From Olsenella uli (GTDB lineage Bacteria > Actinomycetota > Coriobacteriia > Coriobacteriales > Atopobiaceae), in assembly GCF_016900775.1 (NCBI RefSeq), contig NZ_JACJKN010000001.1, positions 248,001 through 312,000 on the forward strand: a stretch of DNA of 64,000 nt, in the 5' to 3' direction. A program made the translations under genes and the position numbers. Position 1 is the first letter of the stretch. Every line of letters starts with the position of its first letter. Under the pieces are notes generated by a model. The model was not told where the DNA came from. It saw nothing but the letters and a program-made list of their open reading frames with translations, and searched no databases. Below, piece by piece: positions 1 to 64,000 of this stretch.

Positions 1-1426
1 GGTGCGGCACGGCGCGGTTGTAGGCGTGCGGCAGCGCCAGGATGGTGGGGTTGCCGTCGGTGAACTTGCGCGTGGCGTCGGCGATGGCCTCCTCGAAGGT
101 CGGGCGGGTCTTGAGGCCCATGGTGCGGGCGATGCCGGGCTTCTGCGCGCCCACGATGTAGGTGGCGCTGAGGTACTTCTCGGCAAGGTTTCCGCAGGTC
201 ATCATGCTGAAGCCGTGGAACGGGTGGAAGGCGCCCGCAAAGCGGTACTTGCGGATGTACTCCTCGTTGGTGGCGAAGTACTCGCCGTACTTGATCATCT
301 CGTCGAGGGTGTTCATCTTGTCTGACTGCCAGAGCTCCCACTGCTCGCGCAGGTAGGGCCAGCGCTCGTCGTGGAACCAGCCGTTGCAGTAGCTGGCGAT
401 GACAAAGACGCAGTGGTCGGAGAGGATGCGCTTGTGGCGGATGACCTGGGCGGAGACGGCCTGCATCATCTGGATGGGGTTGGTGCCCATGCCGTCGCCG
501 TAGTGGAAGTTGGTGGGCATGCCCATGACCACGATGTCGTACTTCTTCTCGGCCCAGTGCACGTAGGTGCGCTTGTCGGCGAGCTTCCAGGAGACGGGCT
601 GCATCTCGGCGGCGTAGCCGGAGAAGATGGCGATCTGGCGGCTCCAGGTGTCGAGCACGGCGTCCACGCAGAAGAACTTCTTGCCCATCTTCTCTTCCAT
701 GAACATGCCCTGCTGGTCGAACTTGTCGCGCATAAGGGAGGAGGTGGAGACGGGGACGAAGTCCGGGCGGCTCATGACGCGCGGCACGTGGTGCGCGCTG
801 ATGGAGCGCCAGTGGGTGATGCCGGTGGCGCAGTGCTTGTAGCCGCCCGAGTAGCCACCGTAGGGGTTGCCCTGCGTGTGGCCGATGAGGATGGCGATGT
901 CGGCGTCATAGACGTACTTGTTCATGATCACGTGGTCGCCCTGCGGCGTGAAGCCGAGGTCGACGAGGTGGTCGTAGTCCTCGGAGTCGTGGCTCGTGAT
1001 CTGCCCCGTGCCCTCGAACTCGCTGTAGAGCTCCTCGCCCAGGATGAGCCTGGCCTCGGCGGTGGAGGTGCGGGGGTGCAGGCCGTTGGAGAAGAGCAGG
1101 AGCACGTCGTCGTGGGAGACGCCGTTGGCGAAGAGCTCGTCGAGGCAGGCGCGGATGGCCACCTTGCGGTGCGCGGTGGGCTGCGTGCCGCCCTTCACGA
1201 TGTCGGGGATGACGATGACGACCTTGGCGCCGGGGTGCGCGAGGTCGGCGAGCGGCTCCATGCCGATGGGGTTGCGGATGCTCTCGAGCGTGGCGTTATA
1301 GAGGCTGTCCCAGTCCTGGGGCAGGCACTCGGGGTCCTTGACGGTCTCGCCGGTGACGAAGACGTCGGTGCTGTCGGGCAGCTCGGCCCCGAGCATGCCG
1401 TTGCCGTACTCAAAGTCCAGATGCAT
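1..1426 (-). CDS. LarA-family (DUF2088) nickel-pincer racemase-like protein, partial
   Basis: The reading frame begins at ATG 1426, preceded by AAAGGAAACC, and runs off the left edge after 475 codons, so the C-terminus is missing. It aligns by eye with lactate racemase LarA: the NPIG...LA stretch near residue 52, GLH (His117, matching LarA His108), and GGYSGGYK with Lys197 at the place of the lysine that tethers the nickel-pincer cofactor. The LarA SDHTRP segment is replaced by DIVKGGTQPT, lacking its arginine, so the substrate is probably not lactate. It is the last visible gene of an operon with triosephosphate isomerase, phosphofructokinase and aldolase homologues, suggesting epimerisation of a sugar acid or hydroxy acid. 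LarB/C/E cofactor-making genes are not in this window. The family call is firm; the substrate is unknown. Confidence 0.75.
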   Translation of the reverse strand, partial: MHLDFEYGNGMLGAELPDSTDVFVTGETVKDPECLPQDWDSLYNATLESIRNPIGMEPLADLAHPGAKVVIVIPDIVKGGTQPTAHRKVAIRACLDELFANGVSHDDVLLLFSNGLHPRTSTAEARLILGEELYSEFEGTGQITSHDSEDYDHLVDLGFTPQGDHVIMNKYVYDADIAILIGHTQGNPYGGYSGGYKHCATGITHWRSISAHHVPRVMSRPDFVPVSTSSLMRDKFDQQGMFMEEKMGKKFFCVDAVLDTWSRQIAIFSGYAAEMQPVSWKLADKRTYVHWAEKKYDIVVMGMPTNFHYGDGMGTNPIQMMQAVSAQVIRHKRILSDHCVFVIASYCNGWFHDERWPYLREQWELWQSDKMNTLDEMIKYGEYFATNEEYIRKYRFAGAFHPFHGFSMMTCGNLAEKYLSATYIVGAQKPGIARTMGLKTRPTFEEAIADATRKFTDGNPTILALPHAYNRAVPH

Positions 1427-1459
1427 GGGTTTCCTTTCTGTGGGGGGTGGCGTGCGAAA

Positions 1460-1494
1460 GTGACTCAAAAGGGGACTGTCCCCTTTTGAGTCAC
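1460..1494. repeat. 35-bp near-perfect palindrome overlapping the TIM stop codon
   Basis: GTGACTCAAAAGGGGAC, one central base, then the exact reverse complement of those 17 bases. It lies between the isomerase gene and the LarA-like gene, and the TGA stop codon of the isomerase is inside the left arm (1491-1493). It could act as a transcript-attenuating hairpin inside the operon. The core GGGGACWGTC also occurs in the palindrome at 63252-63327. Confidence 0.85.
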
Positions 1495-2327
1495 GAGAGG
1501 TAGAGGTCGACGATCTGGGCGTACTCGTCGGGGTAGAAGCCGATCTCGCCGGTGAAGCGCGTGAGGGCGATGAGGCCGCCGTCGACCTCAGGGATGCCGG
1601 CGAGCATCTCGGCGTTGTCGGCCTTGAGGCCGCCGCCGTAGACCACGTCGACGCCGGGCACGACGCCCTTGACGAGGCGGGCGACCTTGGCGATGTAGGG
1701 CGCGTCGGCGGGCGTCTTGCCGGGGCCGATGCTCCAGACGGGCTCGTAGGCTATGCGCACGCCGGAGAGGTCCGCGCCCTCGAGGCCCTGGGTCAGCTGG
1801 GCGGTGAGGACGGCCTCCCAGTCGTCGACCTCCTCCTCGCGCTCGCCCATGCAGAAGAGCACCTTGAGGCCGGCCGCCTGCGCGGCGCGGACCTCGCGGG
1901 AGAGGATGCGGCTCACGGCGGCCTCCACCTCGGCCGGGTCCGCCCCGACCTCGCCGAGGATCGCGCGGAGGTTCATGCGCTCCTCGCAGTGGCCGACGAG
2001 CGCCCACCCGCAGCCGAGCTGGGCGACGGAGTTGGCGGTGCGCAGCGTGGTGAAGGCGCCGAAGTTGCCGCCCGGGGCGGTGTCGGCCCCATGGACGCCC
2101 TGGCAGCCAATGCCGAGCGGGCTGCCCTCGGCGGCGGCGCAGGCGCCCACAAGGTGCGCCTCGGGGAGAAACGCCGCAAACTCCGCGACGCCCGCGTACT
2201 TCTCGGCAACGCCCCTGATGGACGCGGCGACGGCCTCGCCCCAACGCGCGGGCTCGGCAAGGCGGTTCACGCCGCCGCGCTCGGGGGTGATGTCAAAGCG
2301 CTTGAGGTTGAGGAAGATGTGCTTCAT
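1491..2327 (-). CDS. tpiA: Triosephosphate isomerase family protein
   Basis: 278 residues, a little longer than the usual ~250-residue enzyme. It interconverts dihydroxyacetone phosphate and glyceraldehyde 3-phosphate in the cytosol. The catalytic signature is recognisable: NLK near residue 7 (canonical NWK, catalytic lysine), GHCEERM (canonical GHSERR, electrophilic histidine), AYEPVWSIGPGKT with the base glutamate, and the YGGG phosphate loop. The departures from consensus (GHCEERM, GGGLK) mark it as a divergent paralogue, likely the operon-specific copy rather than the glycolytic housekeeping one. It follows the phosphofructokinase gene by 42 bases in the same direction and is followed by a palindrome that contains its stop codon. 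Confidence 0.85.
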   Translation of the reverse strand: MKHIFLNLKRFDITPERGGVNRLAEPARWGEAVAASIRGVAEKYAGVAEFAAFLPEAHLVGACAAAEGSPLGIGCQGVHGADTAPGGNFGAFTTLRTANSVAQLGCGWALVGHCEERMNLRAILGEVGADPAEVEAAVSRILSREVRAAQAAGLKVLFCMGEREEEVDDWEAVLTAQLTQGLEGADLSGVRIAYEPVWSIGPGKTPADAPYIAKVARLVKGVVPGVDVVYGGGLKADNAEMLAGIPEVDGGLIALTRFTGEIGFYPDEYAQIVDLYLS

Positions 2328-2369
2328 GAAGGGGTCCTCTCTTTTGGCTGGCTACAACCGTCCCGCGCG

Positions 2370-3536
2370 TCAGACGAAGCTCGCGAAGCGGGGGAGGGCG
2401 GGTCCCAGCAGCGGGCGGCACCAGCTGCGGAACGCGTCGGTCACGCCGTTGCCGCGCTCGTTGATGTACTCGTCTGGCATCGTGCGCTCGTCGAGCATCA
2501 CCCGCTCGATGGGGATGCGGGTGAGACGCGCCTCGTAGGGCTCGCTGGAGACGCGCTCGATGCCCACCATCGTGCCGGAGTCGCCCTCGAGCACGGCGCG
2601 GGTGGCCTCGCGCCCGCAGGCGACGGCCTCCTCGCGGTCGACGGGGCTCTGCCAGGCGATGGAGGCGCGGCCGATGAGGCCGGGCTTCTCGGAGCGTGCC
2701 TTGTAGCCGAGCTCGGAGATCACGAGCCTGGCGAGGTGCGCGGAGACGTCGCCGAAGTACGTTGCCCTGCCCACGGTCATGAGGGGCGGGGCAACGGGGG
2801 CCCCGTCGGCTGTGTGCAGGCCCTCGCTCACCACCACGACGCCCGAGCCCTTCTCGTCGATGAGGCGCTGGGCGTCATCGAGGAAGGCGCGCTCGTCGAA
2901 GTCGCGCTCGGGCAGGTAGATGAGGTCGGGGCCGCCGCAGCCGGACTCGTCGGCAAAGCAGCTCGCGGCCGTGACCCAGCCGGCGTTTCTGCCCATGGCC
3001 TCCACGATGACGATGTGGATGGGCAGCCCGCGCACGTCGCAGCAGATGGCCGACGTGGTCGCCGCCATGTAGCGCGCCGCGCTCGCGAAGCCGGGCGCGT
3101 GGTCGGTTACCGCGATGTCGTTGTCCATGGTCTTGGGGATTCCCACCACGTCGACGGGCACGCCCTCCTCGCGGCAGGCGCGCCAGATCTTGCCGCAGGT
3201 GTCCATCGTCCCGTTGCCGCCGGTGCAGAGGAGCCAGCGGATGCCCTGGTCGCGCAGGGCGTGCGCGAGCGCGCGGTAGTCCTCGTTCTCGAGGGGGGTG
3301 CGGCTCGTGCCGATGGCCGAGGAGGGCGAGAAGGGCAGCAGGTCGAGCTTCTCGCGCGGCACCTGGCCAAAGTCCACGAGCCTGCCCTCGGCGATGCCGC
3401 CCACGCCGCCGAGAGCGCCGAGCACCCGCCCGACGCCCGGCGTGCCCAGGGCCTCGTCGACGGCGCCATAGAGCGACGCGTTGATGACCGCGGTGGGACC
3501 GCCGCCGTGGACGACGAGCAGGCCGTCTGCCGCCAT
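2370..3536 (-). CDS. 6-phosphofructokinase family (ATP or PPi donor unclear)
   Basis: 388 residues. N-terminal GGGPTAVINAS and central GGNGTMDT (106-113) and PKTMDND (134-140) place it in the phosphofructokinase family, closest to the clade usually called pyrophosphate-dependent, whose members read GGNDSMDT and PKTIDND. Here the donor-determining position after GGN is Gly, as in ATP enzymes, while the second determinant is Lys, as in PPi enzymes, so the phosphoryl donor cannot be read from sequence. The ATG directly abuts the TAG of the aldolase gene upstream, indicating translational coupling. With aldolase and isomerase it would turn a hexose phosphate into triose phosphates. The substrate could be fructose 6-phosphate or another ketohexose phosphate. 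Confidence 0.85.
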   Translation of the reverse strand: MAADGLLVVHGGGPTAVINASLYGAVDEALGTPGVGRVLGALGGVGGIAEGRLVDFGQVPREKLDLLPFSPSSAIGTSRTPLENEDYRALAHALRDQGIRWLLCTGGNGTMDTCGKIWRACREEGVPVDVVGIPKTMDNDIAVTDHAPGFASAARYMAATTSAICCDVRGLPIHIVIVEAMGRNAGWVTAASCFADESGCGGPDLIYLPERDFDERAFLDDAQRLIDEKGSGVVVVSEGLHTADGAPVAPPLMTVGRATYFGDVSAHLARLVISELGYKARSEKPGLIGRASIAWQSPVDREEAVACGREATRAVLEGDSGTMVGIERVSSEPYEARLTRIPIERVMLDERTMPDEYINERGNGVTDAFRSWCRPLLGPALPRFASFV

Positions 3537-4694
3537 CTAGATCCCCGCCCTCTCGTAGCGCTCGGCCATCTCCTCGAGCGTGACGAGCTCGGCGTCGGGC
3601 GCGTGGCCGTAGCTGCCGAACTCGACGATGAGGGTGGCCACGGCCTCCTTCACGCCGGCCTCTATGGCCCGGACGAGTGCCGCGCGGTCGTCGTCCTCCA
3701 CCACGCCGTACATGACGGTGTCGTAGACGGCGGGGAGGAAGACGCGCGGGTCGGGATTCTCGGGGTGCTCCCTGAGCAGCTGGTAGACGCCGCCGATTGA
3801 CGGGCTCTCCCGGAGCTCCGGGCGCGTGGCGAAGAGCTCGCGCATGTTGCGGGTCACCGCGAGGCGGATGTCGGTGTCCACGTTGATCTTGCTGATGCCG
3901 GCGGGGATCGCGGCCTTGAGCTCGTCGAGGCTGATGCCGTGGGCGTTTTGGATGCTGCCGCCGAGGGCGTTGATCTCACGCACGATGTAGGCGGGGACGG
4001 TCGAGGAGCCGTGGCTCACGAGCGCGCAGTCGAGCCCCTCGTGGGCCAGGCACTCGCGGATGGCGATGGGGATCTCGCGGCGGAGCTTGACGTCCGCGCC
4101 CTTGGAGGGGCCGTGCATGGTGCCGTAGCTGATGGCGAGGGCGTCCACCTTGGTGCTGCGGACAAACTCGACCGCGGCGAGCGGGTTGGTGTAGGTGCTC
4201 GACGCGGCAAAGACGTGGTCCTCCACGCCGGCGAGCACGCCGAGCTCGCCCTCCACGGAGACGCCGCGCGGGTGCGCGTACTTGACGACCTCGCGCGTGA
4301 GCTCCATGTTCTCCTTGAGCGGAAGCGACGAGCCGTCGATCATGACGGAGGTGTAGCCGCCCGCGATGGCGGCCTTCACGCTCTCCATGTCACGGCCGTG
4401 GTCGAGGTGCAGGACCACGGGGACGGGGCTGTGCTCGCCGTACCTCTTCACGGCCTCGCCGATGTTCCTGGCGCCGACGATCTTGTCCTCGACCGTGCCG
4501 TTGGCAAAGTCCGCGCGCCCTCCCATGAAGGCGTTGGCGAGGTCGGCGCCCTGCAGGATGGCGGCGCTCCTCAGCATCTCGTGGACCTCGATCACGGCCT
4601 TCGCCTGGCAGACCGCGTTGACGTTGAACGCCCCCTGTGCGTAGCCGCCCCGGCGCGCGGCGTCCAGGACGGGCTTGAGTGGAACGAGTGCCAT
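3537..4694 (-). CDS. Class II fructose-bisphosphate (ketose-bisphosphate) aldolase
   Basis: 385 residues. A zinc-dependent aldolase that cleaves a ketose 1,6-bisphosphate into dihydroxyacetone phosphate and an aldehyde. Visible landmarks are the N-terminal GAFNVN, HLDHGRD near residue 95 (zinc ligand and catalytic Asp region), VEGELG, YGTMHG, SHGSS and the phosphate-binding NAHGIS...KINVDTD stretch. First structural gene after the LacI regulator, separated from it by 118 bases. The start is preceded by CAAGGAGATGGTCAC, a good ribosome site. Tagatose-bisphosphate or another ketose bisphosphate is possible as substrate. The neighbouring kinase and isomerase support a dedicated hexose catabolic branch under LacI control. 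Confidence 0.9.
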   Translation of the reverse strand: MALVPLKPVLDAARRGGYAQGAFNVNAVCQAKAVIEVHEMLRSAAILQGADLANAFMGGRADFANGTVEDKIVGARNIGEAVKRYGEHSPVPVVLHLDHGRDMESVKAAIAGGYTSVMIDGSSLPLKENMELTREVVKYAHPRGVSVEGELGVLAGVEDHVFAASSTYTNPLAAVEFVRSTKVDALAISYGTMHGPSKGADVKLRREIPIAIRECLAHEGLDCALVSHGSSTVPAYIVREINALGGSIQNAHGISLDELKAAIPAGISKINVDTDIRLAVTRNMRELFATRPELRESPSIGGVYQLLREHPENPDPRVFLPAVYDTVMYGVVEDDDRAALVRAIEAGVKEAVATLIVEFGSYGHAPDAELVTLEEMAERYERAGI

Positions 4695-4812
4695 GTGACC
4701 ATCTCCTTGTTCGTGCCCGGGCCCCGGGCGCTGGTTGGCTGTGGCTCTGACTGCTTCTCGTTGCTTCGTGCGGTGGCGCTGGCTCCGTGCGCGCCGGCGG
4801 GGCCCTTCTCGG

Positions 4813-5871
4813 CTAGCCCCGCTGCGGCTCGATCTTGGGCTCGATGACGTTGGTGAGCTTGATGATGCGTGCGGACGGCGCGCCGCCGCGCATGAGCGAG
4901 ATGATCTCGTCGGCGCAGACGACGCCCGTCTCGTAGTTGGGGAGGCGGGTGTAGAAGTTGGCGGCGAGCCAGTTCTCCCCGTTGTTGGCGAGCTCGGCGT
5001 AGATGATGCCGCGGTTGGGCCTCACCTTGCGGAAGAAGTGGGTCCACGTGGCCCAGCTGGTGATGATGGCGTCCCCGTCGCGCGTCTCGGAGAGGATGCC
5101 CGAGGCCATCTCGAGGAGCCGGGCGGTGAGCGCGAGGCCGTCCTCGGTGTTGCCGACCGTGTAGCGCTCGTCCCAGACGTCGATGTTGCTCAGGTCGATG
5201 GGCGCGTAGCGGACCTCGAGTCGCGTGCCGGTCTCCTCGCAGACGTCGCGCACGCCCTGCTCGCGCAGGCGCTCCTGGGCGGTGTCGATCTGCGGCCGCA
5301 GGTACAGGACGCGCCGGCACCCCCGCTCCACGACGCGCGAGGTGACGAGCCGGGCGCCGCCGCGGTAGTCGAGGTCGACGGTGCTGTAGGAGTCCGCCTG
5401 CTGCTGGCAGTCAAAGACCACGAGCGGCGCGCCCTCCTCCCGGAGGAGCTCGAGGCTCTCCCTGTCGGGGCCCTCGTTCTCGATGCCGATGAAGATGATG
5501 CCGCCCACGCGGCCGGCGAGGTAGGCGCTCGCGTAGTCGGCGTGCCCGAGGCCGTCGATCTTGTTGCCAAGGAGAAGGACGTTGTAGTCGTCCTGCTCGA
5601 GCCGCGTCTGGATGCCGTAGGCCATCTGGCTGAAGCGGGGGACGGCGAGGTTTCTCCTGAGGACGACGCCCACGCAGGGGATGTTGCGGCTCCTCAGGGT
5701 GCGCGCGTGCGCGTTGGGCATGTAGTTGAGCCTTCTCGCCGCCTGGAGCACCCGCTCGCGCGTCTCCGGCCTGATGGACTGACCGGGGGTGTTGTTGATG
5801 ACGTAGGAGACGGTCGCGGCCGTGACCCCGGCCTCCTGCGCGACGTCCTTGAGCGTGGTTCGCCTGCCCAT
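4813..5871 (-). CDS. LacI-family transcriptional regulator
   Basis: 352 residues from the chosen start. An upstream in-frame ATG at 5889 exists, but AGGAGG lies directly between the two and serves ATG 5871, giving the normal LacI start MGRRTTLKDVAQEAG. N-terminal helix-turn-helix (TLKDVAQEAGVTAATVSYVIN, about residues 5-25), the hinge with ARTLRS, then a periplasmic-binding-protein-like effector domain from about residue 60 (GVVLRRN, GIIFIG, LVVFDCQ). The gene heads the minus-strand aldolase/PFK/TIM/LarA operon and probably represses it and itself through the palindrome just upstream (5892-5911). The effector sugar is not evident. Confidence 0.9.
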   Translation of the reverse strand: MGRRTTLKDVAQEAGVTAATVSYVINNTPGQSIRPETRERVLQAARRLNYMPNAHARTLRSRNIPCVGVVLRRNLAVPRFSQMAYGIQTRLEQDDYNVLLLGNKIDGLGHADYASAYLAGRVGGIIFIGIENEGPDRESLELLREEGAPLVVFDCQQQADSYSTVDLDYRGGARLVTSRVVERGCRRVLYLRPQIDTAQERLREQGVRDVCEETGTRLEVRYAPIDLSNIDVWDERYTVGNTEDGLALTARLLEMASGILSETRDGDAIITSWATWTHFFRKVRPNRGIIYAELANNGENWLAANFYTRLPNYETGVVCADEIISLMRGGAPSARIIKLTNVIEPKIEPQRG

Positions 5872-5891
5872 CTCGCCTCCTGTCATCATGC

Positions 5892-5911
5892 TCGCTTTTT
5901 CGATTAAGCGA
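5892..5911 (-). promoter_or_regulatory. Candidate LacI-type operator and promoter
   Basis: TCGCTTNNTCGANNAAGCGA is a 20-bp palindrome with a central CG, the form expected of a LacI-family operator. It lies about 20 bases upstream of the LacI start. Reading the minus strand, TACTATC at about 5912-5918 could be the -10 element, so the operator would sit at or just after the transcription start. This suggests autorepression of the whole operon. Confidence 0.65.
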
Positions 5912-5968
5912 GATAGTATCTGTTTATCATGACCCGCGCCGCGCGGGCGCGGAAACTTGAAGAAACGC

Positions 5969-6052
5969 GCTCGCGGTAGAAAAACTACCGTTTACCGAGC
6001 TAAAGACTCGTACAGGTCCTCAGCGGTACCAAATTCGCTGCGAGCGGTCTTT
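5969..6052 (+). promoter_or_regulatory. Structured intergenic region (nested hairpins), function unknown
   Basis: The 402-base gap between the LacI gene and the permease holds two foldable segments. The first is GCTCG-CGGTAG-aaaaa-CTACCG-CGAGC (5969-6000). The second pairs AAAGAC/GTCTTT (6002-6007 with 6047-6052), then TCG/CGA, enclosing CAGCG/CGCTG (6021-6025 with 6036-6040). Together they could form a structured leader of the ABC transporter operon, or operator sites. I do not recognise a known riboswitch class. The rest of the gap (6053-6273) shows no clear element besides the permease ribosome site. Confidence 0.45.
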
Positions 6053-6273
6053 GTGAGAACCGAGCCTAGGAATTCCCAGAGGGCTGTGCTTACATGTCCA
6101 TAACTTAATCGTTTGAGTAGAAACGCACCTGATTCGCACCGTGCTTCTCCCCGTTCTCTTGCTTGCAGCTCTTGCTCTCTAGCACCACCGCACGCTCACA
6201 TGCCGGATGCCCCCATCGCGCCCCCGCGGGTCGCCAGCGGGGCGAAGGCGGAATCGAACGAAGGAGGCCGTCA

Positions 6274-7053
6274 TTGAAAGAGAGGAAAGTATCCATCTGG
6301 AGCAAGGTGCCGAGCTGGGCCTGGGCGCTGATCTCCCTGGCGCTGGCCGTGGCCCTGTGGCTTGCCGCATCGGGCGCGTGGCCGGCCGTCTTTGCGTCAC
6401 CTGAGCAAGTCCTTGCGGCCTTCCTCGAGCGCGCCGAGAGCGGCCTGCTCTGGGAGCACGTCTGGGCGTCGGTCTCCCGCGTCCTCACGGGCTTTGGCAT
6501 CGCCTTCGTGGTGTCCATCCCGGTGGCGTTTCTCATGGCCTGGTACGACCCGTTCCGCCACGTCGTCGAGCCGTGGATCCAGTTCATCCGCAACATTCCG
6601 CCGCTCGCCTACGTCTTCTTGATCATCGCGGCCCTCGGCATCGGCCAGGTCTCCAAGATCACGGTCATCTTCATCGCCGCGTTCCTCGTCATGGTCATCA
6701 CCATCTACCAGGGCGTCAAGGGCGTGGACGTCACCCTCATCAAGGCGGCGCGCGTGCTCGGCGCCACCCAGAGGGACATCTTCTTCAAGGTCACCATCCC
6801 CGCCTCCACGCCGTTCATCCTCGTCGCGGCGCGCCTGGGCCTCTCCACTTCGCTCACCACGCTCATGGCGTCCGAGATCGTCGGCGGTGACAAGGGCATC
6901 GGCATGATGATCCAGCAGGCGAGCGGCTACTACCAGATGGACGTCGTGCTCCTGGGCATCATCCTGCTCGGCATCATCGGCATCTGCTTCGAGAAGATCG
7001 TCCGGTTCCTTGAGAGGAGGTTCACGGGATGGCAGGAAACGATTCAGCAGTGA
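6274..7053 (+). CDS. ABC transporter permease, nitrate/sulfonate/taurine (SsuC/TauC) type
   Basis: 259 residues from TTG 6274, chosen because AAGGAGG lies seven bases upstream; the longer frame has no ribosome site and no membrane character. An inner-membrane permease with about six hydrophobic segments and the cytoplasmic EAA-loop AARVLGATQRDIFFKVTIP (about residues 158-176) that contacts the ATPase. The family imports small organic anions such as sulfonates, nitrate or thiamine precursors. The gene overlaps the ATPase gene by 25 bases and is followed by a matching binding lipoprotein, so the importer is complete. Because NagB-like and NagA genes follow, an amino-sugar-derived substrate is possible. 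The true substrate is not evident. Confidence 0.88.
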   Translation: MKERKVSIWSKVPSWAWALISLALAVALWLAASGAWPAVFASPEQVLAAFLERAESGLLWEHVWASVSRVLTGFGIAFVVSIPVAFLMAWYDPFRHVVEPWIQFIRNIPPLAYVFLIIAALGIGQVSKITVIFIAAFLVMVITIYQGVKGVDVTLIKAARVLGATQRDIFFKVTIPASTPFILVAARLGLSTSLTTLMASEIVGGDKGIGMMIQQASGYYQMDVVLLGIILLGIIGICFEKIVRFLERRFTGWQETIQQ

Positions 7054-7820
7054 AGGTCCACATCGAGAACGTCGTCAAGAAGTTCAACACCCGCAAGGGC
7101 GAGGTGGTCGCCCTCAACGGCGCCAACTTCGACATCCACGAGAACGAGTTCGTGTGCGTCGTCGGGCCGTCCGGCTGCGGCAAGTCCACGCTCCTGAACA
7201 TCATCGGCGGCCTCGAGGAGCCCACCGAGGGCCGCGTCCTCGTCGACGGGCAGGAGGTCACGGGCCCCGGCCCCGACCGCGGCATCGTCTTCCAGCAGTA
7301 CGCGCTCTTCCCCTGGCTCACGGTGCTCGAGAACGTCAAGTTTGGCCTCAAGCTCCAGGGCAAGCCCGACAAGGAGGCCGAGGAGATCGCGCTCAGGTAC
7401 ATCAAGCTCGTCGAGCTCCAGGACTTCGTGCACTCCTACCCCAAGGAGCTCTCGGGCGGCATGAAGCAGCGCGTGGCCATCGCCCGCGCCTACGCGGTCA
7501 ACCCCAAGGTCCTGCTCATGGACGAGCCCTTCGGCGCCCTCGACGCCCAGACCCGCACCCAGCTCCAGTCCGAGCTGCTCGAGACCTGGGAGAAGGAGCA
7601 GAAGACCTGCTTCTTCATCACGCATGACGTCGAGGAGGCCATCATCCTCGCCCAGCGCGTCGTCATCATGTACGCCCGCCCGGGCCGCGTGAAGGAGATC
7701 GTGGACATCGACATCCCGTACCCCCGCACGCAGGAGACCAAGATGAGCCCGCGCTTCCTCGAGCTCAAGAACCACATCTGGAGCCAGGTCTACCAGGAGT
7801 ACCTGTCCGTCCGCAAGTAG
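7029..7820 (+). CDS. ABC transporter ATP-binding protein, SsuB/TauB type
   Basis: 263 residues. Energises the adjacent permease. All nucleotide-binding motifs are intact: Walker A GPSGCGKST (46-54), Q-loop VFQQYALFPW, signature LSGGMKQR, Walker B VLLMDEPFGALD and the switch histidine in ITHDVEEA. The FPWLTVLENV wording after the Q-loop is typical of the nitrate/sulfonate/taurine subfamily. The start ATG lies inside the permease gene, indicating translational coupling, and the binding-protein gene follows 92 bases later. Confidence 0.93.
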   Translation: MAGNDSAVKVHIENVVKKFNTRKGEVVALNGANFDIHENEFVCVVGPSGCGKSTLLNIIGGLEEPTEGRVLVDGQEVTGPGPDRGIVFQQYALFPWLTVLENVKFGLKLQGKPDKEAEEIALRYIKLVELQDFVHSYPKELSGGMKQRVAIARAYAVNPKVLLMDEPFGALDAQTRTQLQSELLETWEKEQKTCFFITHDVEEAIILAQRVVIMYARPGRVKEIVDIDIPYPRTQETKMSPRFLELKNHIWSQVYQEYLSVRK

Positions 7821-7912
7821 CGCATGGCGCACGTGGGATTCTCGCGGGGGTGCGCCCCCGCAGCATGGGAGGCCGGCGAGAAGGACTCGCCGTCGGAAGG
7901 AAAGGAAACGCA

Positions 7913-9007
7913 ATGAAGAAGCTCGACAAGAACCAGCTCACCCGCCGCTCGTTCCTCAAGGTCGCCGGCGCCGTCGGCGTCGTGGGGTCGGGACTCGTCC
8001 TCGCCGGCTGCGACGGCGGCGCCAAGGAGCCCGCCGCGGACGACTCCTCCGACGACGCCTCCGGGGAGCCGGCCGACAGCGAGTACGAGCCCGTCACCGT
8101 GCACGTTGCCTTCATGCCCAACCTGGGATCGGCCGCCACGCTCTTCTCGGCCATCGACCAGGGCTACTTCGACGAGGTCGGCATCACCGTCGAGACCGAG
8201 CAGTTCCAGGCCGGCCCCGCCGAGATCACGGCCATGCAGTCTGGTTCCGTGGACATCGCGCAGATCGGCCACGGCGCGCACTCCCTCTGCATCCAGGGCC
8301 AGGCCAAGATCTTCGCCTTCGACCAGCTCTCCCAGGCCGACTGCGTCGTCGCGAACAAGTCCCACGGCATCGAGACCGGCGCCGACCTCGCCGGCAAGAC
8401 GGTGGGCGTCGCCTCCGGCACCTCCTCGGAGATCATTCTCCAGTACGTGCTGAGGGACGCCGGCCTCACCACCGAAGACATCAACACCGTCGAGATGGAC
8501 GTCTCGGGCATGACGACGGCCCTCATCTCCGGCCAGATCGACGCCGCCGCCACCTGGTCGCCCAACACCGTCACCCTCGAGGAGCAGCTCGGCGACGACT
8601 ACCTCGTCCTCGGCACCAACACCGACTACTCCGACGAGGTCGCCTTCCCCGGCTCCTACGTCTGCCTGCCCGAGTACGCCGAGGAGAACCACGACGTCCT
8701 CGTCCGCTTTGGCGCCGCGCTCGACAAGGGCAAGGTCTACCGCAACGAGCACATCGACGACGTCGCCAAGCTCCTCGCCACCGAGCTCGGCGTCCCCGAG
8801 GACACGCTCCTGCAGTCCACGGGCGAGGGCGACTGGCAGGGCGCCGTCGACGCCATCGGCAAGACCGACGTCATCACCGGCTACTACGAGGCGCAGCAGA
8901 AGGTCTTCCTGGACGGCGGCCAGATCGAGGCCGAGGTGCCCGTCGAGGACTACGTCCTGGTCGACGTCATCACCGAGTCCGACGAGCTCTACGAGACCAT
9001 CAAGTAG
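7913..9007 (+). CDS. ABC transporter substrate-binding lipoprotein (NMT1/SsuA-like), Tat-exported
   Basis: 364 residues from ATG 7913, behind GGAAGGAAAGGAAACGCA. The N-terminus has a twin-arginine motif (TRRSFLK, residues 11-17), a hydrophobic stretch and lipobox LAGC (Cys35 or so), so the mature protein is a membrane-anchored lipoprotein exported folded. The body starts with VTVHVAFMPNLGSAATLFSAIDQGYFDEVGI, the usual opening of SsuA/NMT1-type binding proteins, with AEITAMQSGSVDIAQIG and AAATWSPN further on. It captures the ligand for the permease/ATPase pair upstream. Length and order fit a normal type II importer. Confidence 0.9.
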   Translation: MKKLDKNQLTRRSFLKVAGAVGVVGSGLVLAGCDGGAKEPAADDSSDDASGEPADSEYEPVTVHVAFMPNLGSAATLFSAIDQGYFDEVGITVETEQFQAGPAEITAMQSGSVDIAQIGHGAHSLCIQGQAKIFAFDQLSQADCVVANKSHGIETGADLAGKTVGVASGTSSEIILQYVLRDAGLTTEDINTVEMDVSGMTTALISGQIDAAATWSPNTVTLEEQLGDDYLVLGTNTDYSDEVAFPGSYVCLPEYAEENHDVLVRFGAALDKGKVYRNEHIDDVAKLLATELGVPEDTLLQSTGEGDWQGAVDAIGKTDVITGYYEAQQKVFLDGGQIEAEVPVEDYVLVDVITESDELYETIK

Positions 9008-9132
9008 CGCGCTCTGACGCGATGAGCTCCCGAGGGCCCTTCTGGTCCCCTACGTACGGCCTCTCCGCCGCGGGATGTCCCTCCCCATCCGCGCGGGGAG
9101 GCCGTCTCGCCCCCGTGAGACAAGGAGGAAGC

Positions 9133-9948
9133 ATGGACTACTATCACATCTCTGCCGAGGACCTGGGCGCGGGCGCGCGCATCCCGCTCGTCTGCGCCGC
9201 CGACTCCGCCGAGGTGTTCTTCGACCTCGCCCTCGAGATGGTGAGCACCATTCGCGAGCACAACGCGCGGGGCGAGAAGACCGTCTTCATCTGCCCCGTC
9301 GGCCCCGTCGGCCACTACCCCTACTTCGTGAAGATGGTCAACGACCAGCGCATCTCCCTCAGGGACTGCTGGTTCATCAACATGGACGAGTACCTGGACG
9401 ACAACGACGAGTGGATCGATCCCCAAAGTCCGCTCTCCTTCCGCGGCTTCATGGCGCGCAGCGTCTATGACAGGATCGATCCCGAGCTCGTGATGCCCGA
9501 GTGCCAGCGCATCTTCCCCGACCCGCATGACCCCGGCCGGGTGGGCCGCGTGATCGACGAGCTCGGCGGCGTGGACATCGCCTTCGGCGGCATCGGCATC
9601 ACGGGGCACCTCGCCTTCAACGAGCCCCAGCCGGAGCTCACCTGCGGGGAGTTCGCCGCGCTCGAGACCCGCGCCCTCGACATCCGCCCGGAGACCCGCG
9701 CCACCAACTCCGTGGGCGACCTCGGCGGCGCGCTCGAGGACATGCCCCGCCGCTGCGTGACCATCGGCATGCGCGAGATTCTGGGCGCCCGCAAGGTCCG
9801 CCTCGGCGTGTTCCGCGACTGGCATCGCGCCGTGGTGCGCCGCGCCGCCTACGGCGAGCCCACCGCCGCCTTCCCGGCAACGCTTCTGCAGGGCCATCCC
9901 GACGCCAGGATCTACGTGAACGACGTCGCCCGTCACCAGGCGTACTAG
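9133..9948 (+). CDS. Glucosamine-6-phosphate deaminase/isomerase-like protein (NagB family, divergent)
   Basis: 271 residues, ATG 9133 after AAGGAGGAAGC. NagB converts glucosamine 6-phosphate to fructose 6-phosphate and ammonia. Family hallmarks are NMDEYLDDND (the Asp of NMDEY is the enolising base in NagB) and GGIGITGHLAFNEP. In E. coli NagB the latter reads NDGHIAFNEP, and the Asp that assists ring opening is Thr here. The N-terminal phosphate loop (PVGPVGHYPYF) also departs from consensus. The neighbouring NagA gene 12 bases downstream and the importer upstream suggest an amino-sugar pathway, but this enzyme may act as an isomerase on a related sugar phosphate rather than as a true deaminase. 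Confidence 0.8.
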   Translation: MDYYHISAEDLGAGARIPLVCAADSAEVFFDLALEMVSTIREHNARGEKTVFICPVGPVGHYPYFVKMVNDQRISLRDCWFINMDEYLDDNDEWIDPQSPLSFRGFMARSVYDRIDPELVMPECQRIFPDPHDPGRVGRVIDELGGVDIAFGGIGITGHLAFNEPQPELTCGEFAALETRALDIRPETRATNSVGDLGGALEDMPRRCVTIGMREILGARKVRLGVFRDWHRAVVRRAAYGEPTAAFPATLLQGHPDARIYVNDVARHQAY

Positions 9949-9960
9949 GGAGGCGCGGCC

Positions 9961-11121
9961 ATGCTGTCAAGCTGCTACATCACCGGTGCGCGGGTGCTCG
10001 CGGGCGACGAGCTTGCGCGGCTGAACGTCACCGTGGAGGACGGCGTCATCACCGCCCTCTCCTCGGCGTATGACAACGAGAAGGACCTTCCGGTCGTCGA
10101 CGCGAGCGGGCTTCTCGCCCTGCCGGGCTTCATCGACGTGCACACGCACGGCGCCGCCGGCTTTGACGTGAACGCCGCCGACGCCGAGGGCCTGCGCGCC
10201 ATCGGCCGCTTCTTCGCCTCCCAGGGCACCACAGGCTGGCTCTGCTCCATCCTCACGGACACGCCGGAGCAGACGCTCTGGTGCATCGAGCAGGCCCGCC
10301 AGGTCATCGAGGGCGGGCCCTATGACGGCGCCGCGCTTCTCGGCATTCACCTGGAGGGGCCGTGCCTCTCGAGCGAGTACAAGGGGGCCATGCCCGAGCA
10401 CCTGCTCATGCACGAGGCCTCGGCCGACCTCTTCCGCCGCTACCAGGAGGCGGCCGGCGGGCATGTCCTCTACACCACGCTCGCCCCGGAGGTCCCCGGC
10501 GTGCCCGAGCTCATCCCGCAGCTCGAGGCCCTGGGCATCACCTGCGCCATCGGGCACAGCGGGGCGGGCTACGAGCTCTCCTGGGCGTGCGTGAGGGCGG
10601 GCGCCAAGGCCGCCACGCACGTGGGCAACGCGATGCGCCTCTTCCACCAGCACGAGCCCGCGATCTTTGGCGTGGCGCTCGAGAGCGACATCTACGCGGA
10701 GACCATCTGCGACGGCCGTCACCTCGTGCCGGGCACGGTGCGCCTCTACGTCAAGGCCAAGGGCTGGGAGCGGCTGCTCGGCATCACGGACTCGATTATG
10801 GCCGCCGGCCTGCCGGACGGCAACTACAAGCTCGGCGTCAACGACGTGGTGGTGGAGGGCGGCGACGCCAAGCTCGCCACCACGGGCGTGCGCGCCGGCT
10901 CCACCCTCACGCAGGTCACGGCGCTGCGCAACTTCATGAAGTTCACCGGGGCGCCGGTGGAGAAGGCGGCCAAGCCGCTCTCGGAGAACCCCGCCCGCCT
11001 CTTCGGCTGGACGGACCGCGGCCGCATCGCCGTCGGCGCGCGTGCGGATCTCGTGCTCCTCGACGCCGCATATGACGTCGTCCGCACGATCGTGGGCGGA
11101 CGTACCGTCTACGAGCGCTGA
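9961..11121 (+). CDS. nagA: N-acetylglucosamine-6-phosphate deacetylase
   Basis: 386 residues, ATG 9961 after AGGGAGGCGCGGCC. A metal-dependent amidohydrolase that removes acetate from GlcNAc 6-phosphate so that the product can enter glycolysis through NagB. Landmarks: metal-binding HTH in DVHTHG (His61, His63), HLEGP, CAIGHSGA, THVGNAM (usually THLFNAM), CDGRH and the catalytic Asp in ITDSIMAAGLPDG. It ends with the typical GRIAVGARADLVLLD tail. Length matches the family. Directly follows the NagB-like gene, probably the last gene of the importer operon; a GC hairpin follows the stop. Confidence 0.92.
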   Translation: MLSSCYITGARVLAGDELARLNVTVEDGVITALSSAYDNEKDLPVVDASGLLALPGFIDVHTHGAAGFDVNAADAEGLRAIGRFFASQGTTGWLCSILTDTPEQTLWCIEQARQVIEGGPYDGAALLGIHLEGPCLSSEYKGAMPEHLLMHEASADLFRRYQEAAGGHVLYTTLAPEVPGVPELIPQLEALGITCAIGHSGAGYELSWACVRAGAKAATHVGNAMRLFHQHEPAIFGVALESDIYAETICDGRHLVPGTVRLYVKAKGWERLLGITDSIMAAGLPDGNYKLGVNDVVVEGGDAKLATTGVRAGSTLTQVTALRNFMKFTGAPVEKAAKPLSENPARLFGWTDRGRIAVGARADLVLLDAAYDVVRTIVGGRTVYER

Positions 11122-11146
11122 GGCGTCGTCCTGAGCCCCCTTTCCC

Positions 11147-11171
11147 GGGGCGGCCCTTCCGGGGCCGCCCC
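11147..11171 (+). terminator. GC-rich hairpin after nagA
   Basis: GGGGCGGCC, seven-base loop, GGCCGCCCC. It sits 25 bases after the nagA stop. There is no clear T-run after it, so it is only a probable terminator. Confidence 0.5.
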
Positions 11172-11279
11172 CCGCGGCCTCTGCCGCTCGCCGCGGACAA
11201 ATTAGGTGAGCGGCGCGCGGCTAGAATAGGTTGGTCTGCCCGCACCGGCGCGCCCGCGCCGTCTTGGAGAGGAGCTCCC

Positions 11280-12611
11280 ATGAGCTGGTTTGAGCCGTCC
11301 TTCGTCTATCAGGTCTATCCGCTGGGCCTCTGCGGCGCCCCCCACGAGAACGACGGCGTGCTCGAGCATCGCCTGCTCAGACTTATCGACGACGGCTGGG
11401 TCGACCACATGGCCAAGATGGGCGCCACGTGTCTCCTGCTCAACCCCGTCTTCGAGTCCGACGCCCACGGCTACGACACGCGCGACTACACCAAGGTGGA
11501 CTGCCGCCTGGGCACCAACGACGATCTGCGCGCCGTGGTGGACGCGTGCCACGCCGCCGGCATCAAGGTGCTCCTGGACGGCGTGTTCAACCACGTGGGG
11601 CGCGGCTTCTGGGCGTTCCAGGACGTGCTGGCGCATCGCGGCGAGAGCCCCTACGCGGGCTGGTTCGAGATAGACTTCAACGGCAACAACTGCTTCAACG
11701 ACGGCCTCTCCTACAGCTGCTGGGAGGGGGCGGTCAACCTGGTGAAGCTCAACCACTGGAACGGCGAGCTCAACGACTACCTGGCCGACGTCATCCGCGG
11801 CTGGGTGCGCGAGTTTGACATCGACGGCCTGCGCCTGGATGTGGCCTACTGCCTGGACCAGGGGTTCCTGCGCTTCCTGCGCGCCCTGGCCAACCAGATC
11901 GGCGAGGAGCGGGGGCAGAAGTTCCCGCTCGTGGGCGAGACCATGTTCGGCGACTACAACCAGTGGATGGGCGAGGACCTCTGCGACTCCGTGACCAACT
12001 ACGAGGCCTACAAGGGCCTGTGGTCCTCGATGAACTCCGCTAACATGCACGAGATTGCCTACGCGCTGGAGCGCCAGAGCGGCAGCCACCCGTGGGACCT
12101 CTATGCCGGCCGTCACATGCTCGACTTTGTGGACAACCACGACGTGCCCCGCATCGCCACCAAGCTGGATGACAAGAACCAGCTGGTTCCGCTCTACGGC
12201 CTGCTCTTTGCCATGTCCGGCGTGCCGGCGGTCTACTATGGCTCGGAGTGGGGGATCGAGGGCGAGCAGCTTCCCGGCGACCACGAGCTGCGCCCCGCGC
12301 TGGACGCCCCGGAGTGGAATGCCCTCACGGACTGGATTGCCGCCCTCGCCCAGGCGCGCGCCGGCTCCGAGGCGCTCGTCTGGGGAGACTACGCGCAGCT
12401 CCAGTGCCAGCCCCAGCAGCTGGTGTTCCAACGTCGCAGCGAGGGCGAGCGCGTGATCGTGGCCATCAACGCGAGCGGCGAGCCCGCGACGGTGCACTTT
12501 GACGCCCAGTGCGGCCGCGCCGTGGACCTCATCACCGGCGAGGAGCACGACTTCGGCGGCGGCTCCGAGCTCAAGCCCTTCTCGGCCTACTACTGGCGCT
12601 GCGAGCGGTAG
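11280..12611 (+). CDS. GH13 alpha-amylase family glycoside hydrolase
   Basis: 443 residues, cytosolic (no signal peptide), ATG after GGAGAGGAGCTCCC. The TIM-barrel regions are clear: region I DGVFNH (100-105), region II DGLRLDVAY with nucleophile Asp187, region III LVGETM with acid/base Glu220, and region IV FVDNHD with Asp287. A short beta-rich C-domain ends the protein. The cytosolic location and short length fit hydrolysis of imported maltodextrins or cyclodextrins (neopullulanase/maltogenic type) rather than extracellular starch. A candidate -10 TAGAAT lies at 11222-11227. Exact specificity cannot be read. Confidence 0.9.
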   Translation: MSWFEPSFVYQVYPLGLCGAPHENDGVLEHRLLRLIDDGWVDHMAKMGATCLLLNPVFESDAHGYDTRDYTKVDCRLGTNDDLRAVVDACHAAGIKVLLDGVFNHVGRGFWAFQDVLAHRGESPYAGWFEIDFNGNNCFNDGLSYSCWEGAVNLVKLNHWNGELNDYLADVIRGWVREFDIDGLRLDVAYCLDQGFLRFLRALANQIGEERGQKFPLVGETMFGDYNQWMGEDLCDSVTNYEAYKGLWSSMNSANMHEIAYALERQSGSHPWDLYAGRHMLDFVDNHDVPRIATKLDDKNQLVPLYGLLFAMSGVPAVYYGSEWGIEGEQLPGDHELRPALDAPEWNALTDWIAALAQARAGSEALVWGDYAQLQCQPQQLVFQRRSEGERVIVAINASGEPATVHFDAQCGRAVDLITGEEHDFGGGSELKPFSAYYWRCER

Positions 12612-12666
12612 GGACGGTAGCCGCGCGGGCTGCCTCGCGGCGATCTTCCACCGATCAGAGGCCTCA

Positions 12667-12689
12667 GCCGGCACCTATGAAGTGCCGGC
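12667..12689 (+). terminator. Hairpin after the GH13 gene
   Basis: GCCGGCAC, seven-base loop, GTGCCGGC, 56 bases after the stop codon. A probable terminator although the downstream sequence is not T-rich. Confidence 0.5.
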
Positions 12690-12715
12690 CGCAGCCGACG
12701 AAGGAGCTATTTCCC

Positions 12716-12840
12716 TAACGGTGAGGGCATCCCGACAGCGAGAGGCCCCGGGCATTCCGGAGAGAAGTTCCGCGCAGCGCACTTCTCGGCGGAACGCCCG
12801 GGGCCTCATACCTCGCGGGAGGAGACGCCCGCCCTACTGG
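12716..12840 (-). repeat. Nested palindromic element, copy 1 (after the SDR gene)
   Basis: A long imperfect hairpin. The outer arms are CCCGACAGCGAG and CTCGCGGG; the middle arms GAGGCCCCGGGC/GCCCGGGGCCTC enclose a variable core with TTCCG/CGGAA. The flanks match copy 2 at 13966-14080 almost base for base, while the core differs. On the minus strand it begins at the CAGTAGGG that contains the SDR stop codon. Likely the transcription terminator of that gene, built from a repeated element. Confidence 0.75.
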
Positions 12841-13625
12841 CCCATCGACGAGGTCTCCGGCAGCGTGGAGCCGCCGTCGATGACGACCTGCGTGCCGGTG
12901 AGGTAGCTCGACTCGCTGGAGGCGAGAAACGCGCAGAGCTCGCCGCACTCCTCGGGCGTGCCGAGCCGGCCGAGGGGCACCGCCGAGGCGATGGCCGCGA
13001 TGGCGCGCTCGGGGTCGTCGGGGTCTGACTGACGCGCCATGCCGTCGACGAGCGGGGTGCGCACGTAGCCGGGGCAGATGCAGTTCACGCGCACGTTCTT
13101 GGGCGCAAGCTCGCGCGCGAGGGCCTTGGTGAAGCCGACGAGCGCCGCCTTAGTGGTGGCGTAGGCGACCTCGCCGGGGTCGGCCACCATGTCGCCGGTG
13201 ACCGAGCTCGTGATCACGATGGCGCCGCCCCCGGCGTCGATGATGGCGGGGGCCACGGCCTTGCAGGCGTTCCAGACGCCCTTGACGTTGATGTCGATGT
13301 GGGAGTCGCGCCAGGAGTCGTCCGCGGAGAGGAAGTCGCCGAGGACGCAGATGCCGGCGTTGCAGTCGAGCACGTCGATGCGGCCATACGCGTCGAGCGC
13401 CGCCTGGGCGAGCCGCCGGCAGTCCTCGTAGCTGGACACGTCGCAGCGCACGCCGAGCGCGTCAAAGCCCGCGTCGCGCAGCTCCTGTGCGAGCGCCATC
13501 ACGTCCTCGCCCCGCGCCGCGAGCACCACCTTGGCGCCATGGCGCGCAAAGACGCGGGCGATGCCCTCGCCAATCCCCTTGGACGCCCCCGTGACGATGG
13601 CGACCTTTCCCTCAAGTTTGCCCAT
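12834..13625 (-). CDS. Short-chain dehydrogenase/reductase (SDR)
   Basis: 263 residues, ATG after CAAGGAGGTCGC. A classical cytosolic NAD(P)-dependent SDR: cofactor loop TGASKGIG (12-19), NAG near 89-91 (CNAGIC), catalytic Ser140/141 in ITSSVTGD, and YATTK (Tyr155, Lys159), followed by CPGYVRTPL. The C-terminal LTGTQVVIDGGSTLPE is typical of glucose-1-dehydrogenase, 3-ketoacyl-ACP-reductase-like and UcpA-like members, so the substrate cannot be fixed. Monocistronic as far as seen, lying between convergent GH13 and upstream repeats, and ending in a repeat-derived hairpin. Confidence 0.88.
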   Translation of the reverse strand: MGKLEGKVAIVTGASKGIGEGIARVFARHGAKVVLAARGEDVMALAQELRDAGFDALGVRCDVSSYEDCRRLAQAALDAYGRIDVLDCNAGICVLGDFLSADDSWRDSHIDINVKGVWNACKAVAPAIIDAGGGAIVITSSVTGDMVADPGEVAYATTKAALVGFTKALARELAPKNVRVNCICPGYVRTPLVDGMARQSDPDDPERAIAAIASAVPLGRLGTPEECGELCAFLASSESSYLTGTQVVIDGGSTLPETSSMGQ

Positions 13626-13730
13626 GCGACCTCCTTGTCCGTTGCTGCCGTGCCCTGCCTTCCATGGTGGCCGAGCGGGGGAGCTTTTTCAACGGGTGGG
13701 CGAGGCTGCGGCAGCTTGGATTCCTCCGTG

Positions 13731-13933
13731 CGTTGCGTTAATTGGGGTTGCGGCAGTCCGGGTCCCCCGCGCGTTGCGCCGATTGGGGTTGTGGCAATCG
13801 CTGGATCATGTCAACAGGGCGTTTCTCATCATGCGTTGCGGGAACGGGGGCTATGGCAGGCTGATTGCTGCCATAGCCCCCGTTCCCGCAACGCCGGAAG
13901 CGACGTGATTGCCACAACCCCAATTTGCGCAAC
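13731..13933. repeat. Cluster of ~26-bp repeats (GCGTTGCG ... GGGG..TGGCAG) with perfect 27-bp palindrome
   Basis: Four or five copies of one unit: 13731-13756, 13771-13797, 13833-13859 in the forward orientation, and 13868-13894 and 13908-13933 inverted. The inner pair forms a perfect 27-bp inverted repeat with an eight-base loop; the outer copies pair less well. The unit begins GCGTTGCG, has six to eight variable bases, then GGGGYTRTGGCA. The same unit recurs at 52482-52644. The 453-base gap between the SDR and pyruvate kinase genes consists mainly of this cluster and the next element; no gene is seen in it. Confidence 0.85.
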
Positions 13934-13965
13934 AAGCGAGAAGAACCTCGAGCCCCAAGCCCCAG

Positions 13966-14080
13966 CCGGTAAGGGCACCCCGACAGCGAGAGGCCCCGCG
14001 ATGCTTCCGAAGGACGTCTCTCGAAGAGCACGCCTGGAGGAAGCATCGCGGGGCCTCACAGCTCGCGGGAAGAGGTCCCT
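13966..14080 (-). repeat. Nested palindromic element, copy 2 (after pyruvate kinase)
   Basis: Same architecture and flanks as the element at 12716-12840: CGGTRAGGGCAYCCCGACAG on the left and GGGGCCTCAYANCTCGCGGG on the right, but with a different core that forms the arms CGCGATGCTTCC/GGAAGCATCGCG. It overlaps the end of the pyruvate kinase gene, again at CAGTAGGG. Probably the terminator of that gene. Confidence 0.75.
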
Positions 14081-15527
14081 ACTGGACCTGGGCCACCATC
14101 GCAACGTTGGTGGACGTGGTGTAGTCGCCCAGGCGCGGCGAGGTCTGCGGGTCGCCGGCCGTGATGACCACGATGTCGCCGGTGTCAACGAGCCCGTTGC
14201 GCTTGGCGGTGAGCAGCGCGTCGTAGAGCGTGCTCGAGAGGGAGCCCTGCTCGGTGGTGCGGTACGCGTAGACGCCCCAGTAGAAGCAGGTGCGGCGGAT
14301 GGTCTGCTCGCGCGGCGAGGTGGCGAAGAGCGGCATCCTCGGGCGGAACGTGGAGATCAGGCGCGCGGAGCGGCCGGAGTTCGTGGGCGCGAGGATGCAC
14401 TTGGCGTTCACACGGTCGGCCATCTCGAGCGCGGCAAAGCCGGTGGCGCCGTTGACGTTGCGCACGCCGCCACGGTCGAAGTACTCCTTGCGCTCCGGCA
14501 GGTACTTCTCGGTCTCCTTGCAGATCTCGGACATGGTCTTCACGGCCTCGATCGGGTACTTGCCGGCCGCGGTCTCGCCGGAGAGCATGACGCAGTCGGT
14601 GCCGTCATAGACGGCGTTGGCGACGTCGTTGACCTCGGCGCGCGTGGGGCGCGGGTTGCGCTGCATGGAGTCGAGCATCTGCGTCGCCGTGATGACCGGC
14701 TTGTAGTGCTGCTTGCACTTCTGGATGATGGTCTTCTGGATGTGCGGGACCTGCGCGGCGGGAACCTCGACGCCGAGGTCGCCGCGGGCGACCATGCAAC
14801 CGTCGGATACGTGGAGGATCTCGTCGAAGTTCTTGACGCCGAGGGCGCTCTCGATCTTGGGGAAGATGAGGACGTCGGGCGCGCCCATCTCGATGCAGAT
14901 CTTGCGGATCTCCTCGACGGCCTTGCCGTCGCGGATGAAGGACGCGGCGATGGCGTCGATGCCAAGCTCGCAGCCAAACATGATGTCCGCGCGGTCCTGG
15001 GCGGTCACGGACGGCAGGTTGATGTTGAGGTTGGGGAAGTTCACGCCCTTGCGCTCGCCGAGCAGGCCGCCGTTGGTGATCTTGCAGGTGATGTCGGTGC
15101 CCTCGACGCTCAGGACCTCAAGGCCGATGAGGCCGTCGTCGATGAGGATGACCGTGCCCTCCTCGACCTCGGAGGGGAGCGGCTTGTAGTCGAGCGAGAA
15201 GCGCTCGGCGGTGCCGACGACGTCGTCATCGGTGGTCACGATGCAGGTCTTGCCGGTCTCCAGCTGGACCTTCTCGCCGTCCTTGAGCAGGCCGGTGCGG
15301 ACCTCGGGGCCCTTGGTGTCGAGCATGATGGCCACGGGGATGGAGAGCTCGCGCGAGAGGGCACGGACGCGCTCGATGTTCTTGCGGTGGTACTCGTGGC
15401 TGCCGTGGGAGAAGTTGAAGCGCGCGACGTTCATGCCGTGGAGGATGAGCTGGCGCAGCACCTCCTCGTCCTCGGTCGCGGGTCCCATCGTGCAGACGAT
15501 CTTGGTCTTCTTCTTGTTGAACGCCAT
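14079..15527 (-). CDS. pyk: Pyruvate kinase
   Basis: 482 residues. Converts phosphoenolpyruvate and ADP to pyruvate and ATP, the last energy-yielding step of glycolysis. The N-terminal KTKIVCTMGPATEDEEVLRQL, the NFSHGSHEYH stretch, MLDTKGPEVR, the catalytic-lysine region FPKIESALGV, MVARGDLGVE and ATQMLDSM are all present. The C-terminal allosteric domain is of normal size (about residues 350-480). Start preceded by AAGAGAGAGGTACAC. It lies 49 bases after the D-lactate dehydrogenase gene in the same direction, a sensible pairing for homolactic-style fermentation. Confidence 0.96.
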   Translation of the reverse strand: MAFNKKKTKIVCTMGPATEDEEVLRQLILHGMNVARFNFSHGSHEYHRKNIERVRALSRELSIPVAIMLDTKGPEVRTGLLKDGEKVQLETGKTCIVTTDDDVVGTAERFSLDYKPLPSEVEEGTVILIDDGLIGLEVLSVEGTDITCKITNGGLLGERKGVNFPNLNINLPSVTAQDRADIMFGCELGIDAIAASFIRDGKAVEEIRKICIEMGAPDVLIFPKIESALGVKNFDEILHVSDGCMVARGDLGVEVPAAQVPHIQKTIIQKCKQHYKPVITATQMLDSMQRNPRPTRAEVNDVANAVYDGTDCVMLSGETAAGKYPIEAVKTMSEICKETEKYLPERKEYFDRGGVRNVNGATGFAALEMADRVNAKCILAPTNSGRSARLISTFRPRMPLFATSPREQTIRRTCFYWGVYAYRTTEQGSLSSTLYDALLTAKRNGLVDTGDIVVITAGDPQTSPRLGDYTTSTNVAMVAQVQ

Positions 15528-15576
15528 GTGTACCTCTCTCTTGTAATGTGCGGTGGCCTGAGCCAGCTGACCGATG

Positions 15577-16581
15577 TTAGCAGACGACGCTGCGCTCTAC
15601 GAAGTCGGTGCCGTTGGCGTACGCCCGCGCGTTGTCGAGCGTGACGCGCGCGATCTCGGCGAGTGCCTCGTGGGTGAAGAACGCCTGGTGGCTTGTCATG
15701 ACGACGTTGGGGAAGGAGCAGAGGCGCGCGGTGACGGAGTCAATGACCTGACCAGCGCGGTTCTGGTAGACGTTGGGGCCCTCCTCGTCATAGACGTCGA
15801 TGCCGGCGGCGCCGATCTTGCCGGAGAGGATGCCGCGGATGAGCGCCTGCGTGTCCACGAGCCCGCCGCGGCCGGTGTTCACGAAAATCACACCATCCTT
15901 CATCTTGGCGATGGACTCGTCGTTGATCATGTGGCGGCTCTCCTCGTTCAGGAAGGCGTGGAGGGAGATGAGGTCGCTTCGACGGTAGAGCTCGTCGTAG
16001 TCAACGTACTCGTCGACCACGCGCTCCTCGTCCACGAGCTTCTGGTTGGGGTAGAGGTCGGAGCCCAGGACCTTCATGCCAAAGCCCTTGCAGATGCGGC
16101 AGAGGGCGGCGCCGATGCGGCCGGTGCCGATGATGCCGGCGGTCTTGCCGTGCAGGGTGTTGCCCACGAGGCCGTCGAGGGAGAAGTCGTTCTCGCGGAC
16201 GCGGATATAGCCCTTGCAGATGCGGCGGTTGGCGGCCAGGGCGAGCGCCATGGCGTGCTCCGCGATGGCCTCGGGGGAGTAGGCGGGGACGCGCGTGACC
16301 TTCATGCCGAGGTCCTTGGCCACGGCCACGTTGACGGCGTCGAAGCCGGCGCAGCGCATGAGGAGGAGCTTCACGCCAAAGCCGGCCAGGATCTCGAGCG
16401 TCATGGCGCCGCAGTCGGCGTTGACGAAGGCGCAGACGGCGTCGTAGCCCTTGGCGAGGGCGGCCGTCATGGGCGTGAGGTTGGTCTCGGTGAAGTCGAT
16501 CTTGAGCTCGGGGTAGTCCTTGAGCTCCTTGGTGAAGGAGGCGCGGTCGTAGCTTGCCGTTCCATAGAAGAGGATGTTCAT
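15577..16581 (-). CDS. ldhA: D-lactate dehydrogenase (2-hydroxyacid dehydrogenase family)
   Basis: 334 residues from ATG 16581, chosen over ATG 16596 because AAAGGACCAGCC precedes the inner start. Reduces pyruvate to D-lactate with NADH. Features: MRCAGFDAVN with the Arg/Asn substrate region, EHAMALALAANRR, the Rossmann loop GIIGTGRIGAA (about residue 143), VFVNTGRGGLVDT, a Glu in DEEGPNVYQN and the catalytic His in MTSHQAFFTHEA. These are hallmarks of the D-LDH branch of the 2-hydroxyacid dehydrogenases. Likely co-transcribed with pyruvate kinase downstream, which supplies its substrate. Confidence 0.92.
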   Translation of the reverse strand: MNILFYGTASYDRASFTKELKDYPELKIDFTETNLTPMTAALAKGYDAVCAFVNADCGAMTLEILAGFGVKLLLMRCAGFDAVNVAVAKDLGMKVTRVPAYSPEAIAEHAMALALAANRRICKGYIRVRENDFSLDGLVGNTLHGKTAGIIGTGRIGAALCRICKGFGMKVLGSDLYPNQKLVDEERVVDEYVDYDELYRRSDLISLHAFLNEESRHMINDESIAKMKDGVIFVNTGRGGLVDTQALIRGILSGKIGAAGIDVYDEEGPNVYQNRAGQVIDSVTARLCSFPNVVMTSHQAFFTHEALAEIARVTLDNARAYANGTDFVERSVVC

Positions 16582-16754
16582 GGCTGGTCCTTTCATGGTG
16601 CGCCTGCACGCACGGACTTTATCCTACGTTCCCACAGTTTAGTACACGCAAGCATCGTGTAAGCCGTGTGTTTGTCGCTTTGGGGAACGTTCTCACACTC
16701 TTGACGCGCCCGCGCGCCAGGGCGCGCGTCACGAGCGCAGCAGGCGCCATGCGA

Positions 16755-16840
16755 CAGGAGGGACGGAGGAGTGTCGCCGCTCCGTGAGTAGTATTGATGT
16801 GTCACGAGGACGGAGCGGCGACACTCCTCCGTTCCTCCTG
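16755..16840. repeat. 31-bp inverted repeat between ldhA and MFS genes
   Basis: Arms 16755-16785 and 16810-16840 match with a single mismatch around a 24-base loop. The element lies between two divergently transcribed genes, where a terminator is not expected. Its right arm ends only six bases before the AAGGAGGTGAGG ribosome site of the MFS gene, so the hairpin may affect translation. The remaining part of the 279-base gap shows no other clear element. Confidence 0.9.
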
Positions 16841-16860
16841 CCACGCAAGGAGGTGAGGAG

Positions 16861-18063
16861 ATGCTGGTGACGCGCGACGGCGCGGTCATGCTCGCCGCGA
16901 CGTTTTGCTACCTCGCGAGCACCATGCTCGCAAACCCGCTCGTCGCGGGCTTTGCCGGGACGCTCGGCGCCACCGCGGCCATGATGGGCGTCCTCACCGC
17001 CCTCATGAACGCGTGCTCGCTCGTGGTGCGCCCCGTCGCAGGCAACCTCGCCGACCGCCTTCCCAAGCGCCGCCTCGCCGCCGCGGGCGCGGTCCTCATG
17101 CTCGTGACCGCGGTGGGGCAGGCCCTGGCGCCGAGCACCGTCCTTCTCGCCGCCATGCGGCTTGCCAACGGGGCGGGCTACTCGCTCTGCTCGGTGTGCA
17201 TGTCCACGTGGTTTGCCATGACGCTCCCACCCGCGCGGCTGGGGCAGGGCATGGGGATCTTCGGCCTCATGAACGCCCTCGGCATGGCGGTGGGGCCAGC
17301 CCTCGGAATTGCCGTCTCCGACGCGCTGGGCTATCGTCTCGCGCTCGGCGTCTCGGCTGCGTTCGCGGCGCTCGCGCTCGTGGGGATCCTCCTCGTGCGC
17401 GGCGAGGCGCCCGCACGCGGCGAGAAGGGCGAGAAGGACGCGCAGGGCGAGAAGGACGCGCGCCCCGCGCCGCGCCTGCGCCTGCTCGACCGCCGTGCGG
17501 TCCCGGCCGCCGTCGTGGTGGCGCTCTTCACGATCCCGTATATGGCCACGCAGTCGTTTCTCGTGAGCTATGCGGAGGCGCGCGGGCTCGATGTCCCCAC
17601 GGGTGCGTTCTTCACGGTCTACGCCGCCGCGCTCATGGCGCTGCGCGTCCTTCTCGGCCGCGCGTTCGACCGCGTGGGGTTTGTGCCCTTCGTGGTGGCG
17701 TCGGGGGCGTCCTCCGTGGCGTCGCTCGTCCTTCTCGCCACCATGGACGGCCCCGCGGGGCTTTTGCTCGCGGCGCCCCTCATGGCCGGCGGCTACGGCG
17801 TCATGTGCTCGGTCTGCCAGTCCACGGCCGTGCGCGCGGTGGGGGCCGAGCGCGTGGGGCTTGCCAACAGCACCTACTACATGGGGTTCGACGTGGGCAT
17901 GACGCTCGGCCCCGTGATTGGCGGGGCGCTCTTTGGCGCGGTCGACCTCGCCTGGTTCTTCCCGGCGCTCACGCTGGCGGCTCCCGCGGCCGTCGCCGTT
18001 GCCGCGCTGTCCGCCGCGGCGGGCCGTGACCGCCGGGCGAGCAAAAGGAACAGGGAAATGTAA
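16861..18063 (+). CDS. MFS transporter
   Basis: 400 residues with about 12 hydrophobic segments in two halves joined by a charged loop (residues about 180-205, rich in GEK/GEKDA repeats). The motif-A-like NLADRLPKRRLAAAGA (about 60-75) identifies the major facilitator superfamily, and the overall layout resembles drug-efflux type members. The start ATG has a very strong ribosome site (AAGGAGGTGAGGAG). The linker contains two in-phase copies of the 12-mer GGCGAGAAGGAC. No substrate can be inferred; divergent from ldhA. Confidence 0.85.
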   Translation: MLVTRDGAVMLAATFCYLASTMLANPLVAGFAGTLGATAAMMGVLTALMNACSLVVRPVAGNLADRLPKRRLAAAGAVLMLVTAVGQALAPSTVLLAAMRLANGAGYSLCSVCMSTWFAMTLPPARLGQGMGIFGLMNALGMAVGPALGIAVSDALGYRLALGVSAAFAALALVGILLVRGEAPARGEKGEKDAQGEKDARPAPRLRLLDRRAVPAAVVVALFTIPYMATQSFLVSYAEARGLDVPTGAFFTVYAAALMALRVLLGRAFDRVGFVPFVVASGASSVASLVLLATMDGPAGLLLAAPLMAGGYGVMCSVCQSTAVRAVGAERVGLANSTYYMGFDVGMTLGPVIGGALFGAVDLAWFFPALTLAAPAAVAVAALSAAAGRDRRASKRNREM

Positions 18064-18203
18064 GCCGCGCGTCGGGTAGAATAGGCCTCGTGTTTTTTGT
18101 CCACGCGTCCGGCATGGCAGCCTTGATGGGCCCTTGCCCCTTCCTGGGGAATTATGATCGGGCATCAATCTGCCGGGCGCCTACTTCCCAGGAGGGGAAC
18201 TGA

Positions 18204-20879
<2,676 letters not shown>

Positions 20880-20903
20880 TCCTTCTCAGCATGCGCGCGT
20901 CCG

Positions 20904-20937
20904 CGGGGACGGGGCTTCGGCCCCGTCCCCGTTTTCT
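20904..20937 (+). terminator. Intrinsic terminator of the Ca2+-ATPase gene
   Basis: CGGGGACGGGGC, TTCG tetraloop, GCCCCGTCCCCG followed by TTTTCT. A textbook hairpin plus T-run, 25 bases after the stop. Confidence 0.9.
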
Positions 20938-21037
20938 GTGGTCCGGGCCCGGCTCGGGCGGGTCGTCTCCGCGGCCCGACCCGCCCGTTCTTCTCGCCTG
21001 GCGGTCCGCCTAGGTAATTCAGGTATTTAGCACATGG

Positions 21038-21105
21038 AAAACCATGTAGTAACTCGGGTCAAATGTCGGAAATGGCCCTTCCGAGGCGGGTTGCTACATG
21101 GTTTT
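21038..21105. repeat. Inverted repeat AAAACCATGTAGYAAC upstream of the endonuclease-like gene
   Basis: Arms 21038-21053 and 21090-21105 are 16 bp with one mismatch. A smaller stem TCGGAA/TTCCGA sits inside. The surrounding 337-base gap is noticeably AT-richer than the genome. It holds this element and the upstream terminator, and no gene. The position, just upstream of a nuclease-like gene, is noted as a finding. Confidence 0.8.
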
Positions 21106-21216
21106 GAAGTAGGTAAATCATCGAACTACCTTCGTGAGGTCCGGACTGACCGCCAAGCCCGTCTGTGTTAGAGTGTCCTCAGGCGACCCCCATCGCTCCC
21201 AAGCGAGGGGAGTGGT

Positions 21217-22233
21217 ATGCCGGTCATCCTTTCTCACAGCTCTGCCCTTGAGCTCCTGCGCGCCGTTCCGCCGCAGGTGAGGATGTATCCGCACGTGGCG
21301 GAGCCGCTGCGGCTTGCGGACATCTCAACCGATTCCCGAGAGCTCCGCTCACTCGACGTGCGCTCGTTTGGCATCCGAAGGGATCCCGTCCACGTTCTCG
21401 TGTCGAGGTCCGCACGTGAGATTCAGTCATCCGGCGTGAAGACGCATCACTTCGGCCTCGCCGTCATGCCGGGCGGCCTGCTACTGGAGCTCTCCCCGGG
21501 TGTGTATGCCGCCGGGCCCGAGCTCTGCTTCATTCAGATGGCGCGGAAGTCCTCCCCCGTGGGCGCCGTCGTGCTGGGCTGCGAGCTCTGCGGCCGATAC
21601 TCGCACTTCTCTGAGATGGTCTCCGGATACTACGAGCGCCCGCCGCTCACGTCCGTCGAGAAGATCGGGGAGGCCGTGAGCGCCCTTCCCGGGCTCTATG
21701 GCGTCAGCCGGGCGCGCGAGGCCCTGCGCTGGGTGCGTGACGGCGCCCGCTCGCCGATGGAGACGGCGCTGTCGGCGGAGCTCTTCCTGCCCGGGCGGCA
21801 CAAGGGCCTCGCCTTCGTGAGGCCCGAGCTCAACTACGAGGTGCCGCTCGACGAGGCCGCGGCGATCATCACGGGGACGAAGAGCTGCTCGATAGACGTT
21901 GCCTGGCCGGGCGTTCGTCGCGGCGTGGAGTACGACAGCCTGGAGTTTCACCTCGATCCCGAGAAGGACCTGCGTCGCAAGGAGGCGCTCGAGCACATGG
22001 GATGGACGATAAACACCATCAAGCTCGACCAGATGGCAGACCATGCGGCCCTCATGCGCGCGGTCGCGCTCTTCGAGGGTGCCGTCCCGCGCCAGCCGGG
22101 CGGTCCCGCCTCTGAGGAGGAGGTGGCGGAGCTGCACCAGCGGCTCCTGCGCGCAACGCGGTGCGGGATGGGGCTCGAGCGGGCGCTCTTTGGCGTGCCG
22201 GTTTCGCACGGCGCGGTGAGGGTGCACGTGTAG
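21217..22233 (+). CDS. DUF559-like PD-(D/E)XK endonuclease-fold protein
   Basis: 338 residues, ATG after GAGGGGAGTGGT. The C-terminal half matches the actinobacterial DUF559/Vsr-like pattern: SPMET (180-184, first acidic residue Glu182), then SIDVAWPGVRRGVEYDS with Asp227 and Glu238, then DLRRKEALEHMGWTI. In the usual proteins the core reads DLAWP...VAIEYDG..H followed by R..AL...GW. The N-terminal part (about 1-150) is unrecognised; related proteins often carry an AbiEi-like regulator domain there, which I cannot confirm. The role is unknown; possible defence or repeat-associated nuclease. Ends 74 bases from the convergent GntP gene. Confidence 0.6.
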   Translation: MPVILSHSSALELLRAVPPQVRMYPHVAEPLRLADISTDSRELRSLDVRSFGIRRDPVHVLVSRSAREIQSSGVKTHHFGLAVMPGGLLLELSPGVYAAGPELCFIQMARKSSPVGAVVLGCELCGRYSHFSEMVSGYYERPPLTSVEKIGEAVSALPGLYGVSRAREALRWVRDGARSPMETALSAELFLPGRHKGLAFVRPELNYEVPLDEAAAIITGTKSCSIDVAWPGVRRGVEYDSLEFHLDPEKDLRRKEALEHMGWTINTIKLDQMADHAALMRAVALFEGAVPRQPGGPASEEEVAELHQRLLRATRCGMGLERALFGVPVSHGAVRVHV

Positions 22234-22307
22234 GGCCTGGCGGCACGCGGTTGCAGGGAGTCAGAAGGCAGTTCTCCCTGGCGGGGGCTTGACGGAGACC
22301 TCCGTTC

Positions 22308-23618
22308 CTACGCCACGCCCGCGAGACCGAGGGCCATGCCCAGCAGCGACACCGCGATCGGCAGCAGCGCGCACGAGACGAGCACGTAGCGGTACGTGTC
22401 ACGGACCTCGGTCTTGGCGGCCTGGTTTGCGGCGAGCATCGCCGAGGTGTGGGGCAGCAGCGTGGCCGGCCCCACGGACGCCATGCAGAGCACGCGGTGC
22501 ATCATCGCCGGGTCGAGTCCGGTGGCCAGCAGCGTCTGCGCCATGCTGCCGAGGTAGATGTTGAGCGCCCCGATGGCCGAGCCCGTGATGCCGGCGATGG
22601 CGAAGATCGTGATGAAGCCCTGCCAGAGGGGGTTCAGGCTCGTGGACATGAGCGCCTCGATGATGCCCTGGTAGGCGGGCGATGCTACCACCACGCCGCC
22701 AAAGCCCATGATGGCCGCAACGGAGACGAGCGAGCTCAGGCCGCTCGTGCAGGACTCGCCGATGGCGCGCCTGACGTTTTCGATCCGCCCGCGGTAGAGC
22801 AGGCACGACGCGATCACCGAGGCGAGCATCGAGACGGCCACGGCGTCGGTGGCCTGCATGCCCGCCGCACGCTGCAGCACGAAGACCAGCACGACGAGAA
22901 GCGCAATCGGCGCGAAGCACGCCCAGACGGGCGGGGTGTCGGCATCGTCCGGACGGGCGAGCGCCTCCCCGGGGCTGGGGGAGAAGTGCTCCCCGCGCCT
23001 GCGGCAGCGTCCGATCTCCCACTGCAGGTAGGCGTAGGAGAGCGCGAACATCACCACGGAGCAGATGACGCCGAGAAGCGCGCCCGCGTAGGCGTCCGTC
23101 CCGAGGAAGCTCGCGGGGATGAGGTTCTGCGTGGAGGGGATGCCCGGCATCATGACCATGCCGAGCGTGGCGGGGCAGACCATGATGGCGGCCACGACGA
23201 GCTTCTTGGGGATGTCCGCGCGCTCGAAGAGCTCGGCCGCGATGGGGTAGACCGAGAACGCGATGATGAACGCGCTGATGCCGCCGTAGGAGAGCACGAG
23301 GCCGGTGACCATGATCACGAGCAGCACGTGCTTCTCGCCCACGAGGCGCAGCATGCTGCTGGCGATGCCCGCCGAGGCCCCGGAGTCGCCCATGACGCGC
23401 CCGAAGACGGACCCGAGGGCGAAGAGCAGGAACCAGCTGCCCGCGAAGGCCGCCATGTCGCCCATGTAGCTCTCGTTGATGGCGGAAAGGACGTCCATCC
23501 CGTTGGCGAGGATGACGATGAGCGAGGCGACGAGCGAGACCACCACCATGTGCCAGCCGCGCCAGATGAGGGCGACGATGGCGATGACGGCGAGGACGAG
23601 TCCGGCGATGCCGAGCAT
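22308..23618 (-). CDS. GntP-family permease (gluconate/organic acid:H+ symporter)
   Basis: 436 residues, highly hydrophobic with 11-13 predicted membrane spans. GntP-family wording includes LIWRGWHMVVVSLVASLIVILANGMD at the N-terminus (the usual tail of such openings), GSVFGRVMGDSGAS, and the C-terminal half with GSAIGALNIYLGS and LPHTSA. Members import gluconate, D-serine, glycerate or other hydroxy acids with protons. No catabolic gene is adjacent, so the substrate is unknown. The convergent gap to the endonuclease-like gene contains a weak CAGGGAG/CTCCCTG stem that may terminate both. Confidence 0.85.
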   Translation of the reverse strand: MLGIAGLVLAVIAIVALIWRGWHMVVVSLVASLIVILANGMDVLSAINESYMGDMAAFAGSWFLLFALGSVFGRVMGDSGASAGIASSMLRLVGEKHVLLVIMVTGLVLSYGGISAFIIAFSVYPIAAELFERADIPKKLVVAAIMVCPATLGMVMMPGIPSTQNLIPASFLGTDAYAGALLGVICSVVMFALSYAYLQWEIGRCRRRGEHFSPSPGEALARPDDADTPPVWACFAPIALLVVLVFVLQRAAGMQATDAVAVSMLASVIASCLLYRGRIENVRRAIGESCTSGLSSLVSVAAIMGFGGVVVASPAYQGIIEALMSTSLNPLWQGFITIFAIAGITGSAIGALNIYLGSMAQTLLATGLDPAMMHRVLCMASVGPATLLPHTSAMLAANQAAKTEVRDTYRYVLVSCALLPIAVSLLGMALGLAGVA

Positions 23619-23802
23619 GGGGGCTCCAATCCGCTGGGCCTTCCGAGGCGGTGTCAGTGTATGCCGCCCGCGGCGTCGACGCCTCGTCGACGACGTATCG
23701 TCGCTGACGCGTTACATGCCAGAAGCGGCGCGATAACAACGGGGGCGTCCCGCGTCAGCCTGGCGCTATACTGGCTGCGGACAGGACGACGGAAGGGCGC
23801 GC

Positions 23803-25002
23803 GTGGCACGACGGTCACCCAAATCATCCAAGAGAAGGCGCGGGAGCGGCGCGACGGCAGGTGCTCCCTCGCTGCCGACGCTCTCCTCCCTGACCGAGCT
23901 TCCCGCCTTCGGCGAGCTCTCCTGCTCCGAGCGCCAGCGCTCCGCCTTCGGCGCCGCCCGGGACCGGGCCGTGGCGGCGGGGGCCGAGAAGGACGAGCTC
24001 GTCATGGGCTGCGTCGTGCGCCTTGACCGGGGCTTTCCCGCCGTGCTCTGCGAGGACGCCGTCTTTCGTGCCGAGTTCTCGGCGCGGCTTACCAAGGGCG
24101 GGCTCGCGGGAAGGGCGGAGTCCCGCGCCGCGGTGGGGGACTGGGTCTGCGCACGACGGCCGCACGGCCACGACATGGGCCTCATCGAGGAGATCCTCCC
24201 GCGCGAGAGCGACATCGCCCGCTGGCGCGGCGGCGCGCGGGGCGAGCGCCAGACGCTTGCCGCCAACGTCGACCTCGTGCTGGTGGTGCAGCAGCTCGGC
24301 GAGCGACCCGTGTCCTGCGAGCGGCTCGCCCGCTCGGCGGTGATCGCGCGCGACTGCGGCGCCGATGTCGCCGTCGTGCTCACGAAGGCGGACCGTGCCT
24401 CGGACGACGTCCTCGCGCGTGACGTCGCGGCCGTGCGCGAGGTGCTCGGGGAGGCGTGCCCGCTCGCGCTCACGTCCTCGACCGAGCGGGAAGACGAGGT
24501 CGGGCGCGTTTCTGCGTGCGCGCGGGCACTGGGCGTGCCCTGGGGGGTCGACGCCGTGCGGTCGCTCGTTCCGGGGGGCGTGGTGGCAATCGTGCTGGGG
24601 GAGTCCGGCGCGGGCAAGTCCACGCTGCTCAACGCCCTTCTCGGCCGCGAGGTGCTGGAGACGGGCGCCGTGCGCGCCGCAGACGACATGGGGCGCCACA
24701 CCACGGTCGCGCGCCGGATGGTGTCGCTCCCGGGCGCGGGCGTGATCGTCGACGAGCCAGGCCTCAGGAGCCTTCCGATAGTGGGCCACGAGCGCGGACT
24801 CGCCATGGTCTTCCCCGAGGTCTCCGAGGCCGCCCAAGGCTGTCGCTTCCGCGACTGTACCCACACCCACGAGCCGGGGTGCGAGGTGCTGGCGAGGCGG
24901 GACGTCGGGGAGATCCTGCCGGCCCGCGCCGAGACCTACGTGGCGCTTGCCGCCGAGATGCGCGAGAGCGCGGCCTCGCTCGACCCGGACGTCGTGCTGT
25001 AG
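23803..25002 (+). CDS. rsgA: Ribosome small subunit-dependent GTPase A
   Basis: 399 residues with a GTG start; somewhat longer than the usual ~300-350 because of a basic, Ser-rich N-terminal tail. A late-stage 30S assembly GTPase. The circularly permuted G-domain is visible: G4 LTKAD comes before the P-loop GESGAGKSTLLN, followed by switch I RHTTV and G3 DEPG. The C-terminal zinc knuckle reads CRFRDCTHTHEPGC. N-terminal OB-fold region around GCVVRLDRGFPAVLC. Divergent from the GntP gene. Unlinked to other ribosome genes here. Confidence 0.93.
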   Translation: MARRSPKSSKRRRGSGATAGAPSLPTLSSLTELPAFGELSCSERQRSAFGAARDRAVAAGAEKDELVMGCVVRLDRGFPAVLCEDAVFRAEFSARLTKGGLAGRAESRAAVGDWVCARRPHGHDMGLIEEILPRESDIARWRGGARGERQTLAANVDLVLVVQQLGERPVSCERLARSAVIARDCGADVAVVLTKADRASDDVLARDVAAVREVLGEACPLALTSSTEREDEVGRVSACARALGVPWGVDAVRSLVPGGVVAIVLGESGAGKSTLLNALLGREVLETGAVRAADDMGRHTTVARRMVSLPGAGVIVDEPGLRSLPIVGHERGLAMVFPEVSEAAQGCRFRDCTHTHEPGCEVLARRDVGEILPARAETYVALAAEMRESAASLDPDVVL

Positions 25003-25566
25003 GGGGCCGGGCGCTGGGGGCCGCGTGCGCTGGGTGGCCGCGTGCTTAAGGATTGCGGGTTGATGCCCCTCCGGCCCCCGGATTCGTTAGAAAACGGGGC
25101 GCGTTGCATGAATCCGCCCTCGTGGGCGCCCGTGGGACGCGCGTGCCGGCGCGCCGCGGCCCGTCCCGATGCGTCGCCTTTTGCATTTTCCCTGATGGCG
25201 GTTTTTCGGATGCTGTCCGGTACGGCCTTTGAGCGCGGCGGGGGCTGCAACGAGCCCGACTTTATAACGCGGCGGTGGCCCTCTGGTGCAATCACCCCTC
25301 CTTCCTAAGCGCCGCGCGGCGAGAAGAACGGCGATGTGGACAAGATTTGGACCGATTGCGCACGCCCTGTGGAGGCGATTTTTTGCACGTCGGTTCGAAT
25401 AACTTATGTCAACCAAACTGCGCTGCGGATTGATGCCGTTCGGTCGGCGTGCGGTCAGCGAGCGGTATGGCTCCGGGGGCGGTTTTCCCGAAAGAGGGCC
25501 CGAGCGGGGGCCCACGGGGCGGAGAATCCCCCTCACACGTCTTCAGGGGCATGGAAGGGGGTTCGG
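25003..25566 (+). other. Intergenic region before the Tad operon
   Basis: About 560 bases without a convincing gene. It holds one copy (25085-25110) of the GTTAG...CGTTGC repeat unit that is clustered at 43642-43878, an exact 12-mer GGCGAGAAGAAC at 25318-25329, and an AT-richer stretch around 25370-25420 that probably contains the Tad promoter (TTGCAC...TAACTTATG is one possibility). No riboswitch is recognised. Confidence 0.5.
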
Positions 25567-26304
25567 ATGAGGCGGCGGTTCAGGTTGGTGGTCTCGGGCG
25601 CCTGCGCGCTGGCGGCGGCGCTGGTCTGCGGTCTCTACGGTCAGCACGTCCGCGACGAGGCCGAGCGCGTGCGGACGGAGGCGTTCGAGCGCTACGGGGG
25701 AGAGGTCGTGAGCCTGCTCGTGGCCCCGGATGGGCTCGAGGTGGGGGAGGTCGTCGACGGGCAGAACGTCGTCGAGAGGGACTGGCTCGCCGACCTCGCA
25801 CCGGAGGGCGCCGTCGTCGGGATCGACTCGGTGATTGGCGAGGAGGTGACCGTTCCGGCGGCGGCCGGGGCGCCGCTCACCAACCTCAACTTCCGCGACA
25901 GCGAGGATGCCATCGACGTCCCCTCGGGGCGCGTGGCCCTGTCGATTCCGGTGACGGAGGACTTGGGCCTGCCCGCGTCCGCCGCCGAGGGCACCACCCT
26001 CGCCGCCTATGAGGTCACCGACTCGGGGGTGAGCCTCCTCGCGGCCGACCTCACCGTGCTGTGCTCCCCCGCGGAGCGCTCCTCCGTGGGCTCGCGCGGC
26101 GCGGTCACGCTTGCGGTGTCACCCGGGAGCGTGGCGAGCGTTCTCGCCTCGAGCGCCGAGGGAAGCCTGCGCCTCGCGCTTCCCGCCGATGACGCGGAGG
26201 GGCTCGAGACCGGGGCGGAGGTCGTGCAGCCGGATTCCGCGGCGGCGCCGGCCGAGGGGGCGGCGGAGCAGAAGGCGCCTGACGGGGGAGGGGATGTCGC
26301 GTGA
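25567..26304 (+). CDS. cpaB: CpaB/RcpC-like Tad pilus assembly protein (SAF domain)
   Basis: 245 residues from ATG 25567, after GGAAGGGGGTTCGG. One N-terminal membrane segment (about residues 7-24), then an extracytoplasmic region with a SAF-like part near VVDGQNVVERDWLADLAPEGAV, where CpaB/RcpC proteins gate the secretin or inner channel. The C-terminus is low-complexity (Ala/Glu/Pro). First gene of the Tad cluster; its stop overlaps the GTG start of the TadZ-like gene. Divergent in sequence, so the assignment rests on topology and operon position. Confidence 0.65.
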   Translation: MRRRFRLVVSGACALAAALVCGLYGQHVRDEAERVRTEAFERYGGEVVSLLVAPDGLEVGEVVDGQNVVERDWLADLAPEGAVVGIDSVIGEEVTVPAAAGAPLTNLNFRDSEDAIDVPSGRVALSIPVTEDLGLPASAAEGTTLAAYEVTDSGVSLLAADLTVLCSPAERSSVGSRGAVTLAVSPGSVASVLASSAEGSLRLALPADDAEGLETGAEVVQPDSAAAPAEGAAEQKAPDGGGDVA

Positions 26305-27539
26305 GCGAGTGGGTCGCGGTGTGCGGCGAGAAGGACTACGAGCTGATGGGGCGCGTCGCGCGCTCCCTCGACGCCTCGGCGGAGGTCGAGCTCGTCGGGA
26401 CGCCGGATGCCCTGAGGAGGATGGTGTTCGAGGCGGCCCCCGGCGAGCTGGGCGTGATTGTGGGGCAGGTCGACGGCGGCGTCTCTGACGTGAACCTCGC
26501 AGCGGCGGTCGCGCACGACGGGAACGCCCGTCGGGTGGTGCTCGCGCGTCACGGGGTCTCTGGCTCGCTTCGCTCCCGCGCGGCGCGCGCGGGAATAGAC
26601 GACGTGGTTGACCTCGACGAGGGCGGAGGCGGCCCGGGCGCGGGATCTCCCGGGAGCGATGGGGGTCGCTCGGTCGGGGAACCCGAGAGGGTGCCCGGGC
26701 CGTCTCCCGGGCGGGACGGTGCGGCCGTGCTGACGTTTTGCTCCGGGCGCGGGGGCGTGGGGAAGACCTCCGTCGTGGCGGCCGCCGCCGCGCAGGCACA
26801 GCGGTGGGGCATGCGGGTGCGCGCCCTCGACCTGGACCTCTCCTGCGGAAACCTATTCAGCTGCTTCGGCCTGCCGCGAGGGACGGACCTCGCCCGCCTG
26901 GCCGAGGTCGTGGGCCACGAGGGCGCGGGGCCCGAGGCAAGCGTTGCGGTGACGCCCCTGCTGGGGCTTGCGGGGCCGTGCGAGAGGCCGGAGTCCGCAG
27001 AGCTCGTCTCGCCCCGCGTCACGGAGATCGTCTCCGCGCTCGCACGGGAGTGCGACCTCCTGCTCGTTGACACGTCTGCGACGTTCACCGACGCGGTGGC
27101 GCAGGCGGCCCAGCTCGCGGACCGGCTCGTCATCGTCTCGGACGACCGCCCGGGCACGACGGCGGCGCTCGCGCGCGTCGGGAGCCTTGCGGTGCGGCTC
27201 GGGGTCGCCCGCACGCGCGTGGCACGCCTCGAGAACCGGGCGAGCCCCCGGCGCGGGCCGGACCTCGCCCTGGCGCGGGCGGAGGTCGGGCTCGAGGTGG
27301 CTCGGGTATATCGCGCGTTTGACGGGGGAGACGAGGTCGCGGACCTTCTCGCCGAGGGACTTGCACTCGAGCTTCCCGAGTCGGGCGGGCCCTTCGCGGA
27401 GTCGGTGGCCATCTCGCTTGCGCAGCTCCTCGCGGAGCTCGGGAGGCTCCCGGAGTGCGAGGACGCCGCCCGCGCCGCCGAGGGGTCGACGGCGCGCCGC
27501 AGGCCCGCCCTGTTTGGGCTGAGAAGGGAGGCGAGATAG
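26301..27539 (+). CDS. tadZ: TadZ/CpaE-like ParA-type ATPase
   Basis: 412 residues, GTG start overlapping the previous stop by four bases (GTGA). The N-terminal ~100 residues resemble a receiver-like domain, followed by a Gly/Pro-rich linker (about 110-140), then a P-loop ATPase with deviant Walker A SGRGGVGKTS. A LDLDLSCGNLFSCFG stretch matches the MinD/ParA family, and LLLVDTSAT is the Walker B. TadZ localises the Tad apparatus at the cell pole or membrane. Directly before the TadA gene, as in other Tad loci. Confidence 0.85.
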   Translation: MSEWVAVCGEKDYELMGRVARSLDASAEVELVGTPDALRRMVFEAAPGELGVIVGQVDGGVSDVNLAAAVAHDGNARRVVLARHGVSGSLRSRAARAGIDDVVDLDEGGGGPGAGSPGSDGGRSVGEPERVPGPSPGRDGAAVLTFCSGRGGVGKTSVVAAAAAQAQRWGMRVRALDLDLSCGNLFSCFGLPRGTDLARLAEVVGHEGAGPEASVAVTPLLGLAGPCERPESAELVSPRVTEIVSALARECDLLLVDTSATFTDAVAQAAQLADRLVIVSDDRPGTTAALARVGSLAVRLGVARTRVARLENRASPRRGPDLALARAEVGLEVARVYRAFDGGDEVADLLAEGLALELPESGGPFAESVAISLAQLLAELGRLPECEDAARAAEGSTARRRPALFGLRREAR

Positions 27540-28874
27540 ATGTCGCTGCTCGAGAGGGTGCGGGAGGCGGAGTCCGCCCAGGGCACGGGCGAGCCCCGCG
27601 GGCAGGACCTGAGGGCTGCCCGCGAGCAGCTCAAGGCGGCGCTCGTCGAGAGGCTCGGCCTCGCCATCATCGCCGGCATGCTCTCCCACGAGGATCCGGG
27701 GAGGGCGCGCGCGGAGCTGGGCGTGGCGCTCGAGGCGATTCTCAACACGCGGGGGTTCGGGTCGCTGGGCCCCGACGAGCGGACGCTTCTCTCCCGCCAG
27801 ATCCTGGACGAGGTCTGCGGTCTCGGGCCCATACAGCCGCTGCTCGAGGACGACGGGATAACCGAGGTCATGATCAACGGGTGCGACGCGCTGTTCTACG
27901 AGCGTGACGGAGAGCTTCACGCCGCGGACACCGTCTTTGACTCCCCCGAGCAGATCATGATCGTCCTGGACCGGATTCTCGCCCCGCTGGGAAGGCGCCT
28001 CGATCGGTCGAGCCCCCTCGTGAGCGCCCGCCTCGCCAACGGCGACCGCGTGAACGCGGTTGCGGCGCCCATCGCAATCGACGGGCCGGCCGTCACCATT
28101 CGCAAGTTCTCCGATCGCATTCGCACGCTCGCGCGCTTGGTGGAGCTGGGCTCTCTGCCCGGATGGTACGCGACGCTCCTCACGTGGGCCGTGAGGGCCC
28201 GCTCCTCGGTGGCCGTCGCCGGCGGCACGGGATCGGGCAAGACGACGCTGCTCAACGCGCTCTCATGCGAGATACCGCCCGGCGAGAGGATCGTCACCAT
28301 CGAGGACTCGGCGGAGCTGCGCTTTGACGCCCACCCCAACGTGGTGCGCCTCGAGGCGAGGGACGCCTCGATCGAGGGTTCGGGCGAGGTGACGATCAGG
28401 GACCTCGTGAAAAACGCGCTGCGCATGCGGCCCGACCGCATCGTCGTGGGGGAGGTCCGCGGCGAGGAGTGCGTGGACATGCTGAACGCGCTCAACACGG
28501 GGCACGACGGCTCGCTCACCACGCTCCACGCCGGCAGTGCCGAGGAGGCGGTCCTGCGCCTCATCCTCATGGCGCGGTTTGGGATGGACCTGCCGACGGC
28601 CCTCATCGAGGAGCAGATCGCCACCGCCATCGACCTCATCGTCATGATGTGCCGCCTTGCGGACGGCAGGCGCGTCGTGACGTCCATGACGGAGGTGTCG
28701 CGCGGGCCGGACGGGCGCGCCCTCCTGGAGGAGTGCGTCTCCTTCGAGCGGGCGGATCGGTCGTGGAGGGTCGTCCGGGAGCCGTCGTTCGTGGGACGAG
28801 CCGTCGGGAACGGCGTGCTCGACGAGGGGGAGGTGAGCCGATGGAGGGACTGCTTGTCGCGGTCGTCGCGCTGA
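27540..28874 (+). CDS. tadA: TadA/CpaF secretion ATPase
   Basis: 444 residues, the usual size. Hexameric cytosolic motor of the Tad (type IVc) pilus. It shows the N-terminal helical part, GITEVMINGCDALFYERDG, RLVSARLANGDRVNAV-like wording, Walker A GGTGSGKTTLLNAL, Asp box TIEDSAELRF, Walker B DRIVVGEVRGEECVD, and the His box HDGSLTTLHAGSAEEA. ATG immediately follows the TadZ stop. The 3' end overlaps the start of the TadB gene by 34 bases, indicating tight coupling. Confidence 0.95.
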   Translation: MSLLERVREAESAQGTGEPRGQDLRAAREQLKAALVERLGLAIIAGMLSHEDPGRARAELGVALEAILNTRGFGSLGPDERTLLSRQILDEVCGLGPIQPLLEDDGITEVMINGCDALFYERDGELHAADTVFDSPEQIMIVLDRILAPLGRRLDRSSPLVSARLANGDRVNAVAAPIAIDGPAVTIRKFSDRIRTLARLVELGSLPGWYATLLTWAVRARSSVAVAGGTGSGKTTLLNALSCEIPPGERIVTIEDSAELRFDAHPNVVRLEARDASIEGSGEVTIRDLVKNALRMRPDRIVVGEVRGEECVDMLNALNTGHDGSLTTLHAGSAEEAVLRLILMARFGMDLPTALIEEQIATAIDLIVMMCRLADGRRVVTSMTEVSRGPDGRALLEECVSFERADRSWRVVREPSFVGRAVGNGVLDEGEVSRWRDCLSRSSR

Positions 28875-29782
28875 TGACGTTCGCGGGGGTGCTCGCCCTG
28901 GTGCCCGGAGGGGCCGAGGGCGGCGCGTGGCAGACGGAGCGCCTCGCTCGCCTGGCCAGCCACCGAGCCGTGAGGGCCCTGCGGCGCGCGGGGGAGTCAT
29001 CGCCGATTGCCGCGCTGCTCGAGACGGGGGTGGGGCGTAGGCTTGCGATGGAGGCGGCCTCGTCTCCCGCCATGGCGGCGCTCGAGATCGGCCCCGAGGC
29101 GGCGCTCGCCGCGCTGCTGTGCGCCGGCGCGCTCCTCTGCTCGATCTTCGGGGTTCTGCTGGCATCCCCGCTCGCGTGCCCCGTGATGGGGATCGTGCTC
29201 GTCGGCCTCGTCGTGTCGCGCGACGCCGCAAGGGGAAGGCGCCTCAGGCGCGAGGTCGTCGACGCCATGCCGGGCATCTACCGGACGCTCTCGGTTGCGA
29301 TGGGCTCGGGGCAGACGCTCGCGCAGGCGGTCGAGTACGTGGGGACGCACGAGCGTGGCCCTGCGTCGACGGCGTTTGCCCGGATGTCGCTGCGCCTTCG
29401 CTGCGGGATGGGCACCGAGGAGGCCGTTGAGGCGCTCTCGGGAGAGCTGGACGTGCCGGGCGCCGAGCTGCTCGCGACCGCGCTCGTCATCTCACACAGG
29501 ACGGGCAGCCCCCTGCGCGACCTGCTGCTCAGGTCGGCACGCCTCGCCGAGCGCCAGGGCGAGTTTGAGCGGTTGCTCTCGGTGAAGACCGCCCAGGTGC
29601 GCCTCTCCGTGAGAATCGTCTGCCTGCTGCCCGCGATCATGGTGGGTGCGCTGACGCTGCTCTCCCCGGACTTCCAGAGGGGCCTTCTCACCCCGGCGGG
29701 CATCGGGTGCGTCTGTGCCGCGGCGGCGCTCGACGGGCTCGCGCTGGCAATCATCCGCCGGATGATGCGGGAGGTGATGTGA
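28841..29782 (+). CDS. tadB: TadB-like inner-membrane platform protein
   Basis: 313 residues from ATG 28841 inside the end of tadA. Predicted membrane segments near the N-terminus, around residues 90-125 and at the C-terminus, flank a cytosolic GspF-like (T2SS F) domain containing YRTLSVAMGSGQTLAQAVEYV and LLSVKTAQVRLSV. TadB and TadC form the platform that the TadA motor turns. The stop TGA overlaps the ATG of the next gene (TGATG). Confidence 0.88.
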   Translation: MEGLLVAVVALMTFAGVLALVPGGAEGGAWQTERLARLASHRAVRALRRAGESSPIAALLETGVGRRLAMEAASSPAMAALEIGPEAALAALLCAGALLCSIFGVLLASPLACPVMGIVLVGLVVSRDAARGRRLRREVVDAMPGIYRTLSVAMGSGQTLAQAVEYVGTHERGPASTAFARMSLRLRCGMGTEEAVEALSGELDVPGAELLATALVISHRTGSPLRDLLLRSARLAERQGEFERLLSVKTAQVRLSVRIVCLLPAIMVGALTLLSPDFQRGLLTPAGIGCVCAAAALDGLALAIIRRMMREVM

Positions 29783-30423
29783 TGTCCCCCGAGGACCTCG
29801 GCGCCCCCCTGGCCGCCTTCGTGCTCTGCGGTGCCGCCGCGCTCGCGCTCCCGGACGCGCCCGCGCCGCGGCGGGGGCGGCAGGCGCCTCGGCTGCTCGC
29901 ATGGGCGAGCGATCTTGTGGGCTCGATGCCTCCCGTGCGCCGGGCCCGCCTGGCCGGCGCGGCCGCGAGGAGGAGGGCGGAGTGCCTCTCCGAGCTGCCT
30001 GTCCTTCTCGACGTGGTGACGCTTGGCCTCTCGGCCGGGCTCTCCTTCGACTCGTCGCTGGGGCTGTACTGCGAGCGGTGTGAGAACGAGCTCGCCCGCT
30101 CGCTCGAGGAGGCGATGCTCGGCTGGCACATCGGGGTGAGCGGGAGGGAGGAGGCGCTGCTCTCGCTCGCGGAGAGGCTCGACCTCGCCCCGCTCAGGCG
30201 CTTTGCGACGGTCGTGGGGGAGTCGCTCGCCTTCGGGACGCCGCTCGCCGGGGCCCTCGAGCGGCAGGCGCAGGCGATGCGCGACGAGCAGCGCTCGCAG
30301 GTGGAGGAGGAGATAGAGAAGGTTCCGGTGAAGATGCTCGTCCCGCTGGGGACGCTCATCGTCCCCGCGATGTTCCTGGCGATTCTGGGCCCGCTGCTCG
30401 GGTCCGCAACGGTTGTCGGCTAG
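29782..30423 (+). CDS. tadC: TadC-like inner-membrane platform protein
   Basis: 213 residues. Short relative of TadB with one GspF-like domain (LPVLLDVVTLGLSAGLSFDSSL...) between an N-terminal and a C-terminal membrane segment. The ending VEEEIEKVPVKMLVPLGTLIVPAMFLAILGP is characteristic of TadC tails in layout. Start overlaps the TadB stop by one base. Shorter than many TadC proteins (~280-300), so its N-terminal part is reduced. Confidence 0.85.
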   Translation: MSPEDLGAPLAAFVLCGAAALALPDAPAPRRGRQAPRLLAWASDLVGSMPPVRRARLAGAAARRRAECLSELPVLLDVVTLGLSAGLSFDSSLGLYCERCENELARSLEEAMLGWHIGVSGREEALLSLAERLDLAPLRRFATVVGESLAFGTPLAGALERQAQAMRDEQRSQVEEEIEKVPVKMLVPLGTLIVPAMFLAILGPLLGSATVVG

Positions 30424-30454
30424 GGCGAAGGCCCGTTCGAGAGAGGAGAAGGAC

Positions 30455-30652
30455 ATGGCTGAGAAGGCGCTCATGAGAGGCGTTGCCACCCGCGTGCGCG
30501 CGCTCGCGCGCGACGAGGAGGGCCAGGGGACGACCGAGTACGCGATCCTGGTGGGGGTGCTCGTCGTTTTGGCCATCGTTGCGATCATCGCGTTCAGGGA
30601 CCGGGTGGCGGAGCTGTGGGACGCCATCGCAAACGGCATCAACTCGCTGTGA
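30455..30652 (+). CDS. flp: Flp-type major pilin
   Basis: 65 residues, ATG after GAGAGGAGAAGGAC. A basic leader of about 23 residues ends in DEEG, cleavage gives QGTTEYAILVGVLVVLA, with Glu at +5 and Tyr at +6 exactly as in Flp pilins. The rest is one hydrophobic helix and a short polar tail (DRVAELWDAIANGINSL). Probably the structural subunit of the pilus. Strong ribosome site fits high expression. Confidence 0.93.
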   Translation: MAEKALMRGVATRVRALARDEEGQGTTEYAILVGVLVVLAIVAIIAFRDRVAELWDAIANGINSL

Positions 30653-31080
30653 GGAGCCTTCGTCTCGGCGAGGCCCTCGCCCTCGTCGCCTTTGCGTGCG
30701 TGCTGGTGGCGACGGCCCTGCTGTGGGGAGGGGCGGGCGGCCCGTCGGGAAAGGGCGACGCCGTGGGCGTGGGCGCCCCGGGGGTCGACGAGGGGGCGTC
30801 GGGCATGGGGGCGGCCGTCCCGGCAGGGGCCGAGGTGACGGAATACGAGAGCGGTCGGTCGGTCGTGGACGAGGGCGCGGGCGTGCTGGAGAGGTATGAG
30901 GCGCGCGGCGACTGCGTCCTCGCCCACGCCGGGTACATCGATCTTTCGGGGAGGGCGTGGGCATGCGTCGTGCGCGGAGGGGGATGGGTGGAGATATGCG
31001 TGGTTCGCGAGGGGCCCTCCGGAGGGTGCTCGGTCACCTCGTGGCACATGGACGCGGGCGACGTCGCGGGCGGGACGTGA
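30649..31080 (+). CDS. Small membrane-anchored protein of the Tad operon, unknown
   Basis: 143 residues from GTG 30649, whose GTGA overlaps the flp stop. One N-terminal membrane helix (about residues 7-25), then a Gly/Ala-rich exported segment and a C-terminal part with several cysteines (GDCVL, WACVV, EICVV, GGCSV) that could form disulfides outside the cell. No family recognised. Overlaps on both sides (its TGA shares bases with the next ATG) tie it to pilus biogenesis; a minor pilus or surface component is plausible. Confidence 0.7.
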   Translation: MRSLRLGEALALVAFACVLVATALLWGGAGGPSGKGDAVGVGAPGVDEGASGMGAAVPAGAEVTEYESGRSVVDEGAGVLERYEARGDCVLAHAGYIDLSGRAWACVVRGGGWVEICVVREGPSGGCSVTSWHMDAGDVAGGT

Positions 31081-31277
31081 TGGGGCCTGGTCGCTCGGGT
31101 CAGTCGACCCTCGAGTACCTGCTCGTCCTTCTCGGCTTCATGGCGATGATCGCCGCCCTCGCGCTCGTCTGGCACGCGGCGCGCGACGGGAGGCTGCTCG
31201 CGCTTGCCACGGGCGCGGCGTCACACGGCTCGGGGCAGGGGGCCGCGGCGCTCCTCAAAGACGTGGCGGCGTTCTGA
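31080..31277 (+). CDS. Second Flp-like pilin
   Basis: 65 residues. A very short basic leader MGPGRSG precedes QSTLEYLLVLLGFMAMIAAL, again with Glu at +5 and Tyr at +6 of the predicted mature protein, followed by a helix and a polar tail ending KDVAAF. Same size as the first pilin but distinct in sequence, so a minor pilin is likely. ATG overlaps the preceding stop. Confidence 0.8.
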   Translation: MGPGRSGQSTLEYLLVLLGFMAMIAALALVWHAARDGRLLALATGAASHGSGQGAAALLKDVAAF

Positions 31278-31278
31278 G

Positions 31279-31752
31279 ATGGGCGCGGCGTTCTCAAGGA
31301 GCGGCCAGTCGACCGTCGAGGCGGCCCTGCTCATTCCCGTGGTGCTCACGATCGTCGCGCTGCTCGTGCAGCCGGCGTGCGTTCTCTACACGAGGTCGGT
31401 GATGGCGGCGACCGCCCACGAGCTCGCCCGCGTGGTCGCGACGGGCCGGGGGTCTGCCGAGGACGTGCGCTCGTACGCCCTGAGGAGGCTTGCGGCCGTC
31501 CCCGAGGTGCCGATGTTCCATGAGGGCGGGCCCGACGCCTGGGAGGTAAGCGCCGAGGGACCAGATGACGCGGGGCGCGTGAGCGTGTCGATCGAGGGGC
31601 GCGTGCGGCCCCTGCCGCTCCTGGGCGCGATCGTCTCCGCCCTGGGGACGGCGGAGGGGGATGTGGTGCTCGTGCGGGTGGAGGCGGACTGCGACCTGCG
31701 CGCGAGCTGGATTGGGGGAAGCTATGGCGAATGGGTTGGCATCTGGGGATGA
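31279..31752 (+). CDS. tadE: TadE-like pseudopilin
   Basis: 157 residues. Leader MGAAFSRSG, then QSTVEAALLIPVVLTIVALL with Glu at +5, which is the TadE signature for processing by a prepilin peptidase. The periplasmic or external part is about 115 residues. The 3' end overlaps the next gene by 29 bases. Probably a minor pilin or tip-initiation component. Confidence 0.85.
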   Translation: MGAAFSRSGQSTVEAALLIPVVLTIVALLVQPACVLYTRSVMAATAHELARVVATGRGSAEDVRSYALRRLAAVPEVPMFHEGGPDAWEVSAEGPDDAGRVSVSIEGRVRPLPLLGAIVSALGTAEGDVVLVRVEADCDLRASWIGGSYGEWVGIWG

Positions 31753-33784
31753 GCTGCGCCCGCGCGGCGCGACCGTCCTCTCGCTCTTCAGGGACGACGA
31801 AGGCGGCTTCACGACCGTCGCGGTCGCCGTCGCCCTCGTCCTGAGCCTCTCACTCGTGTTCAGCGCCGCTGGCGCGACGTGGGTGGCGGGCCGCTCCTCC
31901 GAGGTGCAGCGCGTCGCGGACGCCTGCGCCCTTGCGGGGGAGAATGCGGTGGCGGGCTTCTCGACGGTGGTCCAGGTGGTCGACGCGTGCGTGCTCAGCA
32001 TGGGCCTCACGGGCGTCATCGTGCTCGGCGCGGGGCTCGTGGTCTCGTGCGTGCCCGGGCTCTCCGCCATCGGGGCCGAGGTCACGTCGGCGGGCGGCAG
32101 GATACTGGAGGCGCGCAGGTCGTTCGCGTCGAGCGCGGGGGAGGGGATCGAGCGGCTCGAGGCGACGCTGCCGCTGCTCATCGTGGCCAACTCGGCATCG
32201 TGCGTCGAGGCGAACGAGGCCGGCGGCGTCTCGTACGTGGGATGCGCGATTCCGTTTCCCACGGAGTCGCGGTCTGACTTCTCGGCCCTCGAGGCCGACG
32301 TCGACGAGACTGGGCTGCTCGAGCTCTCCGATCAGATGCAGGGCGTCTCCGACGAGGTCGACGAGGCGCAGCGTCGCGCCGATGCGGCCCGGGAGCGGGC
32401 GTGGCAGGCGGACTGCGTCACCGAGCCGTACTGCCTGCGGGAGCGGGCCGCCTCGCTTGCGGGACTCGGCGCGGGCGAGAACCCCGACTACCCGACGGTC
32501 GACGGGTGGACCTTCGGGGTCCCGCTCCTGCGCGCTCGCGCCTATTACGCCGCGCGGCTGGCGTCGGCCCACGTCGGCGGCTCGAGCGCGGAGGAGATCA
32601 CGGACTCGGCCTGCCGCCGCGCGTTCTACGAGTACGCGCTCGAGGAGGTGCGGTCCGGCTCCTATGAGGAGTATGGCGACGGGACGGTGGGCGTCGACCT
32701 GCCAAGCCTACCGAGGAATGCCGACCAGACGCGCGGGACCAGGCTCTACACCGATCCCGCCTGGCCGTGCACCGTGGAGGAGGGCGCGCGCACGCTGCAT
32801 TCCTCGACGCTCTGCCCCGGCGCCACGGGCGCACGCTCCGGGAACGCCTCTCTTGCGGATGCCGAGGCGGGTGCGGTGGCCACATGCGATGAGTGCCGGA
32901 TGGACATCGGGGACATGGGGCGCGTCGCCTCGGCGTCGACCTCCATCGCCAACGGGTTCGAGCATCACTGGCGCATCATCGTCGAGGCCTCGTGGGACTA
33001 TGAGGCGGCGCGCTGGGACGAGGCCGAGGCGCAGGCGCGGCTGAGGGACCTCGCCGAGCAGGGGGAGGGTGCCTTCGAGCAGGCCCTCGAGGAGCTCTCC
33101 GTCTCGCGCCCCTCGCTCTGTCCGCCCGGGGCGTGGGGGTGCGTCGCCGTGGTGGCGCGCTCGGGCTCGACCGTCCCCTCGGAGCTGACCGCGTCGTTTC
33201 TCTCGGCGACGGAGCTGCCCGACGGCGTTGCGGTCTCGGCGGCGACGCTCGCGCCGGATGAGGCCACGGCGGAGAACAACGTGCTCTCGAGCTTCTTTGA
33301 CGCCCTTGGGGCGGGGGACTCCGCCCTCGGCGGCGCGCTTGACGGGGTGATGGGGCTCTGGGGGGACCTGCTCGTCGGCTATGGCTCGGCATATCAGAGC
33401 GTGGGGGACGCGGGCGCGGAGTTTCTCGACGGCCTTGACGGGGTTCTCGGCGGGAGCGTGGGGGCATGGCTGCGGGAGCGCCTCGAGCAGGTGCTGCGCG
33501 CGGCGGGCTTCGAGCCCGTTGACATGCGCCTGAGAAAGCCGGTGCTCACCAACACGCAGGACGTGCTCGACCAGGCGGGCCTCGAGAGCCTCTCGACGGT
33601 GCGCTCGCTCGTCAACGCCCTGCCCGATTCCGGCTCCGCCTTCGACCTCGCCCGCGCGGCGGGCCTCTGGCTCGTGGACGAGGTGGGCGGGGACAGGTTC
33701 ACCGTGGCGGAGATTCCCGTCCCGGGGACCGACCTCTCCATTCCGCTCACCATCAATCTCTCGGAGCTGGGAGGCGGGTCATGA
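31724..33784 (+). CDS. Large TadG-like pilus-associated protein
   Basis: 686 residues from ATG 31724. A leader-like segment DDEGGFTTVAVAVALVLSLSL has the shape of a prepilin N-terminus but lacks the +5 glutamate, as in TadG-type proteins. A second hydrophobic stretch follows around residues 85-115. The remaining ~550 residues are acidic and extracytoplasmic, with cysteine pairs (CVTEPYC, CDEC, CPPGAWGC) and helical charged regions. Likely the big minor subunit or adhesive/anchoring protein of the pilus. Overlaps both neighbours. Confidence 0.7.
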   Translation: MANGLASGDELRPRGATVLSLFRDDEGGFTTVAVAVALVLSLSLVFSAAGATWVAGRSSEVQRVADACALAGENAVAGFSTVVQVVDACVLSMGLTGVIVLGAGLVVSCVPGLSAIGAEVTSAGGRILEARRSFASSAGEGIERLEATLPLLIVANSASCVEANEAGGVSYVGCAIPFPTESRSDFSALEADVDETGLLELSDQMQGVSDEVDEAQRRADAARERAWQADCVTEPYCLRERAASLAGLGAGENPDYPTVDGWTFGVPLLRARAYYAARLASAHVGGSSAEEITDSACRRAFYEYALEEVRSGSYEEYGDGTVGVDLPSLPRNADQTRGTRLYTDPAWPCTVEEGARTLHSSTLCPGATGARSGNASLADAEAGAVATCDECRMDIGDMGRVASASTSIANGFEHHWRIIVEASWDYEAARWDEAEAQARLRDLAEQGEGAFEQALEELSVSRPSLCPPGAWGCVAVVARSGSTVPSELTASFLSATELPDGVAVSAATLAPDEATAENNVLSSFFDALGAGDSALGGALDGVMGLWGDLLVGYGSAYQSVGDAGAEFLDGLDGVLGGSVGAWLRERLEQVLRAAGFEPVDMRLRKPVLTNTQDVLDQAGLESLSTVRSLVNALPDSGSAFDLARAAGLWLVDEVGGDRFTVAEIPVPGTDLSIPLTINLSELGGGS

Positions 33785-34260
33785 GGCCCGAGGGGGCCCG
33801 CGCGGGCGCGGGGGAGGGCGGCCAGATGACCGTGGAGCTTGCGGTCATGGTGCCCGTGACCATCGTCGTGGCGCTGATCGTGCTCAACCTCATGTGGTTT
33901 GTCGAGGCATGCGCCGCGTTCGACCAGGCCGCGCTCGACGCCGTCGTGGCTCATGGGATCTCTCCCGCGGGCGAGCAGACGCAGGCGGCGGCCGTCGCGC
34001 AGGTCGAGTCCGCGCTCGAGCAGGCGCTCGGAAGGGAGGGCGCCTGCGAGGTCGAGGTGAGCGCCCAGGCGGTCTCCGGCGGGGACGAGCCCACGTCCCT
34101 CGCCATCTCGCCGCTGCTCACGCGCTACACCTGCACGCTGATCTATCGCCCGTGGCCCCGGCTGCTGAGGATGCCTGGGGTGACGTACGAGGCCCCTCTT
34201 GCCCTTCGGCACGATCGCGAGCTCGTGGTCGACCGCTACCGGCCCGGCGTGGTGGTCTGA
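33781..34260 (+). CDS. TadE/TadF-like pseudopilin
   Basis: 159 residues. Leader ends GEGG, then QMTVELAVMVPVTIVVALIVLN with Glu at +5. The exported part has two cysteines. Start ATG overlaps the stop of the TadG-like gene (ATGA). With the TadE-like protein it makes the usual TadE/F pair. Confidence 0.85.
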   Translation: MRPEGARAGAGEGGQMTVELAVMVPVTIVVALIVLNLMWFVEACAAFDQAALDAVVAHGISPAGEQTQAAAVAQVESALEQALGREGACEVEVSAQAVSGGDEPTSLAISPLLTRYTCTLIYRPWPRLLRMPGVTYEAPLALRHDRELVVDRYRPGVVV

Positions 34261-34616
34261 TGGGCGTCGTGAGGGTGTGCTCCGACGAGCGACCGTGGCT
34301 TCGCCACGAGCTCAGGGTGCTCTCAACGTGGGCGGAGCGGCTGCGCGGGCTGCTCGGGACGGGCGAGGACGCCATGCCGGTCCTGCTCCTGAGATGCGGG
34401 TCCGTCCACACGCTCGGCATGCGCTATGCGCTCGACGTGGCGTTCGTGGGGGAGCGCGGCGAGGTCCTCGAGGTCCGACGCGGGGTGGCTCCGGGGACGT
34501 TCCTCTCGCACCCCGCGGCGGAGTGCACGGTCGAGCGGCCGGCGGGCGAGGGGGAGTGGATCGAGGAGGGGGAGCACCTGTGGGTCGTCTCGCTCGCCGT
34601 CTCCCCCGCCATGTGA
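34260..34616 (+). CDS. DUF192 family protein
   Basis: 118 residues, ATG overlapping the previous TGA. The pattern WAERLRGLLG...MPVLLLRCGSVHTLGMRYALDVAFVGERGEVLEV is the DUF192 (COG1430) signature, in which the usual C-I-HT-GM core is well kept. Function of the family is unknown; members are often secreted or found in archaeal and actinobacterial operons, and often next to Tad pilus genes. No signal peptide here, so cytosolic. Confidence 0.85.
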   Translation: MGVVRVCSDERPWLRHELRVLSTWAERLRGLLGTGEDAMPVLLLRCGSVHTLGMRYALDVAFVGERGEVLEVRRGVAPGTFLSHPAAECTVERPAGEGEWIEEGEHLWVVSLAVSPAM

Positions 34617-34629
34617 CGAAGGAGGAGAG

Positions 34630-35166
34630 ATGGGGATGACCAGAAGCGCGCGAGGGAGCTACAAGACCAAGCGGTGCCCTCGCTGCGGGGCGGAGCTCTA
34701 TGCGGACATGGGCATCTGCTACGGGTGCCTCTATGACTTCATGCGGGACGTGGGGCGCCCGGCCCCCGTGCTCCCGTCTTCGGCTCCCGCAGCGTCTGCG
34801 CCCGACGTGCGGGAGGGCGACACGGAGGACCTCTCGGCCGCCACGGCGCTTGCCCGGCGGAGGGGGGATGAGGTCGGGATCGTCGTCCGTACGGCGTCGG
34901 TCGACCTCTGGGCGCCCGTGCCCGAGGGAGGCGTCCGCGTGGGGAGGGACCCGTCGAACGACGTGGTCCTCCACTCGCTCGCCGTCTCGCGGCGCCACCT
35001 GAGCATGGTACCGACCCCGGACGGCATGGAGGTCGAGGACCTGGGCTCGAAGAACCCCGCCACCTATCGGGGGAGGGACGTGGCCGCACGCGTCATCGTG
35101 CCCTATGGCGACGAGATAGACCTCTGCGGGTGCCGCCTCGTCATGACCGGCCCCGAGGCCTCGTAG
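34630..35166 (+). CDS. FHA-domain protein with N-terminal zinc ribbon
   Basis: 178 residues, ATG after GAAGGAGGAGAG. The first 35 residues contain CPRCGAELYADMGICYGC, a zinc-ribbon pair of Cys-x2-Cys. After a Pro/Ala linker, a forkhead-associated domain runs from about residue 75: VRVGRDPSNDVVLHSLAVSRRHLSM and VEDLGSKNPATYRGRDV, the GR...S..H..N phosphothreonine-binding pattern. Suggests regulation of the pilus by Ser/Thr phosphorylation. Follows DUF192 by 13 bases. Confidence 0.88.
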   Translation: MGMTRSARGSYKTKRCPRCGAELYADMGICYGCLYDFMRDVGRPAPVLPSSAPAASAPDVREGDTEDLSAATALARRRGDEVGIVVRTASVDLWAPVPEGGVRVGRDPSNDVVLHSLAVSRRHLSMVPTPDGMEVEDLGSKNPATYRGRDVAARVIVPYGDEIDLCGCRLVMTGPEAS

Positions 35167-35169
35167 GGC

Positions 35170-35751
35170 ATGGTGCTCGAGGCGCCGTGGCAAGGCGATG
35201 CGGCGCAGAGGAGGGTCGACCTCGAGCGAGTCCGCGGCAAGTCGTGCCGGGCGCTCGTGAGAGGGGCCGTGGGCGAGGCGGCCGCAGAGGCGATTTACGA
35301 GGGGATCGTGCGCATGCTCCGCCATCGAAGCGGCACGCCCTACGAGGACCTCTACGTCTATGACATGCGGGACGGTTCGCTCATTGGCAGCGTCGTGAAC
35401 GCGCGGGCGCCCAAGCGCGTCGAGCTCACAGAGGGGCTGGCGACGTCGATCTCATCTGCCGTGGAGGGCGGGGCTGCGATCGCCATCGTCCACAATCACC
35501 CCGATAGCATGCCGCCGTCCGCCGCGGACATAAAAAGCCTCGTCGCACACCGCGCTCGCCGTGGCGTCATCGCATGTCACGACGGGAGCCTGTACGTCTT
35601 CCGGGTCGTTGGCGACCCGGCGCCCGGGTATACTGTCGATGACGACACAATCCGGCTGCTCTCACAGCTGCGTGGTGGGAGCGAGTTCGACTTGCTTAGG
35701 GGCTACGAGGAGAGTCTGGGGGTGCGAGTTGAGCATCTACGCTGTCGTTAA
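35170..35751 (+). CDS. JAB/MPN (RadC-like) metallopeptidase-fold protein
   Basis: 193 residues. The central stretch AIAIVHNHPDSMPPSAADIKSL carries the JAMM zinc motif H-x-H ... S-x2-D, and a glutamate upstream (KRVELTEG) can supply the fourth residue. The spacing between HxH and Ser is one residue shorter than in RadC and matches JAB domains of phage- and toxin-associated proteins. An N-terminal region (1-60) with helices is unrecognised. It could cleave an isopeptide or ubiquitin-like tag, or act as a toxin. Starts three bases after the FHA gene and overlaps a small ORF. Confidence 0.75.
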   Translation: MVLEAPWQGDAAQRRVDLERVRGKSCRALVRGAVGEAAAEAIYEGIVRMLRHRSGTPYEDLYVYDMRDGSLIGSVVNARAPKRVELTEGLATSISSAVEGGAAIAIVHNHPDSMPPSAADIKSLVAHRARRGVIACHDGSLYVFRVVGDPAPGYTVDDDTIRLLSQLRGGSEFDLLRGYEESLGVRVEHLRCR

Positions 35752-35980
35752 GCACAGGTTCCATGAGCTATACCGAGGGGATGATGATCGAAACGAGTAT
35801 TCCGAGATTCTCGCAAAGATGTCGCCGGAGGACCAAGAGCTCTGGCGGATGGAGGCCGAGTTCGAATTTTCCTACCGTGCCGGTCGAGGTGACCAGCCCG
35901 GCTATGCGGGGGACGCCGAGCGCGCCATCATGGAGCGCTTCGCTAAGGAGGAGGCCGCGAGGGCCGGAAGGGCGGCGTAG
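35729..35980 (+). CDS. Small acidic protein overlapping the JAB gene, unknown
   Basis: 83 residues with a TTG start inside the last codons of the JAB gene (23-base overlap). The product, MSIYAVVKHRFHELYRGDDD..., is acidic and helical, without a signal or membrane segment. Base composition is clearly lower in GC than the surroundings. No family is recognised. The overlap implies coupled translation with the JAB protein; an immunity or partner protein is the natural hypothesis. Last gene before the tRNA. Confidence 0.65.
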   Translation: MSIYAVVKHRFHELYRGDDDRNEYSEILAKMSPEDQELWRMEAEFEFSYRAGRGDQPGYAGDAERAIMERFAKEEAARAGRAA

Positions 35981-36032
35981 CCCGTCCTTCTCGTCATCCC
36001 TTCTCGTCCGCGCAGGATTCCGAAAAAAGTCT

Positions 36033-36060
36033 TTGACATGCCGGGCGAGTTTGGTATAGT
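36033..36060 (+). promoter_or_regulatory. Sigma-70-type promoter of tRNA-Phe
   Basis: TTGACA at 36033-36038 and TATAGT at 36055-36060, spacing 16, preceded by AT-rich AAAAAAG. This is the most consensus-like promoter in the window and lies 16 bases before the tRNA. Confidence 0.85.
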
Positions 36061-36076
36061 AATTCCCGCACCAAAT

Positions 36077-36152
36077 GGCTGGGTAGCTCAGTTGGTAGAG
36101 CAGGGGACTGAAAATCCCCGTGTCAGGGGTTCGACTCCCTTCCCCGCCACCA
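36077..36152 (+). tRNA. tRNA-Phe (anticodon GAA)
   Basis: 76 bases with encoded CCA. The D-arm GCTCAGTTGGTAGAGC, the anticodon loop CTGAAAA (GAA at 36110-36112), and the T-arm GGGTTCGACTC are regular. The acceptor stem GGCTGGG/CCCCGCC has a T-C mismatch at position 4:69, unusual for this tRNA. Reads UUU and UUC codons. Confidence 0.95.
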
Positions 36153-36160
36153 GAACTTTC

Positions 36161-36196
36161 GCAGGTCGGAGGCCATGTGTCTCCGACCTGCTTTGC
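36161..36196 (+). terminator. Terminator after tRNA-Phe
   Basis: GCAGGTCGGAG, nine-base loop, CTCCGACCTGC then TTTGCT. Nine bases after the tRNA end. Confidence 0.85.
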
Positions 36197-36242
36197 TATC
36201 GCGACCTCAGGCCCGCCTGCCTGCCGGAACCGGCGGGGGCAC

Positions 36243-36587
36243 CTAGTAGCGCACCTCGAACTCGGTCTCCTCCGGGACGAGGGGGATGTCCTCCCGCTCC
36301 TCGACCGTGTAGCTGATGGGATAGTGCCGGTACGCCTCGAGCATGCGTGAGAAGAACGCGCCCACATGCGCGGCGGACCCCTGGATCTCCGCCGTGACCG
36401 AGCCGTCGCGCTCGTTTCTCACCCAGCCCGTGAGGGAGAGCTCGCGGGCCACGCCCATCGAGGTCCAGCGGAAGCCCACGCCCTGCACCTGCCCCACGAA
36501 GCGCAGGCGGAGCCTGCGGGCGTCCTGCGGAAGCGGGGCTGCCGGGGCCTTCTCGGTCTGCGCCTGCCTGCGCCTGAAGTTGAACAT
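36243..36587 (-). CDS. acyP: Acylphosphatase
   Basis: 114 residues, about 25 more than usual owing to a basic N-terminal tail. Hydrolyses acyl phosphates. The signature GQVQGVGFRWTSMGVAREL (catalytic Arg in GFR) and GWVRNERDGSVTAEIQG (catalytic Asn) are intact. Convergent with the tRNA; divergent from the tannase-like gene. Start preceded by GCAGGGAGGCGTC. Confidence 0.92.
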   Translation of the reverse strand: MFNFRRRQAQTEKAPAAPLPQDARRLRLRFVGQVQGVGFRWTSMGVARELSLTGWVRNERDGSVTAEIQGSAAHVGAFFSRMLEAYRHYPISYTVEEREDIPLVPEETEFEVRY

Positions 36588-36705
36588 GACGCCTCCCTGC
36601 CGTGGCTGTCCTGAATTGGTGTTCGCCGCGTCGCGCGGCCGTTCTGTCCGGGCCGTTGCTTACAATAGTAGCCGCGAACGAACGCCCGCGCACAAGGGAG
36701 GAACG

Positions 36706-38727
36706 ATGGGCTGTACAAGAAGAGAGTTTCTCGCGCTGGCCTCGGCCTCTGCCGCCGTTGGCCTTGCCGCCTGCACCCCCGAGGCGCAGCCGTCCAAGCC
36801 CGCTGCCCCGGAGGAGCCCGGCGACGAGACCCCGGACGTCGACCTCTCCAAGTTCGAGTCGCTCGCCATCGACTCCTCGAAGTGGCACTACGACGAGGAC
36901 AATGACGTCTATTACCAGCTTGGTCTCACCTACTGCCTCTCTCCGGCGACCGAGACCTACGAGTCGCTGGCCGTCTTCGTCCCCGGCGCGTACTTCACCG
37001 CCGAGAAGAAGGGCGACACCTACGCCTGCACCGTGAACGAGAAGGCCGTCGTGGGCAGCTTCACCCCCGCCACGGCGCCCGTCCTCATGCCCATCAACAC
37101 CGGCACGCTCTCGGCCCAGATGAGCCCCACGGTGTACGGCTATGACGGGCTCGCTCCCTATCTCGAAGCGGGCTGCATCTACGTCTACGCGGGCTTCCGC
37201 GGCCGCTCCGCCGGCTATGACACCGCCTCCGGGTCCGACGAGCTCTTCCCGGGCGGCTCCCCGTGGCCGGTCGTCGACCTCAAGGCGGCAGTCCGCTACC
37301 TGCGCTACAACGCCGGCTCCCTTCCGTGCGACACGAGCCGCATCTTTGTCTTTGGCTTCTCCGCCGGCGGAGGCGTGAGCGCCGTGCTCGGCTCGTCTGG
37401 CGACGCGGCGGAGTTCACGCCCTACCTCGAGTCCATCGGGGCCGTCACGCACGACGCTGAGGGCAAGGCGGTCTCGGATGCCATCGCGGGCAGCGCCTCC
37501 TGGTGCCCGCTCACCTCCTTCGACGTGGCGGACGCCGCCTACGAGTGGGGGACCGGCCAGTACGCGAGCGCAGACACGCGCGCGGAGGGCACCTGGACCC
37601 GCGCGCTCTCCCAGGACCTCGCCGACGCCTATGGCGCGTGGGTGAACGAGATGGACCTGCGCTCCGCCGAGGACGAGCAGCTCACGCTCGACGAGACGGA
37701 GACCGGCGTCTACTCGATGGGCTCCTACGCGAGCGCCCTTCTCGGCACCATCGACGACGCGGCGACGTTCTTCGTCCAGAACACGGCCTTCCCCTACACC
37801 TACACCCCGCAGCGGCTCGAGGAGCCCACGTTCCCCGGCGACCCCAACCTCGTGGCCACGCGCGCCTCCGAGGCGGCCGCGCAGTCCGCCGCGCCGACGC
37901 CGCAGACCGAGGCCCCGGCGGACGGCACGGGCGAGGCCCCGGCGGACGGGAGCGCCGCGACGGACTCCGAGGCGGAGTCCGGGGCCGGGACCGAGGCCGG
38001 AGCAGGGGCGGAGGGGGCGTCCGAGCCCACCGACGCGCCCGCGGCCTCCGCGTCTGCGCTCACGGGCGTGGCGCAGGTCCAGTCGACGATCTACGACTCG
38101 GCGCAGAACTACTTTGCCGCCCTCAACAACGACGGCTGGTGGATCAACTACAACCACCGCTCGCAGAGCGTCTCGGTGGCGAGCCTGCGCGACTTCTCGG
38201 TCAACCTGCGCCCGGCGAGCTCGCCCGCGTGCCCGTTTGACCTGCCCAACCGCAGCTCGCGCACCAACCAGCTCTTTGGCATCGGCGAGGAGTCGACCCT
38301 GCACTTCGACGCCGTGGCCGCGGGGCTCGTCGCGGAGAACGTCGACGCCTACGCCGCCCTCGAGGGCTGGGATCCCGAGTACGAGACCGCCTGGGAGGAG
38401 GACCTCGAGAAGGTCGACATGCTCGAGACGGACATGGCGGCGCGCGTGGCCATGATGAACCCGCTCTTCTGGCTGAGCGGCCACTACGCGGGCTACGGCC
38501 AGGCGTCCGTCGCCCCGCACTGGCGCGTCAACGAGGGCCTCTTCGACACCGACGCGCCGCTCGGGTCCGCCGCCAACATCGTCTTTGCGCTGCGCAAGTA
38601 CGACGGCGTCGCGGACGTCTCCTACACCCCCGTCTGGGGCCAGGGGCACGTCCTCGCCGAGCGGACCGGCTCCGCGACGTCCAACCTCGTCGAGTGGGTC
38701 GTCTCCTGCTGCACGGCGGCGCAGTAA
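36706..38727 (+). CDS. Tat-exported lipoprotein, alpha/beta hydrolase resembling subtype B tannase
   Basis: 673 residues from ATG 36706, after AAGGGAGGAACG. Twin-arginine motif (TRREFLA, residues 4-10) and lipobox LAAC (Cys22) predict export folded and anchoring in the membrane. The early SSKWHYDEDNDVYYQLGLTYC and YESLAVFVPGAY stretches and the nucleophile elbow GFSAGG (Ser219) resemble subtype B tannases, which hydrolyse gallate esters, e.g. gut tannin degradation. A low-complexity Ala/Glu/Thr segment about residues 387-452 breaks the fold, followed by a C-terminal hydrolase part with the likely catalytic His in WGQGHVLAE. The stop overlaps the BrnQ start (TAATG). Esterase specificity is inference. 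Confidence 0.65.
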   Translation: MGCTRREFLALASASAAVGLAACTPEAQPSKPAAPEEPGDETPDVDLSKFESLAIDSSKWHYDEDNDVYYQLGLTYCLSPATETYESLAVFVPGAYFTAEKKGDTYACTVNEKAVVGSFTPATAPVLMPINTGTLSAQMSPTVYGYDGLAPYLEAGCIYVYAGFRGRSAGYDTASGSDELFPGGSPWPVVDLKAAVRYLRYNAGSLPCDTSRIFVFGFSAGGGVSAVLGSSGDAAEFTPYLESIGAVTHDAEGKAVSDAIAGSASWCPLTSFDVADAAYEWGTGQYASADTRAEGTWTRALSQDLADAYGAWVNEMDLRSAEDEQLTLDETETGVYSMGSYASALLGTIDDAATFFVQNTAFPYTYTPQRLEEPTFPGDPNLVATRASEAAAQSAAPTPQTEAPADGTGEAPADGSAATDSEAESGAGTEAGAGAEGASEPTDAPAASASALTGVAQVQSTIYDSAQNYFAALNNDGWWINYNHRSQSVSVASLRDFSVNLRPASSPACPFDLPNRSSRTNQLFGIGEESTLHFDAVAAGLVAENVDAYAALEGWDPEYETAWEEDLEKVDMLETDMAARVAMMNPLFWLSGHYAGYGQASVAPHWRVNEGLFDTDAPLGSAANIVFALRKYDGVADVSYTPVWGQGHVLAERTGSATSNLVEWVVSCCTAAQ

Positions 38728-40121
38728 TGGCGCAGGGCTCGCAGGGGGCATCCCTGTCCGGCGGCGCGGAGGGCAAGAAGAACGAGGGGGCCGCGCGCCC
38801 CGCCCGCTCGCTCTCCCCGCGCCAGACCCTGTTCGTGGGCGTCACGCTCTTCTCGATGTTCTTCGGCGCCGGCAACCTCATCCTGCCGCCGCTGCTCGGC
38901 GTCCAGGCGGGAGCCGAGAGCCTCCCGGCGATCCTCGGCTTCTTCGTCACGGGCGTGGGCCTGCCGGTGCTCGGCATCGTCGTCGTCGCGCTCTCCGGGA
39001 CCCTGCGCGACCTCGCGACGAGGGTCCACCCGGTCTTCGCGCGGGTCTTCGTGGCCCTGGTGTACCTCGCCATCGGGCCCTGCCTCGCCATCCCGCGCAC
39101 GGCGTCGACGGCCTTCGAGATGCTCGCCCCGCTGCTCCCCGCCGGCGTTTCGCTCGAGCTCGCCCGCCTGGCGTTCTCGGTGGCGTTCTTCGCCGTCGCC
39201 TTCGTCCTCGCGCTGCACCCCGGGCGCCTGACGCGCCTGCTCGGACGCATCACCGGGCCCGCGCTGATCGCGCTCATCGTCGTGGTGGTGGTCTCGGCGC
39301 TGGCCTCGCTGCCCGGGATGGCCCCCGCCCCCGCGCCCGTCGCCCCCTATGACGGTGCTCCGGCCGTGGCGGGCTTCCTCACGGGGTACCAGACGATGGA
39401 CCTTCTCGCCTCGCTCACCTTCGGGCTGGTGATCGCGACGAACGTCCGCGCCCTCGGCCTCACCGCGCCCCGCGACGTCACGCGGGCGGTGTGCGGCGCC
39501 GGCGTGGTCGCGGGCGCCCTCATGATGGCGGTCTACGGCGGCCTCTGCGTGGTGGGCTATGCGCTCTCCGCGGAGCTCCCCTCGGCCACGAACGGCGCGG
39601 TCGTGATCACCGCCTCCGCCACGGCGCGCTTTGGCCTCGCGGGGACGGTCATCGTGGCGGCCATCTTCCTGCTCGCCTGCCTGAACGTCTGCATCGGCCT
39701 CATCAGCTGCTGCGGCTCGTACTTCGCCGAGGAGATCCCCTGCGTCTCGTATCGCGCGTGCGCGCTCGCCTTCGCGGCGTTCTCGTGCGTGGTCTCCAAC
39801 CTCGGGCTCGATGCCATCATCTCCTTCTCCGCAACGCTTCTCGGCGCGCTCTACCCGCCCGCGATCGTGCTCGTGGCCATGGGGCTGCTCCGCCGTCGCT
39901 TTGACGCGGTGCCGATGTCCTGGCCCTGGACGGTCGGCGTCACCGTGGTGCTGAGCGCGGCCGTGGCGCTGCGAGACGCCCTCGCGCCCCACCTCGCGCT
40001 TCCGCTCGACGCGCTGCCCCTCGCGGACGTCGGGCTGGGGTGGGTGCTTCCCGCCGTCGCCGTCGCCGCGCTCTCGTCCGTGGCCTCCGCCCTGCTCCGC
40101 CGCCGCGCCGCGCGCGCCTGA
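38727..40121 (+). CDS. brnQ: Branched-chain amino acid:cation symporter (BrnQ/LIVCS family)
   Basis: 464 residues from ATG 38727, which overlaps the previous stop. Twelve or so membrane spans. The opening VGVTLFSMFFGAGNLILPPLLG is diagnostic of BrnQ, with IPRTASTAFEM and YQTMDLLASLTFG further on. Imports leucine, isoleucine and valine with Na+ or H+. Translationally coupled to the tannase-like gene, an unexplained pairing. The N-terminal ~30 residues are hydrophilic. Confidence 0.9.
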   Translation: MAQGSQGASLSGGAEGKKNEGAARPARSLSPRQTLFVGVTLFSMFFGAGNLILPPLLGVQAGAESLPAILGFFVTGVGLPVLGIVVVALSGTLRDLATRVHPVFARVFVALVYLAIGPCLAIPRTASTAFEMLAPLLPAGVSLELARLAFSVAFFAVAFVLALHPGRLTRLLGRITGPALIALIVVVVVSALASLPGMAPAPAPVAPYDGAPAVAGFLTGYQTMDLLASLTFGLVIATNVRALGLTAPRDVTRAVCGAGVVAGALMMAVYGGLCVVGYALSAELPSATNGAVVITASATARFGLAGTVIVAAIFLLACLNVCIGLISCCGSYFAEEIPCVSYRACALAFAAFSCVVSNLGLDAIISFSATLLGALYPPAIVLVAMGLLRRRFDAVPMSWPWTVGVTVVLSAAVALRDALAPHLALPLDALPLADVGLGWVLPAVAVAALSSVASALLRRRAARA

Positions 40122-40150
40122 CCCGCCCTCTCGTGAAAGGTTGAACCGCC

Positions 40151-40846
40151 ATGACCCGCTCAAGAAGATGTGCCCCCGTCCTTCTCGCCCTTGTCGCCGC
40201 GCTCGCGGTCTGCGCGCTCGTGCTGCTTCCCGGCTGCTCCTCGGGCGAGCCCGCCGCGGACGCCGCGTCGGATGCCGCCGCGACGCAGGAAGACGCCGCC
40301 GGCCAGGACGCGGCCGCGCCCGAGGTTGACCCGGACGACCCCTACGCGACGGGCGTCCACCACGCCACGATCGAGGTTGAGGGCTACGGCACCATCGAGG
40401 TGGCCCTCAACGCCAACGTGGCCCCCATCACGGTCTCCAACTTCTGCCACCTGGTGGAGCAGGGATTCTACGACGGCCTCACGTTCCACCGCATCATCGA
40501 GGGCTTCATGATCCAGGGGGGCGATCCCTCGGGCGACGGCACGGGCGGCTCGGACGAGACCATCAAGGGCGAGTTCTCGGCCAACGGGGTGGAGAACAAC
40601 ATCCCGCACGTCCGCGGCACGATCTCCATGGCGCGCTCGTCCGACTATGACTCCGCGAGCTCCCAGTTCTTCATCATGCAGGAGACCTCTGACTCCCTTG
40701 ACGGGCAGTATGCCGCCTTCGGCAACGTGACCTCGGGCATGGAGGTCGTCGACGCCATCTGCGAGAACACGCCCGTGGAGGACTCCAACGGGACCGTCGC
40801 CCCGGAGAACCAGCCCAGGATCGCCAAGATCACGCTGGTGGACTAG
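40151..40846 (+). CDS. Lipoprotein peptidyl-prolyl cis-trans isomerase (cyclophilin)
   Basis: 231 residues. Signal peptide with lipobox LPGC (Cys29) and an Ala/Asp-rich linker, then a cyclophilin domain from about residue 70: ITVSNFCHLVEQGFYDGLTFHRIIEGFMIQGGDPSGDGTGG, and later SQFFIMQ (usually SQFFI). Catalyses proline isomerisation of extracytoplasmic proteins. A hairpin follows 48 bases after the stop. Confidence 0.93.
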   Translation: MTRSRRCAPVLLALVAALAVCALVLLPGCSSGEPAADAASDAAATQEDAAGQDAAAPEVDPDDPYATGVHHATIEVEGYGTIEVALNANVAPITVSNFCHLVEQGFYDGLTFHRIIEGFMIQGGDPSGDGTGGSDETIKGEFSANGVENNIPHVRGTISMARSSDYDSASSQFFIMQETSDSLDGQYAAFGNVTSGMEVVDAICENTPVEDSNGTVAPENQPRIAKITLVD

Positions 40847-40894
40847 GGGCGGGGACGCCCGGCCGGCGCGGGCCCGCTTCCGCTCCGGGAGCGT

Positions 40895-40962
40895 GAGGGT
40901 GACAGCTTTTGGACGGACGACGCCCCAAAAGGCGCCGCGTTCGGCCAGAACCTGTCACCCTC
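40895..40962. repeat. Inverted repeat GAGGGTGACAG ... CTGTCACCCTC
   Basis: Perfect 11-bp outer arms (40895-40905, 40952-40962) with a second inner stem CTTTTGG/CCAAAAG and a 20-base spacer. It sits 48 bases after the cyclophilin stop and may terminate it. The rest of the 283-base gap to CarD is AT-rich and contains the CarD promoter (TATACT at 41098-41103 as -10). Confidence 0.8.
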
Positions 40963-41129
40963 TCTGCTGTTCTTGGGTGCCCGGGAGAACGGTTACCCTC
41001 CGGTAAGCGGAGAGTAAAAACCTAACTAATCTACTGATGAATATGCGGTAATGCAATAGTGTTTCCGCAAACGGTATAAAAAAGCATCTTTTCGTGCTAT
41101 ACTTCCAAGAACACGAAAGGAGCATGCAT

Positions 41130-41630
41130 ATGTATGCCGTTGGAGACTACATCGTTCATCCCGGTCAGGGCGTCTGTCAGGTGAAGGATGTGACGGAGAG
41201 TCCCAATGCGCTCTACCAGCTGCTGCCCGTCGGCCAGCGGCATCCCGTGCACATCAGCTTTCCCGTGGCGAGCGAGGATCGCCTTCGTCCCGTGCTCACG
41301 CGCGACGAGGCGGAGCAGATCATCGACGACTATCCCCGCATGCAGCTCGACGAGTTTGCCGCGCGCAGCATATCGCTCGAGGAGGAGCACTTCAGAAACG
41401 AGATTCGCAACGGCTCGTGCCGCGACTCGGTGCGGATCGTGAAGACCTTCCGCGCGCGCATCGAGGACCTCTCGCAGCGCAACAAGAAGCCCCCCGTGGC
41501 CTACGAGCGCATCCTCAAGCAGGCGGAGGAGCGCTCCCGGCTGGAGATGTCCGTCGCGCTCGGCTGCGCGCCGGAGGACGTGGCGGCCCTCTTCGAGCAC
41601 GGGCGAGGGGACGTCGCCGCGCAGAACTAG
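41130..41630 (+). CDS. CarD-family transcriptional regulator
   Basis: 166 residues from ATG 41130; the ATG at 41124 is too close to the AAAGGAG ribosome site. The opening YAVGDYIVHPGQGVCQVKDV is the CarD/TRCF RNA-polymerase-interacting domain (residues about 3-60), followed by a helical C-terminal domain (about 80-150) that contacts promoter DNA. CarD binds the beta subunit and stabilises open complexes, typically at rRNA promoters in actinobacteria. Monocistronic with its own promoter, which suits a global regulator. Slightly shorter C-terminus than mycobacterial CarD. Confidence 0.9.
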   Translation: MYAVGDYIVHPGQGVCQVKDVTESPNALYQLLPVGQRHPVHISFPVASEDRLRPVLTRDEAEQIIDDYPRMQLDEFAARSISLEEEHFRNEIRNGSCRDSVRIVKTFRARIEDLSQRNKKPPVAYERILKQAEERSRLEMSVALGCAPEDVAALFEHGRGDVAAQN

Positions 41631-41778
41631 GGCGCGGCGCGCCGGCGACGGGCCCGTCCTTCTCGCCCGGCGCCGACTCGGAGCGTTTCCGTTTGCGGTC
41701 AACCTCATGTGGGTGCTGTGAGGCTTCGCAGCTCCCCTCTACAATGGGATGACTCAACGACGTCTCCGAGGAGGACAC

Positions 41779-42081
41779 ATGACGACCGACAGCACCGCGG
41801 CCGACCAGACCGTCGGCGGGCGCGCCATCATCACCGTGCTCGGCAGCGACCGGCCGGGCATCGTCGCGGCCGTGGCGGGGGCGCTCTCCGAGCGCAGCGC
41901 CAACATCCTGGACATCTCGCAGACGATCCTGCAGGGGACGTTCACGATGACGATGCTCGTGGACCTTGCGGGCGCCGAGTTCTCCGAGCTCAAGTCGACC
42001 CTCGACGCCCTGGCCGAGCGCCTCGGCGTCCAGATCAACCTCCAGCGCGAGGAGGTCTTCAAGTTCATGTACCGCCTGTAA
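41779..42081 (+). CDS. ACT-domain protein (UPF0237 family)
   Basis: 100 residues from ATG 41779, after CCGAGGAGGACAC. A single ACT domain: IITVLGSDRPGIVAAVAGALSE, ANILDISQTIL, FTMTMLVDLA, and the conclusion REEVFKFMYRL, exactly the UPF0237 layout. The family is thought to sense amino acids as a small regulator; no enzyme is fused. Followed 59 bases later by citrate synthase in the same direction. Confidence 0.9.
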   Translation: MTTDSTAADQTVGGRAIITVLGSDRPGIVAAVAGALSERSANILDISQTILQGTFTMTMLVDLAGAEFSELKSTLDALAERLGVQINLQREEVFKFMYRL

Positions 42082-42140
42082 CGGCAGCTGAGCCAGGGGA
42101 GACCCCCGTGGCCCCGGCTCGCGGATAGAGAGGTCTTCCC

Positions 42141-43595
42141 ATGATTCGCATTCCCAAGGGGGCCGGCTGGCCCATCCTCACCCCGCGCGAGACGTCCGCC
42201 TTCGAGCACGTGGCGGACGTCTATCCCATGCCGTCCGCGGGCGTGGCCCTCACGCGCGACTCCGAGCGACTCTATCACGGCTACGAGTCCGTGGACGTGG
42301 TGCCGGCCGAGCTCTACGAGAAGTACGACGTCAAGCGCGGCCTGCGCAACGCCGACGGCTCGGGCGTGCTCGTGGGCCTCACGACGATCTCCAACGTGCA
42401 CGGCTACAACCGGACTGACCACGGCATCGAGCCCGATGACGGCGACCTGATCTATCGCGGCTACAGTGTGGGCGACCTCGTCGAGGCCGCTCAGCGCGAG
42501 GACCGCTTTGGCTACGAGGAGGTCGCGTACCTGCTGATCACGGGGTCGCTGCCCACCCGCGCCGAGCTCGACGACTTCCGCGCGCGCATCGACTCGCGCA
42601 AGCAGCTGCCCGAGGGCTACCTGCACCTCTTCCCGCGCGCCACGTACAGCCACAACATCATGAACGTCCTGCAGCGCGCGACGCTTCTGCTCTATGCCTT
42701 CGACCCCAACCCGGACGACACCTCGCCCACGCACGAGATCGACGTCGCGCTGTCGCTCCTCGGCCGCTGGCCGCGCACCGCGGCCGTCGCGCACGCCGCC
42801 CACGTGGCCGAGCAGAACGACGAGCGCCTCATGGTGCCGCCCGTGCGCGAGGGCTACTCGATGGCGGAGACGGTGCTCGACGTTCTGCGCAGCGACGAGG
42901 GCTTCTCCCACGAGGAGGCGATGCTCCTCGACGTCATGCTGATCCTCCACGCCGAGCACGGCGGCGGCAACAACTCCACGTTCACCACGCGCGTGCTCTC
43001 GTCCTCCGGGACCGACGCCTACTCGGCCTACGCGGCGGCCATCGGCTCGCTCAAGGGCCCCAAGCACGGCGGCGCCAACTACAAGGCCGGGGACATGATC
43101 GACGACGTTGCCGCCCACGTGCACGATTGGTCCAACGAGGACGAGGTGGCGGACTACCTCGCCAAGATCCTGCACAAGGAGGCCTTCGACGGCGCCGGGT
43201 TGCTCTACGGCCTGGGGCACGCGGTCTACACCAAGACCGACCCGCGCGCGGAGATCATCCGCGGCTACGCGCGCCGGCTCGCCGAGGAGAAGGGCCAGGT
43301 GGAGAAGCTCGACCTCATCGCCAGCATCGAGCGCCTGGGTCCCCAGGTCATGCGCGACGTCCGCGGCATCACCAAGCCCATCTCCACCAACATCGACATG
43401 TATACGGGCTTCGTCTACTCGATGCTCGGCATCCCGCAGGACCTCTTCACGCCCATCTTCGCGATGGCGCGCCTCGCCGGGTGGGCCGCGCACCGCATGG
43501 AGGAGCTCTACGGCGCTGGGCGCATCATCCGCCCGGCCTACAACTCGGTGATGCCCAACTCGGGCGAGTACGTGCCGCTCGACGAGCGCGCGTAG
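42141..43595 (+). CDS. Citrate synthase
   Basis: 484 residues. Condenses acetyl-CoA with oxaloacetate. Landmarks: LIYRGYSVGDLV, YSHNIMNVL, LHAEHGGGNNSTF with the catalytic-His region, GSLKGPKHGGAN, and the signature GLGHAVYTKTDPRAEI containing the active His and Asp/Arg. Longer N-terminal arm (~100 residues) than type I enzymes. In an anaerobe with no aconitase or isocitrate dehydrogenase visible here, it probably serves glutamate biosynthesis; a methylcitrate or homocitrate-like activity is less likely. Confidence 0.93.
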   Translation: MIRIPKGAGWPILTPRETSAFEHVADVYPMPSAGVALTRDSERLYHGYESVDVVPAELYEKYDVKRGLRNADGSGVLVGLTTISNVHGYNRTDHGIEPDDGDLIYRGYSVGDLVEAAQREDRFGYEEVAYLLITGSLPTRAELDDFRARIDSRKQLPEGYLHLFPRATYSHNIMNVLQRATLLLYAFDPNPDDTSPTHEIDVALSLLGRWPRTAAVAHAAHVAEQNDERLMVPPVREGYSMAETVLDVLRSDEGFSHEEAMLLDVMLILHAEHGGGNNSTFTTRVLSSSGTDAYSAYAAAIGSLKGPKHGGANYKAGDMIDDVAAHVHDWSNEDEVADYLAKILHKEAFDGAGLLYGLGHAVYTKTDPRAEIIRGYARRLAEEKGQVEKLDLIASIERLGPQVMRDVRGITKPISTNIDMYTGFVYSMLGIPQDLFTPIFAMARLAGWAAHRMEELYGAGRIIRPAYNSVMPNSGEYVPLDERA

Positions 43596-43641
43596 GGCGC
43601 TGAGAGAGAATCGGGCTCGATGCGCGCTTTTGCCCGACGTG

Positions 43642-43878
43642 CGTTAGAGAATGGCGCTCGTTGCGGGCTCGGGGTGCTTCCTGCTTAGAAGGCCGCGCTC
43701 GTTGCAGGCGAGAAGTGCTTCGCCGCGCGACGGGCGCGGCCTTTCTGCGGCGCATCCGCGACTTCGCGCTGCAACGGCCGCCATTCTCTAACCCGGATGC
43801 GCAGCGCGCCTGCAATGGCCGCCGCTTTCTAACCTGCGGCCACCGCACGCCCGCAACGGCCGCGGTTTCCTAACGCAG
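43642..43878. repeat. Cluster of ~26-bp repeats (GTTAG ... CGTTGC)
   Basis: Two forward copies (43642-43668, 43682-43709) face three inverted copies (43768-43794, 43807-43836, 43850-43878). The unit reads GTTAGAGAATGGCGCTCG followed by TTGCGGGC, with variation. Forward and inverted copies can pair into a large hairpin, with GGCCGCGC/GCGCGGCC in the centre. Fills the 376-base convergent gap between citrate synthase and Kup, which holds no gene. A single copy exists at 25085-25110. Confidence 0.85.
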
Positions 43879-43913
43879 GCCACCCCGCCCGGGGGAGAAG
43901 AAGTCCGCCCGCA

Positions 43914-43949
43914 ACAAAAGCGGCCGCCGCAGCAGGGCTGCGACGGCCG
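43914..43949 (-). terminator. Intrinsic terminator of kup
   Basis: On the minus strand CGGCCGTCGCAGC, CCT loop, GCTGCGGCGGCCG followed by CTTTTGTTGC. Hairpin with one bulged pair plus T-run 22 bases after the kup stop. Confidence 0.88.
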
Positions 43950-43971
43950 CGCGGGCGCTCTGCGGGCGAGC

Positions 43972-46227
43972 CTACTCCACGTCCTCGCCCTCGTCCTCCT
44001 CCTCGTCGAGGCGCAGCGGCTTGAAGACCGCGGTGTCGCCGCCCACGAGGGCCTTCTCGGCCTCCTCCTGGGCCGCCTCGCGGTCCTTGCGCATCTGGAC
44101 GGAGAAGATGTCCTCGTCGTCCTCGTCGCCCTCGGCAGCGTCGGGCACGAGGGCGGGCTGCTGGCCGGTGCGGCCGAGCTCGTCGCGCTCGATGCGGGTG
44201 AGCTTGTGCTGGCGCTTGGTCTTGGAGAAGAGCGGCACGTACTCGAAGATGAGGCTCGAGTTCTCGAGGCCGTACCAACGCGCCGCGGAGCCGCACAGGC
44301 TGCGGATGAAGTACTTGAGCTCGATGCACCAGCGGTTGATGCCGGAGATCTCGGTCTCGGGGGAGATCGTCTTGCGGATGAGGCAGAACTTGAAGTCGCC
44401 CACCACGCTCGGCTCGAGGTAGATCGAGTACTTGTGATTCTGCGGCGCGAGCTGGCCGCGCTCCACGAGGTTGGCCACGATCTGGTAGAGGTAGGTGTTC
44501 ACGCGCTGGTTGACCTTGAAGCCCAGGCGCAGCTGCACCTTGAAGAGGAAGTCGGTGCCAAAGTCGTCGACGATGTACTCGTGCGTGAAGGGCTCGTCGG
44601 TCACCTGGACGTTGAGGAAGTAGTAGGCGCGGGCGCGCTTGGGCTGCTTGTCCAGGATCGAGTAGAGGATGTCGCGGTCGAGCTTGTCGAACGAGGAGTC
44701 GTTGGTGAGGAAGACTAGGTTGTCGGCCAGAAGCGGGTACTCGCTGTCGTGGCTCAGGTCGAAGATCTGGTCGAGGTACTTGCCCACAGGCAGATAGACC
44801 GTCTGCGTGCGCTCGATGGCGGTGCCGCGGCGCCACACGTACATGACGAGGAAGATCGCGGCGGCAATGATGACGGTCACGTAGCCGCCGTGGAAGAACT
44901 TCGTCAGGCTCGAGAAGAAGAACATGAACTCGATGGCGCCGAAGAAGATGGCAAACGGCACGGCAAGCGCCACCTGATGGCGGATGCGCGAGAGGTACGT
45001 GAAGAGCAGCACCGTGGTCATGAGCATCGTCACGGTGATGGCCAGGCCGTAGGCGGCCTCCATGTGCGCGGAGGTCTGGAAGAGCAGCACGACGCAGATG
45101 CAGGCGATCCACATGACGTTGTTGACCATGGGGATGTAGATCTGGCCCTTGGTCTCGGACGGGTAGTTGATGCGCATGTGCGGCATGAGGTCGAGGCGCA
45201 CGGCCTCGGAGACGATGGAGAAGGACCCCGTGATGAGCGCCTGCGAGGCGATGATCGCGGCGAAGGTGGAGAGCACGATCGCGAAGACGCGGAAGTTCTC
45301 GGGGAGCATCTGGAAGAACGGGTTGAGGTCCTCGATGGCGGCGAGCTCGGCCGAGCCGTTGCTCGCGAGGATCCAGGCGCCCTGGCCCAGGTAGTTGAGG
45401 ATGAGGCAGACCTTCACGAAGGGCCAGGAGGCGTAGATGTTGGACTTGCCCACGTGGCCCATGTCGGAGTAGAGGGCCTCGGCGCCGGTGGTGCAGAGGA
45501 AGACGTTGCCGAGGACCATGACGCCGGCGGCGTTGAGGTTGCCGTCAAAGAGGAACGTGATGCCGCGCAGCGGGTTGAGCGCGCGCAGCACGCCGAAGTT
45601 CTCGAAGATGTGCGGCAGGCCGGCGAGGGCGAGGAACAGGAACCAGAGCGTCATGATGGGGCCGAAGGCCTTGCCGATCTTGGACGTGCCCGCCTTCTGG
45701 AGGAAGAAGAGCACGCACAGGATGCAGATGACCACGGCGACCACGATGTGCTGGTTGTCCCCGATGATGTCATAGAAGAAGTCAACGGTGCGCAGGCCCT
45801 CGATGGCGGTGGTGACCGTCACGGCGGGGGTGAGGATGCCGTCGGCCAGAAGCGCCGCGCCGCCGATCATGGCGGGGATGATGAGCCAGCGCCCGCAGCG
45901 CTTGACGAGGCTGTAGAGCGCGAAGATGCCGCCCTCGTTGTGGTTGTCCGCCTTCATGGCCACGAGCACGTACTTGACCGTGGTGATGAGGGTGAGCGTC
46001 CAGATGATGAGGGAGAGCGCGCCCAGGACGACGTCCTCGGACATGGTGGCGAGGCCGCCGTTGCCGGAGATGATCGCCTTCAGGGTGTACATCGGGCTCG
46101 TGCCGATGTCGCCGTAGACGACGCCGAGGGTGACGAGCAGCATGCCGGCCGACAGGGGAATGCCGGCCCCCTTCGTCCTCTGGCGAGCCGCGACCGCGGT
46201 GTCGGAAGGACTGCGCTTTGCGTTCAT
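43972..46227 (-). CDS. kup: Potassium transporter Kup
   Basis: 751 residues from ATG 46227, chosen because GGAGTCAC precedes it; the frame extends upstream without a ribosome site. Family opening LVTLGVVYGDIGTSPMYTLKAI, then EGGIFALYSLVKR and the 12-span membrane domain to about residue 460, followed by the cytosolic region (VFLTNDSS...). Low-affinity K+/H+ symport across the inner membrane. The last ~90 residues are an acidic extension (DEDDEDIF, LDEEEDEGEDVE) beyond the usual ~630-residue length, which may regulate gating. Divergent from the S10 peptidase gene. Confidence 0.93.
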   Translation of the reverse strand: MNAKRSPSDTAVAARQRTKGAGIPLSAGMLLVTLGVVYGDIGTSPMYTLKAIISGNGGLATMSEDVVLGALSLIIWTLTLITTVKYVLVAMKADNHNEGGIFALYSLVKRCGRWLIIPAMIGGAALLADGILTPAVTVTTAIEGLRTVDFFYDIIGDNQHIVVAVVICILCVLFFLQKAGTSKIGKAFGPIMTLWFLFLALAGLPHIFENFGVLRALNPLRGITFLFDGNLNAAGVMVLGNVFLCTTGAEALYSDMGHVGKSNIYASWPFVKVCLILNYLGQGAWILASNGSAELAAIEDLNPFFQMLPENFRVFAIVLSTFAAIIASQALITGSFSIVSEAVRLDLMPHMRINYPSETKGQIYIPMVNNVMWIACICVVLLFQTSAHMEAAYGLAITVTMLMTTVLLFTYLSRIRHQVALAVPFAIFFGAIEFMFFFSSLTKFFHGGYVTVIIAAAIFLVMYVWRRGTAIERTQTVYLPVGKYLDQIFDLSHDSEYPLLADNLVFLTNDSSFDKLDRDILYSILDKQPKRARAYYFLNVQVTDEPFTHEYIVDDFGTDFLFKVQLRLGFKVNQRVNTYLYQIVANLVERGQLAPQNHKYSIYLEPSVVGDFKFCLIRKTISPETEISGINRWCIELKYFIRSLCGSAARWYGLENSSLIFEYVPLFSKTKRQHKLTRIERDELGRTGQQPALVPDAAEGDEDDEDIFSVQMRKDREAAQEEAEKALVGGDTAVFKPLRLDEEEDEGEDVE

Positions 46228-46342
46228 GTGACTCCAAACTCGGGGTTTACGTTTCGCGGCCTCCCGGCCGTTCCCAGTAGTGTAACGCTTGCCGTGGGGG
46301 CTAGAATGGCCTCGTTGGACTACGACAGAGGAGATGAGGCAC

Positions 46343-47869
46343 ATGGCGGAAGAGAAGAACGAGGCGGGTGCCGCCCAGGCTGCGACCCAGGCCGCCGGCC
46401 CGGTGCGAGGCGTGTACGCGAGCGTGCCGGCGGAGCGAGCGACGGGCGTGCCCGAGCCCGCCGCGGCGCGGCTCACCTGGACGGACGGCGAGAGGAGCCT
46501 GGACTACGAGGCCCGGGCCGCGCATCTTGAGGTGCGCGACGACGCGGGCGTCCTTCTCGGCAGGATGTTCTCGGTCTCGTACGTGGCGGTGGACGGCGAG
46601 GGGCGCCCGGACGCGTCCCGACCGGTGACCTTCGCGTACAACGGCGGGCCGGGCTCGAGCTCGGTGCCCATCAACCTGGGCGGCATCGGCCCGCGCCGCG
46701 TGGCCACAGACGGCGTCTCCCACCTGCGCGCGGACGCCCCGGTGGAGGACAACCCGCACACGCTGCTCGCCGAGTCCGACGTGGTCTTCCTGGACGCGCT
46801 CGGCACCGGGTGGTCGGTCCTCGCGGAGGACGCCGACCCCAAGAAGCTCTTCTGCACGGACGGAGACGCCGACGCCTTCGCGCGCGCCATCTGCGCGTGG
46901 CTCACGGAGAACGGCCGCTGGTCGAGCCCGCTCTACCTCTTCGGCGAGTCCTACGGCACCGTGCGCAACTCCGTCCTCATGCGCCTGCTCGGCGAGCGCG
47001 GCGTGCAGCTGACGGGCGTGGTCATGCTCTCGGCGGTCTTCAACATCGCCGGGCTCCTCAACCCGGGCGACGACCTCTACTACCTGGGCATGATGCCCAC
47101 CTTCGCCGCCACGGCGCAGTTCTTCGGCAGGGCGGGCGCGGGCGTGGACGAGGACGAGTGGTTCTCCCGCGCGATGGAATTCACCGAGAAGGAGCTCGCC
47201 CCGGCGCTCCTGCGCGGCGACCGCCTGGGCGAGGCCGAGGAGCGTGCCGTGGCCGAGCGCATGGCGGCGTTCATCGGCCTTCCCGCCGAGCACATCCTCG
47301 CCCATCACCTGCGCATCGACCTGCTCGACTTCCGCACGCACCTGCTCGCGGACGAGGGCCGCGTCTGCGGCCGGCTGGACACGCGCTTCTCGAGCGACGC
47401 ACCCTCGCCGATGCAGTCCTATGACATGTGGCTCGCCGGCGAGGACCCGGCCGACGACGCCGTCGAGGGCGCCTGGGTGCGGGCGTTCAGGCGCCTCTGC
47501 GCGGACGACCTGGGCTACGAGGGCCCGGCGCGCTACCTCTCCAACAACTACGAGAAGGTCAACGCCGGCTGGGACTGGGGCCACGAGGAGCCGGGCCTGG
47601 GCAGGGTCGCCACGCCCAACGTCTCCCTTGACATCGCCGTCGCCATGCGGCGCAACCCCACGCTCAAGCTCGCCATCCTCGGCGGCCGCTACGACGCGGC
47701 CACCACGTGGTGGAACGTCGTGCATGACATGAGCTGCCAGTTCCTCTCGCCCGCGCTCAAGAGCCGCGTGAGCTGGCACCTCTATGGCTGCGGCCACATG
47801 GCCTACGTCGACGAGCCCACGCTCGAGGCGATGGGCCGCGACCTGCACGAGTTCTACGAGAAGCGCTAG
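46343..47869 (+). CDS. S10-family serine carboxypeptidase-like protein
   Basis: 508 residues from ATG 46343 after AGAGGAGATGAGGC. The oxyanion stretch YNGGPGSSSVPINLGGIGP, nucleophile elbow LFGESYGT, catalytic Asp in ILGGRYDAATTWW and His in YGCGHMAYVD are all present in S10 order. No signal peptide, which is usual for the bacterial branch of the family. The alpha/beta-hydrolase core is interrupted by a lid of about 150 residues (about 230-380). Probably a cytosolic peptidase. Candidate -10 TAGAAT at 46302-46307. Confidence 0.9.
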   Translation: MAEEKNEAGAAQAATQAAGPVRGVYASVPAERATGVPEPAAARLTWTDGERSLDYEARAAHLEVRDDAGVLLGRMFSVSYVAVDGEGRPDASRPVTFAYNGGPGSSSVPINLGGIGPRRVATDGVSHLRADAPVEDNPHTLLAESDVVFLDALGTGWSVLAEDADPKKLFCTDGDADAFARAICAWLTENGRWSSPLYLFGESYGTVRNSVLMRLLGERGVQLTGVVMLSAVFNIAGLLNPGDDLYYLGMMPTFAATAQFFGRAGAGVDEDEWFSRAMEFTEKELAPALLRGDRLGEAEERAVAERMAAFIGLPAEHILAHHLRIDLLDFRTHLLADEGRVCGRLDTRFSSDAPSPMQSYDMWLAGEDPADDAVEGAWVRAFRRLCADDLGYEGPARYLSNNYEKVNAGWDWGHEEPGLGRVATPNVSLDIAVAMRRNPTLKLAILGGRYDAATTWWNVVHDMSCQFLSPALKSRVSWHLYGCGHMAYVDEPTLEAMGRDLHEFYEKR

Positions 47870-47951
47870 GCCGTAAGGTCGCGCCGCGCACGTCCGGAGG
47901 CTTCTGGCGTAGGCCGTCAACGGTGCTGCCCGAGGTTCTTCTCGCCCTGTG

Positions 47952-48036
47952 CATCAGATCTGGCCGCGGATTTCTGGCACTTTCGGACCCCCCTTTGAGC
48001 CCGGAAAGTGCCATAATCCCGCGGCCAGATTTGATG
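47952..48036. repeat. Inverted repeat CATCARATCTGGCCGCGG, copy 1
   Basis: Arms 47952-47985 and 48003-48036, about 34 bp with a few mismatches around a short loop. The left end CATCAGATCTGGCCGCGG and right end CCGCGGCCAGATTTGATG recur at 50373-50453. It lies after the S10 peptidase gene in the 249-base gap before rlmKL; a terminator role is possible. Confidence 0.85.
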
Positions 48037-48118
48037 TGGGTCGCGCGCCGCCGCGGCGGGAGGGGCGCGTTCATGGGAGAATGGGCGAATGTGATGGCGA
48101 CGGGCGAAAGGTGACCCG

Positions 48119-50338
48119 ATGGAGTTTGTGGCGACGTGCCCCAAGGGCTTCGAGCGCCTGCTGGCCGACGAGCTGATTGAGCTGGGGACCCCCCAGGTGC
48201 GGCCCCTGGCAGGACAGGTCTCGTTTGGCGGCGAGGTCAAGGACGCGTATCGGGCCTGCCTGTGGTCGCGGCTCGCCTCGCGCGTGCTGCTCGTGCTCGC
48301 GCGCGTGGGCGCGCGTGACGCCGACGAGCTCTACGAGGGCGTGTCCTCCGTCGCGTGGGAGGCCCAGCTCGCGCCCGGGGCCACCTTTGCGGTGGACGCC
48401 CACGGAACCAACGCCGCGCTGAGAAACACCCAGTTCATCGCGCTCCGGGCCAAGGACGCCATCGTCGACCGCGTGTTCTCCGCGACGGGTGCCCGCCCGC
48501 TGACCGACCCGGCGCGCCCGGACCTCACGGTCTCCGTCCGCCTGGGCGGCCAGCGGGCGACCATCTCCCTCGACCTGGCGGGCGAGCCCCTCTTCAGGCG
48601 CGGCTACGACGTGCGGACCGACGCGCGCGTGGCGCCCCTCCGCCCGGACTACGCCGCGGCGCTGCTCGCAGCGGGCGGGTGGGGCCGCCTCGTCCGTCGC
48701 GGGGCGCCGGCGCTCATCGCGCTCTGGGCGGGGCAGGGGAGCGTGCTCGTTGAGGCGGCGCAGGCGGCGCTCGACCGCGCGCCGGGCCTGCTGCGCGCCC
48801 GCTGGGGCTTTACGGGCTGGGCGGGGCATGACGCCGCCGCCTGGCGGGGCCTGCTCGACGAGGCGGACGCCCGCGCGGAGGCTGGCGAGAAGAACGCCTG
48901 CTCGCTCATGGTGTCGGACGCCCGCCCGGGCGCGGCCGCGGCGTGCCGCCAGGCCCTCCGCGCCGCCGGCCTTCCCGTCGAGCCCGCGTTCTGCTCGCCT
49001 GCCGACGCCGCGGGCGCGGGGGAGGCGCTCGTGACCTGCGACCTCTCGTGGGTGGCCGAGACGGCCCTCGCGACGGAGGCCGCGGCGCTCGCCGACCTCT
49101 CCACGCTCTCGGGGAGGCCCGTCGTGACGCTTTCGCGCGGCGCCGCGGTCGACGCGGCGCTCTCCCGCGAGCCCGCCTCCGTGACGGGGGTGATCGTCGG
49201 GCGGGACGCCGCGAGCATCCGCGTCTACGAGGCGCCGGGCGAGGCCGCGGCGCCGGTGACCGTCGAGGTTGCCGGCGAGCGCGTGCCCGTGCTCGTGAGC
49301 GCCTCGGAGCAGTTCGCGCGCCGCCTCGCGAAGGTCGCCCGGCTGCGCGCCCGCTGGGCGCGGCGCGAGGACGTGACGTGCTACCGCGTCTATGACGCCG
49401 ACCTGCCGGACTACGCCGTGGCGATCGAGCTCTACGAGGGCTCCGAGACCCCGGGCCGCTGGCTCCAGGTCTCCGAGTACGCCGCCCCGCGCGGCGTGGA
49501 CCCGGAGCTCGCCCATCGCCGCCTGCTCGACGTCCTCGCGATCGCGCCCCGCGCGCTCGGCGTGGCGCCCGCGGACGTGAGCGTGCGCGTGCGGACCCGC
49601 GCCCGCGGCGGCTCGCAGTACGCGGACGAGGCGCGCACCCCAGAGCGCCCGCGGCCCGGGCGCCCTTCTCGCCGGGCGGGGCGCGTGGAGCTGCCGGCGG
49701 GCGCGCACCTGGTGGACGAGGGCGGCCTCACCTTCGAGGTCAACTTTGACGCGCGCCACGACTGCGGCATCTTCCTGGACCATCGGGAGACCCGCGCGCG
49801 CATCCGCGAGATGATGAAGCAGGCCAAGGGCTCCAAGCGTTTCCTCAACCTCTTCGCCTACACGGGCACCGCCACGGTCTACGCCGCGGACGGCGGCGCT
49901 AAGCACACCACGACCGTGGACCTCTCGCGCCCCTCCCTGGACTGGGCGCGGCGCAACATGGCCCGCAACGGCTTCTCGGGGTCGGAGCACGAGTTCGTGC
50001 AGGCCGACGTGCTCGCGTGGGTGACGGAGCAGCGCCACACGCGCAACCGCTGGGACCTCATCTTCTGCGACGTGCCCACGTTCTCCAACTCCGCGCGCAT
50101 GCGGCGCGCGTCCTTTGACGTGCAGCGCGACCACGCGGAGCTGATCATCGGCGTGTCGCGCCTGCTCGTGCGCGGCGGGCGGGCGATCTTCTCGTGCAAC
50201 CTGCGCAGCTTCAAGCCGGACACGGAGAAGCTCGAGCGCGCGGGCGTGAGGCTCGCGGACATCACGGCCGAGACCATCCCGGAGGACTTCGCGCGCAACC
50301 GCAAGGTGCACCACGCCTATCTGGTGGAGCGGGCGTAG
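48119..50338 (+). CDS. rlmL: 23S rRNA methyltransferase RlmKL-like, first catalytic domain degenerate
   Basis: 739 residues. Fused enzyme: THUMP domain (about 1-165), RlmL-type m2G2445 methyltransferase (about 165-400) and RlmK-type m7G2069 methyltransferase (about 500-739). The RlmK half is well kept: LNLFAYTGTATVYAADGGA, TTTVDLSRPSLDWARRN, and CDVPTFSNSARM (usually DPPTFSNS). In the RlmL half the SAM loop DPMCGSGT is replaced by ALWAGQGSV and the catalytic NPPYGER is not found (VTCDLSWVAET instead). So only the RlmK activity is likely. Start after AAAGGTGACCCG. Confidence 0.85.
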   Translation: MEFVATCPKGFERLLADELIELGTPQVRPLAGQVSFGGEVKDAYRACLWSRLASRVLLVLARVGARDADELYEGVSSVAWEAQLAPGATFAVDAHGTNAALRNTQFIALRAKDAIVDRVFSATGARPLTDPARPDLTVSVRLGGQRATISLDLAGEPLFRRGYDVRTDARVAPLRPDYAAALLAAGGWGRLVRRGAPALIALWAGQGSVLVEAAQAALDRAPGLLRARWGFTGWAGHDAAAWRGLLDEADARAEAGEKNACSLMVSDARPGAAAACRQALRAAGLPVEPAFCSPADAAGAGEALVTCDLSWVAETALATEAAALADLSTLSGRPVVTLSRGAAVDAALSREPASVTGVIVGRDAASIRVYEAPGEAAAPVTVEVAGERVPVLVSASEQFARRLAKVARLRARWARREDVTCYRVYDADLPDYAVAIELYEGSETPGRWLQVSEYAAPRGVDPELAHRRLLDVLAIAPRALGVAPADVSVRVRTRARGGSQYADEARTPERPRPGRPSRRAGRVELPAGAHLVDEGGLTFEVNFDARHDCGIFLDHRETRARIREMMKQAKGSKRFLNLFAYTGTATVYAADGGAKHTTTVDLSRPSLDWARRNMARNGFSGSEHEFVQADVLAWVTEQRHTRNRWDLIFCDVPTFSNSARMRRASFDVQRDHAELIIGVSRLLVRGGRAIFSCNLRSFKPDTEKLERAGVRLADITAETIPEDFARNRKVHHAYLVERA

Positions 50339-50372
50339 GGGCGCCGGCCCCGAGGATGGGGCCGTTGGGCAA

Positions 50373-50453
50373 CATCAAATCTGACTGCGGCATCTTGGCG
50401 CTCTCGACCCCTGGGGCCTTGAGGCAGCCAAGGTGCCGCAGCCAGATTTGATG
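50373..50453. repeat. Inverted repeat CATCARATCTG, copy 2
   Basis: Left CATCAAATCTGACTGCGGCA and right arm ending GCAGCCAGATTTGATG (50427-50453), with TTGGCG/GCCAA inside. Same ends as 47952-48036 but a different loop. The two copies flank rlmKL on both sides. The 308-base gap to the phosphoglucomutase gene also has a Arg/Ala-like GC-biased stretch (50460-50560) with nothing clear, and a candidate -10 TAGAAT at 50576-50581. Confidence 0.85.
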
Positions 50454-50646
50454 CGCCGCCCGGGCGAGAAGAGCCCGCGCCCCGCCGCTCCGTCCGCGCC
50501 CCCGCCGTCCGCTCCGTCCGCCGCCGCGCGGCGTCCGTCTGCGCGCGCGAGGCGCAGACGCGCCCCGCGCGCGAGTAGAATCAACCTGCACGTGTGGGTA
50601 AGGCGCGGGCACGCTCGCGCCCCGATTGAAAATGGGGGAACACGCT

Positions 50647-52368
50647 ATGGACGCTAGCATCGAGGCCACGGTCAAGGCCTGGCAGGACAACGTCACCGAT
50701 CCCGACCTTGCGGCCGAGCTCGCCGAGCTCGTCAAGGACGGCAACGAGGACAAGCTCTTCGACGCCTTCTATCGCGACCTCGCCTTTGGCACCGCCGGCC
50801 TGCGCGGCACGCTCGGCGTGGGCACCAACCGCATGAACGTCTACGTGGTCGCGCAGGCCACCCAGGGCGTCGCCGACTACCTGAACGCCCACTACGAGAA
50901 CCCCACGCTCGCGCTCGCGCGCGACTCGCGCAACAAGGGCGAGGACTTCCAGAAGGTCGCCGCCGGCGTGCTCGCCGCCAACGGCGTCCACGTCTACGTG
51001 TACCCGCGCATCGAGCCCGTCCCCACGCTGTCCTTCGCGGTGCGCCACCTCGGGACCTCCGCCGGCATCGTGCTCACGGCCTCCCACAACCCGGCGCCCT
51101 ACAACGGCTACAAGGTCTACAACGACAACGGCGGCCAGATCACGGACGAGGCCGCGGCGGAGATCTCGGCCAACATCGCCAAGGCCGACCCGTTCAACGT
51201 CAAGATCATGGACTTTGACGAGGGCATCGAGAAGGGCCTCATCGAGTGGACGCCCGAGGAGGTCCTCGACGCCTTCATCGAGAACATCAAGAAGGTCTCC
51301 GTGCCGGGCTTCAAGGCCTCCGACGACTACTCCGTGGTCTACACCCCGCTCAACGGCACCGGCATGGAGCTCGTGACGCGCATCCTCAAGGAGATCGGCG
51401 TCGAGAAGGTCTCCGTGGTGCCCGAGCAGGCGGAGCCGGACGGCAACTTCCCCACCTGCACCTACCCCAACCCCGAGTTCCGCGAGGCCCTCGAGCTCGC
51501 CCTCAAGCTCGCCGAGGAGGTCAAGCCCAACCTCGTCGTGGCCACCGACCCGGACGCCGACCGCATGGGCACCGCCATCCCGCACGACGGCGACTACGTG
51601 CTGCTCTCCGGCAACGAGATGGGCGTCCTGCTCATGGACTGGCTCGCCACGATGGCGCGCGACCGCGGCGAGGACGTGGGCCGCAAGGTGGCCGTCTCCA
51701 CGATCGTCTCCTCCTCGATGCCCGACGCGCTCGCGCGCGACTGGGGCTTTGAGATGAGGCGCGTGCTCACCGGCTTCAAGTACATCGGCGACCAGATCGA
51801 CCAGCTCAAGGACGAGGGCGAGGAGGACCGCTTCCTCATGGGCTTCGAGGAGTCCTACGGCTACCTCGTGGGCACGCACGCCCGCGACAAGGACGCCATC
51901 GTCGCCACGATGCTCTGCGTCGAGATGGCCAGCTACTACGCCGAGCGCGGCATGGACCTCTACGAGGCCATGGACGCCCTCTACCAGAAGTACGGCTACT
52001 ACCTCAACGGCACCGTCAACGCGTCCTTCCCGGGTGCGGCCGGCGCCGACAAGATGGCCGCCATCATGACCGGGCTGCGCGAGAACCCGCCCGCGGAGAT
52101 CGCCGGCTACAAGGTCACCGGCATGACCGACTACGCCACCGGCCCCGAGATGCCGCGCGTCTCGGGTCTCCAGAAGGAGGCGGCGCAGGTGCTGCCGTCG
52201 GCCAACGTCATCGAGTTCCGCCTCGAGGACGACAACAAGGTCATCTTCCGCCCGTCCGGCACCGAGCCCAAGGTGAAGGCGTACCTCTTCTCCAAGGGCG
52301 CCACGCGCGCCGAGTCCGAGGCCGTGCGCGCCAAGCTCGAGGCCGCGTCCAAGGAGATCCTGTCGTAG
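50647..52368 (+). CDS. pgm: Phosphoglucomutase (alpha-D-phosphohexomutase)
   Basis: 573 residues from ATG 50647. Interconverts glucose 1- and 6-phosphate. The phosphoserine loop VLTASHNPAPYNGYKVY (Ser in TASHNP), metal loop VATDPDADRMGTA, sugar loop GFEESYGYL and C-terminal phosphate loop RPSGTEPKVKAY are all intact, as in the PgcA-type bacterial enzyme. N-terminal GTAGLRG is the usual substrate-binding loop. Feeds glycogen or cell-wall sugar nucleotide synthesis. A long hairpin follows. Confidence 0.95.
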   Translation: MDASIEATVKAWQDNVTDPDLAAELAELVKDGNEDKLFDAFYRDLAFGTAGLRGTLGVGTNRMNVYVVAQATQGVADYLNAHYENPTLALARDSRNKGEDFQKVAAGVLAANGVHVYVYPRIEPVPTLSFAVRHLGTSAGIVLTASHNPAPYNGYKVYNDNGGQITDEAAAEISANIAKADPFNVKIMDFDEGIEKGLIEWTPEEVLDAFIENIKKVSVPGFKASDDYSVVYTPLNGTGMELVTRILKEIGVEKVSVVPEQAEPDGNFPTCTYPNPEFREALELALKLAEEVKPNLVVATDPDADRMGTAIPHDGDYVLLSGNEMGVLLMDWLATMARDRGEDVGRKVAVSTIVSSSMPDALARDWGFEMRRVLTGFKYIGDQIDQLKDEGEEDRFLMGFEESYGYLVGTHARDKDAIVATMLCVEMASYYAERGMDLYEAMDALYQKYGYYLNGTVNASFPGAAGADKMAAIMTGLRENPPAEIAGYKVTGMTDYATGPEMPRVSGLQKEAAQVLPSANVIEFRLEDDNKVIFRPSGTEPKVKAYLFSKGATRAESEAVRAKLEAASKEILS

Positions 52369-52380
52369 AGGACGCTCTCT

Positions 52381-52427
52381 GCAGGAGGGGAGGCCCCGCC
52401 GGCCCGTTGGTCGGCGGGGCCTCCTGC
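52381..52427 (+). terminator. Long hairpin after pgm
   Basis: GCAGGAGG and AGGCCCCGCCG on the left pair with CGGCGGGGCCTCCTGC on the right around a ten-base loop. 12 bases after the stop. Confidence 0.75.
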
Positions 52428-52481
52428 TGTCTGCCGTGTCCGGGCCCACGAGTTCTTCTCGGCGATTCCGGCCGCTCGCCT

Positions 52482-52644
52482 GCGTTGCGGAAATGGGGGT
52501 TATGGCAGCCTGACGCCTCCCGGTGTTGCCGAGTTTGGGGCTATGGCAGAAAGGGCAGTGCCACAACCCCCGATTCGTAAACGCGGGCGAGAAGAACCGC
52601 AGGTCGTTCTTCTCGCCCAGCGCCATAACCCCATATCTGACAAC
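52482..52644. repeat. Cluster of GCGTTGCG ... GGGG..TGGCAG repeats, second site
   Basis: Forward copies at 52482-52508 and 52523-52549, inverted copies at about 52557-52584 and 52620-52644. Same unit as 13731-13933, some 39 kb away. Between the inverted copies lie GGCGAGAAGAAC and GTTCTTCTCGCC (52586-52617), themselves an inverted pair. Lies in the 302-base gap between pgm and the truncated ATPase; no gene is seen. Confidence 0.85.
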
Positions 52645-52652
52645 GGCTCGAA

Positions 52653-52718
52653 GGCGGATTCCAGCGGCCATTGAACCACGCCCCTCTCGTCGTGGTGCAA
52701 TGGCCGCTGGAATCCGCC
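52653..52718. repeat. 66-bp hairpin element at the truncated end of the ECF ATPase
   Basis: Perfect 21-bp arms (52653-52673 and 52698-52718) beginning GGCGGATTCCAGCGG, with an inner CCACG/CGTGG stem. The last base of the right arm is followed directly by GGCAAGACG, the codons where homology to ECF ATPases resumes (GKTVIVIEHH). The frame runs through the element, so it also supplies the first 16 codons of the remaining ORF. Confidence 0.9.
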
Positions 52719-53882
52719 GGCAAGACGGTCATCGTCATAGAGCACCACACGGAATTCATCGCCGAGTACTGCACGACCGCCGCCCTCATGGCGAACGGGG
52801 CCATCTCCTGGAAGCTCCCCGCGCACGAGGCGCTGCGCCGCATCGACGACCTCGCCGCGAGCGACGTGCACCCGCCACAGATCGCCCTTGCCGCCCGCGA
52901 GCTCGTGCGCGTGGGCGCGCTTCCGGCGGACACGCCGCTTCCCACCGCCGTCGACGAGGGCGCCACCGCGCTCTGGGGCATCCCGTTCGTCGCGCGCACG
53001 CGCGAGCACGCCCCCGCATCAGCCGCGGAGCCGGCGGTCTCCTTCCGCGGGGTCGGCGTGAGCTATCGCAGCGTCAAGGGTGCGCCCCGCCAGGTGTTCC
53101 GCGACCTCAATCTGGACATCCGGCGCGGGGAGAAGGTCGCGCTCGTGGGCGCCAACGGCGCGGGCAAGTCAACCCTCATGAAGCTCATGTGCGGCCTCGT
53201 CAAGCCCCAGGCGGGCGAGGTCCTGCTCGAGGGCGCCCGCACGCGCGACCTTGGCCCGGACGAGCTCTCCGACAAGATCAGCCTCGTCTACCAGAACCCC
53301 GAGCAGATGTTCATCAAGGACTCGATACGCGCGGACGTGGAGTTTGCCATGCGGGCGCGCGGCGTCGCCGATGCCGGCGAGCGGGCGGCGGCCCTGCTCA
53401 GGCGCTTCCGCCTCACTGAGTTTGCCGACCGCGACGGCCGCCTGCTCTCGGGCGGCCAGATGCGCCGCGCGTCGCTTGCCGTGGGCATCGCGCTCGACCC
53501 GCCGATCCTGCTGCTCGACGAGCCGACGGCCAACCTCGACATCGGCACGCGCCAGGAGATCACCAGGCTCGTCTCCGACCTTCGCGGCGTCACGGACACC
53601 GTGGTCATCGCCACGCATGACATGCAGCTCGTCTGCCAGTTCGCCGAGCGCGTCATCGTGCTCACGGGAGGCGAGGTCATCGGCGACGCGGCGCCCGACG
53701 AGGTCTTCATGGACGAGGACGCGGTCGCCCGCTCGGGCATCTGCCCGCCGGAGATCTTCCAGATGGGCCGCGCCCTCGACTGCCGCGCCGCCTGCTACAC
53801 GCTCGACGAGTTTCTCGCCTGCTTCCCCGCATGGGAGGCCGCACAGGGCGAGAAGGACGCGAAGGAGGGAGGGCGCGCATGA
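52671..53882 (+). CDS. ECF transporter ATPase EcfA, N-terminally truncated
   Basis: 403 residues if read from TTG 52671; the true start is uncertain and no ribosome site is visible. Residues 17-130 are the tail of a first ABC domain, from the H-loop (GKTVIVIEHHTEFIAEYC) onward: its Walker A, Q-loop, signature and Walker B are gone. A complete second ABC domain follows with Walker A GANGAGKST, Q-loop YQNPEQMF, signature LSGGQMRRAS, Walker B ILLLDEP and THD. The usual family member is a ~570-residue fusion. It may have become non-functional, or work as a homodimer. Its end overlaps ecfT (ATGA), so the operon is intact downstream. Confidence 0.75.
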   Translation: MNHAPLVVVQWPLESAGKTVIVIEHHTEFIAEYCTTAALMANGAISWKLPAHEALRRIDDLAASDVHPPQIALAARELVRVGALPADTPLPTAVDEGATALWGIPFVARTREHAPASAAEPAVSFRGVGVSYRSVKGAPRQVFRDLNLDIRRGEKVALVGANGAGKSTLMKLMCGLVKPQAGEVLLEGARTRDLGPDELSDKISLVYQNPEQMFIKDSIRADVEFAMRARGVADAGERAAALLRRFRLTEFADRDGRLLSGGQMRRASLAVGIALDPPILLLDEPTANLDIGTRQEITRLVSDLRGVTDTVVIATHDMQLVCQFAERVIVLTGGEVIGDAAPDEVFMDEDAVARSGICPPEIFQMGRALDCRAACYTLDEFLACFPAWEAAQGEKDAKEGGRA

Positions 53883-54712
53883 TCGAGAAGATCTCCGAGA
53901 GCGTCCTGGACAAGGTCTCTATCGATTTTCTGCGCGACCAGGTGCTCAAGAACGCCTACGGCAACGACGACACGCCCATAGCGGCGCTCGACCCGCGCGT
54001 GCTCCTGCTGAGGTACCTCTTCTTCGGCGTCGTGCCGTGGTTTCTGAACGACGTCGTCGTGCTGCTCGGGCTCTTCGCCCTGACGGTGGTTATCACGCGC
54101 GTGGCCCGCGTGGCGCCGCTCGTGCTCTTCGTCTTTGCGCTCGGCGTCCTCTCGCAGACCGGCTACACGTTCGTCGTGTCGCTCTTCTTCGAGGGCAACA
54201 TGGACACGCTCCTCTCGCTGCTCGTGCTGACGCTCAAGGTGGCCACGTGCTCGCTCGCGAGCATCACGGTCTTCTCGGGGCTCGACCCGGACAGGCTCTC
54301 CAACGGCCTTCTGTGGTTCGGCGTGCCCGAGCGCCTGTCCTTCTCGATCGCGTTTGCGTATCGCGTGCTGCCGATCCTCATGGAGGAGCTGCAGAACATC
54401 CTGCTGTCGTATCGCCTGCGCGGGCGCGCCCCGGCGCACGACACCCTCGCGGGCAAGCTCCGCTGGGTCGTCTACCAGGTCAAAATCATCGTTCAGTCGT
54501 TCTATCCGCTCATGCTCAACACGGCCAAGCGCTCGCGCACCACCGTGGAGGCCCTCGAGCTCAAGGGGTACCGCTACGCGTCCACCAACCTCAAGGTGCT
54601 CAAGATCAAGCTCTCCTCGCTGCGCGCGGGCAGGCGCGAGGCCGCCTTCGTGGCGATCTGCGCCTCCTGGGTCGTCATGTGCTTCGTCATTTCAGGGATT
54701 GTGGGACTCTAG
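53879..54712 (+). CDS. ecfT: ECF transporter transmembrane protein EcfT
   Basis: 277 residues, ATG overlapping the ATPase stop. About five membrane spans and the two cytosolic coupling helices with the Ala-Arg-Gly-type motifs YRLRGRAP (about 190) and ALELKGYRY (about 235) that touch the ATPases. Joins ATPases to a vitamin- or metal-binding S-component. No S-component gene is seen; it may have been lost with the upstream deletion or lie elsewhere. Confidence 0.88.
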   Translation: MIEKISESVLDKVSIDFLRDQVLKNAYGNDDTPIAALDPRVLLLRYLFFGVVPWFLNDVVVLLGLFALTVVITRVARVAPLVLFVFALGVLSQTGYTFVVSLFFEGNMDTLLSLLVLTLKVATCSLASITVFSGLDPDRLSNGLLWFGVPERLSFSIAFAYRVLPILMEELQNILLSYRLRGRAPAHDTLAGKLRWVVYQVKIIVQSFYPLMLNTAKRSRTTVEALELKGYRYASTNLKVLKIKLSSLRAGRREAAFVAICASWVVMCFVISGIVGL

Positions 54713-55507
54713 ATGGACATCGACTTTCACACGCACGGCAAGCTGGCCAAGTACCCGGCCTTCTCGCCCGACTACACCGACTGGCCCTTCAGCGAGGCGA
54801 TAAGCGCGGGACTCGACGCGCTGTGCCTCACGGAGCACTTCAACACGCAGGGCTTTCACGACGTCTACGCCGACGTCGCCCGTCGCTTCGCCCGGATTGG
54901 GGATGCCTACGACGTGAACGGGCTGCTCGTCTTCCCGGGGATGGAGATCGACGTGGCCGAGGGCGGCCATACGCTCGCCCTCGGGCCCATGGAGGAGATC
55001 CTCGACCTCAACGCCTGGCTTGAGCCGCACAAGGCCAAGGGGCGCTTCCTGCCCTTTGACGAGCTGGCCGACGAGGTGCACCGTCGCGGCCTGCGCTTTG
55101 GCGCCGGGCATCCCTTCCGCGCGCCGGGCCATCTGCCGGAGCTCTCCGACGAGCAGCTCTCCAGGTTCGACTTCCTCGACCTCAACGGCAAGGACCTCGC
55201 GCGCGACCGCGAGCGCTCGGAGCGCCTCACGCGTGCGCTCGGCGAGCGCCTGGGCATCCCCGTGATCTCGGGCAGCGACACGCATCAGGCCTTCCAGTAC
55301 GGCTGCGTGGTCACCCGCATGGCGCGGCGCTGCACGACCTTCGACGACCTCTTCGCCCAGGTCGAGGCGGGGGAGTATGAGATCGTGGTCGCCGAGGACG
55401 CGGCGTTTCGCGTGAAGACGGCCGGCTACCTCAAGCGCGCCCTCAAGGAGATCGACCGCCTCGGCGGCGACTACGTGGCCACGATCCTCGCCGGCCAGGC
55501 GCTCTAG
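54713..55507 (+). CDS. PHP-domain metal-dependent hydrolase
   Basis: 264 residues, ATG immediately after the ecfT stop. DIDFHTHGKLAKYP (first HxH), CLTEHFN, FPGMEID, AGHPFR and ISGSDTHQ give the PHP phosphoesterase metal sites in order. Related to histidinol-phosphatase and DNA polymerase PHP domains, but a separate small clade. Substrate unknown; the company of EcfT and an RpiR-type regulator suggests phosphorylated metabolite turnover linked to the transported nutrient. Confidence 0.85.
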   Translation: MDIDFHTHGKLAKYPAFSPDYTDWPFSEAISAGLDALCLTEHFNTQGFHDVYADVARRFARIGDAYDVNGLLVFPGMEIDVAEGGHTLALGPMEEILDLNAWLEPHKAKGRFLPFDELADEVHRRGLRFGAGHPFRAPGHLPELSDEQLSRFDFLDLNGKDLARDRERSERLTRALGERLGIPVISGSDTHQAFQYGCVVTRMARRCTTFDDLFAQVEAGEYEIVVAEDAAFRVKTAGYLKRALKEIDRLGGDYVATILAGQAL

Positions 55508-55513
55508 GGAGGC

Positions 55514-56335
55514 ATGATGGCGTCGGAATCCCTCTTTCGCCGGGACGTGAGCTACACCGAGGCGGAGCACCTCATCATGGACTTTGTCTCGACGCGGCCC
55601 GCCGAGTTTCTCGTCATGTCCATCCAGCAGGTCTCGGCGCGCCTCAAGATCTCTGACGCCACGGTCTCGCGGTTCGCGCGGCATGCGGGCTTCCGGGACT
55701 TCAAGGAGCTCAAGGCGGCGGTGGCGTCCGCGACGCTCGGGCCGGCCGAGAAGATCCAGGCGAGCATCGAGGGGGTAGGGTCGCCGCGCGCCTTCCTGGC
55801 GGAGCAGCGGGAGAACATCGGGCGTACCGCGGAGACGCTCGACGAGGAGGCGTTCGGCAGGGCGGCCGACGCCCTCGCGGGGGCCTCGCGCGTGCTGCTC
55901 CTCGGCAAGGGGGCCGCGCGCTCGTTTGCCGAGCTCCTCCGGTTCCGGCTTGCGCGCTTCGGGAAGGAGGCACTCGTGCTGGAGGCGGGCTCCGACGTCA
56001 TGGAGGGGCTCGTGCGCGCCGATGCCGGGACCGTCCTTCTCGCCTTTGGCTTCGAGCGCGTCCCGGCGGAGGTCGAGGTGGCGCTCGCGTACCTTCGCCG
56101 CGTCTCGGGGCGGTCGATCCTGCTCACCGGCCGACGCCTGCGCGGGTCGGGCGCGGACGTCGAGCTCGTGGCGTACCGGGGCGAGCCGCGCGGGTATCAC
56201 TCCATGGCGAGCGCGGTCGCACTGATCGATGCGCTCGTCGTGGCGGTGGCGAGTCGCATGGGGGCCGAGGCGCTGGACCGGCTCGAGCTGCTCAAGGGGC
56301 TCAAGCGGGGCAACGAGGCGCGGCTTCCGCGCTAG
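55514..56335 (+). CDS. MurR/RpiR-family transcriptional regulator
   Basis: 273 residues, start behind GGGAGGC; ATG 55514 or 55517. N-terminal HTH (SIQQVSARLKISDATVSRFARHAGF, about 35-62) and a SIS sugar-phosphate-binding domain (about 105-235, ASRVLLLGKGAARSFAE). Such regulators sense phosphosugars. Likely the regulator of the ECF/PHP operon. Contains one exact GTCCTTCTCGCC 12-mer. Confidence 0.9.
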   Translation: MMASESLFRRDVSYTEAEHLIMDFVSTRPAEFLVMSIQQVSARLKISDATVSRFARHAGFRDFKELKAAVASATLGPAEKIQASIEGVGSPRAFLAEQRENIGRTAETLDEEAFGRAADALAGASRVLLLGKGAARSFAELLRFRLARFGKEALVLEAGSDVMEGLVRADAGTVLLAFGFERVPAEVEVALAYLRRVSGRSILLTGRRLRGSGADVELVAYRGEPRGYHSMASAVALIDALVVAVASRMGAEALDRLELLKGLKRGNEARLPR

Positions 56336-56346
56336 GGCCGGGCGGG

Positions 56347-57513
56347 CTACTCGTCTGTGTTCGCGGTGGCGTCGTCGGCGGCCTGGCCGTCATCCGCCGC
56401 GGTGGCGTCGTCGTCAGCCTGGGGCAGGCTCAGGGCATGGATGGTGTCCGTGCTCGCCGCGAGCGTCGCCGCGGGCCAGGGGTGCGCGCTCACCTCGGGG
56501 GAGGTGGGGTCGTAGACGGTGATGGAGCCGTCCTCGTTCTCGGAGACGAGCAAGATCCAATGGGCGGTGCTGGTGATGGAGCCTGCCTTGGTCTCAAGCA
56601 GGACGTAGGTCCCGGCGTCGAGCGCCTGGGAGAGGTTGTCGGCGTTCGAGGTGTAGCTCTTGTAGGAGAGGCCGAGCCCCTCGGCCGAGCTCTCGAGGAA
56701 GCTCGCGGCCATCGCGGAGTCGCCCGTGGCGGCGCCGGCGTCGTTGGCCTGCTGGGCGAGGTCCGCCGGAGACTTGTCGTTGGTGCCGGTGAGGCCCATG
56801 TAGGCCATGGAGAGCGCGGTGGGGCCGGAGCCCGTGATGGCGAGCGCGCGGCCGGCGTAGTCGACGGCGCCCCAGCGAGCGTCCCAGCACCAGAGCTGCG
56901 GGGCCTCGCCCTGCGTCACGGAATCCCCGTAGGGCTGGGCGGTCTTCTCGGCGTCGGGGTAGGCGGCGACGAAGTCGATGGCCTCGGGGACGCTGAGGGC
57001 GAGCTCCAGCAGGCCCGCGTCCGCGTAGCGGTCCGCAGAGGCGGCGATGGCGGCGAGCTTCTCGCCCTCGTTGAGCTCGGTCGCAAACCGCTGCGTGAGC
57101 TCCTCGGAGACGCCGGAGGCCACGCGCGCGTCAATCTGGTTGTCGCTCTGGGCGGCGTCCGTGGAGCAGCCGCGCACGCAGCTGGAGACGCCCACGACCA
57201 CCAGGACGAGGAGGACCACGGCGAGCGCGCCCAGGATGAGGAGCTGCCGGTCGACGCCGAAGACGCGGTTCCTGCCGCCTTGGAAGTTGATGCTGCGGGA
57301 CCTGAGCGGGTAGCCGCCGCGCCCGCCGCGGCCGCCGCGATGGCCTGCGCCCCTCATGCCGCCCCCGCGCGAGCGGGTGCCGGTGGGGCCGTGATAGGTG
57401 GTCTGGCTGGGGACGCGAGCCCTGCTGTCCCCAGCGCCGGCATACTGGCGAGAGGAGCCGTTCATAGATGAGCCGCCCGAGCGGGGGCGGCGGTCACGAT
57501 CGGTGCGAGTCAT
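56347..57513 (-). CDS. Membrane-anchored C39-like papain-fold protein with Ser in place of the catalytic Cys
   Basis: 388 residues from ATG 57513 (GGAGGGACA precedes it). A Gly/Arg-rich cytosolic N-terminus (1-90), one membrane helix (about 92-112), then an external C39-like domain. The family pattern QWDxRWG ... SGCGPTxLSMxxxGLTG appears as CWDARWG (about 209-215) ... TGSGPTALSMAYMGLTG, so the cysteine nucleophile is Ser229. The histidine remains in TAHWILLVSENEDG (His318). Probably a non-proteolytic binding domain. An Asp/Ala-rich tail ends it. Ends 12 bases from the convergent regulator gene. Confidence 0.8.
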   Translation of the reverse strand: MTRTDRDRRPRSGGSSMNGSSRQYAGAGDSRARVPSQTTYHGPTGTRSRGGGMRGAGHRGGRGGRGGYPLRSRSINFQGGRNRVFGVDRQLLILGALAVVLLVLVVVGVSSCVRGCSTDAAQSDNQIDARVASGVSEELTQRFATELNEGEKLAAIAASADRYADAGLLELALSVPEAIDFVAAYPDAEKTAQPYGDSVTQGEAPQLWCWDARWGAVDYAGRALAITGSGPTALSMAYMGLTGTNDKSPADLAQQANDAGAATGDSAMAASFLESSAEGLGLSYKSYTSNADNLSQALDAGTYVLLETKAGSITSTAHWILLVSENEDGSITVYDPTSPEVSAHPWPAATLAASTDTIHALSLPQADDDATAADDGQAADDATANTDE

Positions 57514-57686
57514 TGTCCCTCCAGGGGATGTGCGCATGAGCGAGAGTAACCCTTATCGCATGATAGGCAGCCCGGGGGATTAATCTGCCTGCCGATAGGC
57601 AACAATTCGGGGAGCGGTATGTGTTGCCTGCGATATGAGCCGCGCTCAAGCGCTGGTTGAGCCGCTGGCGCGGGCGCTGCGGGCAC

Positions 57687-57722
57687 AAAAGAGGGGAGGG
57701 CCAAGCTGTCTTGGCCCTCCCC
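57687..57722 (-). terminator. Intrinsic terminator of the PBP gene
   Basis: On the minus strand GGGGAGGGCCAAG, ACAG loop, CTTGGCCCTCCCC then TCTTTTG. Six bases after the PBP stop. Confidence 0.92.
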
Positions 57723-57727
57723 TCCGG

Positions 57728-59914
57728 CTACTCCGTGGGTATTGTCGGGGTCGTGGGCGTCTCGCCGTCCCCGCCGCCGCTGGGGGGCGGCGTGGGCTCG
57801 GGCTCGGGCGTGGGCTCGGGATCAGGGGCGGTCGGCTCAGGATCGGGCGTGGTCGGGACGACGGGCGTCGCAGGACCGCTGGGCTCCTCGGCCTGGCTGT
57901 CCTCGGTCTTGTCCACGTTCTCCTCTTCCTCGTCCTCCCAGTCATCCTCGTTGGAGGCCTGGTTGGTGCCGACGAAGGTCCAGGAGCTGTTGGGCTTGTA
58001 GGTGGCGTTGTGGTCCGCGGTGGGGAACTCCTCGCGCGCCACGCCGTCGAGGGCAACGTTCATGTACGCGGTCCAGATGGGCAGCGGCAGCGTTGCGGTG
58101 GTGCCGTTGGTGCCCTGGTAGCGGATCGTGCTGTTGTTGTCCTGGTGGCCGCACCAGACGACGGTCGTGAGCTGCGGGGTGTAGCCGCAGAACCAGAGGT
58201 CGCCGTAGTTCTCGGTCGTGCCGGTCTTGCCCGCAACCGGCTGGTCGAACGTGGCGTAGTTGCGCACGTAGGTGGCCGAGCCCTTGGCGATGACGCCCTC
58301 GAGGACGCCGGTCAGGTCCTCGATGATGGCGGAGTCGACGATCTGCTCGGAGCTGTCCTGGTGCTCGTAGACGACGTTGCCGTTGCGGTCCTCGATGCGC
58401 GTGATCGCGATGGCGTCGCGGTGCACGCCGCCGTTGGCAAAGACCGAGTAGACCTCGGCCATCTCGAGCGGCGTGACCTCCTGGACGCCGAGCGTGAGCG
58501 CGGCCACGGGGTTGATCTGGGAGTCGATGCCGAGCATGTGCGCGGTCTCGATGATCTTGTCGTTGCCGATGGTCTGGGCGACCTGCGCGTAGCCGGTGTT
58601 GGACGAGTAGGCCGTGGCGTCGGCGAGGGTAATCGTGCCGAGCTGGTCGTTGTTGATGTTGCTCGGGGCCCAGAGGGGCGTGATCTGGATGGGGGAGTTG
58701 CAGTTGATGCGCACGGTGGGGCTCATGCCCTCGAGCATGGCGGCGCACAGGGTGATGGCCTTGAAGCTCGAGCCGGGCTGGCGGGGGTTGGTGGCGAGGT
58801 TGACCGAGCTCTGGCCGGCCTCGGTGTCGTTGCCGTAGTTCTGGCCGCCGACCATGGCCACGATGTGCCCGTTGGAGTTGTCCACCGAGACGAGGGCGCC
58901 CCTCAGCTGCTCGTCCCCGGAGGAGGCGACGCGCTCGCTCACGGCCTGCTCGGCGGCCTGCTGACGGGCGGGCTCGATCGTGGTGTAGACCTTGAGGCCG
59001 CCCTGCATGATGGTCTCGGAGGAGAAGTCCTGCAGGAGAAGGTTGCGGACGTAGTCGGTGAAGTAGGGGTAGGTGCCGATGGAGTCGGTCAGCTCGCCGG
59101 GGTTCAGGACGAGCGGCTCGGCGCAGGCGGCGTCGTACTCCTCCTGGGAGATGTCGCCCGCCTCGAGCATGCGCGAGAGGACGAGGTTGCGGCGCGAGAC
59201 GCAGCTGTCGGGCTTGGTGAAGGGGTCGTAGAGCGAGGGGGCGTTGGGCAGGCCCACGAGGACCGCCGCCTCGGAGAGGGTGAGCTCGCTCGCGTGCTTG
59301 TTGAAGTAGGTGATGGACGCAGCCTCGATGCCATATGCCCCGTTGCCATAGTAGATGGTGTTGAGGTACATGTTGATGATCTGCTCTTTGGTGTACTCCT
59401 TCTCCAGCTGGATGGCGATGTACGCCTCGCGCACCTTGCGCTTGAGCGACTGCTCGAACTGCTCGTCGGAGAGGACGGTGTTTCGGACGAGCTGCTGGGT
59501 GATCGTGGAGCCGCCGCCGGCGTCGCCGGAGCCCGTGATCTGGCCCACGACGGCGCGCAGCACGCCCTGCGGGTCGACGCCGTTGTGCTCGTAGAAGCGC
59601 TTGTCCTCGGTGTCGATGAGGCCCTTGATGACGTAGTCCGAGATCTCGTCCAGCGTGACGGAGCGGCGGTTCTGGAGGTAGTACGAGGCTATCTCGTTGC
59701 CGTCCGCGTCATAGACGCGCGTCGGCTCGGCGAGAAGGTAGGCGTCGGCAGAGGTGTAGTCGGGCAAGTCCTCGAGCCACGCGCTCACCACGCCGCCGAG
59801 CGAGAGGGCGAGCGTCACGCAGAGCAGCGCGATGAAGCCGAACACGCCCGCGATGCCAAAGCCCACGAAGTGCGTGCGGGAGTGCGTGCGGGCTCTTCGG
59901 GTTCTGATCCCCAT
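57728..59914 (-). CDS. Class A penicillin-binding protein (PBP1A-like)
   Basis: 728 residues. Bifunctional cell-wall synthase: N-terminal membrane helix (about 20-45), GT51 glycosyltransferase (about 60-240) with TEDKRFYEHNGVDPQG, GGSTITQQLVRN and YLNTIYYGNGAYGIEAA, then a transpeptidase domain with SxxK (SSFK in RQPGSSFKA), SSN and KTGTTE. A Pro/Glu/Thr-rich C-terminal tail of about 80 residues likely spans the wall. Divergent from tyrS. Confidence 0.95.
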   Translation of the reverse strand: MGIRTRRARTHSRTHFVGFGIAGVFGFIALLCVTLALSLGGVVSAWLEDLPDYTSADAYLLAEPTRVYDADGNEIASYYLQNRRSVTLDEISDYVIKGLIDTEDKRFYEHNGVDPQGVLRAVVGQITGSGDAGGGSTITQQLVRNTVLSDEQFEQSLKRKVREAYIAIQLEKEYTKEQIINMYLNTIYYGNGAYGIEAASITYFNKHASELTLSEAAVLVGLPNAPSLYDPFTKPDSCVSRRNLVLSRMLEAGDISQEEYDAACAEPLVLNPGELTDSIGTYPYFTDYVRNLLLQDFSSETIMQGGLKVYTTIEPARQQAAEQAVSERVASSGDEQLRGALVSVDNSNGHIVAMVGGQNYGNDTEAGQSSVNLATNPRQPGSSFKAITLCAAMLEGMSPTVRINCNSPIQITPLWAPSNINNDQLGTITLADATAYSSNTGYAQVAQTIGNDKIIETAHMLGIDSQINPVAALTLGVQEVTPLEMAEVYSVFANGGVHRDAIAITRIEDRNGNVVYEHQDSSEQIVDSAIIEDLTGVLEGVIAKGSATYVRNYATFDQPVAGKTGTTENYGDLWFCGYTPQLTTVVWCGHQDNNSTIRYQGTNGTTATLPLPIWTAYMNVALDGVAREEFPTADHNATYKPNSSWTFVGTNQASNEDDWEDEEEENVDKTEDSQAEEPSGPATPVVPTTPDPEPTAPDPEPTPEPEPTPPPSGGGDGETPTTPTIPTE

Positions 59915-60120
59915 CTAGTCCTCCTGTCGGGGAGACCGGTCCATAACTGTCCAACATTATAGGAGGTTGTCGGCTCGGGGGCCCGCGCGGCGTTGGGCCT
60001 GAGCGGGAGAGTGAGGCCGCGCGGGGTTCTTCTCGCCCTGTCGCGCATGGCGCGGGCGGACGGGAAAATCGCCCCTGTCCTGCCCCTTTCCCGCGCCGCT
60101 GCGCTATGCTAATACCTTAT

Positions 60121-60140
60121 GCGGCCGTGTTGACGGCCGC
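60121..60140 (+). promoter_or_regulatory. Hairpin in the tyrS leader
   Basis: GCGGCCGT, GTTG loop, ACGGCCGC, 20 bases before the tyrS start. It leaves the AAGGAC ribosome site free. No T-box features are visible. A candidate -10 (GCTAAT) lies around 60107-60112. Confidence 0.5.
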
Positions 60141-60159
60141 TTGGTAAAGCGAAGGACCT

Positions 60160-61392
60160 ATGGAGGACAGAGATTTGCTGCCAGTTGACGAGCAACTCAA
60201 GGTGATTACGTCCGGCACGATGCAGATTGTGCCGCTGGACGAGCTGAAGAAGAAGCTCGAGAAGGGCACGCCCCTCAACATCAAGCTGGGCGTTGACCCC
60301 ACCTCGCCCGACCTGCACCTCGGCCATGCCGTGCCGCTGCGCAAGATGCGACAGTTCCAGGACCTGGGCCACAACGTGACGCTCATCATCGGCAACGGAA
60401 CGGCGCTCATCGGCGACCCGTCCGGCCGCGACTCCACCCGGCCGCCCCTCACCGAGGAGCAGGTCGAGGCCAACGCCCGGACCTACGTCGAGCAGGCCAT
60501 GAAGGTCCTCGACCCCGAGAAGACCACGGTCCTGCACAACGGCGAGTGGCTCAAGGGCCTCAACCTCGCCGAGATGCTCAAGATCATGAGCCAGTTCAAC
60601 GTGGCCCGCATCCTCGAGCGCGAGGACTTCCACAACCGCTACACCGAGGGCAAGTCCATCGGCCTGCACGAGTTCATCTACCCCGTGCTGCAGGCCTACG
60701 ACTCCGTGGTCATCAAGGCTGACCTCGAGATGGGCGGCAACGACCAGATCTTCAACCTCCTCGCCGGGCGCGACCTCATGCGCGCGATGGGCATGGAGCC
60801 GCAGGTGGCCCTCACGATGCCGCTTCTGGTGGGCACGGACGGCCACAAGAAGATGTCCAAGAGCTACGGCAACTACGTGGGCCTCACCGACGAGCCGGCC
60901 GACATGTACGGCAAGGTCATGTCCATCACCGACGAGCTGGTGCCGCTCTACTGGCGCCTGTGCTCCACGGCGGACATGGACAAGCTCGACGCGATCGACG
61001 CCGCCTTCGCGGACGGCTCCGCCGACCCGTACGCGCTCAAGCGCGAGCTGGCCGCCAACATCTGCGACCTCTATCACGGCGAGGGCGCCGGCGCCGCGGC
61101 GAGCGACGCCTTCGACGCGCAGTTCAAGCGCGCCGAGGCGCCCGAGGACATGCCGGAGTTCCCCCTCTCCGTGGCCGAGGTCAACGACGAGGGCAAGGTC
61201 TACCTGGGCAAGCTCCTCGTGGAGGTGGGGATTGCCAAGTCCGCCGGCGAGGCGCGCCGCCTCGTGGACGGCGGCGGCGTCAAGATCAACGGCGAGGCCG
61301 TGGCGCCCAAGTGCTACAACGTCGAGGCGTCGCTCTTCTCGGCGGGCACGACGGTCCAGTCCGGCAAGAAGCGCTGGGCGCGCCTGGTGTAG
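60160..61392 (+). CDS. tyrS: Tyrosyl-tRNA synthetase
   Basis: 410 residues. Charges tRNA-Tyr. Class I signature HLGH (PDLHLGHAVPL, about residues 52-62) and KMSKS (DGHKKMSKSYGNYVG, about 228), with GGNDQIFN for tyrosine-binding, and an S4 RNA-binding domain at the C-terminus (IAKSAGEARRLVDGGGVKINGE, about 360-385). The size and HLGH variant match the TyrZ-type branch. Followed by a weak inverted repeat. Confidence 0.96.
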   Translation: MEDRDLLPVDEQLKVITSGTMQIVPLDELKKKLEKGTPLNIKLGVDPTSPDLHLGHAVPLRKMRQFQDLGHNVTLIIGNGTALIGDPSGRDSTRPPLTEEQVEANARTYVEQAMKVLDPEKTTVLHNGEWLKGLNLAEMLKIMSQFNVARILEREDFHNRYTEGKSIGLHEFIYPVLQAYDSVVIKADLEMGGNDQIFNLLAGRDLMRAMGMEPQVALTMPLLVGTDGHKKMSKSYGNYVGLTDEPADMYGKVMSITDELVPLYWRLCSTADMDKLDAIDAAFADGSADPYALKRELAANICDLYHGEGAGAAASDAFDAQFKRAEAPEDMPEFPLSVAEVNDEGKVYLGKLLVEVGIAKSAGEARRLVDGGGVKINGEAVAPKCYNVEASLFSAGTTVQSGKKRWARLV

Positions 61393-61462
61393 GGCCCAAG
61401 ACAGGCGATGCGCGGGCGGGGTCGCGGCTGCGGCTCCGCCCGTGTCTGTGAGTTTGTGAAAA

Positions 61463-61538
61463 ATAATCCGCCCTGTGAGCGCGCGGGCCGACGTTTTCCC
61501 AGTTGGCATTCTGGCGAGGGCCCCAGAGGGCGGATTAA
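61463..61538. repeat. Inverted repeat AATCCGCCCT ... AGGGCGGATT
   Basis: Ten- to twelve-base perfect arms (61465-61474, 61527-61536) with a 52-base interior. Between tyrS and the U32 gene. May terminate tyrS, although the long loop is unusual. Confidence 0.65.
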
Positions 61539-61579
61539 TTCTGGCGGGTGCGGTCGAGACGACGCGCAAGGACGGGGGC

Positions 61580-64000
61580 ATGATGGCAAGAGGGACCACG
61601 TTTCTGGAGGCCCACGGCGTGCCGGAGCTGCTGGCGCCCGCCGGCGGCCCGGAGCCCTTCAACGCCGCGCTCGCCGCGAGGGCGGACGCGATCTACTGCG
61701 GGCTGGGCAACGACTTCAACGCCCGCCGCGGCGCCCACAACTTCGACGACGAGTCGTTCGCCGCGGCGTGCCGTCGGGCCCACCTCGCCGGGACGCGCGT
61801 CTACGTGACCGTGAACGTGGCCGTCTCCACCGAGGAGATGCCGCGCGTGCTGGGGCTCGTGCGCCGCGCGTGGGAGCTCGGCGCGGACGCCTTCATCATC
61901 CAGGACTGGGGCCTCATGGCGGAGGTCCGCCGCCGGTGGCCGGAGGTGGAGGTGCACGTCTCCACGCAGGCCAACGTGCACGACGCCCGCGGCGTGGCGT
62001 GGTGCCGTGACGTCTGGGGCGCGGAGCGCGTGACGCTCTCGCGCGAGCTCTCGCTGCCGGAGATTTCCCGCATCGCGAAGGAGGGCGTGGAGCTGGAGTG
62101 CTTCGGCCACGGGGCGCTCTGCTTCTGCTACTCGGGCGTGTGCCTCATGAGCTCGCTCAACGGTGGGCGCTCCGCCAACCGGGGGCTCTGCGCCCAGCCC
62201 TGCCGCCTGCCGTATGACCTGCTCGACGAGGACGGCAACGTGATGGAGATCCCGGGCGTGGCCACGCAGGGCCTTCCCGAGAAGAGCCGCGGGGTGGGCG
62301 GCACGCGCCTGCTCTGCCCCAAGGACTACTGCACCGTGGACCACCTCGCCGAGATGCGCGACGCCGGCGTGGGGTCGGTCAAGGTCGAGGGGCGCATGAA
62401 GGCGCCCGACTACGTGCTCTCCGTCGTGGGCGCCTACCGCGACGCGCTTGACGCGCTGGCCGCGGGGGAGGACCCCGAGGCGCGCGCGGCCGCGCGGCAC
62501 CGCCGGCTCAAGCGCGCCTTCAACCGCGACTTCACGGACGGCTACCTCCGGGGCAGCTCCGACAACGACATGATGAGCTACGAGCGCTCCAACAACCGCG
62601 GCGAGGTCGTGGGCGAGGTCGTGGGCTCGCGCCAGCTCGAGGACGCGGTGGTGCGCCGCGGGGGCGGCAACGGCGGGCGCGAGCGGATGCGCCGCCTCAC
62701 GCGCGCGGACGTGGAGGTGCGCCTCACGGCCCCGGTGGGCGAGGGGGACCTCCTGGAGCTCCGCCCGGTGGACGACCCCGCGCAGTTCCTCACCGCCCCC
62801 GCTCCCGCGGACGCCGCGGCGGGGGAGACCGTCACCTGCCGCGCGGCGCGCCCCATGCCCGCGGGCTCCGTCGTGCGCCTCATCCGCTCGCAGCGCGCGC
62901 TCGACGAGGCGGCCCGCGTAGCGGACAAGGACGTGGTGCGCCGCCGCCCGGTGCGCGTCCGCGTGACGGCGTGCCTCGGCGAGCCCTTCTCGGTGGAGCT
63001 CTCGTGCGCGGACGGCGCCGCCTCGGCGCGCGCGGAGGGCTTCGTCGTGGAGGCGGCCCGGACGCGCGAGGTCACCGGCGAGGAGCTGGTGGAGCATGTC
63101 GGCCGCATGGGCCAGAGCCCGTTTGAGCCCGTGGAGTGGGACGTGACGCTCGATTCCGGCTGCGGCATGTCCTTCTCGGCCGTCCACAAGGTCCGCGCCG
63201 AGGCGTGCCGTCGCCTGGAGGAGGCCCTCCTCGCCCCGTACGCGGGCAGGGGGGCGTGCGAGGGGGACAGTCACTCCTGCACGCGCCGGAACGGGCGCGC
63301 GGAAGTGGCTGCCCCCCTCGCACGCCCGTGCGTCTGCGCGCTCGTGACCACGCCGGCATGCGCTGCGGCGGCGCTCGCCGCCGGCGCCACGCGCGTCTAC
63401 GCGGGCGCGGACGACCTCGCCGAGGGCGCGTGGCCCGAGGGCGTCATCCCCTGGCTCGATGAGGTCTGCCGCGAGGGCGACCACGCGCGCCTCGACGGCT
63501 GGGTGCGCGCCGGCGAGCCCGTCGCCGTGGGCAACGTCTCCGAGCTCGCGCTCGCCGCGGAGCGCGGCGCGCTTGCCGAGGTCCGCTCCTGCATCCCGGT
63601 GCACAACGAGTCCTGCCTCGCGGCCCTGGAGGACGCGGGCGCGGCGGGCGTCTGGCTCTCCCCGGAGCTCACGCTCGACGAGGTCTGCGCGCTCGCCCGG
63701 GCGGCGCGGGTCCCCGCGGGGCTCTCCGTCCTCGGCCGCGAGCGCGTGATGACGAGCGAGCACTGCGTGCTGCAAGCGCTCGGCCGGTGCGCCCACGACT
63801 GCCGCCGCTGCGCGCTGCGCCGCCGCCGGCTCTCCCTGCGCGACATCGACGGCCGCGAGCTCCCCGTCCGCACGGACGTGAACGGCCGCTCGCGCATCTG
63901 GTTCGGCCAGTCGCTCGACGCCACGCCGCAGGCGGACGTCCTTCTCGCCGCCGGCGTGTCGCGTCTTCTGGTGGACGCCCAGCTCATGGACGAGGAGGAG
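61580..64000 (+). CDS. U32-family peptidase (collagenase-like / RlhA-type), partial
   Basis: 807 codons from ATG 61580 to the window edge, incomplete at the 3' end. Opening PELLAPAGGPEPFNAALAARADAIYCG is the standard U32 start, and GHGALCFCYSGVCLMSSLNGGRSANRGLCAQPCRLPYD contains the four cysteines of the U32 signature, which in RlhA may hold an iron-sulfur cluster for 23S rRNA hydroxylation. A DUF3656-like part follows (VEVRLTAPVGEGDLLELRP). Residues about 557-583 are encoded by an in-frame palindrome (63252-63327), so a linker insertion. A second U32-like half with CAHDCRRC follows. Role: rRNA modification is more likely than proteolysis. Confidence 0.88.
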   Translation, partial: MMARGTTFLEAHGVPELLAPAGGPEPFNAALAARADAIYCGLGNDFNARRGAHNFDDESFAAACRRAHLAGTRVYVTVNVAVSTEEMPRVLGLVRRAWELGADAFIIQDWGLMAEVRRRWPEVEVHVSTQANVHDARGVAWCRDVWGAERVTLSRELSLPEISRIAKEGVELECFGHGALCFCYSGVCLMSSLNGGRSANRGLCAQPCRLPYDLLDEDGNVMEIPGVATQGLPEKSRGVGGTRLLCPKDYCTVDHLAEMRDAGVGSVKVEGRMKAPDYVLSVVGAYRDALDALAAGEDPEARAAARHRRLKRAFNRDFTDGYLRGSSDNDMMSYERSNNRGEVVGEVVGSRQLEDAVVRRGGGNGGRERMRRLTRADVEVRLTAPVGEGDLLELRPVDDPAQFLTAPAPADAAAGETVTCRAARPMPAGSVVRLIRSQRALDEAARVADKDVVRRRPVRVRVTACLGEPFSVELSCADGAASARAEGFVVEAARTREVTGEELVEHVGRMGQSPFEPVEWDVTLDSGCGMSFSAVHKVRAEACRRLEEALLAPYAGRGACEGDSHSCTRRNGRAEVAAPLARPCVCALVTTPACAAAALAAGATRVYAGADDLAEGAWPEGVIPWLDEVCREGDHARLDGWVRAGEPVAVGNVSELALAAERGALAEVRSCIPVHNESCLAALEDAGAAGVWLSPELTLDEVCALARAARVPAGLSVLGRERVMTSEHCVLQALGRCAHDCRRCALRRRRLSLRDIDGRELPVRTDVNGRSRIWFGQSLDATPQADVLLAAGVSRLLVDAQLMDEEE
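63252..63327. repeat. Palindrome inside the U32 coding sequence
   Basis: Perfect 15-bp outer arms GGGCGTGCGAGGGGG / CCCCCTCGCACGCCC (63252-63266, 63313-63327), continued inward with a few mismatches. Adds 25-26 codons in frame. Shares GGGGACAGTC with the palindrome at 1460-1494. Confidence 0.88.

Follow-up and report, generated by a model that had tools for sequence, protein, structure and literature searches.

The locus described here lies in a 64,000-nucleotide stretch of the Olsenella uli genome (G000:C1:248001-312000), hereafter called the window; the genome assembly, G000, comprises 2.48 Mb in 66 contigs and is rated 99.99% complete. The gene order is pgm, a hairpin, an EcfA remnant, EcfT, a PHP-domain protein, and an RpiR/SIS regulator. 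The phosphoglucomutase gene pgm (50626-52368, + strand) has an intact frame with Pfam PGM_PMM domains and is followed by the pgm-ecf spacer (52369-52652, + strand), which holds an inverted repeat after pgm and, by eye, REP-like units. A near-perfect hairpin of 66 bp occupies 52653-52718 (no strand assigned), and the remnant of a double-ABC EcfA (52719-53882, + strand) begins at the first base beyond it, with the tail of domain 1, the linker, and a complete domain 2. This second ABC domain is recognized as a single stretch of PF00005 (144-287) where the EcfA protein of Thermophilibacter provencensis (G008) has two PF00005 stretches. The CbiQ-like transmembrane component EcfT (53879-54712, + strand; PF02361, E 7e-15) has an intact frame that aligns over 277 codons with five relatives. 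As the initial annotation had stated, the hairpin does not close the reading frame: from a TTG at 52671 it runs on to 53882 without a stop (403 amino acids), which in itself shows nothing about gene use.

Comparison with relatives indicates that the short protein is the derived form. A genus set of 31 genomes, G000 included, was searched, and all 31 gave some ABC match; besides G000, the best match exceeded 80% identity in five (G004, G008, G022, G023, and G029). The best matches in these five are at 86-91%, and over the remnant the five congeners are 85-91% identical; their open frames at the EcfA locus span 590-663 codons versus 413 in G000, and pgm lies upstream of the ecf genes in four of them (the 12 kb examined in G029 did not show it). 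In the wider genome_contigs collection, 216 loci encode EcfA relatives. Of the 80 best, in which four of the five congeners are represented once more, 78 continue upstream of the matching part with 150 or more open codons, and the other two, L072 and L125, are cut off by the end of their contig. The possibility that a short EcfA is a natural form was rejected because the longer frame is present in 5/5 congeners with the locus and in 78/80 database loci. The initial annotation had named the same short protein in relatives without the hairpin as the outcome that would refute its reading; such relatives encode the long protein, so the reading is not refuted by this test.

Alignment with T. provencensis, the kind of comparison proposed at the outset, places the deletion junction precisely. 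The two sequences align over 50601-52656 of the window and again from 52718, with 1776 bp of the T. provencensis sequence in between, so the spacer is kept up to the deletion and the missing DNA falls exactly at the hairpin. EcfA homology starts at 52719 with GGCAAGACG, after the same Tyr codon position in the five relatives read. The missing segment of about 1.78 kb comprises the remainder of the spacer, a gene at the S-component position, and roughly 190-200 EcfA codons, a figure that depends on the start chosen; in the T. provencensis translation, the missing EcfA part holds the P-loop, signature, and Walker B of domain 1, as read by eye. The S-position gene encodes a membrane protein of 278 amino acids (L042:4814-5650) that neither Pfam nor NCBIfam models recognized at E 0.001; its best PDB hit, at E 0.1, was not credible. 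A translocation of the missing half to another site was rejected because the lost segment was not found elsewhere in G000 among the 40 of 195 first-look candidates that were scored; these gave ten short matches only (26-134 bp, 69-96% identity), eight of which fall in the EcfA part. The deletion took most of the first ABC domain and the S-position membrane-protein gene, with its junction exactly at the hairpin. The removal of the first ABC domain and a probable S gene, which the initial annotation had attributed to a repeat-mediated event, is therefore real for most of the domain; the proposed cause was a palindrome of local origin, and the sequence of the hairpin points elsewhere.

The hairpin had been described as perfect, and it comes close: 27/28 arm positions are paired, with one mismatch and a loop of 10 nt. 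Folded as single-stranded DNA it reaches -36.3 kcal/mol against a shuffle mean of -10.7, with 0/200 shuffles as good. A search of the G000 genome found its right part (52668-52718, + strand) to be the last 51 bp of the right end of an IS30-family insertion sequence (IS) on contig C24, identical at 51/51 nt (E 1.3e-20), and chance is excluded by this degree of identity. The left arm (52653-52673, + strand) matches the right-tip terminal inverted repeat of the same element, GGCGGATTCCAGCGGCCATTG when read inwards, at 21/21 nt versus 17/21 for the left tip, GGCGGAGTCAGGCGACCATTG; the exact shared prefix is 21 nt for the right tip and 6 nt for the left, and assignment of the arm to the left end was rejected on the count of matches. 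With a left arm of the right-tip type and a right part that is a right end, the hairpin consists of two right ends with their tips facing outward, which overlap in CCATTG. It is not an intact IS, as its 66 bp hold two right ends only, with no left end and no transposase gene. The right part includes a native hairpin of the IS right end, with 12 of 13 bp paired, that folds by itself at -12 kcal/mol (z -3.0).

The full copy of the element in G000 measures 1293 bp (G000:C24:136644-137936) and is the source of the right-end match. Its terminal inverted repeats, with 17/21 bp alike between the left and right tips, lie in the length range of about 20-30 bp set for such elements. The last part of the transposase matches NF033563 (IS30 family) at 169.2 bits, above the cut-off of 80; an rve domain was also found among the pieces, and HTH_38 in the first part. 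The C24 copy carries an IS30-type transposase, though with an interrupted reading frame, and because the gene is spread over separate ORFs the activity of this surviving copy today is doubtful. The element has a relative in G016 at 96% and another, internally deleted, in G029 at 96-98%, and G003 has right tips with one mismatch near contig edges. Target duplications in the IS30 family are 2-3 bp. The G016 copy has an apparent 3-bp ATC repeat on both sides and was used to define the IS tips, whereas none was seen at the C24 or G029 copy. Both tips of the hairpin coincide with the boundary set by the G016 copy (tips at GGC), and each adjoins chromosomal DNA. A target duplication was also sought at the hairpin and rejected, as the flanking trinucleotides, GAA and GGC, differ.

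The assignment of the hairpin to an IS bears directly on the first proposal for this locus, namely that the window's own repeated, REP-like palindrome caused the deletion with no transposon involved. The left flank does look like a REP-like array by eye and shares some similarity with the sequence beside the G029 IS copy. However, the hairpin is IS sequence throughout, with the identity to the IS end complete over all 51 positions. At E <=1e-3, a comparison of the whole window with the IS gave only the hairpin and one 26-bp match at 7963-7988. Nine other window palindromes, hand-picked from the 25 shown of 48 found, had a best match to the IS of 19 nt (E 0.009). The hairpin was accordingly rejected as a REP-like repeat, and we regard a deletion caused by such a repeat as hardly credible. 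The broader statement that palindromes reshape genes here is likewise not supported, since the hairpin is IS sequence and the other palindromes tested match the IS no better than stated above.

Several observations on the repeats themselves were made along the way. REP-like units with the core CGTTGCGG..GGGGTTATGGCA are intergenic and occur at 13768-13938 and 52470-52650 of the window and at L043:9990-10224; a loose version of the core has three matches in the window. The G029 copy of the IS (L043:10225-11303) lacks about 200 bp inside and lies, in another species, just downstream of rpiR of the same operon. On visual inspection, a REP-like unit is no more than about 15 bp away from the IS tips both in the window and in G029, which may reflect a target preference. 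Separately, the palindromes at 47952-48036 and 50373-50453 share an 18-nt stretch (94%) and flank the gene at 48119-50338, which appears methyltransferase-like by eye.

Taken with the comparison to T. provencensis, the identity of the hairpin provides a coherent explanation for the locus. The hairpin is made of IS right ends, its tips sit at the chromosomal junctions, and 1776 bp of the T. provencensis sequence are missing between them; on these grounds it is very probably the scar of an IS30-mediated deletion. Whether the scar could instead have arisen in the assembly or the library was also considered. The S gene might really lie between two IS copies that were collapsed at the hairpin, and the hairpin does come close to the product expected of a chimeric fold-back read. 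This is very improbable. The lost segment is on no other contig of a nearly complete assembly in the scored candidates (40 of 195), and the full IS copy on C24 was assembled through. A whole-IS search of G000, with 40 of 261 first-look candidates scored, found a full copy only on C24; going by locus lengths, 1.5 kb or more separate the other IS matches listed from the ends of their contigs. A search of G000 with the tip pattern returned four tips, two at the scar and two at the C24 copy, and no further one.

How an IS30-family element could leave such a scar is informed by work on the Escherichia coli element. In the part of PMC9333248 that was available, IS30 is described as producing deletions and inversions by intramolecular transposition; with an active IR-IR junction, the deletions start at the edge of the inverted repeat, and without one, the deletions seen were not transpositional, their ends lying away from the repeats. 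When IS30 targets its own ends, the resulting junctions are exclusively of the left-right type according to the same portion of that paper, which also gives a target duplication of 2 bp for E. coli IS30. Deletions beside IS copies without target duplications were frequent in an experimental evolution study, as far as the accessible text of PMC11708052 describes them.

For the manner in which two right ends came face to face, we infer a collapse of two inverted copies at a 6-bp repeat as the favored reading. One IS would have inserted into ecfA at TAC/GGC, oriented so that its right tip faced the 3′ portion of the gene. An IS30-type inversion (intramolecular transposition) or a second insertion would then have set an inverted copy beside pgm. 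The direct repeat CCATTG(A/C)ACCACG, 12/13 alike, is found near both outer tips, and strand slippage between its copies could have deleted both inverted copies and everything between them; such slippage would yield exactly the observed 66 bp. We give this exact pathway about an even chance. No strain with the intermediate arrangement of two inverted copies was found. A search of 140 genomes of the family, one for each species, met the right-right form a single time; the pathway therefore depends on one instance, which does not decide between it and its main rival. In that rival, a nascent strand would have snapped back on the IS right end, recopied the tip, and switched to the pgm spacer at GGCG, with the DNA between deleted. 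A single IS copy suffices for such an event, and the self-folding of the right end noted above speaks for it. In addition, the T. provencensis spacer reads CTCAAGGCGCC where the window reads CTCGAA/GGCGG, which would offer a 4-bp microhomology if the ancestor was like T. provencensis; this GGCG match at the left tip is expected under fold-back and a coincidence under slippage. On the other hand, the strand switch must hit the IS tip exactly, whereas transposition needs no such coincidence, and for fold-back too there is one case only. We consider it unlikely.

The occurrence of a single right-right form likewise bears on whether a 66-bp right-right mini-element was already mobile and inserted here, with the deletion a separate event. 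Both ends of the hairpin are exact IS tips on which a transposase could act in trans, as might happen with a MITE. However, the 31 genus genomes had no second right-right copy, nor did one turn up when 140 genomes of the family, these 31 among them, were searched with one tip mismatch allowed. There is no target duplication at the hairpin, and the deletion coincides exactly with the element. A MITE family, which calls for several copies with target duplications, was rejected, and prior mobility of this one copy is decidedly unlikely. A more general idea, which we put forward as a rather improbable one, is that the native right-end hairpin provides this IS30 group with a self-erasing route in which inverted copies or fold-back collapse to a tip-exact 66-bp palindrome, deleting neighboring genes. 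Were this true, unexplained junctions in Atopobiaceae at which a gene ends at a hairpin would often be footprints of a vanished IS that go unrecognized in annotation.

The deletion has consequences for the genes that remain. Of the two ATPase domains, T component, and S component that make up a functional ECF system, one ABC domain and T are left. With an ATPase domain, the partner gene, and the upstream region lost, the remnant operon is probably non-functional as a transporter, unless another G000 EcfA helps in trans. For the EcfA remnant, dN/dS is 0.117-0.170 in pairs with G000 versus 0.086-0.135 in pairs without it, ranges that overlap; for ecfT, the values are somewhat higher in the five pairs with G000 (0.118-0.137) than in the ten pairs without it (0.064-0.109). 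Changes unique to G000 are few, with 2 replacement and 2 silent in ecfT and 2 replacement and 8 silent in the EcfA remnant. These dN/dS values and unique changes were compared without a significance test (the pgm unique-change count excludes G029 and G023), and at most they hint that selection on the remnant has relaxed. The still-open frames and low dN/dS agree with a loss that is recent. In the region 52300-54750, a scan detected no promoter, with 0.3 expected by chance, and listed four terminator-like sites where 1.1 were expected, each of them within ecfT. An inverted repeat does follow pgm in the sequence but is absent from that list, so a pgm terminator at that position is not supported by the scan.

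The full copy on C24 has also left an interrupted gene. At this site (L003:6500-7937, G000:C24:136499-137936), its left tip adjoins a LuxR-type gene that is 330 codons long in T. provencensis and 95% identical in G000 up to the last base before the IS, at about codon 186. The T. provencensis sequence past the cut, about 144 last codons, had no match in G000 in a search with 40 of 50 candidates scored and no positive control. In G015, the same gene is uninterrupted. Apart from one 18-nt match, the G015 sequence downstream of it corresponds to the right side of C24 only from 399 bases past the IS onward, and the intervening 585 bp of G015 are not matched in C24. Other spacer DNA, about 400 bp long and rich in palindromes, lies beside the IS at C24, so this site is not a clean one-step adjacent deletion. 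At both sites of the element found in G000, a gene is broken off at an IS tip, with its remainder missing.

These findings signify that a hairpin at the edge of a gene can be the sole remaining trace of an insertion sequence. With a hairpin as the only trace, IS-driven gene loss will be under-counted if only full or annotated copies are considered. For the organism, the outcome was that it lost a dedicated ECF uptake system still present in several close relatives. ECF transporters with a dedicated A-A′-T module are known, and the locus in relatives resembles them, as the double-ABC EcfA adjoins EcfT and a membrane-protein gene comes before it; the window differs in lacking most of one ABC domain and the putative S component. 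Among the papers listed by a literature search on IS30 remnants and palindromes, none has IS30 in its text. Among mechanistic precedents, IS-adjacent deletions in experimental evolution share with the window an IS insertion followed by neighboring loss without target duplication, and differ in that an IS copy is found at the deletion there whereas 66 bp are left here, going by the text of PMC11708052 at hand. The closest counterpart is the set of IS30-mediated deletions covered in the available part of PMC9333248. Like those, the scar in the window involves an IS30-family transposase and a deletion that extends from the inverted-repeat tip, with no target duplication at the scar. Unlike those, it has no full IS copy and instead two outward right ends, where the junctions made by IS30 itself are left-right; the 2-bp target duplication of E. 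coli IS30 in that portion of PMC9333248 also contrasts with the 3 bp at the G016 copy. IS30-mediated deletion is an ordinary, known process, and the scar in the window is a new example of it.
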